DNA of 64,000 nt from Nitrospirota bacterium. Its GTDB lineage: Bacteria; Nitrospirota; Nitrospiria; Nitrospirales; Nitrospiraceae. This document shows positions 1 to 64,000 of the stretch, piece after piece. How positions within the stretch are numbered: position 1 is the stretch's first letter; each line of letters starts with the position of its first letter. The notes under the pieces were generated by a model. It had not been told where the DNA came from. It saw only the letters and a program-made list of their open reading frames with translations, and searched no databases. The DNA lies in NCBI GenBank assembly GCA_016200355.1, contig JACQEY010000111.1:1-64000 (forward strand). The letters are read 5' to 3'. The position numbers were made by a program, and so were the translations under genes.

Positions 1-2900
1 AGAGTACGGAGTCCCGCATTCGAGATCGCTATGCGGTCGGCACCGCGCTGGGCGTGGCCTGCTATGTTCCGGAAGACGAAGGACATCTCTCGTTCATTGA
101 GGGGGACAATCAGGGCGCCGGTCATGTGTTGCCGTACGAGTGGTTTCGGCTCAGCAAGACACGAGTATGCGGCGAAGAACAGGGTCGAATCCAGAGCACG
201 CTCGTGGTCTGGATTCCCGACGACGCCCTGAGTCGAGGGTTCTTGGCCACCCTGACCTCATTGTCGCAGGCCATGGTGTGTCAGGAATCGAAACAGAAGA
301 ACGAATGCCTTCTGACTGACGACCGGCGCAAACTGGTCCGTCTGAATCCTCTGTTGCAAGAGGCCGTCACGTTCAAGCTCGTGGGACCCCGCAGTTCCTC
401 CGCCCTGCGCGCGCTCCTGGAGGAGGCTGGAAACTTGTACGGCGAGCCCCATGAAGGGGGCGGGGTCTGGCCGAACGCGAACGGGACCATAGAACTCTAT
501 TCGCCATGGGCCAGTGCGATGAAAGGGCTCTTGGCCTATGGGCTCAAGAAGGAAGGGGGAAAAGGTCCCGCGTGTCAGACATATGAAGCCTGTGAGCAGG
601 AGTTCTTTTATCGGCTGGCGGCCGCGGATGTGCGGCTTGCCTATGAGACCGGATCCGACGACCGGCTCTTCGATACGCTCATACAAGAATTAGAACGTCG
701 TCAGGTACGGCTCGGGTGGGACGCGGTGATCCTCATCGGGGAGTGGGATTCGTTGTATGGTCGAGCGCTACCCATTGAGTTCCGTGCGGCAGCTTGTGCG
801 AAAGTGGCGACCTTCACGGAGGCCGAGCTGAAGCAGATCCAGGTGCCGACGACGATCAAGACCTGGTGTCCGACAGTCCCACGTGCAATTGATCTGCAGA
901 TTCAACGCACGGCGGACTACGAATCCCTGACCTTGAACGTCTTCCGGTATAGCTATCTGAGCGGTCTCGACGGCGAAGTGCCGGGCGACGACAGCGCGAA
1001 AGCCGCACGTGCAGAGAAACCCAAAAATACTGAGACGGCGAAGGATGCTCTGGCCGGTGGTCTGAAGGAACGCCCCGAAGGCACCAGTCAACTTGATTAT
1101 GTGCGCGCCTTGGCCACGCGGATTCAAGACGAAGGAGAAGGCGCGAAAGCGATCGGTATCCTGGGCTCTGACCCCTACGATGCGCTGCTCATTATGAAAG
1201 CGCTGCGACCGGCTTTCCCGTACGCCATCTTCTTCACTGTCGATCTCGATGCACGCCACCTTCACGCGAGCGAATATCAATGGACCAGGAACATGGTCAT
1301 CGCCTCGCCGTTCGGCTTGCAATTGGACGGTGGATTGCAACGCGATGTCCCGCCGTTCCGGAGCAGTGATCAAACGGCCACCTACTTTGCCGTGCTCCGG
1401 GCGGTGAATCACGTGGCCTGTCGCGCAGCGGGCGATCGGCAGAACCCGGCGGCCCTCTGTCCAGGGGGATATCACATGGCTCAGACCCCGGAAGACCGAA
1501 TCTACGACGCGGCTGAACATCCTCGAATCTTCGAAGTGGGGCGAGAGGGCGCCGTGGACTTAAGCGTCGTGGATGTTGAAGGCGTGAGAACGATCCACCC
1601 CTTACGGGCGGACCTCGAGCATACAGACAATCTGGGACAGTTGAAGCAGGGCATCGGTCCCGGCAGCGCAACAGTGATGGCGCTGATCGGAGTTGGGCTG
1701 TTGATCGGGACAGTATTGACATGGACTAATCAGCGACTCTGGCTTCGAGTCTCACGCTCCTGGCGTCTGTTCACTGTGGTCGGCCTCATCATCCTGGGCG
1801 GGACGGCGGTCTTTTTGGCCATGGGTGGCGGGACGGCTCTCATGGCCCATCACGATGCAGGCGAACCCTTTTCATGGACTGCGGGCGTCAGCATTTGGCC
1901 CGGGGAATTGCTCCGGCTTCTCGCGGGGATCTTGTGTGTCGTCTTCCTGGTCAAAGGGTCGCGCGATTTAATCAAGAACAGCGACGATCTCACCGAAGCC
2001 TTCCAGTTCCGTATCGATCAAGGTCATCGCTTCCGATTCACCTTGAGGACGTTCTGGACGAATCTGCAACGGGTCTACCATTCGACTGCCACCAGAGCGG
2101 CCACCACGGTCGATCAAGCCTGGGCGTGGTACCTCGATGCGGCAGGCCCGTTGCAGCGGACAGCGCGCATCCTGGTCCTGTTCCTCCTGTATGTCGCTGT
2201 CATGATTTCCCTGGGTCACTGGGTCGTTGACGAAGAAATGATCCATCCTTGTCGGGGGTGGCTGAGCTGTCGAGTGGACGTGATCATGACGCTGGTCAGC
2301 GTGAGCCTCGTGGTATTGCTGAACCTGGCGGTATTCGATGAGGTCATGTTGTGCCGTCGGTGGATCAGCTGGGTGAGTCTCTCGAGCGGTGGGTGGTCGG
2401 AGCAGGTGCAGGAGGAGTACTTGCGCGAATATGGATTGAGCCAGAGCCACAAGGCCGAGTTTGAAAAGCTCAAGTACTTAGCCGGCATCGACCTGATCAG
2501 TCGACGGACGGAAACGGTCAATCAACTCATCCGATATCCCTTCATCGCCTTACTGATCATGATCGCCGCGCGCAACGACTACTTCGATATCTGGAATTAC
2601 CCAGTCCTGCTGCTGCTGTCCTGGGGAGTGAACGTCGTGCTGGCGCTGAGCGGAGCGTTATTGCTCTATCAGGCTGCCGACCGAGCGAAACAAGCGGTCT
2701 TGGGGGGACTGAGCAAGCAAATGATCCAAGCCCTCGGGCTCGGCAAAGACCACGAAATCCGTGCGAAACAGGTCCAGTACATCATCGGCGAGGTCGAGGC
2801 CAACCAGAAGGGCGCCTTCGTTCCCTTCTACCAACAACCCGTCGTTGAATCGTCGCTCTACGGCGTCGTCGCGTTGCTGCAATATTTGTATATGAAATAA
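1..2900 (+). CDS. Large hypothetical membrane protein, 5' end truncated by window edge
   Basis: Frame of ORF 54..2900 is open to base 3 (STESRIRDRYAVGTALGVACYVPEDE...). Several hydrophobic helices in the C-terminal half. Confidence 0.85.
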   Translation, partial: STESRIRDRYAVGTALGVACYVPEDEGHLSFIEGDNQGAGHVLPYEWFRLSKTRVCGEEQGRIQSTLVVWIPDDALSRGFLATLTSLSQAMVCQESKQKNECLLTDDRRKLVRLNPLLQEAVTFKLVGPRSSSALRALLEEAGNLYGEPHEGGGVWPNANGTIELYSPWASAMKGLLAYGLKKEGGKGPACQTYEACEQEFFYRLAAADVRLAYETGSDDRLFDTLIQELERRQVRLGWDAVILIGEWDSLYGRALPIEFRAAACAKVATFTEAELKQIQVPTTIKTWCPTVPRAIDLQIQRTADYESLTLNVFRYSYLSGLDGEVPGDDSAKAARAEKPKNTETAKDALAGGLKERPEGTSQLDYVRALATRIQDEGEGAKAIGILGSDPYDALLIMKALRPAFPYAIFFTVDLDARHLHASEYQWTRNMVIASPFGLQLDGGLQRDVPPFRSSDQTATYFAVLRAVNHVACRAAGDRQNPAALCPGGYHMAQTPEDRIYDAAEHPRIFEVGREGAVDLSVVDVEGVRTIHPLRADLEHTDNLGQLKQGIGPGSATVMALIGVGLLIGTVLTWTNQRLWLRVSRSWRLFTVVGLIILGGTAVFLAMGGGTALMAHHDAGEPFSWTAGVSIWPGELLRLLAGILCVVFLVKGSRDLIKNSDDLTEAFQFRIDQGHRFRFTLRTFWTNLQRVYHSTATRAATTVDQAWAWYLDAAGPLQRTARILVLFLLYVAVMISLGHWVVDEEMIHPCRGWLSCRVDVIMTLVSVSLVVLLNLAVFDEVMLCRRWISWVSLSSGGWSEQVQEEYLREYGLSQSHKAEFEKLKYLAGIDLISRRTETVNQLIRYPFIALLIMIAARNDYFDIWNYPVLLLLSWGVNVVLALSGALLLYQAADRAKQAVLGGLSKQMIQALGLGKDHEIRAKQVQYIIGEVEANQKGAFVPFYQQPVVESSLYGVVALLQYLYMK

Positions 2901-2910
2901 CGGGTCGTTC

Positions 2911-3630
2911 ATGCGTGAAGAACACATAGGCGGGCTGCGGACGAGGATTACGGGCGGCACAGATGGAAAGGGTGGAGGTCACGGCCCTCTCATCATTCTT
3001 TTGCACGGCTTCGGCGCACCGGGGGACGATCTTGTGCCGCTGGCCGACGTCTTGACCGTGCCGGTCGGCACGAGGTTTGTGTTTCCCGAAGGCCCGCTCT
3101 CGTTGAGCTTTGGGCCGAGCGACGCGCGAGCCTGGTGGCTCATCGACATGGCCCGCATTGCGGCGGATCAAGCGGCAGGTCGGGTGCGTGATCGCTCGCA
3201 AGACATTCCTAAAGGGCTCGCTCCGGCGCGCGAGACGATGCTGGCGTTTCTCAAAGAAGTCGAACACACATTCGGCGCAGATCCGGGGAAGACCGTGCTC
3301 GGGGGATTTTCCCAGGGCGCGATGCTTTCTTGTGATGTGATGCTTAGAACGGCGCAGTCCTATGCCGGGCTGGTTCAACTGTCCGGAACGCTCCTTGCCG
3401 CACAGGAATGGGCTCCGCTGCTCCAGAAGCGCAAAGGGCTGCCGGTCTTTCAATGCCATGGGACGCGGGATGAGATCCTGCCCTACGCGGGGGCAGAAAA
3501 GCTGCGCGACACTTTGATTCACGCGGGACTTTCCGTTGAATGGCACAGTTTTCGTGGTGGCCATGAGATTCCACGGTCTGTTTTGCAGCGGATGGGGCCG
3601 TTCATCACCAAGGCGGTCACTCACACATGA
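2911..3630 (+). CDS. Phospholipase/carboxylesterase-type alpha/beta hydrolase
   Basis: LLHGFGAPGDD, GGFSQGAML nucleophile elbow, GGHEIP catalytic His region. Confidence 0.85.
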   Translation: MREEHIGGLRTRITGGTDGKGGGHGPLIILLHGFGAPGDDLVPLADVLTVPVGTRFVFPEGPLSLSFGPSDARAWWLIDMARIAADQAAGRVRDRSQDIPKGLAPARETMLAFLKEVEHTFGADPGKTVLGGFSQGAMLSCDVMLRTAQSYAGLVQLSGTLLAAQEWAPLLQKRKGLPVFQCHGTRDEILPYAGAEKLRDTLIHAGLSVEWHSFRGGHEIPRSVLQRMGPFITKAVTHT

Positions 3631-4382
3631 GCAGCCTGCATCTGTTCGAACTCGCAGCAACCGACGGCAAACTGATTCGCGGGGATCGTGTCGAAGGGAA
3701 AGATCGACAGATTTTCTTCATCACCGGCTTCCTCTCGAAACGGTGGGGCAACAAGAGCAAGGCACTTGCACAGTGGTGTGAAGAGAAGGGGTGGGGATTT
3801 TGTTGTTACGATGTCCGGGGGTTCGGCGACTCAGAGGGGACGTTTACCGACTACACGTTGTCCGATTGGATTGCGGATGCGCGAACGGTCATCACGATGC
3901 TGAAGGGTGGGCCACCACTGACGATTGTCGGCAATTCACTCGGAGGCTGGATCGCCTGGCTCATGGCGCAAGAGTGTCAGGAAGTCGAGCGACTGATCCT
4001 CATCGCTCCAGCCTTCAATATGATGGGCCTGCGCGCGAAATCGATTGATCCTGAACGGCAGCATGATTGGCATACAGCCGGCTGGATGTCTTGGGACGAG
4101 GAACCGGCGCATTGTGATTATCCCATCGCGTGGAAATGGGTCGAGGAGAGCGAGGCCTATTGGAAGACGAGTTTCGACCGGCTGCGGCCTGTCAGCACTG
4201 CCATTCTCCACGGCCAACGAGACAGCGTGATTCTGCCGCAAGGCAGCAGCCAGTTTGTCGACCAACTGCGATCCCTGGCTCCCTCGTTTCCCGTCGAACT
4301 CCATCTGGTTCCAGGCGACCATCGATTGAGTAGTCCCGAACATCTGGCTCTGTTCCAGCAATTGGTCCAAAGGAGGGGCTAA
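3627..4382 (+). CDS. Alpha/beta hydrolase
   Basis: Overlaps upstream hydrolase by ATGA. GNSLGGW elbow, PGDHRLS C-terminal His motif. Confidence 0.85.
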   Translation: MSSLHLFELAATDGKLIRGDRVEGKDRQIFFITGFLSKRWGNKSKALAQWCEEKGWGFCCYDVRGFGDSEGTFTDYTLSDWIADARTVITMLKGGPPLTIVGNSLGGWIAWLMAQECQEVERLILIAPAFNMMGLRAKSIDPERQHDWHTAGWMSWDEEPAHCDYPIAWKWVEESEAYWKTSFDRLRPVSTAILHGQRDSVILPQGSSQFVDQLRSLAPSFPVELHLVPGDHRLSSPEHLALFQQLVQRRG

Positions 4383-4549
4383 TGCTCACGTTGATTCATA
4401 AAGAATGCGGCGGACCTGCCCTGGACGAATCGCCGGTCGGCGAAGTCTGCGCCATCCCCATCGACCGGTTTCCCTTTGCCTGCTTCACCTGCCTGGAAGA
4501 GATTGTCGACGAATCGGAAGTCCGGCTCTCCGAAGAATTGGGCATTTGA
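4382..4549 (+). CDS. Small conserved-looking protein (55 aa), possible metal-binding
   Basis: Not in ORF track. Overlaps the preceding stop (TAATG). MLTLIHKECGGPALDESPVGEVCAIPIDRFPFACFTCLEEI... with paired Cys. Confidence 0.6.
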   Translation: MLTLIHKECGGPALDESPVGEVCAIPIDRFPFACFTCLEEIVDESEVRLSEELGI

Positions 4550-4657
4550 CGGAACAAACACTTCCTCTCAGGCTCCATCCAACTGGTTGTGCAACAGGAC
4601 AGGCTTTTGTTATCGTGAGCCCTTCAGCGGGGCTATTTACAAGGAGAACGGTGTTCC

Positions 4658-6340
<1,683 letters not shown>

Positions 6341-6353
6341 CACCCATCCACCA

Positions 6354-7235
6354 ATGGCACCTCGCGCGATCATCACCGGGGCGGCGGGCTTAATCGGACA
6401 GTACCTTGTGAAGACCGCCCCGCGATGGGCTCCCGGTTGGGATGTAACGGGACTATCCCGTGCGGAGCTTGAACTGACCGAATCGTTGAAGGTGGAAGCG
6501 CGGATTCATGCGTTGAAGCCAGACCTCCTCATCCATTGTGCCGCTCTCAGCCGAACCAAGGCCTGCGAGCAAGATCCTGATCAAGCCCACTGCATCAATG
6601 TGGAGGCCACTGCGCATCTCGCGCAGTTGTCCCAGGACATTCCCTTCATCTTCCTGTCCAGCGGGGAAGTCTTCGACGGGAAGACCGGCTGGTATGTCGA
6701 GACGGATGAACCGAACCCGATCAACGTATATGGCCAGACGAAGCTGGAAGCCGAACAGGCCGTTTTGAAGAATCCCACACATACAGTCATTCGGATTGTC
6801 CTGACTGCCGGAACTTCGGAGGCCAGCGACAAGAGTTTTGTCGAAGATATGTGTCGGACCGCGAAGGCCGGCAAGGATGTGACGCTCTATGCCGACGAGT
6901 TCCGCTGCCCCCTTCCTGCTGGTGTGATTGCACGAACCATCTGGGAACTCGTCGATCGCAAGCAGCCGGGTCTCTATCACCTGGGCGGAAGTGAACGGCT
7001 CTCGCGCTGGGAAATTGGTGAGTCTTTGCTGCCTTGGTATCCGGAGTTACAAGGCCACCTGATAAAAGGCTCCTCACGGAATCACGTTGGGAGCCTCCGG
7101 CCCGCCGATCTTTCGCTCCGTTGCGACAAGATCCAGCGCCTCCTGTCGTTTCGCATCACGGGATTTCGTGAATGGCTCGCTGGGCGTTCACGTCTAGGTG
7201 CGGACTTGTGGGATTACCTCGACGGAAGTCCGTGA
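6354..7235 (+). CDS. SDR / RmlD-like sugar nucleotide reductase family protein
   Basis: GAAGLIGQYL nucleotide motif, YGQTKLEAE active site motif. Confidence 0.85.
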   Translation: MAPRAIITGAAGLIGQYLVKTAPRWAPGWDVTGLSRAELELTESLKVEARIHALKPDLLIHCAALSRTKACEQDPDQAHCINVEATAHLAQLSQDIPFIFLSSGEVFDGKTGWYVETDEPNPINVYGQTKLEAEQAVLKNPTHTVIRIVLTAGTSEASDKSFVEDMCRTAKAGKDVTLYADEFRCPLPAGVIARTIWELVDRKQPGLYHLGGSERLSRWEIGESLLPWYPELQGHLIKGSSRNHVGSLRPADLSLRCDKIQRLLSFRITGFREWLAGRSRLGADLWDYLDGSP

Positions 7236-7272
7236 GGCGTGAAGCGCAGGAACCGGGACATCGGAGGACGCG

Positions 7273-8070
7273 ATGATGGGATCGGATACTCTGTCCATCG
7301 TCCTCACTGCGTATCTGGCCATGGCTGTTGTCATGGCGGGGCTCTGGGTCCTCCAACTTCGAGTGCGCAATGCCTCGATCGCGGACGTCGGCTGGTGCGC
7401 GGGTCTCATCGCGGTCGTGCTGTGGTACGCCACACAGGCCACCGGCGAAACAGAGCGAAAAATGCTGGTGACTGCCTTGGCCTTGCTCTATGCAGGGAGG
7501 CTGGGATTCTACATCCTCCTCAATCGGGTGATCGGTAAGACGGAGGATGCTCGCTATCAGCGACTGCGCGAGCAATGGGGCGCATCCGAACGGCTCAAGA
7601 TGTTCGGATACTTTCAACTGCAAGCGCTGGCTGTGGCGGCCTTCTCCCTCCCGTTTCTGGTTCTGGTCCACAATCCACGATCCCCCTTCGCGCTGATCGA
7701 GCTCGTGGGGTTGCTGATCTGGATCATCGCGGTTTCCGGGGAAGCTCTGGCGGACTGGCAGCTCGCGCAATTCCGATCCAAGTCGTGGAATCGCGGCAGG
7801 GTCTGTTGCGCCGGACTCTGGCGCTATTCACGCCATCCGAATTATTTCTTTGAATGGTTGCACTGGTGGGCCTACGTTATCATGGGAGTGAGCACGCCTG
7901 GATGGATCTTGACCTGGATTGGCCCGATCGGCATGGGGTGGGCACTACTGAAAGTCACGGGTATTCCTTGGACGGAGCAACAGGCCCTCGCGAGACGGGG
8001 AGAGGACTATCGAGCCTATCAACGGAGGACGAACGCATTCTTCCCATGGTTTCCTCGTGGCTCGCAGTGA
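7273..8070 (+). CDS. DUF1295 / steroid 5-alpha-reductase-like membrane protein
   Basis: GLWRYSRHPNYFFEW motif, multiple TM helices. Confidence 0.9.
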   Translation: MMGSDTLSIVLTAYLAMAVVMAGLWVLQLRVRNASIADVGWCAGLIAVVLWYATQATGETERKMLVTALALLYAGRLGFYILLNRVIGKTEDARYQRLREQWGASERLKMFGYFQLQALAVAAFSLPFLVLVHNPRSPFALIELVGLLIWIIAVSGEALADWQLAQFRSKSWNRGRVCCAGLWRYSRHPNYFFEWLHWWAYVIMGVSTPGWILTWIGPIGMGWALLKVTGIPWTEQQALARRGEDYRAYQRRTNAFFPWFPRGSQ

Positions 8071-8123
8071 ATGCAGTATAAAGTGTGCTACCGAGATCTT
8101 GCCACTGGCAACTCGGATGGCAG

Positions 8124-8453
8124 CTATTCTCGTATTTGATCCAGAAACCGATTCAGCCTAGTCCGTGAGGTTGCGTCCATCGTTTGGATTTCCCACCCGG
8201 CATCGTGTCCAGAAGACCAGCGAACGATAGCGGATTCGATGAACAGGTACTTGGACTCTTCCTCATCGTGGGGCAGTTCGATATAAACCGGCATCACCAT
8301 TCCCTGAGTGACTGGGTGATCCCCCGTGGCTCGCCAGCCGGATGCCGATAGATCCCAGAGATGCCCTTTCCCGTGGAAATTCTCGCTATGGTACAGAAAG
8401 GGATGACGGACCGAAATGCGCTGTCCCGCTCGAACGGCATAGTTCTTGGCCAC
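8124..8453 (-). CDS. PilZ domain protein
   Basis: RAGQRISVRH...DLSASGWRA, PilZ-like motif. Confidence 0.8.
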   Translation of the reverse strand: MAKNYAVRAGQRISVRHPFLYHSENFHGKGHLWDLSASGWRATGDHPVTQGMVMPVYIELPHDEEESKYLFIESAIVRWSSGHDAGWEIQTMDATSRTRLNRFLDQIRE

Positions 8454-8480
8454 CTTGCCCTCCCTATGATCGCTCGTCCC

Positions 8481-8693
8481 TCAATTGAGCGCTGCGAGCC
8501 TGGCGCGGGCGGTCTCGGCTTCCTTGCTGTTGGGGTAGAGACGGATCACGTCTTCATACAACTGCTTCGCGTGGGGTATGTTCATCTGGCGCTCTTCGAA
8601 CTCGGCGGTTTCGAGCAGGTCCTTGGCCTTGTCGCCGGAACAGCTGAGTAGAAGAACACAGCAGAGGGCACAGAACATGAGTCGGGCTGTCAT
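8481..8693 (-). CDS. Small TPR-like lipoprotein
   Basis: Lipobox-like LLLSCSG, then LYEDVIRLYPNSKEAETARARL. Internal Met start preferred. Confidence 0.65.
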   Translation of the reverse strand: MTARLMFCALCCVLLLSCSGDKAKDLLETAEFEERQMNIPHAKQLYEDVIRLYPNSKEAETARARLAALN

Positions 8694-8718
8694 CTTAGTC
8701 GCCCTTTCTGGAAGCATC

Positions 8719-9117
8719 CTACCGACCTGATACGTTGCTGTCCACTCGACCAGCTGGTGATCCGACCGAATCGATGCCGTAACGCGGGGCGGTGATACCT
8801 TCGCTCCGACAGTGTGGGCATCGGCTGGGCCGGGTGAGCCGTCTGCGGTCGCGGAAGACAAAGTCGCAGTCCTGGCAGCGAGATGGCTCCAGGATGAATC
8901 GACGAGTTTTATCTCGCGCGATCGATTTCACCGCGTGCATGAGATGATCTTCGACCTGTCGCTCAGGAATCGCGAGCATCTGGGCTAGTTGGTGGGTCGT
9001 CAAACGCGTGCCGGTCAACAGTTCCATGATGCGCTGGCGTGGGGTGCGTTCGGGAGGAAGCATAGGGCTATGGTAGGCGAGCAGGCGCTGAAGCTCAAGA
9101 AGCGTCCATGAAACCAT
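8719..9117 (-). CDS. Winged-helix regulator with zinc ribbon
   Basis: HTH-like LTTHQLAQMLAIPERQVEDHL and CQDCDF...CPHCRSEGI. Confidence 0.7.
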   Translation of the reverse strand: MVSWTLLELQRLLAYHSPMLPPERTPRQRIMELLTGTRLTTHQLAQMLAIPERQVEDHLMHAVKSIARDKTRRFILEPSRCQDCDFVFRDRRRLTRPSRCPHCRSEGITAPRYGIDSVGSPAGRVDSNVSGR

Positions 9118-9139
9118 GGTCGATGCCCGCGCCGGCAGA

Positions 9140-9322
9140 CTACTCTGCTTCCTTCAGCGTGAAGATACTCACCTCTTGATCGCAGAGGCCGGCGCAATCG
9201 CTCTTGAGCGTTTTCGTCGCCAGCACGCCGTTTTTGCCCACAAAGGTCCAGTTCCTCAGCAGATTCACCTCTTCGCCGTTGCGACTCGCATAATACATGG
9301 GGTGCAAAAATGGATGAGGCAT
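9140..9322 (-). CDS. Hypothetical protein (60 aa)
   Basis: Open frame with plausible composition between two minus-strand genes. Confidence 0.4.
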   Translation of the reverse strand: MPHPFLHPMYYASRNGEEVNLLRNWTFVGKNGVLATKTLKSDCAGLCDQEVSIFTLKEAE

Positions 9323-9466
9323 GGGCTTTCCCTACTTGGACAACCCGACCGGCTGGAATGACCGCCATGCTAGCCGAAGCCGTCTGGTACTTCAACCGCC
9401 TAAACTCCAGTTGCCGCGTTCAGGAGGTTGGCGTACAATCCGCCTACTTCATTCGGAGCACGACCC

Positions 9467-10751
9467 ATGCGGTATCTGGCCTTGCCCATGGTCCTCTGTT
9501 TCCCCCTCTTGTCGTACGCCGGCAATATCAAAGATACCGACCTGATCACCAGCAATACGTTCTTTCTTCCTCCCGGCACCGCCAACACGGTCTTCATTCA
9601 AGCGCGGAATTCGTCCGACAACCAAGGTGTCTCGCTCACCGACCTCGGTGCTCGGCTGACCGCTAAGGGCTATCAGATCATCCAAGATCCCAGTGCAGCG
9701 CATTACATCGTGCTTGCGAATATCGTGTACTGCAATGTCACGAAGCCGGAGATGCCGGTGGAATCCATTGTCGCGAGCGGTTATGGGGCGGGCATCGGTT
9801 CCTCCATTATGGGTGGGTTACAAGGGCTCACCGGCATGGCCAGCATGGCGGGACCACAAGGCGCGATTGTCGGCACCGCCGCTTCAATGGGCCTCAGTGC
9901 CATTGAGGGGATCGGCAGCGCGGTGGGGAGTCTATTCAGCGGACCCTCGACGCCCAAGATGCCGGACGATGCGAATTATGCCTGCGTTGCCGATCTGCAG
10001 ATTACAGAGCAAGGTGCCGCCGCAGTTGCGACTCCTGCTGGAAAATCCGGCAGTGGCGCGCAGCCCGGGGTCTACCAGACTCGTCTTGCCGCCGATGTGC
10101 ACCAGAAAAAACTTGATGAAGCGGAAGCCACGCCATTGTTGCAACAGCAATCGGACAGCCTATCTCCAATTGAGAAACATTTCTGAAAATCAAAACATCA
10201 CGCTCATCGACATCCAGAGCAAACTCACGACCAAGGGCTACCAAGTCACCAAAGATCCGGAACAGGCGAATTATTGGATCCAAGCCAAGGTCGTCTATTG
10301 TCACATGGCTGCCGACGGCGTCACGCCGGAATCTGTTGCGAAAGCGAGTTTCGGCGCTGGTGTCAGCAGCGGCGGAACAGCAATGGCCTCTGTCAATTCA
10401 ATGGGTGGCGATGAAACAGGGAGAATGATTCCCGGCGGCATGCCCAACATCAACGCCATGATGGCTCAGGCCATGGCTATGAGCGGTGGGCGAGGAGGCT
10501 TTCCCGGAATGCAGATGCAACAGGCGCCAAAGGAAGAGGGCATCACCTATCTCTGTGTGGCTGACGTTCAGATCACTGATCGTAAAATGGGCAAGCCATT
10601 AGGCCAGCCGACGGCTGGGCAAGCGACGGCTGGACCGAAAGTGCAGCAGATGCGGATGGTGGGTCACGTCCGCCAGAAAGATCTCGATATTCCCGAAGCC
10701 ACGCCGATCATCCAAGAAAAAATCAGCACCGGTATCGCCGGACTGTTCTAG
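9467..10751 (+). pseudogene. Two fused TraT-like (complement-resistance lipoprotein family) domains in different frames
   Basis: Copy 1 (..9467-10186) VFIQARNSSDNQGVSLTDLGARLTAKGYQIIQDPSAAHYIVLANIVYCNV; copy 2 in another frame AYLQLRNISENQNITLIDIQSKLTTKGYQVTKDPEQANYWIQAKVVYCHM...EATPIIQEKISTGIAGLF. Confidence 0.75.
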
Positions 10752-10861
10752 GCATCCCCGCTCGCGTCAGGTCCTTCCACTTCCTCTGCGATCTCCTCCG
10801 GGATCCTGCTATACTAACGTCGTCTCTGCCCCTGTCCCCTCCTCACAAAGGCGGTTGCGCG

Positions 10862-12319
10862 ATGAGCGCTCCAATCTGGGACGAACTCGCCGATCTCGCA
10901 CTGAAGCGCATTGCTGCCTCAGGCGCCGAGTATGGAGACATCCGCCTCCTCGACAGCACGACCCAGACCGTTCGCGGCGAAGATTGCCGCATCGCGTCCA
11001 TTCGAGAAACGCAGGACAGCGGGTTTGGGATCCGCGTCCTCTATCACGGAGCCTGGGGCTTTGCCGCCAGTTCGGTGTGTTCGCTGGAAGAGGCCCCGCG
11101 TGTGGCTGAGCTGGCGATCGAGATCGCGAAAGGGTCTGCATCCCTCGCAAGTGAACGGGTGAAACTCGCCGATGAGCCGGCCCATCGAGATCGGGTCGTC
11201 ACGGCGCGGCGGATCGATCCGTTTGCCGTCGCGCTTGAACGCAAAACAGCGCTGCTCCTTGAGACCATGGAGTCTGTCCATCGTCAGCCCGGCATTGTGC
11301 GGAGCAGCGCGAGCTTGTGGGCCAGTCGTGATCGCAAGCTCTTTGTGTCGACTGAAGGGTCGCGCCTGGAATTCGACCTTCTTGCCGTGAACGGGGATTT
11401 CGATGCCACGGCAGTTCACGACGGGCGATTCGCCTCGCGGAGCTTCAATATGCCGCATCTTCGGATGGGCTATGAATTGATCGAGGACGCTCATTTCCTG
11501 GCCGAGGCCCCGCGCGTCGCGTCTCAGGCCGTCGAAAAAGTGAAGGCGCCCACCACCGAGCCAGGTCGGTACGATCTCGTCCTCGATCCCGAACATCTGT
11601 CGCTCACCATGCATGAGTCCTGTGGCCATCCGAGCGAGCTCGACCGCGCGCTTGGGTACGAAGCCAACTATGCCGGCACCAGCTTTCTCACGACCGACAA
11701 ACGAGGAACCTTTCGGTACGGCTCTCCGCACGTGAATCTTGTGGCCGACAACTGCGAGCCGGGAACCCTCGCTGCAACCGGCTACGACGACGATGGCGTG
11801 GTCTGTCAGCAGTGGGACATTGTGCGCGACGGCATCTTCGTCGGCTATTGCACGAACCGCGAGGTCGCGCCGAAAATCGGCGAGACGCGCTCGTGCGGTT
11901 CCAATCGAGCGGACAGCTGGGGCAGTGTCCCGATCGTTCGCATCGCCAACATCGGCCTTGAGCCGGGCGCTGCCACCCTCGACGAGCTGCTCGCCGATGT
12001 GAAACGCGGCATCTACATCGAAGGCCACGGATCCTACAGCATCGATCAACGACGGTATAACTTCCAGTTCGGCGGCGACGCATTTTGGCTGATCGAGAAA
12101 GGGAAACGGACCCACATGATCCGCGATGTCGTCTACCATGGAATCACGCCGGAGTTCTGGGGCAGCTGCGATGGCGTTGCGAATCGGTCGCACCGCCAAC
12201 GGTATGGGTTTATCACCTGTGGCAAGGGCCAGCCGGGTCAGTCCGGCTGGATGACCCACGCGGCGTCACATGCGCGGTTCCGCAACGTGAACGTCATCGA
12301 GGGGCGGTCCGGATCATGA
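10862..12319 (+). CDS. tldD: TldD/PmbA family metalloprotease
   Basis: LTMHESCGHPSELDRALGYEANYAGTS (HExxxH-type), full length. Confidence 0.9.
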   Translation: MSAPIWDELADLALKRIAASGAEYGDIRLLDSTTQTVRGEDCRIASIRETQDSGFGIRVLYHGAWGFAASSVCSLEEAPRVAELAIEIAKGSASLASERVKLADEPAHRDRVVTARRIDPFAVALERKTALLLETMESVHRQPGIVRSSASLWASRDRKLFVSTEGSRLEFDLLAVNGDFDATAVHDGRFASRSFNMPHLRMGYELIEDAHFLAEAPRVASQAVEKVKAPTTEPGRYDLVLDPEHLSLTMHESCGHPSELDRALGYEANYAGTSFLTTDKRGTFRYGSPHVNLVADNCEPGTLAATGYDDDGVVCQQWDIVRDGIFVGYCTNREVAPKIGETRSCGSNRADSWGSVPIVRIANIGLEPGAATLDELLADVKRGIYIEGHGSYSIDQRRYNFQFGGDAFWLIEKGKRTHMIRDVVYHGITPEFWGSCDGVANRSHRQRYGFITCGKGQPGQSGWMTHAASHARFRNVNVIEGRSGS

Positions 12320-13659
12320 GTACGACCGGCCACAAGACCTGGCCGAAACTGACAAGCCGGGACGAGTTCAAATTTATCGCAGAGCAGGCCCTGAAATGTT
12401 CGACCGGCGACCACACGCTTGTTTCGTTGCACGATCAGCAGAGCGGGACGACGCGGTTTGCGAACAATCAGATTATCCAGAACGTCGATACGAGGCGCGG
12501 GTCTTTGAGTGTGACGGTGGCGTTCGGCCGGCGTCAAGGCACCGCCGGCACGACGGACTTTACCGCGGGGGCTGTGCAAGAGGCAGTGATCAGAGCCACG
12601 CAGATCGCGCACCTGTCGCCGGACGATCCGGAATATCTCCCACCGGTGGAACCACAGCAATATTTGAAGACTCCTACAACGCGACCAGAAACTGCCGCGG
12701 CCGGGCCGGCCCGTCGGCTGGAATATACGAACGAGGCGATCGGGCAATGCCGGATGGAAAATCTTGGCGCAGCCGGTATTGTGTCCTCGTCGATTGAGAC
12801 GGTCGGTGCGGCCGCGAGTACGGGACTCTTCGCCCACGAAGAACGAACCGATGCACGATTCAGCCTCACAGTTCAGGCCGGTGAGGCCACTGGCTGGGGT
12901 GCAGCGGCCCATCGGTCCATCGATCATCTGAGGGTCCAGGAGCGGACACTCACTGCGATCGATAAGGCCAAGCGGGGCCTGGAGGTGCGCGAGCTTCCGC
13001 CAGGGCGCTATACCGTGATTCTTGAGCCGGCTGCCGTCGCGGGGCTGTGGTCCTCGCTGCTCTGGGCGCTCGATGCGAAGTCCTACGAGAAAGGCACGAG
13101 TGCATTGACAGGCAAATTGGGCCAGTCGATCGTCGACAAGCGATTGACGCTTCGCAATCTGCCGGCGCACGAGGATCTCTTGGGTGTTGGGTTCACCACA
13201 GATGGATTGCCGACCGTGGCATCCGACTGGATTGCAGATGGGGCACTCACACAGCTCAGGTACGATCGGTTTACCGCGAAGGGGCGAGGGATCGACAGGA
13301 TCCCCACGCTCGATGCTCCCTGCCTCTCGGGAAGAGGGTCGTCCTTGCCGACGCTACAAGAGTTGATCAAGAGCACCGAGCGCGCCATCCTCGTAACGAA
13401 CTTCTGGTATATCCGAACGGTCAATCCAACCGATCTCACCCTGACCGGTATGACCAGAGACGGCACGTTTCTCGTCGAGAATGGAGCGATCGTGTCGGCG
13501 GTGAAGAACTTTCGGTTTCACGAGAGCCCGCTGCGAGTTTTCAACCGGATCGCGGCCTTCACCAGTCCGGCTGAAGCGATCACGTCCGAAACCAGCAAGC
13601 TTCTCGTGCCGGCGATGACGCTCCGCGACTTCAACTTTTCCAGCGTCACCCGATTCTGA
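12316..13659 (+). CDS. TldD/PmbA family protein (PmbA-like partner)
   Basis: ATGA overlap with previous TldD; internal Met start in ORF 12085..13659; PmbA-like fold sequence. Confidence 0.85.
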   Translation: MSTTGHKTWPKLTSRDEFKFIAEQALKCSTGDHTLVSLHDQQSGTTRFANNQIIQNVDTRRGSLSVTVAFGRRQGTAGTTDFTAGAVQEAVIRATQIAHLSPDDPEYLPPVEPQQYLKTPTTRPETAAAGPARRLEYTNEAIGQCRMENLGAAGIVSSSIETVGAAASTGLFAHEERTDARFSLTVQAGEATGWGAAAHRSIDHLRVQERTLTAIDKAKRGLEVRELPPGRYTVILEPAAVAGLWSSLLWALDAKSYEKGTSALTGKLGQSIVDKRLTLRNLPAHEDLLGVGFTTDGLPTVASDWIADGALTQLRYDRFTAKGRGIDRIPTLDAPCLSGRGSSLPTLQELIKSTERAILVTNFWYIRTVNPTDLTLTGMTRDGTFLVENGAIVSAVKNFRFHESPLRVFNRIAAFTSPAEAITSETSKLLVPAMTLRDFNFSSVTRF

Positions 13660-13691
13660 AGTTCGTCCGATATGAAAGGACAAGAAGGGCG

Positions 13692-14080
13692 GTGGACACG
13701 ATGTGGATGACAAGGTGGTGCTTCATGGCAGTGCTGGGGGCTAGCCTACTGGGAGCGGGCTGCAACATCGCGAGAACTTCGACGCAAGAGGATCTTGGAC
13801 AAGGGATTGTGCAGGGCACGCTAGGAGCCCAACAGACCGGCGATGTGCGGCTCCCAATACCACAGCGCATATCTTTTCTTTTACAGGCCAGGTGACGGCG
13901 GTCGAGGGCGGGACCTATGTGCTTCAGGAAATCAGCGGCATCGAACGTCGCGTGGCGCATGACGAAAATCCTCGAATCGATCGACCAGCCCATGTCGGGG
14001 ATCGGATCGAAGTCTTTGTGGATGACAGAAGCCGCGCAATCCTTATTCGAAACATTGATTCAGGCGAAGGATCACAGTGA
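13692..14080 (+). pseudogene. Small lipoprotein gene split by a frameshift
   Basis: N part MDTMWMTRWCFMAVLGASLLGAGCN...QQTGDVR in one frame continues as APNTTAHIFSFTGQVTAVEGGTYVLQEISGIERRV...GDRIEVFVDD in the next. Confidence 0.6.
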
Positions 14081-14108
14081 TTCAAGCCTAGGCCGGATAA
14101 ACAGGATC

Positions 14109-15767
14109 ATGCAGGTTGGGAGGGGGTCGATGTTCGCTGCGCTCTTGGTTGGAGGTATGATCTACTGCCTTGCGATGTTCTCATCGGCGGATGCCGCGCC
14201 TGCCGAACAGACCGCTGATCCGCCGCTCTTCGACAATCTAGGTTCGCTCCATCACCCCATCACCACCCAATCGGAACAGGCCCAACGGTCTTTCGATCAG
14301 GGGCTCCGACTCATCTATGCCTTCAACCACGAAGAAGCAATCCGGTCGTTTGAGGCTGCGACCCAACAGGACCCTCAGGCGCCCATGCCCTATTGGGGAA
14401 TTGCTCTGGCACTCGGCCCCAACATCAATGGTGCGATGGAAAAGAAACACGAACGTCGCGCCGTCGAGATGGTACAAAAGGCTCGACAACTGGCAGATCA
14501 CGCAACTCGTGGAGAAAAGGCCTATATCGAAGCGTTGGTCACGCGGTACGTGAGTCGGAAGGGAGCTAACCGCAAGGGACTCGATGAGGCCTATGCGAAG
14601 GCCATGCGATCGATGGCGCAGCAATTCCCCGACGACGATGATGCGGCCACGCTGTTTGCGGAGGCGCTGATGGATTTGCGGCCCTGGGATTTTTGGAAAC
14701 CGGATGGGCGACCGCAGCCTGGCACAGACGAGATCGTTGCTACGCTCGAGTCCGTGCTCGCGCGAAACCCTGATCATCCAGGGGCCTGCCACTACTACCT
14801 GCATGCGGTTGAGGCGTCATTGGAGCCGGAACGGGCCTTGCCCTGCGCGGAACGGCTGCCGAGTCTCATGCCGGGCGCCGGCCATCTCGTTCATATGCCT
14901 GCACATATTTACATGCGGGTCGGGAGGTACCACGAAGCGGTGGAACGGAATCAGCAGGCAGCTCACGTCGATGAGCAGTACATGGCCAGTCAACACCCAA
15001 CCGGCGAGTATGCCGATGGCTATTACAAACACAATCTACATTTTCTCTGGGCATCCCTGGCGATGGAGGGGCGTAATGTCGAAGCGATGAAAACTGCTCG
15101 CGACTTGACGGCGACCATTACAGTGGAGGAAGCGAGCAAAGACCGGTCAAAGGAGCTCTACCTCCCGACGCCAATCTTTTCGATGATTCGGTTCGGTCGG
15201 TGGGAGGAGTTGCTCAGGGAACCTCCGCCGCCCAAGGGGTTGCGTTTGATGGAAGGGATGTGGAGGCTGGGGCGAGGGCTGGCCCTTGTTTCAACCGGCC
15301 GACTCCCTGGGGCTGAGGGTGAACATGTTGTCCTTGCCGGCCTTACGAAGCAGATCCGACGGGATCGCACGACGGAAGAAAAAATCGAGCGGGCGCTTCT
15401 CAAGATTGCTGAGCGGGTCCTATCAGGGGAGATTGCTGCCCACCGCCAGCGCTATGACGACGCGATCAGACTGTTCGAGGGCGCGATCAAAACTGAAGAG
15501 GCGCTTCCATACTCGGAGCCGCCTCTCTGGCCGTTGTCCGTGCGGCATCATTTGGGGCCAGCGCTCTTGCTGGCCGGTCGCCCGTCCGAAGCTGAAGCGG
15601 TCTATCGCGAGGACCTTCTGCGATATCCGGACAACGGGTGGGCGCTGATCGGATTGATCCAGAGCCTCCGAGCCCAACAGAAGGATGACCAGGCGGCCGA
15701 GGCCGAAGATCGGTTCAAGAAGGCCTGGGCCCATGCCGACTTCATTCCGGCTGCATCTCGAATGTGA
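14109..15767 (+). CDS. TPR-repeat secreted protein
   Basis: Signal-like N-terminus after internal Met; FDQGLRLIYAFNHEEAIRSFEAATQQDPQAPMPYWGIALALGPN and further TPR-like helices. Confidence 0.85.
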   Translation: MQVGRGSMFAALLVGGMIYCLAMFSSADAAPAEQTADPPLFDNLGSLHHPITTQSEQAQRSFDQGLRLIYAFNHEEAIRSFEAATQQDPQAPMPYWGIALALGPNINGAMEKKHERRAVEMVQKARQLADHATRGEKAYIEALVTRYVSRKGANRKGLDEAYAKAMRSMAQQFPDDDDAATLFAEALMDLRPWDFWKPDGRPQPGTDEIVATLESVLARNPDHPGACHYYLHAVEASLEPERALPCAERLPSLMPGAGHLVHMPAHIYMRVGRYHEAVERNQQAAHVDEQYMASQHPTGEYADGYYKHNLHFLWASLAMEGRNVEAMKTARDLTATITVEEASKDRSKELYLPTPIFSMIRFGRWEELLREPPPPKGLRLMEGMWRLGRGLALVSTGRLPGAEGEHVVLAGLTKQIRRDRTTEEKIERALLKIAERVLSGEIAAHRQRYDDAIRLFEGAIKTEEALPYSEPPLWPLSVRHHLGPALLLAGRPSEAEAVYREDLLRYPDNGWALIGLIQSLRAQQKDDQAAEAEDRFKKAWAHADFIPAASRM

Positions 15768-15769
15768 AG

Positions 15770-15890
15770 CGTGAGCGAGACAAGCAAGACGTGCGCGACA
15801 GGCGCGACCAGAAGTTCGAAGTTTCGGGAACCTCGACCTCTCCCTCGTCTCGCCCGTCCCGCTTTTCTCGCAAGTCTCGCTGTGTGAGGT
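15770..15890. repeat. Imperfect inverted-repeat intergenic element
   Basis: GTGAAGCGTGAGCGAGACAAGCAAGAC ... GTCTCGCCCGTCCCGCTTTTCTCGCAAGTCTCGC; the right arm resembles the reverse complement of 63148-63190. Confidence 0.55.
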
Positions 15891-15939
15891 GTAAGACTTT
15901 ATCAAGCTAGTCGACTGAGTCAGTGAGGAGGGCCGCCCC

Positions 15940-16560
15940 ATGAGAAGACAAATCGCTCTATCAGTTTTTACTGTGGCCGTTCTCCTAATCGGAACCTGGA
16001 ACATACAATCGACCAGTCTGGCTGCGGCGAATGCGACTTCGGGCAAGGCTTACTTCGCAGGGGGTTGTTTCTGGTGCATGGAGGAAGCCTTCGAGAAGGT
16101 TGAGGGGGTGCTGTCTGCGACCTCGGGATATATGGGGGGGACGGTCGCCAATCCGAGCTATGAAGAGGTGTCCGCTGGACGAACGGGGCATGCCGAATCG
16201 GTCGAGGTGGTCTATGACCCAAGCAAAGTGAGCTACCAGAAGTTACTGGAAGCTTTCTGGCACAACGTGGATCCCGTTACACCAAACACACAGTTCTGCG
16301 ATCACGGCAGCCAATATCGCTCCGCCATTTTCTTTCAGACCGACGAAGAGAAACATGCGTCAGACACCTCCAAACAGGCAATCGAGCAATCGAGACGATT
16401 CACAGAGCCGATCGTCACGCAGATTGTGATGGCTTCACAGTTCTATCCCGCCGAGGAGTACCATCAGGACTACTACAAAAAGAATCCCGTCCGCTACAAA
16501 TTCTACAAATACAATTGCGGCCGCGCCCAGCGGCTGGAAGCATTGTGGGGAAAGCCCTAA
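15940..16560 (+). CDS. msrA: Peptide-methionine (S)-S-oxide reductase, exported
   Basis: AGGCFWCMEEAFEKVEGV active site; HQDYYKKNPVRYKFYKYNCGR; N-terminal signal sequence. Confidence 0.95.
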   Translation: MRRQIALSVFTVAVLLIGTWNIQSTSLAAANATSGKAYFAGGCFWCMEEAFEKVEGVLSATSGYMGGTVANPSYEEVSAGRTGHAESVEVVYDPSKVSYQKLLEAFWHNVDPVTPNTQFCDHGSQYRSAIFFQTDEEKHASDTSKQAIEQSRRFTEPIVTQIVMASQFYPAEEYHQDYYKKNPVRYKFYKYNCGRAQRLEALWGKP

Positions 16561-16687
16561 CATAAGCTGTGCTGCGTATCCTTTCATCTGACCCTTCGTA
16601 AGGATCCCGCGACAAGCCCCCCACCCTCAGTGTATATTTCTGACCCAGCAACTTGTACCGACATCTTTGTCCAGAGAGGTACAGTCC

Positions 16688-17197
16688 GTGAAACGTCCGA
16701 TCCGACAATCGACTAGAAAGCCTATGATCGGTGTTATGGGTCCGGCCAAGGCCGGCACTAGAGAATTGGCCGACGCCAAAACCTTGGGAGAACTCATCGC
16801 GCGTCAAGGGTGGGTGGTGTTGACAGGAGGACGCGCGAGCGGCGTGATGGACGCGGCCAGCGAGGGGGCGAAGTCGGTGCCCGGCAGCTTGACGATCGGG
16901 ATTCTTCCGGATGGCAAAACGCAGGTGTCTCGATATGTGGACGTAGCGATCGTCACGGATTTGGGACAGGCGCGCAACAATGTGAATGTGATGTCCAGCG
17001 ATGTCATCGTGGCCTGTGGGCTCGGCGGCACTGGAACGGTCTCAGAGGTTGCGTTGGCGCTGAAGGCAAAGAAGACCGTAATATTGTTGGGAGCCGACAA
17101 AGCCGGAGTGGGCCTGTTCAAAAACCTCGCGCCGCATCTCGTCTATGCCGCTGCCTCGCCGGAAGAGGCGGTCAAGCTGATTGGCGAGCTCCTCTAG
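16688..17197 (+). CDS. TIGR00725-like / LOG-family Rossmann protein
   Basis: IGVMGPAKAG...LTGGRASGVMDAASEGAKS...GGTGTVSEVALALKAKK. Confidence 0.8.
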   Translation: MKRPIRQSTRKPMIGVMGPAKAGTRELADAKTLGELIARQGWVVLTGGRASGVMDAASEGAKSVPGSLTIGILPDGKTQVSRYVDVAIVTDLGQARNNVNVMSSDVIVACGLGGTGTVSEVALALKAKKTVILLGADKAGVGLFKNLAPHLVYAAASPEEAVKLIGELL

Positions 17198-17200
17198 CGG

Positions 17201-17456
17201 GAGGCTGAAAAAGTCGCCCTTCTCACCCTCCCAACCCTGGCGCGCCGAGACGCGCCTATGCCCGTGCATCGTTCTCGCATCGTTCAGATCCTCAACGTTG
17301 AGGAAGAGTCACTCGGAGATCGGAGGCACTGGAGGAGCTTTTCCGTTCGCCAAGATCCATTTTACGGGCGAACGGTCCACACGAAGTGCGGTCGGTACCT
17401 CCTCCGGATCTTCACTCGCTGCGGCCTTGCTGGACGAACTTTTTGAGCATCCCGCG
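17201..17456. repeat. REP-like palindromic element, apparently split by an insertion
   Basis: Left half GGCTGAAAAAGTC...CGTTCTCGCATCGTTCAGATCCTCAACGTT; right half CGGTACCTCCTCCGGATCTTCACTCGCTGCGGCCTTGCTGGACGAACTTTTTGAGCATCCC; about 90 bp unrelated sequence between. Confidence 0.55.
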
Positions 17457-17706
17457 TAATTGCCCCTGATTCTCCCTTTGAAAACTTCCGAGAAGTCCGC
17501 GCCCTCGAAAACCTGCGCCAGCTCGCGGGTAGAGGCAACAGTTCTCAAACGTCCATTCCGAGCACATTAGGCCATAGTAAGCGCTGTGGCATATCTGCCG
17601 TTTTCCCTGTGCCATCAGCACGTTAGTGGAGCCTCATCCGGGCATGGATCTTGAGACCTTACAGGCTTCTATGAAGGTTGCTTCGTGCACAGGGATGTAA
17701 CACACC

Positions 17707-18276
17707 ATGGCCACCGACAACACCAGGAGCGGACTGCTCTGTTCACGCCTGCTGCGCACCACCGTCTGTGCGCTGGTGATGCTGTGTCTGCTGATTGCCG
17801 CCGTTCCGACGCCGACGCGTCCCGATTACGACGGCGCCTACCCTCGGTATTCTAAACAGGAAATCCGTCGGGCCATCGAGTGGTACGCCAAGAAGTATCG
17901 TCTTGATCCTGCCCTGCTGCGCGCGGTCATCAAGACCGAATCAGATTTTCGCCAGCATGCCGTGTCTCCTAAAGGTGCAGTGGGCTTGATGCAGCTGACA
18001 CCTGCTACCGCGGCCACGTTGCGTGTGAGCGACTCCTACGATTCCATCCAGAATATCCGCGGAGGCGCCAAGCAGCTGCGGCATCTGCTGAACCTCTACC
18101 AAGGCGATCTTCCCTTGGCCTTGGCGGCCTATAATGCCGGGGTCCACCGGGTCAAAGACCACAAAGTTCCGCCCATTCGAGAAACCCGCGCCTACGTGAG
18201 AAAAGTACTACGGTACTATGAGGTGTTCCGTTCTCACCCACCGTCTTCTCCCAAGAACGAAAAGAATGGGTCGTGA
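17707..18276 (+). CDS. Lytic transglycosylase (SLT domain)
   Basis: RAVIKTESDFRQHAVSPKGAVGLMQLTPATA ... LALAAYNAG. Confidence 0.9.
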   Translation: MATDNTRSGLLCSRLLRTTVCALVMLCLLIAAVPTPTRPDYDGAYPRYSKQEIRRAIEWYAKKYRLDPALLRAVIKTESDFRQHAVSPKGAVGLMQLTPATAATLRVSDSYDSIQNIRGGAKQLRHLLNLYQGDLPLALAAYNAGVHRVKDHKVPPIRETRAYVRKVLRYYEVFRSHPPSSPKNEKNGS

Positions 18277-18371
18277 CACGGGGTGGTGGTACGAGGGGGA
18301 AGATTCCCTTTCACGCGGTAGAGATAAGGAAAGACATCTGGAGTGAAGGAAGGATCTAGGCTAGCGGTTTC

Positions 18372-18740
18372 TTAGAGCTTGGCCTTCATAATGATGGCTC
18401 GTACTCGTTCTCGTTGGGCCGGCCTGATTCCCGTCAACTCAAGACCGAATTTTTCGCCGTTGACCCACCGCACCTGGGCTTCGTCGATACGTAGCGGCCA
18501 TTTCTGGTCGTCAAGGAACAGGGATAGACGGAGCACCATGCCGACCCGAACCTGGGTAAGGGACGTCGCCTGACAACCGTTCGTGGAGAGATCGAGAACC
18601 GTCGCCTCGCCCTCAAAATCATTCTCTCCAAAAAAGAATAGACGGCAATTCAGACTGAGACGGCGGCCTCGACGTTCCGCCATCACGGTCTCGTGTTCAG
18701 AACTCGAAGCTCGGGTGGATCCGGGGTCCTGCGTGTTCAC
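18372..18740 (-). CDS. PilZ domain protein
   Basis: ERRGRRLSLNCRLFFFGENDFEGEATVLDLSTNGCQATS. Confidence 0.85.
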   Translation of the reverse strand: MNTQDPGSTRASSSEHETVMAERRGRRLSLNCRLFFFGENDFEGEATVLDLSTNGCQATSLTQVRVGMVLRLSLFLDDQKWPLRIDEAQVRWVNGEKFGLELTGIRPAQRERVRAIIMKAKL

Positions 18741-19022
18741 GAATTACGTCCTTTCACTCAATCACCCAGAGAAGAAATACATCGACCGTAAGACCACTTT
18801 ACCGGACATGTTGTTGGCCTGCCTTCCTCAAGTGGAGTAACCCGGAAGAGGGAACAACAGGGTCTTGATCTCAGTATAGCCAAATAGTTTATGTAAGTAA
18901 CAAAAACCTCGTAATCCGCAATCGCATCTGAACCGACCTGTTCACGGTCTGCGTAAAAAGAAGGCTTGACCTGCCTAGAACGGCTCTGCGAAAAGAAAGC
19001 TCTATGATCTAGGAGGGGTGCG

Positions 19023-20183
19023 ATGATGAAACGGCATATCAACCAACGAATGGCCGCATTGGCCCATTCGGAGATTCGAGCGATGACCCAAGCCTGTGTC
19101 CAGGCAAAGGGCCTCAACATGGCACAAGGGGTCTGCGATACGCCGGCTCCACCAGTGGTGCTTCGAGCCGCCGCGCAGGCGATGGAGCACGGGAATAATG
19201 TCTATTCGCGGTTCGATGGATTGTCTGAACTGCGGCAGGCGATCGCCAAGAAGCTCGCGCAGTACAACGGCATCGTGGCTGATCCGGAAACGGACGTGAC
19301 GGTCAGCGCGGGAGCCACCGGATCCTTTCATTGTGCTTGCCTGGCGCTGCTCAATCCTGGCGACGAGGTCGTCCTCTTCGAGCCCTATTACCAGTATCAC
19401 ATCAGTGCGCTGCTGGCGGTTGAGGCGGTTCCTGTGACGGTGAAGATGCGGGCTCCCGACTGGGCTTTTTCCACAGCCGAGGTTGAGCGCGCGATCTCGT
19501 CTCGAACCAAGGCGATCATTGTGAATTCACCTGGCAATCCATCCGGGAAGGTGTTCAGCAGAAAAGAATTGGAGAGCATTGCTGCGATCGCACAACAGCA
19601 CGATTTGTTCGTGTTCACCGACGAAATCTACGAATACTTTCTGTACGACGGTCGGACACATGTGAGCTTCGCAACCTTACCGGGCATGGCCGACCGTACG
19701 ATTACCATCAGCGGGTACTCCAAAACCTTTAGTATCACCGGCTGGCGCATTGGCTACAGTGCCGCAGCAGCGCGGTGGGCGCAGGCGATCGGAGCCATGA
19801 ACGACCTGCTCTATGTCTGTGCTCCGACGCCATTGCAGGCAGGGGTGGCGGTGGGCATCCAGGAACTTCCGGATTCGTTCTACCGCGATTTGGCGCGTGA
19901 CTATGAACAGAAGCGCGATCGGTTCTGCCAAGCCTTGGCGAAGGCCGGTCTGACGCCGTCGATTCCACAGGGCGCCTACTATGTGCTGGCCGATGCGTCA
20001 CGCTTGCCCGGCACAACGGGAAAAGAACGGGCAATGTTTCTCCTTGAGACGATCGGTTTGGCCGGCGTGCCGGGTGAAGCCTTCTTTTCCGGGGCTGATG
20101 GGAGGGAGTTCATTCGATTTAGCTATGCGAAAATCGATTCCGACATCGACGACGCTTGCCGGCGGCTTGCGCGGCTTGGTTAG
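19023..20183 (+). CDS. PLP-dependent class I/II aminotransferase
   Basis: NSPGNPSGKVFS, SGYSKTFSITGWRIGY, FIRFSYA. Confidence 0.95.
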   Translation: MMKRHINQRMAALAHSEIRAMTQACVQAKGLNMAQGVCDTPAPPVVLRAAAQAMEHGNNVYSRFDGLSELRQAIAKKLAQYNGIVADPETDVTVSAGATGSFHCACLALLNPGDEVVLFEPYYQYHISALLAVEAVPVTVKMRAPDWAFSTAEVERAISSRTKAIIVNSPGNPSGKVFSRKELESIAAIAQQHDLFVFTDEIYEYFLYDGRTHVSFATLPGMADRTITISGYSKTFSITGWRIGYSAAAARWAQAIGAMNDLLYVCAPTPLQAGVAVGIQELPDSFYRDLARDYEQKRDRFCQALAKAGLTPSIPQGAYYVLADASRLPGTTGKERAMFLLETIGLAGVPGEAFFSGADGREFIRFSYAKIDSDIDDACRRLARLG

Positions 20184-20329
20184 TATCCTGTTAGAATGCG
20201 AAAGACCGAGATGTGGATTTACGGAACGTGTCCTCTCGGCAGGAAGACCGATCTCATCAATCACGGTGATACGCCATCGGCGCCGTGAATAGTTTCTCGC
20301 GCCATAGACGATGATCTGCAGGGAGTCTC

Positions 20330-20644
20330 ATGGAAGGACGTAAACATACCCGATTCGCAGTGCAACTTCCTGTGTCGTTCAGTGGAGACCAGCTTTCCGA
20401 CGGGGGCACTATCCTCAATTTGTCTGCGGAGGGTTGCGCTATCACGTCGGACACTGTGGCTGGCGCAGCAGTCTATCTGCAATTGACAATGCAACTCCGG
20501 GAGCGAGATGAGCCGGTCCAGGTCGATCTGGCCGCAGTTCGGTGGGTTTCCGCGAGGAGGTTCGGTGTTGAGTTTATCAAGATTCGTGCTGAAGAAGGGG
20601 AGCGGCTGAAGCAGTTCGTCAAGGCGCTGGAATCAACAACCTGA
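20330..20644 (+). CDS. PilZ domain protein
   Basis: MEGRKHTRFAVQLPVSFSGD...ILNLSAEGCAI. Confidence 0.85.
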   Translation: MEGRKHTRFAVQLPVSFSGDQLSDGGTILNLSAEGCAITSDTVAGAAVYLQLTMQLRERDEPVQVDLAAVRWVSARRFGVEFIKIRAEEGERLKQFVKALESTT

Positions 20645-20674
20645 GCGCAGGGGTCCACAACAAGATTCACGCGG

Positions 20675-22426
20675 CTATTTCATGGCGACGGCCCGGACTT
20701 GCTCATATGTGGTCAGGCCGGCGAGTACTTTCAGAATTCCGTCTTGCACGAGCGTCACCATCCCTTCCTTCTCGGCCAGGCGCTGCATCTCCGTCGTTTT
20801 GGCGCGGTTTTGAATCAGGTTTCGCAGTTCATCCGATCCGCTCAGGAGTTCGTGCAAGGCGACCCGGCCTTTGAGGCCTGTCTGGTTGCAGGCGTCACAC
20901 CCCCGGCCTCGATAGAGCTGAAAGTCCTCGCGATTGCCTACTCCGAGCCCTTCCCAGGCCTGTCCACCGTACCCGTGTACCAGTTTATCGTACTCTTGCG
21001 CCGTTGGACGGTATGGCTCTTTACAATTGACGCAGATCCGTTTGCAGAGGCGTTTGGCGAGCACTCCCTGCATGGCATCGGCGAAATTGAAGGAGTCGCA
21101 TCCCAGGTCAAGGAGGCGGACCACAGTTTCGACCGCCCCATTCGTATGTAATGTGCTCAAGACCAAGTGGCCGGTCAGCGAAGCCTCAATGGCCACATCG
21201 GCTGTTTCCTTGTCCCGCATCTCACCGATCATGATGACATCCGGGTCGGCTCGTAAGAACGATCGCATGGCGGCGGCAAAGGTAAACCCGATTTTGGGAT
21301 GGACCTGCACCTGCCGGAGGCCTTCCTGGGTGATCTCGATAGGATCTTCCGCTGTCCAGATTTTCCGTTCGTCTGTGTTGAGATAGCGAAGCAGGGCGTG
21401 CAGGGTCGTCGTCTTTCCGGATCCGGTAGGGCCCACGCACAAGATGATGCCATGCGGTTTCTCTGCGATTTCCAGGAGCGTCGTGAGCGTGGCTGGAGCA
21501 AACTCCATAGCATCGAGAGGGAGAGGCTCCTTTGCCGAGAGCAACCGCATGACGATGTCTTCATTGTTGCCGGCGGTCGGCAGTGTCGCCACCCGTAGTT
21601 CAATTTCCCTATCCTGGTTCAGCTTGAACCGGATCTTCCCGTCCTGCGGTTTCCGGCGTTCTGAAATGTCCAGATTGGACATGATCTTGATACGGGAAAC
21701 TAGGGCTCGGCGATAGATCGCGGGAATCCGCATATAGGTGGAACATGTGCCATCTACCCGAAAACGAATGGCTGTTTCCTTGCGATCCGAGTACGGTTCG
21801 ATATGGATATCGGACGCATCATGTCGGTATGCCTCGACAATGATCTGACTCGCGAGCCGTACGATCGCGGAATCGTTCTCATCAATGCCGTCGGAGTCGA
21901 TGTCGAAAGACTGCTCCTGATGAGCGTCGTTGACCAGCTCGCCCAATGTGTCCGCAATGGACCCGCTATCGGTGTCTCCGATCGTGGCGTTGAGGAACCG
22001 CTCGATGTCACGCCGCAGGCCCAAGGCATACCGTATCGTCAGGCCGGGGAATGATCGCTTGATATCATGACCCCTATCGAGATCATGGGGGTTGTCGATC
22101 AGGACATCCAGAATATCACCCTGCTGCTTCAGCGGGAGCCAGTGATGTCTGCGAAGGTAATCGTGACTGAGAGTACTGAGGAGCTGAGGATCGGCCAGGG
22201 TTCGTTCGTCGTATGGAATATAGGGGCAATCGAAGAACGCGCTCAGTGTTTTACCGAGCACCGCTTTCGGGACTCGGTATTTCTCGATCAGCAGACCTTC
22301 CAAGTCGGTCGAGCCCTGCAAGGACTCCTGAATGGCTTTCACGAGATCCCCCTGGCGGATGAAGCCTTCATAGATCAAGGAGTCGTAGGCATGTGGTTCG
22401 ATGGTTTTGTGGGCCAGCTTCTGCAT
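20675..22426 (-). CDS. GspE/PilB-type secretion/pilus assembly ATPase
   Basis: GPTGSGKTTTLHALL Walker A, Asp box, MIGEMRDKETADVAIEASLTGHLVLSTLHTN, tetracysteine CVNCKEPY...CDAC. Confidence 0.95.
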   Translation of the reverse strand: MQKLAHKTIEPHAYDSLIYEGFIRQGDLVKAIQESLQGSTDLEGLLIEKYRVPKAVLGKTLSAFFDCPYIPYDERTLADPQLLSTLSHDYLRRHHWLPLKQQGDILDVLIDNPHDLDRGHDIKRSFPGLTIRYALGLRRDIERFLNATIGDTDSGSIADTLGELVNDAHQEQSFDIDSDGIDENDSAIVRLASQIIVEAYRHDASDIHIEPYSDRKETAIRFRVDGTCSTYMRIPAIYRRALVSRIKIMSNLDISERRKPQDGKIRFKLNQDREIELRVATLPTAGNNEDIVMRLLSAKEPLPLDAMEFAPATLTTLLEIAEKPHGIILCVGPTGSGKTTTLHALLRYLNTDERKIWTAEDPIEITQEGLRQVQVHPKIGFTFAAAMRSFLRADPDVIMIGEMRDKETADVAIEASLTGHLVLSTLHTNGAVETVVRLLDLGCDSFNFADAMQGVLAKRLCKRICVNCKEPYRPTAQEYDKLVHGYGGQAWEGLGVGNREDFQLYRGRGCDACNQTGLKGRVALHELLSGSDELRNLIQNRAKTTEMQRLAEKEGMVTLVQDGILKVLAGLTTYEQVRAVAMK

Positions 22427-22690
22427 GGTTCCTATTATGTGGGCTCCGGAAGGGGATAGATGTCCATTTAGGTCGCACCGCAGATCGTCACCACTGTCAG
22501 TATAGAAGCATTTTCGTTGTTCTCAACGAATATCAAAAAAGAGGCGCGATCCTTTGCGAGCTTATCGGAAGCGGGAACTGGCAATGGGCTTGCGGGGGAA
22601 GGCTGTGGCTACGAGCATTAGATTGGCAACCTCGAAGATGACCGGCTGATCGGAGTCATTTTTCGATGGCTCGACCCAACAGGGCGATGG

Positions 22691-23506
22691 TCATGGAGCG
22701 GCTCGCTTCCGCTCTGATTTCGAGCTGACACGGTTGGCGTGGGTCTGGAGGTTGGCATGCAGGCTCTTATCGGCTGTGGCAGCCACAGCGATGACGCCAC
22801 GAAATCTCGGTATCGGTTGATTGAAGGAGAAGGGTTTCCCCTCCGCGTCGCTGATGGCGCCGCCGCTTTCTTCGATGAGCAGGACTCCGGCCGCAAGATC
22901 CCATTCGTTCTCCGGCTCTATGGTGAAGGCAGCCTGGACGCGACCCGCAGCGACCAGGGCCAGTGCGTTAGCAATGGAGTACATGGGGCGGCACCGAGCG
23001 GTCTCGGCGAGTGTCGACCATCGGCCGATCCGGAATTCCCATGCATTGACCATGATGACCGGATCGAACGCATGAGCTGGGGAGGGGGTGACACGTGTGC
23101 CGTTCATGAAGAGTCCGCCGCCGCGCACCGCGGTGAAGAGTTCGTCGGTCGAGGGATTGAGGATCGCGGCGACGACCGGTGCGCCTCGTTCAATCAACGC
23201 TGCAGAGATACAGAACTCCGGCATCCGATTCATCAAGGCCTTTGTGCCGTCGATAGGGTCCACAATCCAGACACGCCGGTTTGTGAGTCGAGCCGGATCG
23301 TCGGGCGACTCTTCCGAGAGCCATCCATCCTGTGGAAATTCCTGGCGCTGCATCTCATGCAGAATGCGGTTGACCGCATGATCCACGGTGGTGACCGGCG
23401 AATGGTCTGACTTCGTTTGCACCTCGAACCCAACCCCGACCAGTTCACGCACCTTCGTACCGGCGTTCCGGATCGATTCGACCAACGTTGCCAATTCTCG
23501 TTCCAT
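22691..23506 (-). CDS. Inositol monophosphatase family protein
   Basis: EESPDD, IVDPIDGTKAL, ENEWDLAAG motifs. Confidence 0.9.
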   Translation of the reverse strand: MERELATLVESIRNAGTKVRELVGVGFEVQTKSDHSPVTTVDHAVNRILHEMQRQEFPQDGWLSEESPDDPARLTNRRVWIVDPIDGTKALMNRMPEFCISAALIERGAPVVAAILNPSTDELFTAVRGGGLFMNGTRVTPSPAHAFDPVIMVNAWEFRIGRWSTLAETARCRPMYSIANALALVAAGRVQAAFTIEPENEWDLAAGVLLIEESGGAISDAEGKPFSFNQPIPRFRGVIAVAATADKSLHANLQTHANRVSSKSERKRAAP

Positions 23507-23658
23507 GTTGAATGCCTCGTAGCGTGGATCAGGAAGAGTAGCAGGTCTTGCAGGATCAGCAAAGCGTAAAGACGGCGTCCGGCGACCAGCGTAGAATGAT
23601 TCTCTTGACCATCGCAGAGAACCTGCGTACAAGCAGGAGGTCCTGCGAGGTCTCTACT

Positions 23659-24714
23659 ATGAAGCTGGTCCAGAAACGATCCAGAAAAACGGGGCTCCCC
23701 CCAGGCACGCTTGTCCATATCGGTGAGAAAAAACCGGCCAAGGTCACGATCACGGTCTTTAACTACGCCGGCACTCACTGCGACGAACGCCAGGATTTGT
23801 CGTTCGAAGAGCTTGCACCACCGACCGATGAGTCCGTCACCTGGGTAGATGTCGGGGGCGTCCACAGGATGGACATTCTGGAATCGTTCGGGAAGCAGTT
23901 CCAGCTTCATCCCCTTCTCCTCGAAGACATTGCCAACACCGATCAGCGCCCGAAACTCGACGACTATGAGAGCCGCCTATTCCTCGTGATGAAGATGCTT
24001 TCGGTCACCGACCGACAGGAGATCGTCGTCGAACAGGTGAGTCTGGTCTTCGGGCCGAACTTTGTCCTGTCCTTTCAGGAAAACGGAGCCGATGTCTTCA
24101 CACCTGTGCGGGATCGTCTTCGTGGGGGTAAGGGACGCTTGCGGCAGTCTGGAGCCGACTACCTGCTCTATGCGCTGGTCGATGCCATTGTCGATCAATA
24201 CTTCGAGGTGCTGGAGGCGCTCGGTGAGAAGATCGAAGCGCTGCAAGATCTGGTGGTCAGCGATCCCAAGCCGGAGACGCTGCACAAGATCCACGACCTC
24301 AAACGGCAGTTGCTGTTTCTGCGGCGGGCGGTGTGGCCACTCCGTGAAGCGACGAACAATCTCTCCCGATCAGAATGCCCCTTCTTACAGGAATCGATAA
24401 AGGTATTCTTCCGCGATGTATACGATCACGTGGTTCAGATCGTGGATACCATCGAGACGCTTCGCGAAATGGTCTCAGCCAGTCTCGATATCTATCTGTC
24501 GAGCATCAGCTATCGGCTGAACGCTGTGATGAAGGTGCTGACGATCATCACGACGATTTTCATGCCCCTGACCTTTATCGTTGGTATCTACGGGATGAAC
24601 TTCGAGCATATGCCGGAGCTGAAATGGGAATGGGGCTACCCGCTGGTACTTGGACTGATGGTGACGATCGTGATTGCCATGCTTGGATTTTTCAAAGGAA
24701 AGAAGTGGATTTAG
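23659..24714 (+). CDS. corA: CorA-family magnesium/cobalt transporter
   Basis: C-terminal YGMNFEHMPELKWEWGYP (GMN motif) with two TM helices. Confidence 0.95.
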   Translation: MKLVQKRSRKTGLPPGTLVHIGEKKPAKVTITVFNYAGTHCDERQDLSFEELAPPTDESVTWVDVGGVHRMDILESFGKQFQLHPLLLEDIANTDQRPKLDDYESRLFLVMKMLSVTDRQEIVVEQVSLVFGPNFVLSFQENGADVFTPVRDRLRGGKGRLRQSGADYLLYALVDAIVDQYFEVLEALGEKIEALQDLVVSDPKPETLHKIHDLKRQLLFLRRAVWPLREATNNLSRSECPFLQESIKVFFRDVYDHVVQIVDTIETLREMVSASLDIYLSSISYRLNAVMKVLTIITTIFMPLTFIVGIYGMNFEHMPELKWEWGYPLVLGLMVTIVIAMLGFFKGKKWI

Positions 24715-24747
24715 AAGCCTGATTTATGCGGGTTGAGAGAAGGAGCG

Positions 24748-25320
24748 ATGAAGAGACGACGGTTTTTCACTGTCACGATGGGCGCGCTAGTGCTGAGCGG
24801 GCTGTTCCTGGTGGTCTGTGGCGGTGCAGAGGCGCAAGCGGGCGTGCAAGGAGTGCCGGCCGATCAGTCGGGCGTCATCCAGAACCGGGACAAAACCCTG
24901 CCTGCAGCACAGCGGTTTGTCATCCTGCCGGCTTTCAACAGCGAGGCGGTGTTGGATAAAGAAACCGGCTTGATCTGGGAGCGGTCACCGCAGACAACGA
25001 GCGCCAGATGGATCGTGGCTCGCCGTACCTGCATTGAGAAGAATGTCGGGGGGCAAAAAGGCTGGCGGCTGCCATCGCTCGAGGAGCTGACGAGTCTGGT
25101 GGACCCCTCCATAGCTCCTCCGGGTCCGACTCTTTCGCCGGGCCATCCGTTTCTGACGGTCCAGTCAACCGTCTATTGGTCAGCGACGAGGGTCGATGAG
25201 GACGCCAAGGGTTCGTGGGCCGTGCATTTCGGATTAGGCGGCGGCGCGACTTTCATCAATTGGGCCCACAGTGTCCCAAGTTGGTGTGTCCGTGATGGCA
25301 TGAATGTGAATCAGCCTTGA
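24748..25320 (+). CDS. DUF1566 / Lcl C-terminal domain secreted protein
   Basis: DKETGLIWERSP...GGQKGWRLPSLEELTSLVD...YWSATR. Confidence 0.85.
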   Translation: MKRRRFFTVTMGALVLSGLFLVVCGGAEAQAGVQGVPADQSGVIQNRDKTLPAAQRFVILPAFNSEAVLDKETGLIWERSPQTTSARWIVARRTCIEKNVGGQKGWRLPSLEELTSLVDPSIAPPGPTLSPGHPFLTVQSTVYWSATRVDEDAKGSWAVHFGLGGGATFINWAHSVPSWCVRDGMNVNQP

Positions 25321-25386
25321 GGCCTCGGTGATTAGAGCGAGGTAGGCGCTCGGGCGTGCCGGAAGGAGAGACCAAAAGGCGGGAGT

Positions 25387-25734
25387 TTATTCAGTGATCT
25401 CGACGCGATCGACGAAATAGGCTGTCTCTCCGAAGCAAGTCGTAGGGAGATAGCGATACTCTTTGTAGTGCAGGACCAATCGTTTTCCCATGGCCTGCGT
25501 GAGCAGGGATGCCACTTTTTCATCCCTGACCGAGAAGGACCACAATACTGGAGCGAGACCGGGCACCGTGGTCATGGCCAGCTCCCCTTCGTTCGTCTTG
25601 CAGATCCAGCCTTTGTGGGAAAATTTCTGAATATAGCCGGCTCGACTGCCGTCGGAGTAACTGTAATTGAAGGCGACGAGTAGATAAGCCGCGCCGATAA
25701 AGAACAGGAACAGCACAAACAGCTTTATCATCAA
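25387..25734 (-). CDS. Hypothetical single-TM protein
   Basis: N-terminal TM then GYIQKFSHKGWICKTNEGELAM. Confidence 0.8.
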   Translation of the reverse strand: MMIKLFVLFLFFIGAAYLLVAFNYSYSDGSRAGYIQKFSHKGWICKTNEGELAMTTVPGLAPVLWSFSVRDEKVASLLTQAMGKRLVLHYKEYRYLPTTCFGETAYFVDRVEITE

Positions 25735-25749
25735 GCTTCACCTTGGATA

Positions 25750-25936
25750 TAGGAGCCTGTCCGACATGGACCATTCTACTGCGGCGAACGATCCGCGACC
25801 ATCTGCGTCGTTCTCGGCCCTGAAAAATCCTCAACGTATTCCAGTGAATACGCCTCCGGTTTTTCCGGGCCTGCGGCCTTGCATCTGGTCGCATCTCCTT
25901 CGCCTCGTTACGAAGACCATATCGGACGGGCTCCTA
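25750..25936. repeat. Intergenic inverted-repeat (MITE-like) element
   Basis: Arms TAGGAGCCTGTCCGACATGG and CCATATCGGACGGGCTCCTA; right arm covers the leuD stop codon. Confidence 0.8.
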
Positions 25937-26554
25937 GCGAAGATCCGTGAATAACCAGGGGGCTTCGGTCTTTCGTCGAGCCTCATAGGAAGCAATGGTC
26001 GTCTCGTGTTGCAAGGTCAATCCGATGGCGTCGAGACCCCGATACAAGCAGTCCTTTCTGAAGGGATCGATTTCAAAACGAGAGCAGGCGCCGTCCGGGG
26101 CGGTCACTGTCTGGTTTCCAAGATCCACTGTCAGTTGGTACCCGGGCGTCGCCAGGACGTCTTGCATCATCGCCAGAACTTCGTCGGCCTTTAGCACGAT
26201 CGGCAACATGCCGTTTTGGAAACAATTGTTGTAGAAGATGTCGGCAAAGCTCGACGCGATGATACAACGGAATCCCTGGTCAAGGAGCGCCCATGGGGCA
26301 TGTTCACGCGACGATCCGCACCCGAAATTATCGCGCGTCAGAAGAATCGTCGCCCCCTGGAAGCGCGGTTGATTCAAAAAAAACTCCGGATCCTGTGACC
26401 CATTCTTTTGCTTGCGCCAATCGTAGAACAGCCCTTCCCGGAGCCCGGTCCGCTTAATCGTCTTCAGAAATTGCTTCGGGATGATTTGATCGGTATCGAC
26501 ATTGACGCGGTCAAGTGGAGCAACCAGACCCGTCAGGGTGGTAAAGGCTTGCAT
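25934..26554 (-). CDS. leuD: 3-isopropylmalate dehydratase small subunit
   Basis: [30 protein letters not shown]; directly after leuC. Confidence 0.95.
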
Positions 26555-26561
26555 AAGTCCT

Positions 26562-27965
26562 CTATTTCCAGGTTCGGATATCGACAAAGTGCCCCTCGAC
26601 CGCCGCGGCGACTGCCATCGCCGGCGATACGAGATGGGTGCGTCCGCCGGCCCCCTGGCGCCCTTCGAAGTTTCGATTGCTGGTCGAGGCGCAGCGCTCT
26701 CCGGGCTGAAGCACGTCGGCATTCATCGCCAGGCACATGCTACAGCCGGCTTCCCGCCACTCGAATCCTGCTTCTTTGAATAGTCGGTCGAGCCCTTCCT
26801 GTTCGGCCTGCTGCTTGACGAGGCCGGAACCGGGCACGACCATCGCATGAACGGTCTTCGCGACATGCTTACCCTTCGCCAAGCTCGCAGCCAGGCGGAG
26901 ATCTTCGATGCGCGCATTCGTGCAGGATCCGATGAAGACTTTGTCGATGGCGATATCGGTCATCGGCATGTTCGGAATGAGGCCCATGTATTCCAACGCC
27001 CTCGCAGTAGCCTGGCGTTGGTTCTCGTCGAAGATCGTACGCGGGTCCGGCACTCGTTGATCGATGCCGGTCACCATCCCGGGACTTGTGCCCCAGCTGA
27101 CTTGCGGCGCGATGTCCTCGGCCCGCATCGTGACGGTCGTATCGTACGTCGCATTCGCATCGGTCTTGAGCTGCCGCCAGTCTTGTACGGCCTGCTCGAA
27201 CAGCTCTCCCTTCGGGGCCAACGGACGCCCTTTGACATAGGCGATGGTGTTTTCGTCCGGCGCCACCATCCCGGCCCGTGCGCCGCCCTCGATCGACATA
27301 TTGCAGAGCGTCATGCGCCCTTCCATGCTGAGGGCGCGGATTGCCGAGCCAGTGTATTCGATGACATAGCCGGTTCCGCCAGCTGTGCCGATTTTTCCGA
27401 TGATGGCCAGAATCACATCCTTTGCCGAACAGAGACTCGACAGTACCCCGTCGACGCGAATCTCCATGGTCTTGGGCCGTTTCTGCACCAAGCACTGGGT
27501 GGCCAGCACATGCTCCACTTCACTGGTGCCGATACCGAAGGCCAATGCGCCGAACGCTCCATGCGTCGACGTGTGCGAGTCGCCACACACGATGGTCGTT
27601 CCCGGCAGGGTAAAGCCCTGTTCGGGTCCGATCACGTGCACCACGCCTTGGCGGATGTCGTTCATGCCGAAGAGCGTAATGCCGAAGTCACGGCAATTCT
27701 CCTCCAGCGTCTGGATCTGTTTTGCACTGAGGGGATCGGCGATGCCAAGGGTCCGGTCTGTGGTTGGGACGTTGTGATCCGGCACCGCCAATGTGGCGCC
27801 AGGACGTCGAGGCCGGCGGCCAGAGAGTTTGAGTCCTTCAAACGCCTGCGGCGATGTCACTTCGTGGACCAACTGACGATCGATATAGAGCAGAGTGGTC
27901 CCGTCCGGCTCCGCACGGACGACGTGAGTCTCCCAGATTTTGTCGAAGAGGGTTTGAGCGGCCAT
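26562..27965 (-). CDS. leuC: 3-isopropylmalate dehydratase large subunit
   Basis: [52 protein letters not shown]. Confidence 0.97.
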
Positions 27966-28152
27966 AGATGCTCCCCAAAGATCGGCCTCCCTCGAACGCG
28001 TTCATTCGAGGGGAGGCCACATTATACAGAGTCCTCCCATGGTCTGTACAAGAGTCCTCACCATATTCTTGCGTTGACCGACCGGACGTGGTACACCGCC
28101 TGGTCGGTGGGTACGAGGCCCCTTCCCTGCGGCTGCACCAGAGGGTTGTGCC

Positions 28153-28623
28153 GTGACCTCTCAGATATGGACCGATCCTGCCGTCATGGAGTGGTCGCAA
28201 CTGCTCCTCAACAGTTTCCGTCACTGGACCGGGCGTGAACTGCTCGAACGAGTGGGCGGTCCGGACTATCAGGCCCATGCGCTGTTCCAGTCCCCCTTTG
28301 TCGTCGTATCCCACGGGATGGAAGAGGATCCTCTCCTCAATTACGGCAATCAAGTCGCGTTGGAGCTGTGGGAGCTGACCTGGGAGCAGCTCATGAAGAC
28401 CCCGTCGCGGCTCACAACGGAGCCGGTCAATCGAGCCGAGCGGGAATGGATGTTGGAGCAGGCCAGATCTCGCGGGTATCTCGATACCTATCAAGGTGTG
28501 AGAATTGCTTCAACAGGACGCCGCTTTCTCGTCGAGAACGCTCTCATCTGGAATGTCGTGGATGCAGAGGGACAGAGAGTCGGGCAGGCTGCGACCTTTT
28601 CGCAATGGACCTGGTTGACCTGA
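28153..28623 (+). CDS. MEKHLA domain protein
   Basis: FVVVSHGMEEDPLLNYGNQVALELWELTWEQLMKTPSRLTTEP. Confidence 0.85.
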   Translation: MTSQIWTDPAVMEWSQLLLNSFRHWTGRELLERVGGPDYQAHALFQSPFVVVSHGMEEDPLLNYGNQVALELWELTWEQLMKTPSRLTTEPVNRAEREWMLEQARSRGYLDTYQGVRIASTGRRFLVENALIWNVVDAEGQRVGQAATFSQWTWLT

Positions 28624-28714
28624 CTGGCCAGGAGTCTAGCAGGCTGCGGAAAAGATTCTAGGTACGTCGAAATTTCACTGGCTTGCAAGCCTGGAATGAT
28701 AGGAGTACTCCCAT

Positions 28715-28839
28715 GCAGGATGCTCAAAAAGACCGTCCAGCGCGGCCGCAGCGAGCGAGGAGGCGAGGCGTACCCTTGCGGTACGTTGAGTCTCTGAGCG
28801 ATGCGAGAACAAAGCTGGAGGGATTTTTCAGCATTCTGC
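28715..28839. repeat. REP-like palindromic intergenic element
   Basis: Terminal arms GCAGGATGCTCAAAAA / TTTTTCAGCATTCTGC; internal GCCGCAGCGAGCGAGGAGGCGAGGCGTAC. Confidence 0.85.
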
Positions 28840-28842
28840 GGG

Positions 28843-29547
28843 CTAGAAGGGGAAGTAGGTCTCAAATCCTCCATAGGTGCCGCTGTAGAAGGTTGTGTTG
28901 TGTTGGTACCCACCCCTGGCGAGCACAAACACGTTACCGACCTGAACTTCGCCGACGGGTCCGGTCATGACCCCTCGGAAACCGGCATTACCCATTCCGG
29001 TTACGTCCCAGCCAACATACGTTGCGCAACAGCTCGTCTCGGGTTTATAGACCAGAGCCTTTCCTCGCAACCGGCTCCAGAAGAAATTATCGAGGTCAGC
29101 GTATGACCCTATGGCGAGGAGGTTCCATTTCTCATGCCAGTAGAACGCTTCAAGTTGGCCATACACGCCGGCCTGATGATAGGTGATCGTGTTATTCGCG
29201 TTCAGCCGCTGTTCTTCGATTCGGCGCAGCTGGGGACCGACTAGGGCCGAGAGCATCCAACTACCGAGTGTTTTGGTGATGCCGAGCGATGGGACAAGAG
29301 ACTGGATGTTGGCATCCAGGAGTTGCCCGTTGGTCTTAAAGCTATAGCCGAACCCCCCAGTCGTAACCTGAACAAACAAACCGGAGCTTGCTGACGTCCG
29401 CAAGATCGGGGTCCGGACACTGAGGTAGGTTAAGTACTGGTTCTTGTTGTCGATCTGAAATCCCGTGAAGACCTCTCCAGCCTCGCTCACGAGAGGCAGG
29501 CATGTCAGGATAGACGCAGCCAGTAGGAGTTGTGTCAGTCTCGCCAT
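28843..29547 (-). CDS. Outer-membrane beta-barrel-like protein (possibly BcsS-like)
   Basis: Signal peptide, alternating beta-strand pattern, terminal aromatic FETYFPF. Confidence 0.7.
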   Translation of the reverse strand: MARLTQLLLAASILTCLPLVSEAGEVFTGFQIDNKNQYLTYLSVRTPILRTSASSGLFVQVTTGGFGYSFKTNGQLLDANIQSLVPSLGITKTLGSWMLSALVGPQLRRIEEQRLNANNTITYHQAGVYGQLEAFYWHEKWNLLAIGSYADLDNFFWSRLRGKALVYKPETSCCATYVGWDVTGMGNAGFRGVMTGPVGEVQVGNVFVLARGGYQHNTTFYSGTYGGFETYFPF

Positions 29548-29741
29548 TGTTCTTTTCTCTCATTGAGGCTCAAGGCTGAAGATCTGCCTGAAGTCAGGGC
29601 GCGGTCGTGCGCAGGCCTCGACATTCACAGCCTGGAAACGTAAGAACGTATTCCAAGGAGCGACAAGTACGGGAGCGAGTGACGAGGAGCCTGCTCCCTC
29701 AAGATGGGGGACATGAAAGGGCACCCGAGGAGGAAGGTCAT

Positions 29742-29966
29742 TTAGCCTGTAGGGTCGTCCGGGAGTCGTTGGAACCGTGGGCAGTGAAGACCCTCGACCA
29801 TCACGGTCTCCAGAAACATGGCCATTGGTCTGATCCACAGCCCTCGTTCGCCGTAGAGTGCGCGATAGACGACAAACTCCTCTTCCGTTTCCGAATGCCG
29901 CGCCACACCGAGCACTTCGTACTCGTGGCCCTTCTTGTAGTGCCGATAGCGGCCAGGCTGCACCAT
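29742..29966 (-). CDS. DUF1653 domain protein
   Basis: MVQPGRYRHYKKGHEYEVLGVARHSETEEEFVVYRALYGERGLWIRPMAMFLETV. Confidence 0.9.
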   Translation of the reverse strand: MVQPGRYRHYKKGHEYEVLGVARHSETEEEFVVYRALYGERGLWIRPMAMFLETVMVEGLHCPRFQRLPDDPTG

Positions 29967-30162
29967 CGTGTCTCCGTTTCCGCTCCGTACTATACGAGAA
30001 CAAACCCTGGAATTACAGAGCTGCAAGGTTCAGCCTTTTGGCTAAAGCCCTTGGCCGGAATGAGCCATAAAGAGGACGGGCGCAGCATCCTGTTAGGGCT
30101 TGAACGTGGGTGCGCGGAAATTCAAGAGTCTGTGGTAGACAATCAGAGCGTTGAAGAGTTGG

Positions 30163-30786
30163 TTACGTCCGGAGATCGAGGGGGCTTCGGTTGACGATGG
30201 CCCGGAGAATATCGCTGGTTGTCAGAATGCCGACCGGGTGACGGGAGCTGTCGAGGATCGTAATCGCACTGACCTGTTCATCCAGCATGACATGGGCGAT
30301 CTCGCGGATATCCGTCGTCGGGGTTGCGGACAAGACCCGGCTGCTCATCACATGGGCGAGTTTGTGCCCGACGGACGGTCCCGGAGAATTGACGGATTCC
30401 AACTCATGCGCATAGGGCAGCAGGTCGTAGTTCGACACCATTCCGACTAACGTGCCATCAATCGACATTACAGGAAGATGTTGAATCCCCTTGTGCTTCA
30501 TGAGGCTCCATGCCTCCAGCAGCGTACGGTCGGACGGCAACCATATGACGGGCGAGGTCATTAAATCCTGTGCAAGGAGGGCCGGCTTCGATGCAGGGGC
30601 TTGGTTGACCTGTTGCTGGTAGGCCTGTTGAGCAAGGCGTGCTGCATGGTCGTCAGTCTGCCGCTCCTGACCCTTTGAGCGATCATCTCGACTAGCCGCA
30701 ACAACCTGTGCGGCTGGTGGGCGTGGAGCTACCGGTAGGGCAGGATGCATTTCGACGATGCCATCGACCGCACGTATAATCGGCAT
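30163..30786 (-). CDS. CBS domain pair protein
   Basis: Two CBS motifs: LMTSPVIWLPSDRTLLEAWSLMKHKGIQHLPVM and VMSSRVLSATPTTDIREIAHVMLDEQVSAITILD. Confidence 0.9.
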   Translation of the reverse strand: MPIIRAVDGIVEMHPALPVAPRPPAAQVVAASRDDRSKGQERQTDDHAARLAQQAYQQQVNQAPASKPALLAQDLMTSPVIWLPSDRTLLEAWSLMKHKGIQHLPVMSIDGTLVGMVSNYDLLPYAHELESVNSPGPSVGHKLAHVMSSRVLSATPTTDIREIAHVMLDEQVSAITILDSSRHPVGILTTSDILRAIVNRSPLDLRT

Positions 30787-30949
30787 GGCTGACCTCGTAA
30801 CGTCTGTATCGGAGGCTAGCAGTAAGTACTTAAGCTGGGAAGAGTTTGCGTGGGCGACCGTTGAAGGCAAGTGGGGATCAGGATCGGAAACGAGAAGCAA
30901 GGGCCTGAGAGGGGACTACGGGCCAGCAAGGAATTGAAACAGCGGACAA

Positions 30950-31150
30950 GAGTGACCATCAACGATCATGGTCTCCAGGAAGATTGCCGTTGGTCTGACC
31001 CAGAGCCCGCAGTCGTCGTAGAGCGCGCGATAGACCACATATGCATGCCTGTTTCAGAAGGCCGAGCCCCTCTCAACACCTCATAATATTCCTGGGCATT
31101 ATGTGCCGATAGCGATGAGGTTGCACCATCGTGTATTCTTCCATTCCTGA
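30950..31150 (-). pseudogene. Decayed second copy of the DUF1653 gene
   Basis: ATCATGGTCTCCAGGAAGATTGCCGTTGGTCTGACCCAGAGC...GCGCGATAGACCACA aligns to ATCACGGTCTCCAGAAACATGGCCATTGGTCTGATCCACAGC...GCGCGATAGACGACA of 29800-29874; no intact frame. Confidence 0.8.
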
Positions 31151-31176
31151 CTTCGTACTATAAACGGGAACGACCA

Positions 31177-31725
31177 ATGGAATCACAGAGTCAGGTTTCG
31201 ACGCGCAAGAGACATGACGTGATTGTCATCGGCGGTGGGTCGGCGGGCTATGCCGCGGCACGGACCGCGCGCGATGCCGGCGCCGACGTGGCGATTGTGG
31301 ATCAGGGTCCGCTTGGGGGATTCTGTATCCTGCGTGGCTGCATGCCGACAAAGGCCATTCTGCGTTCTGCCGAAGTCGTCTTTACCGATCCTCAGGTTGC
31401 GGTGCTGGGGCTCAATGAAACGTGTGCGAAGGCCGGGGAGATATCGTATCTCACGGCCTCCTATCCGTTCGTCGACCATGGCAAGGCGCTCTGTCTCGGT
31501 GCCACACAGGGGTTTGCAAAGTTGCTCGCGGCGTCTCAGACCGGTGAGATTCTTGGCGCGCAGATCGTCGGCCCGGAAGCAGGTGAACTGATTCACGAAC
31601 TGATCGCGGTGATGTATTACCATGGGACAGTGGCCGATCTCCTGCGCATGCCGCACTATCATCCCACGCTGGCGGAAATTGTGACCTATCCGGCGGAATC
31701 CATTGTCGAACGATTGGGCGCGTGA
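31177..31725 (+). pseudogene. Internally deleted flavoprotein disulfide reductase (dihydrolipoamide dehydrogenase-like)
   Basis: N-terminal FAD motif and redox disulfide GGFCILRGCMPTKAILRSAEV run directly into the C-terminal dimerisation domain VFTDPQVAVLG...MPHYHPTLAEIVTYPAESI; the central NAD domain is missing; frame intact (182 aa). Confidence 0.85.
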
Positions 31726-31876
31726 GGAAGAGACTCTGTGTACTTGCGCTCAACTATTTTCCCTCGCGCTTTGAGACTGACCGCCGTTTCAGGCATCACG
31801 GTTTCCGAGGAGGCGGGAGGATCTTGCCAATGCCCTGTTGAACCGGCAGCGCCATCCAGTGTAGCGTACCCCTGCT

Positions 31877-32119
31877 ATGGCGATGCACAATAGTCCGGCT
31901 TCCAGTAGTTTGCGTACGAAAGGTATGATCGCGCGATTTGTGGGGATCGTGGCGATCGCGCTTGGGTTCGTCGTAGGGATCTATGGACTGGAAGACACAG
32001 GAACGCAGTGGATAAACACGGCGTTGGGCCTGCTGGTCACCGGCATGTTGGCTCAAGGCTATGCGCTGTATTGCTCCGTGAAGCGCATGCAAGAGATCAA
32101 GGGCCAGCCTAAGTTATGA
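31877..32119 (+). CDS. Hypothetical two-TM protein
   Basis: Two hydrophobic segments; overlaps the next gene by ATGA. Confidence 0.75.
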   Translation: MAMHNSPASSSLRTKGMIARFVGIVAIALGFVVGIYGLEDTGTQWINTALGLLVTGMLAQGYALYCSVKRMQEIKGQPKL

Positions 32120-32538
32120 AACAAGTGCATCAGTACCTGTTCACATTCTGGATGCTCCTCATCGCAGGGGCGATGCTCGCCTGCGGAGGTCCGTGGCGCG
32201 ACGGCTATTTCAGGAAGGGTGTGGATCGACTGACGCAAGACGAGGTGACGGAGAAGTTCGGGCCGCCCCATACGGTGAAGAAGCCTGTTCTCGGGGGGGA
32301 TTCGGTTTGGACCTATCGCGTGCCCTTGGCCGAAAAGGAATTGAGCTCGTTGCATTTTGCTGGTCTGGCCAACGCCACCACGCAAGCCACCTCGTTGATG
32401 GGAAAGCCTGGGGAAGGGCCCAAAGAAATGTTGTATTGCTATCGCTATACCCTGACCTTCGACGAACAGAAGATTCTGAAACAGTGGAAACGCGAAGAAT
32501 GTGTACCGGGAACCCATGATACGCTCAACGCCAATTAA
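32116..32538 (+). CDS. Hypothetical lipoprotein
   Basis: Signal with lipobox-like GAMLACGG; TQDEVTEKFGPPHTVKKP (SmpA/BamE-like feel). Confidence 0.75.
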   Translation: MKQVHQYLFTFWMLLIAGAMLACGGPWRDGYFRKGVDRLTQDEVTEKFGPPHTVKKPVLGGDSVWTYRVPLAEKELSSLHFAGLANATTQATSLMGKPGEGPKEMLYCYRYTLTFDEQKILKQWKREECVPGTHDTLNAN

Positions 32539-32639
32539 TGTTCTGGTGCGGTAATCCTGCCTGCTTAGTTGTGCACATCGATAGCTCAGCTGTGTTCGAC
32601 GAGCTCACCACGCTGATGCTCTTTCTCCTTATCGTGGGG

Positions 32640-33150
32640 CGTTGATCGTCCAAGCGATGTCAAAGAATCCGACCCTCTCGACGGAAGCGACACGTCGATG
32701 GGCGGTCTCCGTCCGCAATAGTACGGTGTTTGTGTTGCTGGCGGGGTTGGTCTTCATCTGGGCGCACGAACTTCTCTGCTGGCGATCACGTTCAGATCGC
32801 CGGTCATCGCGGCGCGATCTTGGATCATGACATCTTTGCGACAAGCACCTTGAGAGCGGGCCGAGCCGAGCTTCGCATCTCTATATCGGGCGCGTGACGG
32901 TGCTTCCGAACAGCTTGCCGTTTACGAATCCCTTGGTAAAAGAGAATCCAGGCAGGAGTAAGGGCTCTATGTTCTTGCAATTCCCCTCAGGGCCAATGAC
33001 AACTGGCGGAACGTCGAACGGCGTCTGCTCGATGCAGCAAAGACGCAGCAAAAGCCAAAGTCAGAGAGGCCAAGGGCGACGCTCAGTCGATGGGGCAAGA
33101 CATGATGGCTGCAGTTCCGGCAGCCCCTGCTCTTACTGCCGCGCGATAAA
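32640..33150 (+). pseudogene. Decayed mechanosensitive ion channel (MscS-like) gene
   Basis: Across shifted frames: VRNSTVFVLLAGLVFIWAHEL ... DHVQIAGHRGAILDHDIFATSTLR ... VTVLPNSLPFTNPLVKENPG ... GLYVLAIPLRANDNWRNVERRLLDAAKTQQ ... AKVREAKGDAQSMGQDMMAAVPAAPALTAAR*. Confidence 0.8.
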
Positions 33151-33371
33151 CTCTTGCCATCGCGCCAGTAGATTGCCCGGCCCTCGGGATGTCTTTCCTC
33201 TTGAGGGCCGCTCTATGCTGGGAACCTCTGGGCTCGCGATCGGGCGTGGAATATTTCTTCGGAGCGCAACTCCCCCGCCAACTGCTCATCGGCAAGATCT
33301 CTCGTCTTGTTCCTCTGAGGGCCTTTTGCTAGGATGCGGCGGCCTGAGTAACGATATCGATGGGTTCCTGA

Positions 33372-34145
33372 ATGAAGGTCGCCACGTTCAACGTCAATTC
33401 TCTCCGCAAGCGTTTGCCGATCGTGCTCGAATGGCTTGCTCAACAGAAACCGGATGTACTCTGTCTTCAAGAAACCAAGGTCCAAGACAGCGAGTTTCCA
33501 TTGCTGGCATTGGCGGAATCCGGATACGAAATCACCTATAGGGGAATGAAGTCGTACAACGGCGTCGCGACATTGAGCCGGGAGAAGCCGGACGCGGTAG
33601 CCTACGGGTTTGACGATGGGGGCGATTCGGAGGACGCGCGGCTCCTGCGCGTGGTGATCAAGGGGATTCCTATTGTGAATACCTATGTCCCGCAGGGCTT
33701 CGAGATCGACTCACCCAAGTATCAATACAAGCTTGGTTGGTACGATCGACTCCGCAAGTATTTTGAGAAGCATCTGTCGCCGAACAAACCGGCTATCTGG
33801 TGCGGTGACATGAATGTCGCTCCGAGGCCGATGGACGTGCACAGCCCTGAAAAACATCTCAAGCATGTCTGCTATCACGAAGATGCGCGACGGGTGTATG
33901 AAAGCACCTTGGCGTGGGGATTTCAGGACGTGTTCGTGAAACTCTATCCAGACCGGCAGCAGTATACGTTTTGGGATTACCGGGCGCCTGGCTCGTTGGA
34001 AGCGAATAGAGGCTGGCGCATCGACCATATTCTGGCGACGGCCTCGTTGGCAGGGCACTGTGTCAGGGTAGAGGTGGACGTCGAGCCGCGGCGAGCGAAA
34101 GACCCCTCAGATCACACATTCTTATGGGCGGAGTTTTCGGTCTAA
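33372..34145 (+). CDS. xth: Exodeoxyribonuclease III
   Basis: KVATFNVNSLRKRLP, CLQETKVQD, WCGDMNVA, GWRIDHIL, SDHTFLWAEF. Confidence 0.95.
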   Translation: MKVATFNVNSLRKRLPIVLEWLAQQKPDVLCLQETKVQDSEFPLLALAESGYEITYRGMKSYNGVATLSREKPDAVAYGFDDGGDSEDARLLRVVIKGIPIVNTYVPQGFEIDSPKYQYKLGWYDRLRKYFEKHLSPNKPAIWCGDMNVAPRPMDVHSPEKHLKHVCYHEDARRVYESTLAWGFQDVFVKLYPDRQQYTFWDYRAPGSLEANRGWRIDHILATASLAGHCVRVEVDVEPRRAKDPSDHTFLWAEFSV

Positions 34146-34235
34146 CCACGAGCGCAACGTCCACACCTGCCTCGTTCGGTCGATTCGGTAAGTCATCCGC
34201 ACCGACCGAACTGGCTCACGAGTTCGAACGAACCA

Positions 34236-34406
34236 TTACGCCGCATTCAGAACCCGCTGCTTCGCACGCAACGGGATGACGCGATTCTGTTCAATCAATG
34301 GATCGAGGACCAGTCCGCAATTGATACAGCGCAGCACTGCAGCTTCCTGCGAAAACTCCGGTCGCCACTCTTTCACCATCAGCCCTTTGCATTTTTGACA
34401 AGTCAT
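34236..34406 (-). CDS. Small zinc-ribbon protein (56 aa)
   Basis: Not in ORF track. MTCQKCKGLMVKEWRPEFSQEAAVLRCINCGLVLDPLIEQNRVIPLRAKQRVLNAA; CxxC...CxxC. Confidence 0.7.
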   Translation of the reverse strand: MTCQKCKGLMVKEWRPEFSQEAAVLRCINCGLVLDPLIEQNRVIPLRAKQRVLNAA

Positions 34407-34518
34407 CGTGCTCACCCCCTGCTTTCATGTGTTCCAGCGCCGACAAGTCGGCCTTTCACAAGGCAAACTCTAACATTGCAAGATTAATAAGGTGTTAACT
34501 GGCAGTTAAAACTCTCTA

Positions 34519-35814
34519 ATGTCTATACATGACGACATGCATGATGTTGCGGTGGTCGGTGCAGGCGCAGCAGGGCTGGCAGCCTCGATCTTCGCGGCAG
34601 AGACGGCTGTGAGGGGCGATCGTGAGCAGAGGATCGTGCTGCTCGATGGCGCGAAGACGATCGGGGCCAAGATCCTCGTGTCGGGAGGAGGACGCTGTAA
34701 CGTCACGCACGAGGTCGTCACCCCCACCGACTACTTTGGCAATCGCCGGATCATCAAGAACGTGCTGGCGGCGTTCTCCGTCGAGCAGGCCGTGACGTGG
34801 TTTGCCTCGTTAGGGGTCGCGCTCAAGCGCGAAGAGACGGGGAAGCTCTTTCCCGTCACGGACAAGGCGCGAACTGTCCTAAACGCACTTGTCGATCGCT
34901 GTCATAAACTGGGCGTGGCCATCTGTCCAGACCATCGAGTGACAGATATCGTCTCTCACCCCGGCTCAGAAGCCGGCTTCGTCATTCACCATCTCCATGG
35001 AAGTGTGCTAGCGAAGAAAGTCATTTTGGCAACCGGGGGCCGATCGGTCCCCAAATCTGGGAGCGACGGGTTTGGGTATAGCCTCGCCCGGCGACTCGGC
35101 CATCATGTGACGGCCACCGTCCCGGCGCTCGTGCCGCTGATGCTCGACGACCGGATGTTTCACCAGACACTCTCCGGTCTCTCGCATGACATCGAGTTGA
35201 CCACGGTGGTGAAGGGTCGTCATGTCGATTGCCGGACGGGGAGTTTGCTCTGGACCCACTTGGGGATCAGTGGGCCAGTGGTCATGGACGCGAGTCGCTT
35301 CTGGTGCCTGGCACAGGCGCACAAAGACGTCGTGGCCGTCTATGGGAATTTCCTGCCGGGTCAGACCCAAGAGCAGGTGCGGCAGTGGTTCAGGGAGCAG
35401 GTGCAGGACAACCCCCGACGATCACTGCTGAAGACATGGGCTCAACAGATACCAGAGAGATGTGTTGAGGCGCTCTGTGCCCACGCCGAGTGTGATCCCA
35501 CGACAGCGGCCGCACAACTGCCGCGAAAAGACCGAGATCGTCTGCTCGCCGTACTGACCAAGTTCAAATTCCCAATCAAACACGATCGAGGCTGGAACTA
35601 TGCCGAGGTCACAGCTGGTGGAGTCCCACTCGAAGAGGTCAATTTCAGGACGATGGAATCCAAGCTGGTGCCGGGTCTCTACCTAATCGGAGAGATCCTT
35701 GACTGCGACGGCCGGATTGGCGGGTTCAACTTTCAATGGGCTTGGGCGACAGGCTATCTGGCTGGCCGGGCGGTTTCCACACGTGTGTGTGCTGACAGCG
35801 AGGCTCACCGATGA
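34519..35814 (+). CDS. NAD(P)/FAD-dependent oxidoreductase, BaiN/HI0933 family
   Basis: VVGAGAAGLAASIFAAE, SGGGRCNVTHE, ATGGRSVPKSGSDGFGY. Confidence 0.95.
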   Translation: MSIHDDMHDVAVVGAGAAGLAASIFAAETAVRGDREQRIVLLDGAKTIGAKILVSGGGRCNVTHEVVTPTDYFGNRRIIKNVLAAFSVEQAVTWFASLGVALKREETGKLFPVTDKARTVLNALVDRCHKLGVAICPDHRVTDIVSHPGSEAGFVIHHLHGSVLAKKVILATGGRSVPKSGSDGFGYSLARRLGHHVTATVPALVPLMLDDRMFHQTLSGLSHDIELTTVVKGRHVDCRTGSLLWTHLGISGPVVMDASRFWCLAQAHKDVVAVYGNFLPGQTQEQVRQWFREQVQDNPRRSLLKTWAQQIPERCVEALCAHAECDPTTAAAQLPRKDRDRLLAVLTKFKFPIKHDRGWNYAEVTAGGVPLEEVNFRTMESKLVPGLYLIGEILDCDGRIGGFNFQWAWATGYLAGRAVSTRVCADSEAHR

Positions 35815-35952
35815 AGGTCCTGTTTCTCCCAACATGGCTTCCGCACGGAACCTTCGATTTCTTGACAGGGAGAAGGAGATCATCTATCCGTGGATATGAG
35901 AGAGCCGGTCTGTCGGCGAGTCCGAGCACGGGAATGAGAAGGAACCGATGAT

Positions 35953-36471
35953 ATGAGCCGCATCCTGAGCTGTCCACGCTGCCAGCAGCACGCTCTCTTG
36001 CGGTCTCACCCGCAATCGCCACGCGAGCATCTCGCCTCCTTCCTCTTCGTGGCGCCATTCCGCTGTCCATCGTGCAGTCACCGCTTTCTGGCGTCCCGTC
36101 TTTGGCTGGACCATTCCACGCATCCGATCGATCGCCGCGAACACCTCAGGATTCCCGTGCGACTCTACCTCTCGTTCTCCGGGGGCAAGGTTCGTGGTGA
36201 GGGAACCGTGCTCGATCTCTCGATGGGCGGCTGTATCATCAAGAGTGAAACGCAGGTCCATGCGAATGACATCTTCTATCTGCGATTATCCCTTGACGAC
36301 ACCGAGTCTCCTCTTGAAGTAGCCGGAATGGTCCATTCTATCAGCGCTCGCGGCATCGCCTTCAAGTTCCTTAGAGCTGCGCAAGAGAACAAGCGCCTGC
36401 TTGCTTTTGTCCAAGCCCAGACACCGGATCAGCCTGACAAATCCTCTGGTAAAGTCGGTGTCGCTGCCTGA
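35953..36471 (+). CDS. PilZ domain protein with N-terminal zinc-ribbon-like region
   Basis: CPRCQQ...CPSCSHRF then RREHLRIPVRLYLSFSGGKVRGEGTVLDLSMGGCII. Confidence 0.85.
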   Translation: MSRILSCPRCQQHALLRSHPQSPREHLASFLFVAPFRCPSCSHRFLASRLWLDHSTHPIDRREHLRIPVRLYLSFSGGKVRGEGTVLDLSMGGCIIKSETQVHANDIFYLRLSLDDTESPLEVAGMVHSISARGIAFKFLRAAQENKRLLAFVQAQTPDQPDKSSGKVGVAA

Positions 36472-36562
36472 ACAAGCAGGCGAATCCCTTACTCGCCATA
36501 CCATCGTTACCCAAACAGGGTTAGACGTGATTGGCAAGCTGCGGAAAAGCTAATGTGGCAGG

Positions 36563-36907
36563 CTAGATCGGGTTTTCCCAGGCAGAATGTAGCGGATGGT
36601 TGTTGATCAGTTCCTCGTGTGCGGCAAGGTCATAGGGTTCTATGGTGATGTCCTTCTCGTCGAGCGGCTCCGGGCAGGCAGGGGAACAGAGATAGGTCCG
36701 ATACGATTCAGCTTTCTCCTTCGTGGCAAACCGGCACAGCCCATATTCCGGCATCCCGGATGAGGGGTACCAAAACGCCAGTTCAATTGCACTCCCTTGG
36801 TAGATGCCGAGGGTGCGATGTGTGATCTGAAATCCGCCTGGCAGATGTGAAGAGGGTTCAAGCGACACCGGACGGTCTTGCCTCCGTATCATAATGGTTT
36901 TTCTCAT
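36563..36907 (-). CDS. Hypothetical protein
   Basis: Intact 114 aa ORF with protein-like composition. Confidence 0.65.
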   Translation of the reverse strand: MRKTIMIRRQDRPVSLEPSSHLPGGFQITHRTLGIYQGSAIELAFWYPSSGMPEYGLCRFATKEKAESYRTYLCSPACPEPLDEKDITIEPYDLAAHEELINNHPLHSAWENPI

Positions 36908-36964
36908 GATAGCATGAGCGATACCCTGTGCTATAGACCCGCACAGGCCAGAAGGAGGATAGCC

Positions 36965-37567
36965 ATGGGCCGTCGCATTTCGGTCTTCACCACCATCGCC
37001 ATCACGGTTTTGTTCGTCGGACTCTCGGGGTGCGGCTACAACGAACTCCAGGGATTAGATGAAGACACCAAAGCCGCCTGGAGCGAAGTGGTCAATCAGT
37101 ACCAGCGGAGGGCCGATCTGATCCCAAACCTGGTCGCGACTGTCAAAGGCTATGCCGCGCATGAGAAGGATACGCTTGAATGGGTGGTGCAGGCACGTGC
37201 GCAAGCCACGGGGATTCAAGTGACGCCTGAAACATTAAAAGATCCGGCCGCCTTCGAACAATTCCAAAAGGCGCAGGCTGGCCTCACGTCAGCGTTAGGC
37301 CGCCTCATCGCCATTGCGGAGAATTATCCTAATCTGAAAGCCGACCAGAACTTCCGTGATCTCCAGAGTCAGCTTGAAGGGACAGAGAATCGGATCGCGG
37401 TCGCGCGCAAGCGCTACATTGAGAAAGTGGCTGAGTACAACAAAGGCGTCCGCTATTTCCCTACGAACTTGACGGCCAAGTTCCTCCTCCATATGGAAGA
37501 GAAGCCGAACTTTACCGTGGCGGATGAAAAGGCTGTGGCCAAGCCGCCCGAAGTCAAATTTAACTGA
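36965..37567 (+). CDS. LemA family lipoprotein
   Basis: GCGYNELQGLDEDTKAAWSEVVNQYQRRADLIPNLVATVKGYA. Confidence 0.95.
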   Translation: MGRRISVFTTIAITVLFVGLSGCGYNELQGLDEDTKAAWSEVVNQYQRRADLIPNLVATVKGYAAHEKDTLEWVVQARAQATGIQVTPETLKDPAAFEQFQKAQAGLTSALGRLIAIAENYPNLKADQNFRDLQSQLEGTENRIAVARKRYIEKVAEYNKGVRYFPTNLTAKFLLHMEEKPNFTVADEKAVAKPPEVKFN

Positions 37568-37580
37568 GTTCACGTATTCG

Positions 37581-38477
37581 ATGGAAGCCCTCAACATGAG
37601 CCGTGTCTGGCGAGAGCCGGCGCGGCTCATGGTCTTTCTCGGGGTGATGTTCGCTGCGGCCTCAGCCTGGCCGCTTGACGTGCCGCCACTTACAGGCCGC
37701 GTCGTGGATCTTGCGCATATACTTCCCCCCGATGTCGCCACCTCGCTCACCCACGACCTCGAAGCCCACGAGACGAAAACCAGCAATCAAGTTTCCGTAC
37801 TGATTCTGCCATCGCTCGAAGGCGAACCGCTCGAATCTTTCTCTCATCGCGTCGGTACCACCTGGAAGCTCGGCCACAAGGGTACTGATAACGGCGTGCT
37901 GCTGCTCATCGCTCTGCGCGAGAGAAAAGTGCGTATCGAAGTTGGGTATGGCCTCGAAGGCACCTTGACGGATCTCCGTTCCGCCCACATCATTCGGCAG
38001 GAAATCGTGCCACGGTTTCGAAGCGGAGATCTGCCGGGCGGCATCGCCGCAGGGGTCCAGGCCATTCTCGATACCATTGAAGGCACCTACAAGGCTGAAG
38101 AGGTGCTGCCGGGTCACGACCGTTCTGGCCAAGAGCCGACGGCCTTTGAGTATGTGATCATCGGGATCGTCGTCGGAACCCTGGCCGGTATCGTGTTAAG
38201 CCATGGACTTCAACGCACCCGTGCATTGATCGGGAGCCTGCTCGCATTCCTCGTCGCGCAATTCGCGAGTGTGGGGTTAGGGCTTGCCGCAGCCGGGATA
38301 ACGGCTTTCTTACTTTGGTTGATGCTGCAAGCGAATCGCAGCGGAGGCCGGCGTGGGGGGCGGGGAGATGGTATCGTGATAGGCCCTGGAGAGGGATTCG
38401 GCGGTTCATTTGGCGGCGGAGGATTCAGCGGCGGGGGCGGTTCATTTGGCGGTGGCGGTGCCTCAGGAGGTTGGTAG
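37581..38477 (+). CDS. TPM domain protein (YgcG-like)
   Basis: VSVLILPSLEG...GVLLLIALRERKVRIEVGYGLEG; Gly/Ser-rich C-terminal tail. Confidence 0.9.
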   Translation: MEALNMSRVWREPARLMVFLGVMFAAASAWPLDVPPLTGRVVDLAHILPPDVATSLTHDLEAHETKTSNQVSVLILPSLEGEPLESFSHRVGTTWKLGHKGTDNGVLLLIALRERKVRIEVGYGLEGTLTDLRSAHIIRQEIVPRFRSGDLPGGIAAGVQAILDTIEGTYKAEEVLPGHDRSGQEPTAFEYVIIGIVVGTLAGIVLSHGLQRTRALIGSLLAFLVAQFASVGLGLAAAGITAFLLWLMLQANRSGGRRGGRGDGIVIGPGEGFGGSFGGGGFSGGGGSFGGGGASGGW

Positions 38478-39125
38478 ATGAAGCCTTTCACCGACGCAGA
38501 ACGAGAACGGATTAAGCAAGCGGTCCAACAAGCCGAACGGGTTACGAAGGGCGAGATTGTGCCGATGATCGTCCCGTCCTCGGCGCTGTATCGCGAAGCC
38601 GGCTATCGAACGGGACTCATCCTCGCCCTGCTCACGCTGGCCCTCCTGCTGACGATCGAAATCTACTGGCTGCCCTGGGGGTGGCACGCAGGCAACGCGG
38701 GCTGGCTGTTGTTGGCGGTGGTTGCGTCGTATGGGCTCGGGCAGTGGCTTGGCAGGGTTCCAATGGTCGTCCGCCTCGTTACGTCGCGCGAACGTATGGC
38801 GCATAAAGTGACCCTGCGCGCCGAGCAGGCATTCTACAAGCACGGGTTGCACAACACACAAGGCCGTACAGGAATCCTGATCCTTGTCTCAATGCTGGAG
38901 CGGCGCGTGCACGTATTAGCGGACAAAGGCATCAACGATCACGTCCCTGCCGGCACATGGGACGGACTGGTCAACGGCATCCTCGACGGCATTCGAACCG
39001 GGCAAGCGACCGATGCCATCTGCGTGGCGATTGCGAAATGCGGCGCCCTCCTGGCGCAGGTCAGTCCTTCCGATTCCCGCGATAACCCCAACGAGTTGCC
39101 GGACACATTGATTCAAGAACCTTAG
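38478..39125 (+). CDS. TPM domain protein
   Basis: Adjacent to the previous TPM gene; TGILILVSMLERRVHVLADKGI. Confidence 0.9.
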   Translation: MKPFTDAERERIKQAVQQAERVTKGEIVPMIVPSSALYREAGYRTGLILALLTLALLLTIEIYWLPWGWHAGNAGWLLLAVVASYGLGQWLGRVPMVVRLVTSRERMAHKVTLRAEQAFYKHGLHNTQGRTGILILVSMLERRVHVLADKGINDHVPAGTWDGLVNGILDGIRTGQATDAICVAIAKCGALLAQVSPSDSRDNPNELPDTLIQEP

Positions 39126-39130
39126 CCCAC

Positions 39131-39296
39131 ATGATTCATGAAGCTTCTGCTGTAAGCGCGGATACGCGGCTGCGACGGGCAGTCTCGCCATTCAGCCCTT
39201 CGACATACTGCACGAGTATGCCTCAGGGCTTCACGGCTCTGAGTCCCCGTCTCGCTTCGCGTCTGCACGCTTTCGCGACGAACCTTCGTGAATCAT
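39131..39296. repeat. Intergenic inverted-repeat element
   Basis: Arms ATGATTCATGAAGCTTC and AACCTTCGTGAATCAT. Confidence 0.6.
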
Positions 39297-39356
39297 GCGG
39301 GCAAATCGCCAGCTTGATAGACTGCCCGGCATCGTTCCGCTAGAATCCCGACATTC

Positions 39357-40970
39357 ATGTCCGATCCTACGACGGTACCCCCAGCTCCGGCGAATGCGCA
39401 GGACGAGACTCGCTCGGTGGTCAAGGCGGCCGGCGTGGTCGGTGTGGCCACATTCTCCAGCCGTATTCTCGGGTTCATCCGCGACATGGTGTTGGCGAGA
39501 ATTTTTGGTGCGACGCCCGCTGCAGACGCGTTTTTCGTGGCTTATCGTGTCCCTAACTTGCTTCGTGAGCTATTTGCGGAAGGGTCGATGTCTTCCGCCT
39601 TCATTCCGGTTTTCACAGAATATCAGACGCTCAAGTCGAAACGAGATGCCTGGGAACTGGCAAGCGCCGTCTTCACGACGCTGCTCACAATTGTGACCGG
39701 TATCACGATCCTGGGCATAATCCTCGCGTCCGGAATCGTCTGGCTCTTGGCGCCGGGATTTCATGACGACCCAGCGAAGCTGGGCATGACGACGTTGCTC
39801 ACGCAGGTCATGTTTCCCTATCTGATCTTTATCAGCCTGGCCGCGCTGGCGATGGGCATCCTAAATTCCATGCGCGCCTTCGCGGCGCCGGCGTTCTCGC
39901 CGGTGTTCTTTAATATATTTATCATCGGCTGCGCGCTCTTTTTATCGCCGACGATGCCGGAGCCGATCCTCGGCGTGGCCATCGGGGTTGTGGCGGGAGG
40001 CGCGGCGCAGTTTGCCATGCAGTTGCCAGGCTTGCGTCTGCGCGGGATGCTGTTTGGATTTCGGTTCAACCCAAGCCATCCCGGCTTACGGCGGATCGGC
40101 GCGCTGATGGTGCCGTCGCTTCTCGGTCTCTCCGTGACCCAGATCAACATTACCGTGAGCACGATCCTGGCCTCCTTTTTTGCGGGTGGGCCGACCTATC
40201 TCTTCTACGGCATGCGGTTGATTCAGTTTCCACTCGGGATTTTTGGTGTGGCATTGGCCACGGCCATTTTGCCGACACTCTCGGCGCAGGCCGCGCGCGG
40301 GGCGCTGGATGAATTGCGGACGACGTTGGGATTCGGTCTTCGCATGATCCTCTTTATCATCCTGCCGGCGATGCTGGGCCTCATCCTTTTACGTCAGCCG
40401 ATCGTCCATCTATTCTTCGAGCACGGGACCTTTACGGCACACGATACGGCCGAGACCGCATTGGCGGTGCTCTGTTATTCTGTCGGCCTCTGGGCCTTCG
40501 GAGGCGTCCGCATCATTGTCTCAGCCTTCTACTCCCTGCAAGACACGCGCACACCGGCTATTTCTGCGGCCATCGCCATCGCGGCCAACCTCGTCTTCTC
40601 GCTCCTGCTGATGTCGTCTCTTGGCGCGGCTGGCCTGGCCTTGGCCACAGCCTTGGCGGCGATGGTCAATGGAGGCATCTTGGTCGCGGTGCTGCACCGC
40701 CGGTTAGGCGGCGTGGAATGGGGCGCTGTGGGACGATCGTCGCTGCGCGTGCTGATCGCATCCGTGCCGTTGGTGGTGATCTGTGCCTGGGTGGCAGCAG
40801 CGCAGCTCTGGACGCATCCTGGTGAATGGATTGAAAAATCGGCCATGCTCTTCATGGCCATCTGATTGAGCGTGAGCGGTTATCTAGGTGTCCATGCCTT
40901 GCTGCGGTCAGAAGAACTTGGTCTGGTCTGGGGAATGGTCAAACGGAAACTCAAGCGAGGAGCGGCATAG
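39357..40970 (+). CDS. murJ: Lipid II flippase MurJ, interrupted by an in-frame TGA at 40863-40865
   Basis: MurJ-like throughout ([48 protein letters not shown]). After the TGA the same frame continues [34 protein letters not shown]. Confidence 0.85.
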
Positions 40971-40973
40971 GCA

Positions 40974-41552
40974 ATGGGCAAGCGACAGTCTTCACCCTCA
41001 CCCCTCACCCCTTACCCCTCACGGGTCACGGCCTGCGTCTTCCGCACGCCATGGGGCTGGATGGGCATGTCCGAAACGACAAAAGGGATCAATGCGGTGG
41101 TGTTGCCGAAGGCCTCGCGCCAGACTGTGCTGTCAGAGTTGGGATTTCCCTCAGTCGAGCGGCTGGAGGGCCGGACTTCTCCACGATTGCGAGAAGCGCA
41201 GACGCAATTGCTCGGTTATCTTGCCGGAACGCGCAGATCCTTCGATCTGCCGCTGGATCTCTCACGAGGGACAAGTTTTCAGCAGAAGGTCTGGCGGACT
41301 CTTCGACGCATCTCTTACGGCCGGCTTCGGTCCTATCAATGGGTGGCTGCCCGTGTTGGAGGCAGACAGTATGCCCGCGCCGTCGGCAATGCCGTGGGGG
41401 CGAATCCCATGCCGATCGTGATTCCTTGCCATCGCATTGTGGCACAGGATGCATCGCTCGGCGGATTCTCAGGCGGCTTGCCTACGAAACGAAAACTGCT
41501 CACTCTCGAAGGAACTCTGGCTGTGCTTCGACCGGGACGATCGTTAGGATGA
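40974..41552 (+). CDS. ogt: Methylated-DNA--protein-cysteine methyltransferase
   Basis: [29 protein letters not shown]. Confidence 0.92.
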
Positions 41553-41998
41553 AGGCCGTGATTCAGCGGGTGACCAGAGCGTCGGTTCACGTTGAGGGCA
41601 AGACCGTTGGCCAGATCGAATCTGGCCTCCTGGTGTTGTTGGGCGTGGCAAAGGGCGATGGGGAGACCGACGGACGTTATCTCGTTGAGAAGATCCGCAT
41701 GCTCCGGATCTTTTCCGATGAGCAGGGGAAGATGAATCGTTCGTTGGCAGACATTGGGGGATCGGTCTTGCTGGTGTCCCAGTTTACCTTATTGGGCAGG
41801 ACGGCGAATGGCCGGCGTCCGAGTTTTGACGAGGCGGCGCCCCCGGATGAAGCCAAGCGTCTATATGAGGGAGTGGTGACCGACTTGCGGGCACAAGGGA
41901 TTCCGGTTCAAACAGGCGTCTTCGCTGCCCACATGCAGGTCGAGTTGCTGAACGACGGGCCGGTGACTTTTGTCCTCGACAGCCGCGGCGCGAACTAG
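41549..41998 (+). CDS. dtd: D-aminoacyl-tRNA deacylase
   Basis: [38 protein letters not shown] overlap with ogt. Confidence 0.95.
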
Positions 41999-42114
41999 TT
42001 CAGATCTGCGCTCAAGTCTGTCTCGTGAAGACCGAAAGAAGGACCATGGGGCCGATATCGGCCATCGTCTGCTATAATGAGTTCAGACGTTCTCGGAATG
42101 AGTGAGAGGTGGGT

Positions 42115-42681
42115 ATGGGAACGCAAGTTCCGCCACGGCATCCGCTCCGTCAGCTGTTCGGCGCCCTGACCGAGAAGAGTTTCACGGAACATCTCGGGTG
42201 GCCTGACCTCAACGTCACCAGCTACGTCTCCAACCTGCTCGTCGACTTTACCCACAGCGACCAACTGTATAAAATCAGAAATCAGCGAGACCAACCAGTC
42301 GATACGGTGGTGGACCTCTTGTTTGAGTCGGAAGTGTTGCTCGAGGCGCAGTCGATGGATCGTGAACGGGACGTGCATCAGCATATCGGCGATTTCACGC
42401 TCTTCATGGCGGGGCTGTTTCCCGAATATCTGCGCCGTCTGAAGACGACCGGGTTGATCTACCACAAGGATTTCCTCGTGGACTATATGAAGACGGGAAA
42501 GCGCTCCTACGGGATTGTCGCGCGAATGGCTGACAGCCCATCAGGGGAAGAGCCTCCTCTGTTCAGGAAACTCTCCGACAACTTCGAGCTCTGTGTCACC
42601 GGCCTGGGATTCGTGCGATCCGATCTGGACCGCATGAAAGATCCGGCGTACCGGCACGCTCGGAAGCTTCTCCTCAATTGA
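42115..42681 (+). CDS. Conserved hypothetical protein
   Basis: Intact ORF ending 4 bp into the next start; PRHPLRQLFGALTEKSFTEHLGWPDLNVTSYVSNLLVDFTHSDQLYKI. Confidence 0.85.
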   Translation: MGTQVPPRHPLRQLFGALTEKSFTEHLGWPDLNVTSYVSNLLVDFTHSDQLYKIRNQRDQPVDTVVDLLFESEVLLEAQSMDRERDVHQHIGDFTLFMAGLFPEYLRRLKTTGLIYHKDFLVDYMKTGKRSYGIVARMADSPSGEEPPLFRKLSDNFELCVTGLGFVRSDLDRMKDPAYRHARKLLLN

Positions 42682-43565
42682 CCAGTTCCCATCCTCTCAT
42701 TCTTGCCCACGGAGGCGCCGGATCCCGTCGTGTGACTTCGGCGCAGGCCACCTGTCTGGCCGATGCGCTCGCGGCCGGCTACGGCATCCTCGCGCAAGGA
42801 GGCTCTGCGCTGATCGCCGTCGAACGTACGATCGGTCTCCTGGAGCAATCGGGCTTGTTCAATGCGGGACGAGGAGCGAATCGTCAGCTGGACGGGGTAC
42901 AGCGTATGGATGCCGCAATCATGGAAGGGACCCAACTCAAAGCTGGAGCTGTCGCCTCGATCGAAGGAATCGCGCATCCGATTACGGCGGCCAGATTGGT
43001 CATGGAAGAGACAGACCATGTTCTGTTAGTGGGACCGTTCGCCGGAAGATTTGCGCAGCATTTCAAACTCGACCGGCATCGTTCTACCGGCGCACCTCGC
43101 CGCCTCTCCTACGACCGGATTCTCGGGAAACAGAAACGTTCAACAAGAGAACGGCACGGGACCGTCGGCGCCGTCGCCTTGGATCGGTCCGGGACGGTAG
43201 CGGCAGGGGCCTCGACCGGGGGCATCGACTCGATGTTGCCGGGGCGAGTCGGCGACACGCCCCTCATCGGCTGTGGAGTCTACGCGGACAATCAGAGCGG
43301 TGCTGTGTCGATGACAGGAGCGGGCGAAGGCATCATCCGCCTTGTAATCGCTAAGAGTATCTGCGATCGTCTAGCTATGGGGAAAAGCCCTGCAGTTGCC
43401 GCTCGACAGGCGTTGCGGATGCTGGTGTCTCGGATCCGTGGGTCAGCTGGGGCATTAATTCTTTCGCCGGACGGGCGATTTGCCATTAGGCATGTGACGC
43501 CCCATATGGCTGCGGGGTGGTGGAGTGGAACCGGTCAGCCGACCGTTCGAGGAGAATTTCCATGA
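42678..43565 (+). CDS. Isoaspartyl peptidase / L-asparaginase (Ntn-hydrolase)
   Basis: LILAHGGAGSRR..., RHGTVGAVALDRSGTVAAGASTGG (Thr nucleophile region). Confidence 0.92.
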   Translation: MTSSHPLILAHGGAGSRRVTSAQATCLADALAAGYGILAQGGSALIAVERTIGLLEQSGLFNAGRGANRQLDGVQRMDAAIMEGTQLKAGAVASIEGIAHPITAARLVMEETDHVLLVGPFAGRFAQHFKLDRHRSTGAPRRLSYDRILGKQKRSTRERHGTVGAVALDRSGTVAAGASTGGIDSMLPGRVGDTPLIGCGVYADNQSGAVSMTGAGEGIIRLVIAKSICDRLAMGKSPAVAARQALRMLVSRIRGSAGALILSPDGRFAIRHVTPHMAAGWWSGTGQPTVRGEFP

Positions 43566-43993
43566 AAGATGCGTTCTTTCACCTGGCCTTTCCCACCCAC
43601 GATGTGGCGGCCGCAAAACGTTTTTATGTCGATGGACTTGGTTGTACCTTGGGTCGAGAGTCGAGTCATGCCGTCATGTTCGGACTTGCGGGGCACCAAC
43701 TCGTGGCCCATCTGACGACGGAACCCCTGCCACCACAACAAGGCATTTATCCCCGCCATTTCGGCCTGGTATTCTTGTCGAAAAGCTCGTGGCAACAGTT
43801 CTTGGAACAGGCCCAGGCGAAAAATCTGTTGTTCTATCAACAGCCCCGCGTCCGGTTCCCTGGTACCCGGATCGAACACCACACATTCTTTCTAGAAGAT
43901 CCTTCCCACAATCTGCTTGAATTCAAACACTACACGTATGAGTCGGCCATCTTCGGTGAGCGAGACTATCGTGAGGTCGGCGACTCGTTATAG
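43562..43993 (+). CDS. VOC (glyoxalase-like) family protein
   Basis: FHLAFPTHDVAAAKRFYVDGLGC, HHTFFLEDPSHNLLEFKHY. Confidence 0.9.
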   Translation: MKDAFFHLAFPTHDVAAAKRFYVDGLGCTLGRESSHAVMFGLAGHQLVAHLTTEPLPPQQGIYPRHFGLVFLSKSSWQQFLEQAQAKNLLFYQQPRVRFPGTRIEHHTFFLEDPSHNLLEFKHYTYESAIFGERDYREVGDSL

Positions 43994-44802
43994 CCTTCCG
44001 CCTGCTCCTGGTCTTGGGGCTCTGTCGAATCTTGGTCTTGTCCTGGCTCCGGCTCTGGCTTTGGCGCTGGTTCTAGCTTGGGAACTTGGGGAGATTCCCG
44101 AGTAATCCATTTGAGGATTCGGTCGTGGCGGCGAGTAAGGAAGGTTGTTTTTCGTATCGGATCATATCGCCGTGGCGAAGGCAAGCTGGCGGCCAGCCAG
44201 GCGGCCTCGTCGGCCGTCAGGTCGCGCGAGGACTTCTTGAAGTGATGACGGGCTGCGGCCTCAGCGCCATAGACGCCCTGCCCCCACTCGGCGACGTTGA
44301 GGTACAGTTCGAGAATACGCTCCTTCGTGAGATGGTGTTCGAGGGAGCGTGTAATCAGAGCTTCTCGCGCCTTTCGAAGCAGGGACCGTTCGGATGACAG
44401 GTAGAGATTTTTGGCCAGCTGCTGAGTAATGGTGCTCCCTCCACGCTTGAGTTCGCCCGCTTCGAGGTTATACAAAGCCGCATCCTTGATCCCTTCCCAG
44501 TCGAATCCTTCGTGGGTGAAGAACAACGCATCTTCCGCCGCCACGACTGCCTGGCGGAGGTAGGGGGAGATGCGTGAGAGCGGCACCCACGTCCAATGGC
44601 GTTCGATGGTGCGGCCTTTGGCCTCGGCCTGAGTCTGTCGAGCCTCCATCAGGGCCGTCACGGTCGGATTGGTCGCGCGCAAGGCCGAGACGTCGGGCAT
44701 CTCGAGCAACCAGAGAAAGAGCACTGCTCCGATCGGAAGGCAGAGGCCGATGATCAGGAAGGCCTTCATGCGGGACCGGAGTCGTGCGGTTGACTTCCGC
44801 AT
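43966..44802 (-). CDS. mtgA: Monofunctional biosynthetic peptidoglycan transglycosylase
   Basis: VAAEDALFFTHEGFDWEGI, GGSTITQQLAKNLYLS, ERILELYLNVAEWGQGVYG. Confidence 0.95.
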   Translation of the reverse strand: MRKSTARLRSRMKAFLIIGLCLPIGAVLFLWLLEMPDVSALRATNPTVTALMEARQTQAEAKGRTIERHWTWVPLSRISPYLRQAVVAAEDALFFTHEGFDWEGIKDAALYNLEAGELKRGGSTITQQLAKNLYLSSERSLLRKAREALITRSLEHHLTKERILELYLNVAEWGQGVYGAEAAARHHFKKSSRDLTADEAAWLAASLPSPRRYDPIRKTTFLTRRHDRILKWITRESPQVPKLEPAPKPEPEPGQDQDSTEPQDQEQAEGYNESPTSR

Positions 44803-44883
44803 CAGAGGCTGCGTATCACAGAGACGACGAAAGCCTGTGTCAATAACTTGGTGTTTGATGGGTGAGTGGCTGGGTGGTCTAGC

Positions 44884-45486
44884 ATGAGAATCCTTACTGC
44901 AGAGTTTATCAGAAGTTGTGCAGGGCCAGAGCAGTTTCTGAACAGTGACCTCCCGGAGGTTGCCTTCATTGGGCGGTCGAACGTTGGAAAGTCCTCTCTC
45001 ATCAACTCTCTCTTGCAGCGCAAGGGGCTGGCCAAGGTAAGCCGGACGCCGGGAAAGACTCGTTTGGTCAATCTCTTTCGGATCACCAGCGACGATCCTG
45101 GGTTGGCGCGTTTCGTGGTGGTGGATTTGCCCGGGTATGGCTACGCGAAGGTGTCAAAAGCGCTGCGGGCTCAGTGGGCCCCATTGATCGAGCAGTATCT
45201 CGACGGCAGTGAACAGCTGCGCGCGGTGGTGGTGTTGGTCGAAAGTCGTGTGCTGAGCGAACAAGACAGTCAGACGATCGCATGGCTCTCGTCCGTCGGA
45301 AGGCCTCCCATCGTGGTGGCGACGAAAGTGGACAAGTTAAAAATGAGCGAGCGCATCGGTGCGCTTCGCCGGCTGCAGGAAGGACTGGGATTGGTCGAGC
45401 GCGATAAAATTATTCCTTACTCTTCGGTGACGGGCGAGGGGCGGGAGCGATTGTGGGCGGTCCTGAAAGAGCGGATTCGAACTTGA
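44884..45486 (+). CDS. engB: Ribosome biogenesis GTPase EngB/YsxC
   Basis: GRSNVGKSSLINSLL, TPGKTRLVN, DLPGYGYAKV, TKVDKL. Confidence 0.95.
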   Translation: MRILTAEFIRSCAGPEQFLNSDLPEVAFIGRSNVGKSSLINSLLQRKGLAKVSRTPGKTRLVNLFRITSDDPGLARFVVVDLPGYGYAKVSKALRAQWAPLIEQYLDGSEQLRAVVVLVESRVLSEQDSQTIAWLSSVGRPPIVVATKVDKLKMSERIGALRRLQEGLGLVERDKIIPYSSVTGEGRERLWAVLKERIRT

Positions 45487-46438
45487 TCTCGATGTAGGCC
45501 TTGTTTTTGAGGTCCGCCAGCCACGCTTGGAAGACATCTTCGCTTTTCTGCTGAAAAACGAGTCCCTGAATTTCATTGCGGACTTGCTCATACGGGCGGA
45601 ACTGTTTGGGTTTCTTGTCCTCCAGGCGCACGATATGAAAACCCTCCGAGGTTTCGATCATATCCGAGATGCCGCCGGGCACCAAGGTGGCGATGGTGCG
45701 CTCGATCTCCGGCAAGAGCTCTCCCTGCCGCACTAAACCCAGGTGTCCTCCGTGTGAGGCGTTCGGGCCGTCAGAAAATCGCAGCGCCAAATCCTCGAAT
45801 GACTCCCCCTGCTTGAGCCGCGTCATGACCTCACGAACTTTTTCTCGCGCGTCGGCCGTATCGTCTTGCGAGCGTGGCTTAATGAGAATCTGGCTGAGCG
45901 TGTATTCCTCCGAGAGCGCAAACCGATCGCGGTGTTCCTGGAAGTACCGTTTCATGTCGGAATCTGCGACCATCACCTTGCTCCGCACCTCGCGGTCGAC
46001 GACCCTGAACAGCGTTAGCTGCTCTTGGACGCTTTTCAAGTCTGCCGGCTTCGTCTCGTCGATCGTTCTCACCTGTTGCTTCATCTGCTGCGCCGCTTGC
46101 CGGACTTCCTGATCGGTGACCGTGACGCTTTTTGTCTTGGCTTCCTGGAGTTGCAACTTGCGTTCGATCATCGAGGTCAGCGCCATATACTCTGCCGTCT
46201 TGAGGCGGCGCGCGAGGGCGTCGCCTCGGTGCTCTTTCTGAATCCGCTCCAACTCCGGGGCAAGCTCTCGTTTTATCTCGGACAGCATGATGAGGTCCGA
46301 GTTGACGATTGCGACGATCCCATCTTCCACTTGCGCAGCTGAAAGCAGGGACGCCTGTGCAATCAGCCCCAGTGCGAAGAAGGTCGTATGTTTCAACCAG
46401 CCTGGTACCATCGTGATGAACGAACGGATCGGGATCAT
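45410..46438 (-). CDS. SurA-like periplasmic peptidyl-prolyl isomerase
   Basis: IVAIVNSDLIMLSEIKRE, rotamase domain YTLSQILIK...FSDGPNASHGGHLGLVRQGELLPEIE. Confidence 0.9.
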   Translation of the reverse strand: MIPIRSFITMVPGWLKHTTFFALGLIAQASLLSAAQVEDGIVAIVNSDLIMLSEIKRELAPELERIQKEHRGDALARRLKTAEYMALTSMIERKLQLQEAKTKSVTVTDQEVRQAAQQMKQQVRTIDETKPADLKSVQEQLTLFRVVDREVRSKVMVADSDMKRYFQEHRDRFALSEEYTLSQILIKPRSQDDTADAREKVREVMTRLKQGESFEDLALRFSDGPNASHGGHLGLVRQGELLPEIERTIATLVPGGISDMIETSEGFHIVRLEDKKPKQFRPYEQVRNEIQGLVFQQKSEDVFQAWLADLKNKAYIEIKFESALSGPPTIAPAPRPSPKSKE

Positions 46439-46548
46439 AGACAAAGGCCTCACCATGCGTCGAGAGGATCGGTCTGTCGGCGAGGGTCTGGCGGATTGTA
46501 CACGAATTGGGAAGGACTTAAGAGAAAGCAATTTCGATCCGCGACGAC

Positions 46549-47457
46549 TCAGCGTCTTCCGACGTCGTCGGTGACATAGCGGGCGGCGTCGGCGAGGCGG
46601 ACGGTCGCCTTGGCGCGGATGTCGGCGATCACGCCGTCAAAACGTTTTCGGCGCTTCTCATTGAGCAGCTCCTGTCGGAGGCGTTCCCGAACGGCCACGT
46701 CCGCCTGAATAATTTCCTTGTCGAGAGGCGTCGTCATGACGAGGTAATAGCCGGCCTCCGTCTTGATCGGCGCACTGATGAATCCGGGCTTGAGGGCATG
46801 AATGACTTCATCGACTTCGGGGACGACCAAGTTCTTGTGATAGGGGCCGAGATCGCCACCGCTCGCTTTCGTTTTGCCGTCGATGGAGTAGCGCTGTGCA
46901 AACTTGGCGAAGTCCCCCCCCTGGTTGACCTGCTTTTCGAGATCTTTCGCGGCAGAAATATTGGGCAGCAACATCTGCGACACTCGTACTTTCAATGGCG
47001 TGAGGAGTTCATGCGCATGCTGCTCGTAGAAGGCGTCCAATTCCTCCTTCGAGAGTTCGACCTTGGCTTTGATCCGGTCCTTGAGGAGTTCGTCGAGAAT
47101 CAGTTGTTCCCGGTAGCGCTGCGCTCGATCGCGGATCGCATCGTTCTGGTCGAGTCCTAGCTTGCGCGCTTCCTGCATGAGCAGCTCTCGGGTGATGAGT
47201 TCGTCGAGGAAGAGGCGCTTTCCCCCTTCTTTCAGGTACCGCGCCTTGGTGGCTTCGGCCAGTTCTCCCCAACGGGCGTCGAATTCGGTCTGCGTGATCT
47301 GTCGGCCGTTGACGAGGGCGAGCACGCCCTCCTCGGGCGGTGGCGCGCAGCTGGTAAGTAATAGGAAAGTGCCGCCGATGGCGCAGGCAAGCAGGGAGAC
47401 GAGGCGGCCAGCGACGGCATTCACGAATCCGTTCGATGATCGAGTCATTAGGCGCAT
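46549..47457 (-). CDS. PpiC/parvulin-type foldase lipoprotein
   Basis: VALVNGRQITQTEFD; KVRVSQMLLP...AQRYSIDGKTKASGGDLGPY. Confidence 0.9.
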   Translation of the reverse strand: MRLMTRSSNGFVNAVAGRLVSLLACAIGGTFLLLTSCAPPPEEGVLALVNGRQITQTEFDARWGELAEATKARYLKEGGKRLFLDELITRELLMQEARKLGLDQNDAIRDRAQRYREQLILDELLKDRIKAKVELSKEELDAFYEQHAHELLTPLKVRVSQMLLPNISAAKDLEKQVNQGGDFAKFAQRYSIDGKTKASGGDLGPYHKNLVVPEVDEVIHALKPGFISAPIKTEAGYYLVMTTPLDKEIIQADVAVRERLRQELLNEKRRKRFDGVIADIRAKATVRLADAARYVTDDVGRR

Positions 47458-47467
47458 TTAGACCTTG

Positions 47468-50400
47468 TTACCGAGATGATTGCGGGGGCATCGTGGTGTT
47501 GGTATCACAGCCTCCCAGGCTTTGCAAGGTTGCGGTGAGTTCTCGAAAGATGGAAGGCCAGTCCTGATGCGGCATCTGGAGCTCGAACGAAAGCGGAGAC
47601 AGGAAGCACACCCGCTTTTTGTACCGGTCCATCATTCCATGAATCGCCTGGCTTGACACCTGGCTCTTGGCGCCGAGTGCGACGACGACGGAGTGGGGCT
47701 TGAGGTCGATCGAGTCCACACGCAAGGCCTTGGCTTGGAGCCGCACCTGCATGACTTCGAACAGACGCTCGACGGAGTCCGGAGCCAGTCCATACCGATC
47801 CTGCATTTCGCCATGAAGGAGCGCGAGGTCTCCGACTTGGGTGCAGGACGAGAGCCGTTTATAACAGGAGAGGCGCTGGTGGGGATCAGCGACGTAGTCA
47901 TCCGGGATAAAAGCGGAGACGTTGAGCCGGAGGGTGGGGTCCGGTTCTTCTTCCACCACCTGGCCCTTGAGGCGATGGACAGCCTGTTCCACCATTTGCA
48001 TGTAGAGATCGAGCCCGATGGCAGCAATATGCCCCGATTGCTGTTTGCCGAGGAGGTTGCCGGCGCCACGGATTTCCATGTCTGCCGCGGCGATGCGGAA
48101 GCCGGCGCCCAGTTCGGTAAATTTCTGAATGGCCGTGAGGCGCTTCTGGGCGTCTTCGCTCAACTGCCCCTCATCGGGAACCAGGAAGTAGGCGTAGGCT
48201 TGGTCGCCGCTTCGTCCGACTCGCCCGCGCAGTTGATATAGCTGCGCGAGCCCAAACATGTCGGCGCGATTGACGAAGATCGTGTTGGCATGAGGCACAT
48301 CGATTCCCGACTGGATAATGGCCGAGGCGATCAGTACATCCGCCTCCCTGCGAAAGAATTTCAGCATCACGGCTTCGAGCGGCTTGGCGTTCATCTGCCC
48401 ATGGGCCATCACGATGCGCGCATCGGGCACCAGTTGGTGGAGCCAGGCTCCCGTCTTCTCCATCGTTTCGACCCGATTATGGACGAAGTAGACTTGTCCG
48501 CCCCTCCCGAGTTCACGCAAGATCGCCTCTCGGATGAGTGTGTCGTTTGATCGGACAACCTGCGTGCGAATGGACACGCGGCCTGCCGGGGGGGTTTCGA
48601 TAATTGAGAGATCCCGCACGCTCGCCATGGCCATCTGCAAGGTGCGTGGAATTGGTGTGGCTGTGAGCGTCAAGACATCGACCTGAGTGCGGAGTTGCTT
48701 CAATCGTTCCTTGTGTTTGACGCCGAACCACTGTTCCTCATCGATGATGACGAGGCCCAGATCGCGGAACACCACATCCTTCTGAATGAGCCGGTGGGTT
48801 CCGATTACCACGTCGATGGCGCCGGATGCTACGTCTTTGAGAATGGCTTTGGCCTCCTTCGGCGATTGGAATCGGGAGAGCAAGGCCACGCGAGCCGGGA
48901 ACGGCGCGAACCGTTCTGAGAAATTATCGTAATGTTGGTGGGCCAACAGGGTGGTAGGAACCAGCACCGCCACCTGGCGATTATCTTCCACTGCCTTGAA
49001 AGCCGCGCGCATCGCCACTTCCGTTTTCCCGTACCCGACGTCGCCGCACACCAATCGGTCCATCGGTTTGCTGGACTCCATGTCGTGCGTAATGTCTTCG
49101 ATCGCTTTGAGTTGATCCGCCGTTTCTTCGTACTCAAATGCGGCCTCGAACTCGTGGTACATCGTGCTGTCGAATCCATAGGCATGGCGCGTCACGAGTT
49201 CACGGTTGGCATAGAGGTCGACCAACTCATGGGCCATCTCCTCGATGTCTTGCTTCACCCGCGCGGTCGTTTTGGCCCAACTGGTGCCGCCCAAACGTTC
49301 CAGGCGCGGCGCATGGCCGTCCGCCCCGCTATATCGCTGCACATGGTTGAGTTTCTCCAGCGGGACGTAGAGCTTGTCGCCGCCGGCGAATTCCAGGATC
49401 AAATAATCGCTGTCGAAGTCTTGCACTGAGAGACGTTTGAGGCCTTGGTATTTGGCGATGCCATGTTGGACATGGACGACATAGTCGCCCACGTTGAGAT
49501 CTTCCAGCGAGGAGAGGAAGGTCGCGGCTTTACTCTTGGTCTGCGGCTTATGACGCGCGCCTTTGGCAAACAGTTCCTCTTCCGTCAGGATGGCCAGGCG
49601 CAAGTCCGGTGCGAGGAATCCCGCGGACAAATCGCCGTGCAAGACGTAAAACGGCGCTTTGGTTTTACTGGAAGCGGTCCAGGCCCCCACGGTCCACTCT
49701 GTCGCCGGCACATCGTGTTCGCGCAAGAGCGCCAGCAAGCGATCCACTTGCCCACGACTTCTTGCGACGAGCAGCACGCGGCACTCCTCTCGCAGGCGAT
49801 CCATGATGGCGAGGGTCTGGCTGAAGGGCATGCCACGAGCCCCGAGGCCTGCGCTGGACGGGGTCTGAGCGGGAAAGGCCTGGACCGGATTCCAGGACGG
49901 ATCGCTCGGAGTCAGGGGCTCGAGCGCGAGCGTAGAGCAGCCATTCGTGTGATCCATGAGTTCCGGCCAGGAGAGAAACAATCGCTCCGGTGAGGGGTAG
50001 GGCACGACCGTTTCTCGATCGGCGTGACGGAGATAGCCGTCGTCGATCTTGCCCCAGAGGTCCGCGCAGGCCCCTTCCAACGCAGCCGGCTGATCCAGGA
50101 CCAACACAGGCTGTTCGGTGAAATAATCGAAGAGGGTATTCATGTCAAGGTAAAGATCTGGCGCGCGCCACTCGGCATCCACCGGAATAGGAGCAAGGGC
50201 ATCCGGCGAAGTCTCCGCACGCAGATATTCCCGCGCGGGAAGGACCACCGCGCGATCCAGCTTCGCGGTGGATTTCTGCGTGGCGGGATCGAACAGGCGG
50301 AGCGAATCGACGGTTTCGCCAAGAAATTCAGCACGAAGCGGGTCGGCATAGGCCGTCGAGAAAATATCTACAATACCGCCTCGAATACTGAACTCCCCTG

Positions 50401-50941
50401 GGATTTCCACCACCGAGACTCGGCGGTAGCCGAGACGTAAGAGCCCTCCGGTGAGGGTCTCTCGCTCGATCGTGCCGCGCAGCTTGAACTGCAGGGTGGT
50501 ATGGGTAAAGGTCGCGACGGGTAACAGCCGTTGCATCAGTGCCGCGACGGAGGTGACTAGGACAGTCTGTGGTGCGGTTCGGATGTGATGCAGAGCATTC
50601 ATCCGGCGCGCGATCAACCCGACATGGGGCGCGCTGCCCTCGTATGGCAAAGTTTCCCACCTTGGGAACAGGGCGAGGAGAGCTGTCGGAAGGCCAATGA
50701 GGTCATGGAAAAAGCGCAGGTCGTCGAAGAGGCGTTCCGCCCCCTCATCCGACCCGGTCACGATCAACCACGGTCGATTCCCCAGCGTGCCCGACTGAGG
50801 ATGCAGGAGCGTAGTGAGAGCAAGACCGGCGGTGGAGCCGTACAAGCTTGTGAGGCAAGGACGCCCTCCGTTGCCGACCAATGCGGCTGCGACAGGAGAG
50901 AACCACTGAGCTGTTGGTGAAACGGATGCGGTGTTCGACAC
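47468..50941 (-). CDS. mfd: Transcription-repair coupling factor
   Basis: 1157 aa; VCGDVGYGKTEVAMRAAFKAV, LIIDEEQWFGVKHKE, TLTATPIPRTLQMA, QLRGRVGRSGDQAYAYF. Confidence 0.97.
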   Translation of the reverse strand: MSNTASVSPTAQWFSPVAAALVGNGGRPCLTSLYGSTAGLALTTLLHPQSGTLGNRPWLIVTGSDEGAERLFDDLRFFHDLIGLPTALLALFPRWETLPYEGSAPHVGLIARRMNALHHIRTAPQTVLVTSVAALMQRLLPVATFTHTTLQFKLRGTIERETLTGGLLRLGYRRVSVVEIPGEFSIRGGIVDIFSTAYADPLRAEFLGETVDSLRLFDPATQKSTAKLDRAVVLPAREYLRAETSPDALAPIPVDAEWRAPDLYLDMNTLFDYFTEQPVLVLDQPAALEGACADLWGKIDDGYLRHADRETVVPYPSPERLFLSWPELMDHTNGCSTLALEPLTPSDPSWNPVQAFPAQTPSSAGLGARGMPFSQTLAIMDRLREECRVLLVARSRGQVDRLLALLREHDVPATEWTVGAWTASSKTKAPFYVLHGDLSAGFLAPDLRLAILTEEELFAKGARHKPQTKSKAATFLSSLEDLNVGDYVVHVQHGIAKYQGLKRLSVQDFDSDYLILEFAGGDKLYVPLEKLNHVQRYSGADGHAPRLERLGGTSWAKTTARVKQDIEEMAHELVDLYANRELVTRHAYGFDSTMYHEFEAAFEYEETADQLKAIEDITHDMESSKPMDRLVCGDVGYGKTEVAMRAAFKAVEDNRQVAVLVPTTLLAHQHYDNFSERFAPFPARVALLSRFQSPKEAKAILKDVASGAIDVVIGTHRLIQKDVVFRDLGLVIIDEEQWFGVKHKERLKQLRTQVDVLTLTATPIPRTLQMAMASVRDLSIIETPPAGRVSIRTQVVRSNDTLIREAILRELGRGGQVYFVHNRVETMEKTGAWLHQLVPDARIVMAHGQMNAKPLEAVMLKFFRREADVLIASAIIQSGIDVPHANTIFVNRADMFGLAQLYQLRGRVGRSGDQAYAYFLVPDEGQLSEDAQKRLTAIQKFTELGAGFRIAAADMEIRGAGNLLGKQQSGHIAAIGLDLYMQMVEQAVHRLKGQVVEEEPDPTLRLNVSAFIPDDYVADPHQRLSCYKRLSSCTQVGDLALLHGEMQDRYGLAPDSVERLFEVMQVRLQAKALRVDSIDLKPHSVVVALGAKSQVSSQAIHGMMDRYKKRVCFLSPLSFELQMPHQDWPSIFRELTATLQSLGGCDTNTTMPPQSSR

Positions 50942-50944
50942 TGC

Positions 50945-51427
50945 TTATGTGGATTGTGAACGGATCCGTTGAATGAGAAACGTTGTCGACATACCTGGCA
51001 CCAGAGGAATTGTCCTCACTGCCCCGCCTCGTTGTTCGACTATATCCCGACCGATGATGCGGTCCATGTCCCAATCTCCACCCTTGACCAAAACGTCTGG
51101 CTGTACAGCAGTAATCAGGTTCAAAGGATCCGGCTCGTTGAAGATCGCCACGTAGTCTACGCATCCCAGGGCCGCGAGTACTTCAGCCCGCTGTGCTTCG
51201 GTCACGACTGGCCGGTCTGGCGCTTTGTTCAAACTCCTCACGGATGCGTCGCTGTTGACTCCCACGACCAGTATATCGCCGAGGGCCTTGGCCGCCTGCA
51301 GATATCGAGTGTGTCCAATGTGCATGAGATCGAAACAGCCGTTGGTAAAGACGATCCGCTTCTTCTGTGCGCGGGCTTGTTGCAAGAGCGGAGCGAGTTG
51401 CTCCTTGGTCAAGACCTTCGTGGCCAT
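50945..51427 (-). CDS. rfaE2: D-glycero-beta-D-manno-heptose 1-phosphate adenylyltransferase
   Basis: FTNGCFDLMHIGHTRYLQAAKALGDILVVGVNSDASV, KGGDWDMDRIIGRDIV. Confidence 0.9.
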   Translation of the reverse strand: MATKVLTKEQLAPLLQQARAQKKRIVFTNGCFDLMHIGHTRYLQAAKALGDILVVGVNSDASVRSLNKAPDRPVVTEAQRAEVLAALGCVDYVAIFNEPDPLNLITAVQPDVLVKGGDWDMDRIIGRDIVEQRGGAVRTIPLVPGMSTTFLIQRIRSQST

Positions 51428-51472
51428 GGCCCCATCATACCGGCTGCGGGCCTGGATGGAAAGAGAGGAACA

Positions 51473-52503
51473 TTACTCGTCGTCGTGGCTCACGCCGCCT
51501 AACCCGATCACAGACGATCCGTGCTTGGCAATCAGCGCGTCCATCGTCTCGATGGCTTTTGTCCGCCGTTGGTTGAACAGCCCCGGAGGCGCAGGCGTCA
51601 AGGAGGAGAGCGCGAGCCCTGCCAGTCGGTACTCGGTGCCGGGGCGAAGAAGTTCCTGTAGCGCCTGTTGGACGGTCGGCCACATGTCGGGATCGTAGTT
51701 CAGCTGGTGCGGAAAGCGATGTTGCTTAGTCGTGATGGCGAAACGGGAGTTCTTCAGCTTCACCGTGCAGGATCCTGCGGCCAATCCTTCTTGTCGGAGA
51801 TCTCGCGCGAGGTCACGGAGAAATCCACGCAGGGTTCGCTCAAGAAAAGGACGATCGCGTGTGTCGCGTTCGAAGGTAGTCTCGTGGCTGAGGCTTTTGG
51901 ATTCTCGGTCGGCCACCACCGGTTCGTGGTCGATCCCTCGCGCCAACTCGCGAACCCAGTGGAGTCGCGTGCCGAAGATATGCCGCAAGGGTTGTTCCCA
52001 GCGTTGGTCCAACAGCTCGCCGATAGTCTTGAGCCCAAGCGGTTCCAGGCGCGCGGCGGTTTTGGGACCGATTCCCGGCAATGCACGCAGAGGCCTCGGG
52101 GCTAAGAATGCTTCTTCCGTACCGGGCGGGACTACCACCAATCCATCAGGCTTGTGACTGTCCGCGGCGATTTTGGCGACGGTCTTGCCGGTTGCGACGG
52201 CGATGGTGCAGCGCAATCCCGTGGCGTCGTACAGCGCATCCTTCGCGAGTTGTCCGAGTGAGTGAGGGTCAGGATGGCGGGTCTGGAGCTGTGTCGTGTC
52301 GGCATAGAATTCGTCGATGCTGCTCCATTCGGTGAGTGAGAATAATTGGTCGGTCACTAACTCGCTGCTGCGATAATTCCTCGCGGGGAGGAGCCACCGA
52401 CGGCCACCGGTTTGCCTGCAAGGCTTGGGTCAGCCAGGACGGCCGCTGAGGCGAACATCGCATCGACATCGCCGAACAGGATCTGGCGAGACCAGCGCAT
52501 CAT
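51473..52503 (-). pseudogene. dinB: DNA polymerase IV-like (DinB) gene with internal deletion and frame change
   Basis: N fragment 52503-52357 MMRWSRQILFGDVDAMFASAAVLADPSLAGKPVAVGGSSPRGIIAAAS*; then in another frame VTDQLFSLTEWSSIDEFYADTTQ...CTIAVATGKTVAKIAADSHKPDG...LPGIGPKTAARL. Confidence 0.85.
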
Positions 52504-52526
52504 CGAACATCGTCACAGGTCACAAG

Positions 52527-53246
52527 TCATTCGTCAATCGCAGAGAATGAAGGAGATGGCTTTCCTATGACTGGATCCTTAAAAGGAGAAAACGCTAGAT
52601 CCAGTTGTCCGTTCCGTCCAATCGCTACGGCAGTGGGGGGACGTTTCCTGTTTTCTACTGATGGCGCATGACCATTGACATGTGACGAGCCCAATTCCTG
52701 TAACGATCCCCGGCAGACACCGCAGTGGTGCCGCCGAGGCTGAATCGTTCTCCGCTGGCGTCGGTACAATCGGCCGCATTGCCGGCAGCGCCATGAAAAT
52801 CTCGCGAGGGCGAGCACTTCCTTTTGTAACGAATGGTAGATGGTGATGGCCAGTGTACCGCTCCGATTCATCTCGGTCATTTTGCGAAGAAAATCCGCTC
52901 CATGATTCGGCCGCCGCTTCAGGATGTCGTATTGCCATTGATGAATCATTTCGTGTGCCAGTGTATTGACAATCTCCTGTTCACCATACTCGCTCCGTTG
53001 GAGTACTTGCTGGAGCAAGGGGAGGGACAGGCGAATTTCGCGCTTGGTTGGCGGACGAAGACCCTCCTGATTTAGCCGTGGTCTCGGTCCTTGACGACTC
53101 ACGAACATGCCGACCGAGGAAGTTAACCGGCGGCTCCAGGCGAGATCGATCGGAGGTAGCAAACCTCCGAAGTAGCGGCCATTCAGTTCGCTCCACATCT
53201 GAGTCAGATGCTGCGAGGTCACCGGAGGAGATAGGCGTGGAGACAT
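52527..53246 (-). CDS. SprT-like zinc metalloprotease domain protein
   Basis: IVNTLAHEMIHQWQYD (HExxH), C-terminal zinc ribbon CRQCGRLYRR...CGVCRG. Confidence 0.88.
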   Translation of the reverse strand: MSPRLSPPVTSQHLTQMWSELNGRYFGGLLPPIDLAWSRRLTSSVGMFVSRQGPRPRLNQEGLRPPTKREIRLSLPLLQQVLQRSEYGEQEIVNTLAHEMIHQWQYDILKRRPNHGADFLRKMTEMNRSGTLAITIYHSLQKEVLALARFSWRCRQCGRLYRRQRRTIQPRRHHCGVCRGSLQELGSSHVNGHAPSVENRKRPPTAVAIGRNGQLDLAFSPFKDPVIGKPSPSFSAIDE

Positions 53247-53256
53247 GCGAAGGGGA

Positions 53257-54183
53257 TCACCCCAATTCTTCGTGCACAGCCGCTGCTAACAACGGCACCA
53301 TGATTTCGTGGTGGCCGATCAGGGAGTAGCCTTTTCCGCCCTTCTGGGTCGGCCGACGTACCACGTTAGTGAGCGGGCGGTAGTGAGCCAGGAAGTCCAT
53401 GTCCACGGTCGTAATGTTGGTCAGATCATGACCAAGGTTGCGCCCCAGCGACACAGTTTTGAGGAAGACTTCCGGCAAAATGACGGCAGAGCCGAGATTG
53501 AGGTACACGCCTCCCTCCATCCCTGATACAACAGCCGCAAGCCGTCGAAAGTCCAGCAGCGAGGTTGCGCCAATGGCAGAGCCGTCCGCGGCAGGATGCA
53601 TATGGATAATGTCGGTACCGATCGCGACGTGCACGGTCACTGGAATGCCGAGTTTCGCGCCGGTCGCCAGGATGCTCGTCTCACGATGGGGGAATTGTCC
53701 CTGGCGCCGGTTGATGTAGTGGCCGACGGATTCGCCGAGCCCCTCGCGATCGTGAGCCCCTCGGACAATCGCCTCGTTCAGCATGCGACCAGTTTCTTCC
53801 GCCATCCCGAAGCGTCCCTCGTCAATCTCCGCATCGACTTCCTCCGATGTATGCCCCATGAGCGCCAATTCAAAATCGTGGATGATCCCAGCTCCGTTCA
53901 TGGCCACTGCCGAGACAATCCCTTGCTGCATAAGGTCCGTGAGAATCGGACTTAATCCGACCTTGATGACGTGGGCACCGAGTCCCACGATGACGGGCCG
54001 GCCTTTGCGATGAGCCTTCACGATGGCTTTGGCGACGGCTCGCAAGGTTTTCACGCCAAGGATATCAGGCAGCGAGCGATAGAATTGGCTGAAGCTGCCC
54101 CCCCGGCGCCAGGGGCCTGCAAAATCGGAAACACGGACCTTGCTGTGCCGTTTCTTGAGCGGATAGGTTGTGAGATCCGTCAC
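53257..54183 (-). CDS. Deoxyhypusine synthase-family protein
   Basis: FAGPWRRGGSFSQFYRSLPDILGVKTLRAVAKAI; VIVGLGAHVIKVGLSPIL; MNGAGIIHDFELALMG. Start uncertain (GTG proposed). Confidence 0.8.
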   Translation of the reverse strand: MTDLTTYPLKKRHSKVRVSDFAGPWRRGGSFSQFYRSLPDILGVKTLRAVAKAIVKAHRKGRPVIVGLGAHVIKVGLSPILTDLMQQGIVSAVAMNGAGIIHDFELALMGHTSEEVDAEIDEGRFGMAEETGRMLNEAIVRGAHDREGLGESVGHYINRRQGQFPHRETSILATGAKLGIPVTVHVAIGTDIIHMHPAADGSAIGATSLLDFRRLAAVVSGMEGGVYLNLGSAVILPEVFLKTVSLGRNLGHDLTNITTVDMDFLAHYRPLTNVVRRPTQKGGKGYSLIGHHEIMVPLLAAAVHEELG

Positions 54184-54232
54184 ATTGATCGGCGGGATCA
54201 GGCTCGGAGTTGTGACGGGAGGCCGCTGCCGG

Positions 54233-54811
54233 TCAGGAGGCTTTGCCAAGGAGCTGTTCCTCGATGAGTTCACACAGGATGTGGCCGAGCGTGATGTGAC
54301 TTTCTTGAATGCGAGCCGTGACCGTCGAGGGCACGACGAACGGATATTCCACAAGACCAGCCAGTTTCCCGCCGGTCCCTCCGGTCCAGCCAATGGTGGT
54401 GAGTCCACAGATCCGCGCAGCCGCCACACCTTTCAACACGTTGGGTGAATTGCCGCTGGTGCTGATAGCGATGGCGACATCGCCCTTCTGGCCATGGGCG
54501 CGGATCTGGCGGGCAAAGAGTTCTTCGAAACCGTAGTCGTTAGCGATGCAGGTAATGGCGGCGATGTCGGTGGCGAGGGCGATGGCTGGGAGCGGGTCCC
54601 GCTCCCGTTTATAGCGGCCGACAAACTCGGCGGCGATATGGGCCGCATCAGTGGCGCTTCCACCGTTGCCGAAGAGTAACACTTTTCGGCCTTCGCGAAA
54701 GGCCGTGGCCATCAGCTTTACGATCTGTACGATGCGATCGGCGTGCTCGCGCGCAAACTGTTGCTTGACGGTTGCGCTGTCGGCAAACGCACTGAGTACA
54801 CGCTCTTTCAT
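54233..54811 (-). CDS. gmhA: Phosphoheptose isomerase (SIS domain)
   Basis: LLFGNGGSATDAAHIAAEFVGRYKRERDPLPAIAL, ISTSGNSPNVL. Confidence 0.93.
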   Translation of the reverse strand: MKERVLSAFADSATVKQQFAREHADRIVQIVKLMATAFREGRKVLLFGNGGSATDAAHIAAEFVGRYKRERDPLPAIALATDIAAITCIANDYGFEELFARQIRAHGQKGDVAIAISTSGNSPNVLKGVAAARICGLTTIGWTGGTGGKLAGLVEYPFVVPSTVTARIQESHITLGHILCELIEEQLLGKAS

Positions 54812-54866
54812 GGGAAGCGATTTTAGGCAACCTGCTGTCACCTGTCAAACGTTACTCGCCGGCTGG

Positions 54867-55805
54867 TTACGATTTCGTTGTGGTGGCTGGACCTATCTGC
54901 CGCATGGCGTTCATCGCGACGGCGATCATGGAGCCAACGTCGGAGACCGATGCCGGCAGGATGAGGGTATTGGTCGTTTTCGCCAACTCTCCAAACTTCG
55001 TGATGTACTGCTCCGCCACGCGAAGCTGAACGGCTTCCTGGCCTCCCGGCACTCGAATTGTTTCTGCGACCTTGCGCAGCCCTTCGGCGGTGGCTTGGGC
55101 AATGGCGAGGATGGCTGCAGCCGCTCCATCTGCCTCGTTGATCTGCTGCTGCTTCTTCGCCTCGGAGGCTTTGATGACTTGCTGTTTCTCTCCCTCGGCC
55201 TGATTGATCGCCGCGTCGCGCTCGCCCTCGGACGTGAGAATCACCGCCCGCTTTTCCCGCTCCGCGCGCATCTGCTTTTCCATCGCATCCAGCACGCCCT
55301 TCGGCGGGGTGATATTCTTGATTTCATACCGGAGGACTTTGACGCCCCAAGGATCCGAGGCCTTATCGAGTTCATTCACCACCTGGATATTGATGTTGGT
55401 CCGTTCCTCAAACGTCCGATCGAGCTCGATCTTGCCGATCTCGCTCCTCAGTGTGGTCTGGCCAAGCTGGATCAGAGCGAAATTATAGTCGCTGATGCCA
55501 TAGGACGCGCGCTGAGGGTTCAAGACCTTGAGGTATAAGATGCCGTCTACTGAGACCTGCACGTTATCGCGCGTGATACAGACCTGCTCGGGAATATCGA
55601 TGGCCGTTTCCTTGAGCGAATGTTTGTAACGAATGCGGTCGATGAAGGGGAGGAGAATGTGAAACCCCGCATCCAGCGTGGCTGCATATTTACCGAGTCG
55701 CTCGACCACATAGGCACTTTGCTGCGGGACCACCACGGCGGTCTTGGCGATGATAATCAGCACCAGCACAGCCAGCAACAGCACGACAAATAGTCCGCCG
55801 CTCAT
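54867..55805 (-). CDS. SPFH/band-7 stomatin-like protein
   Basis: VPQQSAYVVERLGKYAATLDAGFHILLPFIDRI; DPWGVKVLRYEIKNITPPKGVLDAM. Confidence 0.95.
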   Translation of the reverse strand: MSGGLFVVLLLAVLVLIIIAKTAVVVPQQSAYVVERLGKYAATLDAGFHILLPFIDRIRYKHSLKETAIDIPEQVCITRDNVQVSVDGILYLKVLNPQRASYGISDYNFALIQLGQTTLRSEIGKIELDRTFEERTNINIQVVNELDKASDPWGVKVLRYEIKNITPPKGVLDAMEKQMRAEREKRAVILTSEGERDAAINQAEGEKQQVIKASEAKKQQQINEADGAAAAILAIAQATAEGLRKVAETIRVPGGQEAVQLRVAEQYITKFGELAKTTNTLILPASVSDVGSMIAVAMNAMRQIGPATTTKS

Positions 55806-55848
55806 CGCTACGTCCTCCATAGTTGTTGGCCTTCTAAGCTGTTCTCAG

Positions 55849-56286
55849 TCATTCAGCAGTAATCCACAGGGTGAGCCCTTCGACCCGCTCAACCTTGCAG
55901 CGTTGGTTTTTTTTCAAGAGAGCGGGCCCGGCATTATGGGCGGTCCAGGTGGTGCCGCGCAGTTCCGCCTTGCCGGTGCCACCCGGCGCCAGATCCTCGA
56001 GCGGGATTGCGGTTTCGCCTCCCATCGAATCTACGGCAGGGGTCTCGACCTCCTGCGTCTTGATCCAGGCCAACAACGGTCCGCGAAAGACGAGCAGTGA
56101 CAGAATTGCAAGTCCTGAAAACAAGAGCCACTGGATCCATTCCGCCTGGGCGAACCCCAGGCCGGTCACGCTGCCAACGATCAGAGCAGCCAGCCCAAAG
56201 AAGAGAATATAGAAGCCTCCGGGTGTGGCCATTTCGACGCCGAGTAGCACGAGGCCGAGGAGCATCCAATACCACCAGATCATCAA
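55849..56286 (-). CDS. NfeD family protein
   Basis: Paired with the SPFH gene; membrane N-terminus, OB-like C-terminus GKAELRGTTWTAHNAG. Confidence 0.9.
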   Translation of the reverse strand: MMIWWYWMLLGLVLLGVEMATPGGFYILFFGLAALIVGSVTGLGFAQAEWIQWLLFSGLAILSLLVFRGPLLAWIKTQEVETPAVDSMGGETAIPLEDLAPGGTGKAELRGTTWTAHNAGPALLKKNQRCKVERVEGLTLWITAE

Positions 56287-56433
56287 GGGACCTCTTCTAC
56301 GGTTCGAAAGGTCTGCAAGGAGCGGGAGATCGTCATGAAAGTCTAAGCGCGTTTCCGTAGACCGTCAAGCAGAAGGCGCATTACCCGGCCATGAATTGAT
56401 CGCTCAGTGCGGTGATGACTCATAGGGCGGGGG

Positions 56434-56535
56434 AAAAGCCTTCCCGGCAAGGCCGCAGCGAGCGAAAGGCCGATGCGTACTTCGGTCCGTACGTTGAGGC
56501 CTTGAGCGAAGCGAGAACGAAGCCGGAAGGATTTT
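56434..56535. repeat. REP-like palindromic element abutting the CARF gene
   Basis: Arms AAAAGCCTTCCCGGC / GCCGGAAGGATTTT, core GGCCGCAGCGAGCGAAAGGCCGATGCGTAC...GTACGTTGAGGCCTTGAGCGAAGCGAGAAC. Confidence 0.8.
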
Positions 56536-56564
56536 ACGCCGTCCTATGTTATAGTCCGCGCGCA

Positions 56565-57821
56565 ATGGCGCACGACCAACCAGTCAAAGCCTTAGTGCTC
56601 GCGCTCACCGACCATGCGGCGGCGGCAGTCTATTCGATCAATCGTCTGCAGCCGGATTCGCTCTGCTTCGTGTTGCCTGAAGGGGCGAAGTCGCTCGTAG
56701 AATCCGAGGTCCAGCCGAAGATCGAGCACATGCCTAGACGGTGGGATTGGGTGATCCTCGCAGAGACCGGCGAATTTGTCAGCTGTTATCAGACGCTCGC
56801 ACGGACACTTCCGGAGATGTTGCGTACATGGGAGGTGCAGCCAGGCGAACTCGTCGTCGATGTGACCGGGGCCACTCCGGCCATAGCTGGCGCACTGACG
56901 CTGGCTACCTTGTCTCTCAGTTCGCGGATCGTGTCGCTCGTGCCGGCACGAGAGGGACAGGAGGGGGATAGAATTGATATTGCCGGACAGCCGTTCGTAT
57001 GGACGCAGGGAAATCCCTGGGATGAGGCGGCTTCCGTTTCACGCCGCGAGGGCTGTGAGCTGTTCAATCGGAGATTGTTTGCCGCATCGGCGAAGCTCTT
57101 CCGCGAGGTCGAAGCGCGGGTGAGCGGCGGGCAGAAACCGCTCTATCGGGCCTTTGCAGACCTGGCTGACGGCTACGACCTGTGGGAGCGATTTCACTAT
57201 CGTCAAGCCTGGGAGAAACTCAGGGCTGCTATAAAGGCTTTCGAAATGGCGTCTCTGTGGGGCGGACCACCAGGACTCACGTCGCTGTTACCGGCCATCA
57301 AAGCGAACGCGGGATTCTTGGAAAAGCTCGTCCTGGACCCTGCTCCCGTGAAAGACCTGCAGGCCCACGACCTGCTGGCCCATGCAGGCCGACGACTGCA
57401 TGGTCTGCACGACTCGGAAGCCGCGATGGTCTCGCTCGTGCGTGCGCTCGAAGCCTTCGCTCAACGACAACTGTTCAAACAATACCAGATCAAAACCTGG
57501 GACGTGCAGCCGGAGCAATTGCCGCAGGCGCTGCGAGAAACCTGTCGATCGTGTTGGCTGGAAGATCTCGATGGCAAGTACAAGCTGCCCTTGCAGGCAC
57601 AGTTTCGAGCGCTGGCCGGATTGGGTGACCAGATAGGTCAAGCCTTTTTGCGCGAGTGGCCGACGATGAAACCCCTGCTCGATGCCGCCAATCATGCTGT
57701 ACTCGGCCACGGCTTCGAGCCAGTCAAAGCCGAGCGGGTGCAACAGCTGTACGACGTGGTCGTCAAGCTATCAGGCGTCAGTGAAGCGTCGCTGCCGAAG
57801 TTTCCGATGCTGAGCCTCTAG
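56565..57821 (+). CDS. CARF-domain Cas02710/TIGR02710-like protein, stand-alone
   Basis: Rossmann/CARF-like LALTDHAAAAVYSINRLQPDSLCFVLPE...LVVDVTGATPAIAGALTLATL; C-terminal DLLAHAGRRLHGLHDSEAAMVSLVRALEAFAQRQLFKQYQIKTWDV resembles the Cas02710 helical region. Start placed after the repeat. Confidence 0.75.
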   Translation: MAHDQPVKALVLALTDHAAAAVYSINRLQPDSLCFVLPEGAKSLVESEVQPKIEHMPRRWDWVILAETGEFVSCYQTLARTLPEMLRTWEVQPGELVVDVTGATPAIAGALTLATLSLSSRIVSLVPAREGQEGDRIDIAGQPFVWTQGNPWDEAASVSRREGCELFNRRLFAASAKLFREVEARVSGGQKPLYRAFADLADGYDLWERFHYRQAWEKLRAAIKAFEMASLWGGPPGLTSLLPAIKANAGFLEKLVLDPAPVKDLQAHDLLAHAGRRLHGLHDSEAAMVSLVRALEAFAQRQLFKQYQIKTWDVQPEQLPQALRETCRSCWLEDLDGKYKLPLQAQFRALAGLGDQIGQAFLREWPTMKPLLDAANHAVLGHGFEPVKAERVQQLYDVVVKLSGVSEASLPKFPMLSL

Positions 57822-57826
57822 TGAAG

Positions 57827-57964
57827 CGTCGTTCGTGAAGCGTATCTCGTTTGAAGAAGGATCGACGAAGTGAAATGGACAAGATACGAAACTTTCGCGA
57901 TCTCGAGGTGTGGAAACTAGGGAAGGGAATAACGGCTCTGACGAGATACGCTTCACGAACGACG
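57827..57964. repeat. Inverted-repeat element with perfect 24-bp arms
   Basis: CGTCGTTCGTGAAGCGTATCTCGT (57827-57850) and its exact reverse complement ACGAGATACGCTTCACGAACGACG (57941-57964). Confidence 0.92.
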
Positions 57965-57982
57965 AGATACGATGGAAGTTAG
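57875..57982 (+). pseudogene. N-terminal remnant of a four-helix-bundle (S23/IVP-like) protein gene
   Basis: MDKIRNFRDLEVWKLGKGI... matches the characteristic N-terminus (FRDLEVW) of that family; the remainder is lost. Confidence 0.65.
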
Positions 57983-58373
57983 GATCTACTACGAAGATAC
58001 CGACTGCGGCGGGATGGTGTACTATGGGAACTATCTCAAGTATTTCGAGCGGGCGCGGACGCAGTATCTCGAAGAGCGAGGGTTGTCGGTGGCCGGGCTC
58101 ATGAAGGAAGGCACGGTGTTTGTCGTGGTCCATGCAGAAGTAGATTACCGATCTCCAGCCCGCTATGGCGACAGGCTGATCGTCGAGACGGTTGTCTCTG
58201 ATATGACGGCAGCGTCCTTCACGTTTTCGCACGTGATCCGAGAGCGGGAGAGCCGGCGTGTGGTCGTTGAAGGATTGGCCAGGTTGGCGGCAACGGATGG
58301 AAATGGAAAAGTGAAGCGCCTCGACAAGGCGATGGTCGCCGTATTACAATCGGGGCCTGCAAGGAGTCACTAA
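57972..58373 (+). CDS. ybgC: YbgC/4-hydroxybenzoyl-CoA-type acyl-CoA thioesterase
   Basis: RIYYEDTDCGGMVYYGNYLKYFERARTQYL. Confidence 0.93.
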   Translation: MEVRIYYEDTDCGGMVYYGNYLKYFERARTQYLEERGLSVAGLMKEGTVFVVVHAEVDYRSPARYGDRLIVETVVSDMTAASFTFSHVIRERESRRVVVEGLARLAATDGNGKVKRLDKAMVAVLQSGPARSH

Positions 58374-58526
58374 ATGGAAACGGAGTGGGTGGGTTTTGGA
58401 TGGGCAGGGATCGGAAGCTGGCTCATCATGGCCGGCTGGACAATCGGTTTAGCCATACTTGCCTGGTGGTTTTACATGCCAAATCCGATGGCTAAAGATG
58501 GCAAGAAGGACAAGAAGAAGTCGTAA
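58374..58526 (+). CDS. Small single-TM protein (50 aa)
   Basis: METEWVGFGWAGIGSWLIMAGWTIGLAILAWWFYMPNPMAKDGKKDKKKS; starts right after the ybgC stop; absent from ORF track. Confidence 0.6.
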   Translation: METEWVGFGWAGIGSWLIMAGWTIGLAILAWWFYMPNPMAKDGKKDKKKS

Positions 58527-58576
58527 CCCAACTGTACGTATTCCCCTCCAGTGTAATCCTCGCCATTGCAAGAGTT

Positions 58577-58628
58577 ATCCAATATGAAGGGGCTCATCGG
58601 TCGCCTACCGTCAGCTCTCTGGTTGGAC
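58577..58628 (-). other. Weak candidate attC site
   Basis: Minus strand GTCCAAC (overlaps 3' end of the 58611 gene) ... ATTGGAT. Confidence 0.3.
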
Positions 58629-59051
58629 TTGTTTATCGCGTATGTGCTGGTTTAGCGCCACGCCGAGTTCTTGGCACCTATTCATAAGGCCTTCATAGGA
58701 CTTGAGGTTGGCGTTGTACTCGGCCATCGGATACTTGCTGAGATCGCCGTGGCTCTTCTCGTAAAACCGCCTGCAGATCTCCCGGAGGGCCTGGATCGCT
58801 TCGAGCAACGCAGTCATGTATTGGTAATTCTCCGAAACCCCTGACTCTGCCTTCACTGCCGATGAGATACCAGCCAGCTTGGAGGCCAACCGATCGAGAT
58901 CCTTAAAGTGAGCCCCAAAGTCCGTGGCCTTGAACAGCCCTGGAATTGGGAGTGTCTTGCGCCATGAAAACTTAAAGATCGCGTCATGAATGGCGGCGTA
59001 CTCGCCAAGAATGGCATTCGTTCGAATCAGCTCATCAGGAAGGTCCGGCAA
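58611..59051 (-). CDS. Hypothetical protein, putative integron cassette ORF
   Basis: Intact 146 aa ORF between attC-like sites. Confidence 0.7.
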   Translation of the reverse strand: MPDLPDELIRTNAILGEYAAIHDAIFKFSWRKTLPIPGLFKATDFGAHFKDLDRLASKLAGISSAVKAESGVSENYQYMTALLEAIQALREICRRFYEKSHGDLSKYPMAEYNANLKSYEGLMNRCQELGVALNQHIRDKQVQPES

Positions 59052-59062
59052 GTGTCACCTGC

Positions 59063-59133
59063 GCCTACCGACCCTAGCTCAGGAGTCCGGCCCTTGAGGA
59101 GCGTGGAGGGTGTCCATAGCGCAATGGTTGGAT
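59063..59133 (-). other. Candidate attC site
   Basis: Minus strand ATCCAAC ... GGTAGGC, followed by the 59051 start codon; flank shares CTGCAGCGAATC with 60165-60180. Confidence 0.5.
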
Positions 59134-59149
59134 TCGCTGCAGCACAGGG

Positions 59150-59356
59150 TTACGAGGCATCTTGTCTATCTTGTTTCCAAGCTCTCCAAGCAAAGAAAAA
59201 CCCCACCGGCGCGCTGAGGATGCAAATCACTGCCAGAAGAGACGATTCTGCGGCCAGCCACCCTCCAAGGGCGGTATAGATAGTTGATCCGCCGAAGTAG
59301 ACATACCAAGGGATCCCGCGCTTTTTTTTCAAAGGTGTGTCGGGTTGCGATGACAT
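59150..59356 (-). CDS. Small membrane protein, putative integron cassette ORF
   Basis: 68 aa; start codon lies about 25 bp downstream of GTTAGAC on the minus strand. Confidence 0.65.
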   Translation of the reverse strand: MSSQPDTPLKKKRGIPWYVYFGGSTIYTALGGWLAAESSLLAVICILSAPVGFFFAWRAWKQDRQDAS

Positions 59357-59381
59357 GGGAGTGCCTCTCTGCGTCGGTGCT

Positions 59382-59606
59382 GTCTAACTATGAATTATCT
59401 GATTCCGTATAACAAGCCACCTATTCTGGAACGCCGGATAAGGCTCTTGAGCAGGATGCTGAAAACGTCCACCACCAGCATTCTTGCGTCGCTCTCACCG
59501 TGAAACGTCAGACGTGAAGGGTGAAACGTAGATTGCCGAGTGATCTTCCTCCGAATCGTTTCACGTTTAACGATTCACGTCTCACGAATCGCCGGACAGG
59601 TTAGCC
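59382..59606 (-). other. Candidate attC site enlarged by a repeat insertion
   Basis: Minus strand GGCTAAC (59600-59606, right after the YcxB-like stop) ... GTTAGAC (59382-59388); contains the inverted-repeat and REP-like sequence in between. Confidence 0.45.
59499..59590. repeat. TTCACG-type inverted-repeat element
   Basis: CGTGAAACGTCAGACGTGAAGGGTGAAACGT ... CGTTTCACGTTTAACGATTCACGTCTCACG. Confidence 0.65.
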
Positions 59607-60095
59607 ATCCACTTTGCCGCCTGCGGCACGAACACACTGCACAATATAGGCCTGCGTTTCTGGTGATAAGCATGCGAGCGGCAACGTGGTGAACTGCGCC
59701 TTGGAGTACAACAACAACCACACGCTTGGAAACTGCCACAACTCTTTGACCGCGGACCACTGAAGTGTGGTCGTGCCGATGTCCGAACTCATGGTGAACG
59801 AGGATTCGTCAGCACGGAACATGGCTCGAGGCTGGCCCATCTGGCGGAACTTGTGCAGCGATCTACGATAGTGAACGACATAGACAACTATGGCGAATGC
59901 GATGCCCACCAACAGCACGGCTGCAAGACCACCGATAATCCACGAGGACTGGCCTAGCGCCACGAGTACGACGAGACCGAGCGCGGCGATCAAGAGTGCA
60001 ACAAAGAAACCGATACCGACCGATCGGTGCCAAAACCCAAACACGGCTTGACGCAGCAGCGACTCGCTATAAATGAGCGTGGTCTCGTGGGGCAT
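59601..60095 (-). CDS. YcxB-like membrane protein, putative integron cassette ORF
   Basis: Two TM helices then FRADESSFTMSSDIGTTTLQWSAVKELWQFPSVWLLLYSKAQFTTLP. Confidence 0.75.
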   Translation of the reverse strand: MPHETTLIYSESLLRQAVFGFWHRSVGIGFFVALLIAALGLVVLVALGQSSWIIGGLAAVLLVGIAFAIVVYVVHYRRSLHKFRQMGQPRAMFRADESSFTMSSDIGTTTLQWSAVKELWQFPSVWLLLYSKAQFTTLPLACLSPETQAYIVQCVRAAGGKVDG

Positions 60096-60108
60096 GGTAG
60101 CTACCATC

Positions 60109-60171
60109 GATCCAAACTCAGCGACCCCGCCCACGAGGGGCATAGATGGCTATCACAGCACATTGACTTGA
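60109..60171 (-). other. Degenerate attC-like site
   Basis: GCGGGGTCGCTGAGTTTGGAT just 5' of the YcxB-like start; related to 59063-59133 through CTGCAGCGAATC. Confidence 0.3.
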
Positions 60172-60512
60172 TTCGCTGCAGCGCATGGCTATGCTTGGTC
60201 GTCATGTCTTCAATTTACCAACACAAAGTGATGGAATGCTACTGCCCCTTCCATGTCGCAGTAACGTAGGGAGGTGAATGCAAAATGGTCGACTGGAACG
60301 ATCTGTTGGGCGAGAACGTTACTTATTCAATGACCCCGTAGAGGGGGCTGGAGCGTGGCCGATGCAAAACTCGAAACCGGGGACATGCTGAATTTCTGAC
60401 GGCAGTTGATCAAGACTTCCGCTGAGAGTCCTCCAGTGACAGAGGTCAGCGCTGAAGGTGGGCGTGCGTCCTGTCGTCAGGCAAATCAATAGTTGATGGA
60501 ATCTCTATCAGT

Positions 60513-60683
60513 TCACGCTTGCAACCATAGGCGCATCTGAACCTCTCCGGCTCTGCTAGGAACCCCGATAAACCAAAGACCGTCATCATCTGCGCCGGGA
60601 TGTGTGACCTGCAACTGCGTGACTTGAACTCCGGGAAGCTCGGTCGTGAGTCGCTCGATAATCTGGTCAATGTCACGGGGCAT
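60513..60683 (-). CDS. Small hypothetical protein (56 aa), putative integron cassette ORF
   Basis: MPRDIDQIIERLTTELPGVQVTQLQVTHPGADDDGLWFIGVPSRAGEVQMRLWLQA; ATG 8 bp after GTTAGAC. Confidence 0.65.
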   Translation of the reverse strand: MPRDIDQIIERLTTELPGVQVTQLQVTHPGADDDGLWFIGVPSRAGEVQMRLWLQA

Positions 60684-60691
60684 AGGTGTAT

Positions 60692-60757
60692 GTCTAACGC
60701 TCAGGCTCAGTGGCGAGCCTGCGAAGCGGGATCGTACGTTGGAATCGCTGGTTGGGC
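60692..60757 (-). other. attC recombination site (best candidate)
   Basis: Minus strand GCCCAAC CAGCGATTCCAACGTACGATCCCGCTTCGCAGGCTCGCCACTGAGCCTGAGC GTTAGAC; both consensus core sites present, CAGGCTC/GAGCCTG internal stem. Confidence 0.75.
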
Positions 60758-61258
60758 AGCTACGGATTGTGAACTGGATAGTGCTTGAACAAACTCTTGG
60801 GGCCGCTCTGGCGAAATGAGCCAAGGGCGTCCAGCCGTGCGATCGATCCACACGAGATCATTGATCCGAGAAATGTACATCTGAACAATCCCTCGCCGTT
60901 GAGTCCAGAGCCAGCCAAACCCGCCCCAAAGACCGCCAGCGCCGACTCGCAGGCCCCAGCCTACTTGTGGTTTTAGATCTCGCCCATTGACGATGCGTAC
61001 GTCTGAGATACTGCCACGTGAAATCTGCCTCCGCTTAAGTGGCCAGATTACTTCGAGCCCATCCTGATGCACCACAAACTGAGTTGGGCGGAAGCGAAGC
61101 CAAACCCAGGAGTAGATCGCCACCAGCAAGATGGTGGGCGCAATCAAGAGAGCCCTACCGAATACGGCGCTGAGCACAAATAGGACTGGCAGCGCCAAGA
61201 GCATGAGCGTAATGATTCGAATCATCGTGCACATTGGCGCAATCCGGAATATTTTCAT
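60707..61258 (-). CDS. Membrane protein with PH-like region, putative integron cassette ORF
   Basis: Two TM helices then RFRPTQFVVHQDGLEVIWPLKRRQISRGSISDVRIV; stop lies within the adjacent attC. Confidence 0.7.
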   Translation of the reverse strand: MKIFRIAPMCTMIRIITLMLLALPVLFVLSAVFGRALLIAPTILLVAIYSWVWLRFRPTQFVVHQDGLEVIWPLKRRQISRGSISDVRIVNGRDLKPQVGWGLRVGAGGLWGGFGWLWTQRRGIVQMYISRINDLVWIDRTAGRPWLISPERPQEFVQALSSSQSVAAQPAIPTYDPASQARH

Positions 61259-61285
61259 CGAAGACGCGCTTTCGTTCAGCCAGAC

Positions 61286-61351
61286 GCCCACCGGCCAAGC
61301 TCAGCGGCGCGAGTTATCGCGTCCACCGGAGCCGTTCGTTCGGCGTTACGC
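61286..61351 (-). other. Degenerate attC-like site
   Basis: Minus strand GCGTAAC/GCCGAAC ... GAGCTTGGCCGGTGGGC. Confidence 0.4.
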
Positions 61352-61368
61352 CCACCGTTTCTTGGCAG

Positions 61369-61839
61369 TCAGGACTCCAACGACGCCGTGAGCAGTTCAA
61401 CATCCTTCATCGAAACTTTGCCTCTTCCTTCAATGACCAGACCTAGTTTGATCAGGTCGGGTCGTTGGCCCTTCTTCAGGTAAAAGGGAATCTCATAGGA
61501 AGCCCAGTTGGTAGTGCCAGTGATGGCTTGGTTCAGACCCTTTGAAAAGAACTCTCCACGGCCCGGCAGACGACACCACATTTCCAGGAACGCGCGGCCA
61601 GTCAGACCCTCGGTCTTCATCGTTGCTCTGTAAGTGAGGAGGCATTGTTCAGCGCCCGGGTTTGGAATCTCGAATAGCCGGATTGTCTGGTCTTCCTTGG
61701 AATCAACAACCCAGCAATCTTGCACAACGGTGATCGAATCCTTACTCACCGTCGCGTCACTGGTGTGGAACCGCCGAATCGTCTTAGGAGGCCCCGAAGG
61801 GTTGGGAACACTGGAGCTCGACTTAAGCCAATTAAGCAT
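61369..61839 (-). CDS. Hypothetical protein, putative integron cassette ORF
   Basis: 156 aa; beta-sandwich-like; follows the attC at 61889. Confidence 0.7.
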   Translation of the reverse strand: MLNWLKSSSSVPNPSGPPKTIRRFHTSDATVSKDSITVVQDCWVVDSKEDQTIRLFEIPNPGAEQCLLTYRATMKTEGLTGRAFLEMWCRLPGRGEFFSKGLNQAITGTTNWASYEIPFYLKKGQRPDLIKLGLVIEGRGKVSMKDVELLTASLES

Positions 61840-61888
61840 ACTTGTTCCCTCCCAATTCGATCGCAGCGAAAAAATCGTCTCTCTTGTC

Positions 61889-61984
61889 GCCGAACGTCAG
61901 AACTGAGCGACGCGGGCAGCCCAGCGTGTCCGCATTGGCAACTAAAGTGGCCCGCCCGCGTTCGCTCAAGTGATTTTGTTAGGC
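61889..61984 (-). other. attC recombination site
   Basis: Minus strand GCCTAAC AAAATCACTTGAGCGAACGCGGGC ... GCCCGCGTCGCTCAGTTCTGAC GTTCGGC; TGAGCGAACGCGGGC pairs with GCCCGCGTCGCTCA leaving one unpaired base. Confidence 0.7.
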
Positions 61985-62285
61985 TACGGCCCTCGAAACA
62001 CATTCATGTCTCCTCCGGTGTAGGCTTGCGAACGTCAGCAACACTCGACGGCAGCAAGCTTCGAACGCTCGAAAGTTCTGGCGTGCCTCTGTCAGACTCA
62101 ACTCGTAATTCGGGCCACCCCAAACCTCATCTGCGTTCAGGTCATCCTGTCCATCGTCGTGCCAGAGGCAAACCTGGCAAATTTTGTCACCACCGCGCTT
62201 CCTCAAGTGTGCGGTCGCCACAGCAAGGGCAACGATAAAGTGCGCCGTCTTCAGAACGCTTCTTTGAAACTTTGCCGGATGACAT
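61979..62285 (-). pseudogene. CPCC-type cysteine-rich protein gene with single-base frameshift, putative cassette ORF
   Basis: MSSGKVSKKRSEDGALYRCPCCGDRTLEEAR in one frame, then GGDKICQVCLWHDDGQDDLNADEVWGGPNYELSLTEARQNFRAFEACC in the next. Confidence 0.8.
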
Positions 62286-62298
62286 AGCGCTTGAAGTG

Positions 62299-62305
62299 GC
62301 CTAAC
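62299..62305 (-). other. Integron core site (GTTAGGC) at the cassette/array boundary
   Basis: Minus strand GTTAGGC CACTTCAAGCGCT ATG of the CPCC gene. Confidence 0.6.
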
Positions 62306-62513
62306 TATTAAGTAAGCTGCGGGGGGGGGCCATGTCGTTCAGTGGCGGCCTTCCCAACAGCCTTCTTATTCCTTCATGCCAGATTTTTAAGTATTGTCAT
62401 GCACCTTTGAATATGTGTCAATGAAACTTCATAGTATAAGATCGCCGGTCTGGCAGCCGATCTCCCTATTGGCCCGCAGCCTATTTCTGGCTGACGGAAG
62501 CACAACGGTCGGC

Positions 62514-62690
62514 TCACCCCAACCGATCCGCAGGACTGCAGACACCACGCCTACCTCGATTCAGTACATGCGTATAGATCATTGTCGTCGTCACGTTCTT
62601 ATGTCCAAGTAGTTCTTGGACTGTCCGAATATCGTACCCGTCCTCAAGAAGGTGGGTCGCGAAGGATTGGACGGAGTCTTCTGTGATGTC
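62514..62690 (-). pseudogene. C-terminal remnant of an integron-type tyrosine recombinase
   Basis: [54 protein letters not shown]; tyrosine-recombinase box 2 with LGHK and catalytic Tyr, IntI-like tail. Confidence 0.8.
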
Positions 62691-62698
62691 CAGCGTCG

Positions 62699-63070
62699 TT
62701 ACTCAGCATGTCCTTTCGCATGTGAATCCCATTGTTCCTGACCTGCTGGAGGTGCGATGGGACGACGAGGCAACGTCGATTTGAGGCTTTGGTCAAATGA
62801 GCGATGGGTTCCCTTCGGGTTCTTGTGCGGACGCAATCCTTTCTCACGGCGAAGTCGTTGAGGTTGGAGGTCGCTTCCCGGCCTCCGTTCTGGTTTCCTG
62901 CAGAGGTCGCAGGACGGTCGAAGTTCGGACTCGGTGTGCCCAGGAATCAAGGGTCTTGTGGATAGCGAAGAGGGTGGGGCTGTCGAGGGTTGTGCTAGGA
63001 CCTGATGGGGAAAGGTCAGGATGACGCCGATGGCGAGGAGTGCACCGAACATGGTTCGACCTTGTGCCAT
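62699..63070 (-). CDS. Hypothetical secreted protein
   Basis: Signal-like [21 protein letters not shown]; low-complexity tail. Confidence 0.5.
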
Positions 63071-63314
63071 GATCCTTGTGGAAGCGCATACTCCATGCCA
63101 GAGCGGTCTGATTGACAATGCAAAAAGCCGCATGCTGTTATACCTGCGAGACTCGCGGGACTTGCGAGAAAAGCGGGAGGGGTGAGGTGTCCTGAAGGCT
63201 GAAGCTGGGAATGCCGAAGGTCTGGGTTCGAAGTGATGAACACTTCAGTCTTCAGCCTTCCCCTCGGCCTTCGGACTACGCCCGTCTCGCTGACGATTCA
63301 CGGAGGTTTACGCC

Positions 63315-63545
63315 ATGGATATGATGGGACGTGTGGGGCTGATCGAGATTCCAATCTTGATCGCACCAGATCAAAAGGTCTGGATGGATCGCATGATTAA
63401 GGAAGGCAAGATTGCCATTCCTCCGGGCGGGACTCTGGAAAAAGGCTCGCTCTATTCAATGTTTGTCCGCATGCTTCTGCATAACGCGATGGAAGAGCAG
63501 AAGAGGCAGGAGGTGTTGGACGCGGAAGACGAGGACGACGAATAA
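63315..63545 (+). CDS. Hypothetical acidic-tailed protein (76 aa)
   Basis: Good RBS-like GGAGG upstream; MDMMGRVGLIEIPILIAPDQKVWMDRMIKEGKIAIPPGGTLEKGSLYSMFVRMLLHNAMEEQ. Confidence 0.75.
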   Translation: MDMMGRVGLIEIPILIAPDQKVWMDRMIKEGKIAIPPGGTLEKGSLYSMFVRMLLHNAMEEQKRQEVLDAEDEDDE

Positions 63546-63668
63546 GCAGGATGCTGAAAACGGTTCCTTGCGTCGTTCTCACTTCGCTCAAGGCTTCAAC
63601 GTACTCAGAGTACGCCTCAGCCTTTCGCTCGCTGCGGCCTAGCAATGAACTCGTTTTGAGCATCCTGC
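63546..63668. repeat. REP-like palindromic element, subtype A
   Basis: GCAGGATGCTGAAAA ... TTTTGAGCATCCTGC with core CTTCGCTCAAGGCTTCAACGTAC...GCCTTTCGCTCGCTGCGGCC. Confidence 0.9.
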
Positions 63669-63791
63669 AAGCTGTTGAAAGTACCCGCCAGCGTCGTTCT
63701 CGCCTCGAAAGCATCCTCAACGTAGCCGGGGGCTACGCCTCCGGTGCTTTCATCGGCTGTGGCCTTGCTGGACAGTCGTTTTGAACAGCTT
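63669..63791. repeat. REP-like palindromic element, subtype B
   Basis: AAGCTGTTGAAA ... TTTGAACAGCTT, core CGTTCTCGCCTCGAAAGCATCCTCAACGTAGCC...GGCTACGCC. Confidence 0.9.
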
Positions 63792-63871
63792 CCCAGGATT
63801 GCTGCGCTGTATCTGAAACCATCCAAAACTGTATCAAACGAGATACGAACGACGCTTCACGAGCGACACGA

Positions 63872-64000
63872 TTAGAGGCTCTTCATCGCGGAATGTGCCG
63901 CTTTGATTGTGTAGTCGATATCGCGGGTTGAATGAGCGGTCGAAAGGAAGGCGGCTTCGAATTGAGAGGGGGCCAGGTACACCCCCTGTTCCAGCATCGC
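63872..64000 (-). CDS. hemL: Glutamate-1-semialdehyde 2,1-aminomutase, C-terminal part (truncated by window edge)
   Basis: [42 protein letters not shown]. Confidence 0.9.

Follow-up and report, generated by a model that had tools for sequence, protein, structure and literature searches.

The window analysed here, a 64,000-nucleotide stretch of a Nitrospirota genome, carries a gene for a 418-aa protein of the Csm6/TIGR02710 (CARF-6H-HEPN) family in which the CARF and the HEPN signature motifs are both degenerate. Comparison with its relatives leads us to favor, with a probability of roughly 0.7, the explanation that an immune effector lost both signature sites and was then kept for another purpose, so that the present protein would be a repurposed, inactive effector. 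Work on CARF-HEPN proteins treats them as immune effectors of type III CRISPR systems. The gene and the sites discussed below are as follows:

56565..57821, + strand: 418-aa protein of CARF-6H-HEPN type, Csm6/TIGR02710 family, degenerate at both signature motifs (sequence, profile and structure matches)
56859..56879, + strand: CARF motif DVTGATP, residues 99-105, with Pro in place of the ligand-binding Lys of DxTGGTK (alignment; the Lys is equivalent to K137 of Thermus thermophilus Csm6, TtCsm6)
57687..57713, + strand: HEPN motif ANHAVLGHG, residues 375-383, which reads RNxSxLAHG in active-type relatives, with the catalytic Arg changed to Ala and the His kept (alignment; the Arg is equivalent to R415 of TtCsm6)
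57393..57410, + strand: RLHGLH, residues 277-282, an earlier RX4H candidate, unconserved (ortholog alignment)

The frame at 56565-57821 (+) is a genuine open reading frame. The open frame extends back as far as a GTG at 56412, but most orthologs start at the residue that corresponds to the ATG at position 56565 (of the 77 aligned, 61 have M there and 12 have V). The protein matched TIGR02710 with 122 bits (cut-off 83.9) and, in Pfam, PF09670 (Csm6 HEPN, 74 bits) and PF22205 (Csm6_6H, 42 bits), both above cut-off. PADLOC model PDLC01812 (CARF1--CARF_HEPN) matched over the full length (E 1.5e-237); because the Nitrospira defluvii protein scored higher than the window protein on this model and remoter members lower, PDLC01812 is in effect a model of the Nitrospirales CARF-HEPN family. 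The AlphaFold model (pLDDT 91.3, pTM 0.83) contains both the CARF and the HEPN modules in a CARF-6H-HEPN arrangement, and the top PDB folds retrieved for it by Foldseek were Csm6 structures, with that of Thermus in first place. A search of the PDB with the family profile likewise led to TtCsm6; a PDB search with the single sequence gave no meaningful match, and a viral structure library searched with the model gave nothing significant. The identification of a CARF/Cas02710-like protein in a first-pass annotation, made from the DNA letters alone, was borne out by two of the checks it had proposed, the HMM search and the structure model.

Loss of the signature residues extends far beyond this one protein. 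We compared 138 distinct near-full-length sequences, comprising 126 from Nitrospirales and 12 relatives from outside that clade. Not one of the 126 Nitrospirales sequences has Lys at position 105 or Arg at position 375, whereas the CARF Lys and the HEPN Arg are both intact in all 12 outside relatives, a group made up of a chromosomal sister clade and of type III-linked paralogs from these same bacteria. Further positions conserved in the outside relatives and changed in the order include CARF 13, 15, 103 and 124 and HEPN 273 and 290. As judged from these alignments, the CARF and HEPN sites are lost together throughout the order. A profile alignment to TtCsm6 pairs DVTGATP with DLTSGTK and ANHAVLGHG with RNSALLVHG, which puts Pro105 of the window protein in the place of K137 and Ala375 in the place of R415. 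In TtCsm6, the K137A mutant neither binds cA4 nor degrades RNA, and any one of R415A, N416A and H422A abrogates RNase activity (PMC10897365). Because Lys105 and Arg375 are gone from 126 sequences and these mutants are inactive, we infer that the Nitrospirales proteins have lost both cA4 binding and RNase activity.

These results bear unequally on what had first been read from the motifs. The sequence DVTGATPAIAGAL was found where the first-pass annotation had placed it (residues 99-111), and its suggestion that the change from GGTK to GATP may alter ligand binding holds: the altered motif is real and should affect binding, given that the equivalent K137 is needed for cA4 in TtCsm6. Its choice of RLHGLH as an RX4H HEPN-type motif was mistaken. 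The His of RLHGLH is present in 49 of 77 orthologs and the inner columns vary freely, a level of conservation too poor for a HEPN motif; the true motif lies ~100 residues further on, at residues 375-382, and has no arginine. The window protein thus has neither the DxTGGTK Lys nor the RX4-6H motif of cyclic oligoadenylate-activated Csm6, with His382 present, and the alignments and the AlphaFold model together indicate a HEPN fold devoid of the catalytic arginine.

The CARF-HEPN gene is a near-universal, mostly single-copy chromosomal core gene of the order, and it is neither rare nor mobile; this core status and the joint loss of the two sites were absent from the first-pass annotation. The protein query matched 140 of 148 genomes of the family (108 of the 110 good ones) and all 22 genera, and the ortholog itself is counted in 139 of the 148, one genome (G139) matching through a paralog only; many of the sampled genomes are incomplete, and a few of the genes behind the count of 139-140 are fragments, cut short by a contig end or interrupted by a stop codon. 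Within the phylum sample, orthologs were found in 26 of 28 genomes of the sister family f2, in one of three of f3 and in none of three of f4. A relative at 37-39% identity is present in family f21, which lies outside the class, and the rest of the sample has distant relatives only. Nearly all of the named records retrieved belong to Nitrospira or Nitrospirota, N. defluvii and N. moscoviensis among them, the closest being that of Nitrospira sp. CG24C (94%). At least one small genome (G066, ~1.7 Mb) can do without the gene, a natural deletion (locus L193, ~7190-7400) having removed it together with residues 1-108 of a neighboring thioesterase; the scar consists of the last 25 thioesterase residues, adjoining a SIS-domain gene. 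In another genome (G137, locus L104), the intact gene is followed ~1.2 kb downstream by a further, incomplete CARF-HEPN match with 59% identity and two TGA stops, probably a tandem duplicate that has decayed.

In the phylogenetic tree, the order forms a clade with support of 100/100 on a stem of 0.86 changes per column, the f21 sequences branch just outside it, and the type III paralogs make up a separate clade. Family f2 forms one clade and splits f1, where some forks are weakly supported; L065, an f1 sequence, clusters with the one from f3. This topology fits a single loss of both sites before the order diversified, which would have been followed mainly by vertical descent. A defense gene moving horizontally is disfavored by the kept chromosomal position and by the tree, where f1 stays close to the taxonomy and the f2 sequences hold together as a single clade. 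The core gene is under purifying selection, with a median dN/dS of 0.087 over 66 pairs within the genus (CARF 0.116, 6H 0.064, HEPN 0.063). Sequencing error or a dying gene as the source of the degenerate motifs can be dismissed, given 126 concordant sequences and this low dN/dS.

The lower values for 6H and HEPN indicate that the C-terminal half is more constrained, despite the lost catalytic arginine. It could be argued from this constraint, and from the retention of His382 in 67 of 74 order sequences, that the protein has remained an RNase, its active site working without the canonical arginine and a different ligand activating it. We consider this improbable, because the arginine is replaced in 126 of 126 order members, His382 is also missing from several f2 members, and R415A alone suffices to abolish the activity of TtCsm6 (PMC10897365). 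The active RX4H RNase first proposed for this gene fares no better, the wrong motif having been named and the true catalytic Arg being gone.

The original observation that the gene stands alone, with no array or cas gene visible in the window, was confirmed and extends to the genome. A repeat scan found no CRISPR-like repeat in the window, and the genome scan for type III that had been suggested, with profile searches of the window's own genome (92.6% complete) in which Csm1, RAMP and Cas1 models stood in for type III and CRISPR loci, gave no match to any of the three and thus no sign of a type III system with Cas10. RAMP genes occur in 6 of the 148 family genomes (5 of the 110 good ones) and in 4 of 28 f2 genomes, and Csm1 exceeds its cut-off in 3 of the 148. 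Several single-contig genomes with the core gene, including that of N. defluvii (G030), appear in no RAMP match list, so the absence of type III systems is not merely an effect of assembly. Where type III genes are present, a different protein accompanies them: in G054 and G139, a divergent paralog sits by its coordinates between cas1 and RAMP genes, and this paralog, like the other paralogs read, has intact DFTGGTK and ARNxSxLAHG motifs. The core ortholog itself was not found in G139; G054 and G112 carry the core gene and an intact paralog together. Going by their motifs, these paralogs are an internal control, in that the same bacteria keep the motifs intact where the protein serves a type III system.

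Two immune roles can be weighed against these counts. The first-pass annotation had favored an active orphan effector sensing cyclic oligoadenylate from a distant type III locus or from another system, and the overall fold and the family scores agree with such a role. We nevertheless hold it to be very improbable: Csm1 and RAMP genes are lacking in its own genome, which also has no Cas1 match, and in most of its relatives, so that there is hardly a distant locus to serve; both signature residues are lost; and the type III-adjacent paralogs are separate and intact. Little more can be said for a decoy or dominant-negative partner that damps type III signaling, for example by pairing with active paralogs. 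The few genomes with both proteins (G054, G112) would allow it, but most genomes that keep the core gene have no type III genes and, by the counts, its retention is unrelated to their presence, while loss of the TtCsm6-type cA4-binding residue makes a ligand sponge hardly possible; we regard the decoy as extremely doubtful.

Gene order around the CARF-HEPN gene is conserved across the order, with the following neighbors in the window:

57972..58373, + strand: YbgC/FadM-type acyl-CoA thioesterase, the next gene downstream in most of the order (profile matches, locus comparison)
54233..54841, - strand: SIS-domain (GmhA-like) protein, a conserved divergent neighbor (locus comparison)
53257..54429, - strand: protein with weak deoxyhypusine-synthase similarity, a conserved divergent neighbor whose true start is probably inside the frame (locus comparison)

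Of 36 order loci, 33 have a thioesterase of this type as the next gene in the same orientation; of the exceptions, one (L063) ends at the contig edge and two (L071, L082) have no thioesterase. The gap is 6-28 bp, or the frames overlap, in most f2 loci. The SIS-domain and deoxyhypusine-synthase-like genes lie upstream in divergent orientation. In the window, the gap that separates the CARF-HEPN stop codon from the start of the thioesterase holds a perfect 20-nt inverted repeat (57831-57850 and 57941-57960). When 2 mismatches are allowed, its 20-mer recurs at 4 other sites in the genome (reversed control 0), which suggests a small repeat of the dispersed or MITE-like kind. Further upstream, at 51473-52357, a DinB/Y-family-polymerase-like frame encodes 294 aa, as against 471 aa in G066 (L193), and the window copy may be truncated or frameshifted.

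This conserved and often close adjacency raises the possibility that the protein works with the thioesterase, for instance as a controlling sensor or scaffold; a ligand that contains an adenine nucleotide, for example (acyl-)CoA, might sit in the altered CARF pocket. The ortholog and the thioesterase are both missing from several order genomes. This joint absence is weak evidence of linkage, because G066 represents one deletion, G042 and G139 are also missing the deoxyhypusine-synthase-like neighbor, as would be expected of an unassembled block, and G051 and G284 keep the CARF-HEPN gene with the thioesterase neither adjacent nor detectable elsewhere. These last two genomes also weaken the case for an obligate partner. 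Moreover, the thioesterase is found in 250 of 396 phylum genomes and is common there without the CARF protein, and a CoA ligand is speculation. We therefore judge such a partnership unlikely, if less so than a persisting RNase.

For the repurposed, inactive effector that we favor, the course of events may be pictured as follows. A Csm6-type (CARF-6H-HEPN) effector that once belonged to type III CRISPR immunity would have become an ordinary chromosomal gene of Nitrospirales. An ancestor of the order would have lost the RNA-cutting HEPN arginine and the CARF residues for holding cyclic oligoadenylate, and the gene would since have been inherited mainly vertically under purifying selection. The protein should still fold, and probably dimerize, like Csm6. 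Its HEPN half might bind RNA and leave it uncleaved, and the altered CARF pocket might control this binding through some ligand that is not cyclic oligoadenylate. Nucleic-acid binding has been proposed for other HEPN domains devoid of catalytic residues (PMC3710099), and by analogy with these we tentatively take non-cutting RNA binding as the likeliest single mode, though at less than even odds, which would make the protein a regulator rather than a nuclease. We put at about even the chance that the whole amounts to a single domestication, in an ancestor of Nitrospirales, that turned a CRISPR alarm effector into a cellular regulator whose ligand is new and whose HEPN domain does not cut, a protein serving housekeeping, not immunity. 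Two observations speak against a repurposed, inactive protein: its dispensability in G066, and the retention of His382 in most members and of Asn376 in many, which could hint at residual function.

A CARF-HEPN gene with both signature sites disabled is thus near-universal in a group of central ecological importance, to which the Nitrospira nitrifiers belong. If confirmed, its repurposing would mean that CRISPR machinery has been recruited for ordinary cell biology, and would raise the question of what the altered CARF pocket senses. There is also a practical consequence, as automatic annotation (TIGR02710 'CRISPR-associated', PADLOC CARF_HEPN) would call a CRISPR effector in most Nitrospira genomes, although the protein is unlikely to work as one there.

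Among known systems, TtCsm6 (PDB 5FSH, 8JBB, 8JBC, 8JH1) is the best PDB match by both structure and family profile and has the same domain order and fold. It differs in having K137 and R415-N416-H422, binding cA4 and cutting RNA, whereas the Nitrospirota protein has Pro105, Ala375 and no type III locus. Since the window protein matches both TIGR02710 and PADLOC PDLC01812, the family is already catalogued, but these labels (CRISPR-associated or candidate defense) are silent on the lost motifs and the core status. CARF homologs outside CRISPR loci are abundant (PMC12669027). A literature search, of which the 2020 CARF classification (gkaa635) was not part, returned no paper on a Nitrospira CARF-HEPN protein; the papers searched do not describe the order-wide core status in combination with the loss of both motifs, although part of this may already stand in that classification. 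The type III-linked CARF-HEPN paralogs of the same order (L089-L094) share the architecture at 26-27% identity but keep the motifs, of which the core gene has neither, and fall in their own clade of the tree. Another parallel is the f21 chromosomal gene (L084-L086), which stands alone like the core gene. In L084 housekeeping genes flank it, with that for NAD kinase on one side and rho, prfA, an EPSP-synthase-family gene, hisG and hisD on the other; none of the f21 loci read has the thioesterase, and RAMP genes are present in 4 of 6 f21 genomes. The f21 gene branches just outside the order clade and, unlike the core gene, retains both motifs intact, as DYTGGTK and SRNxSxLAHG.
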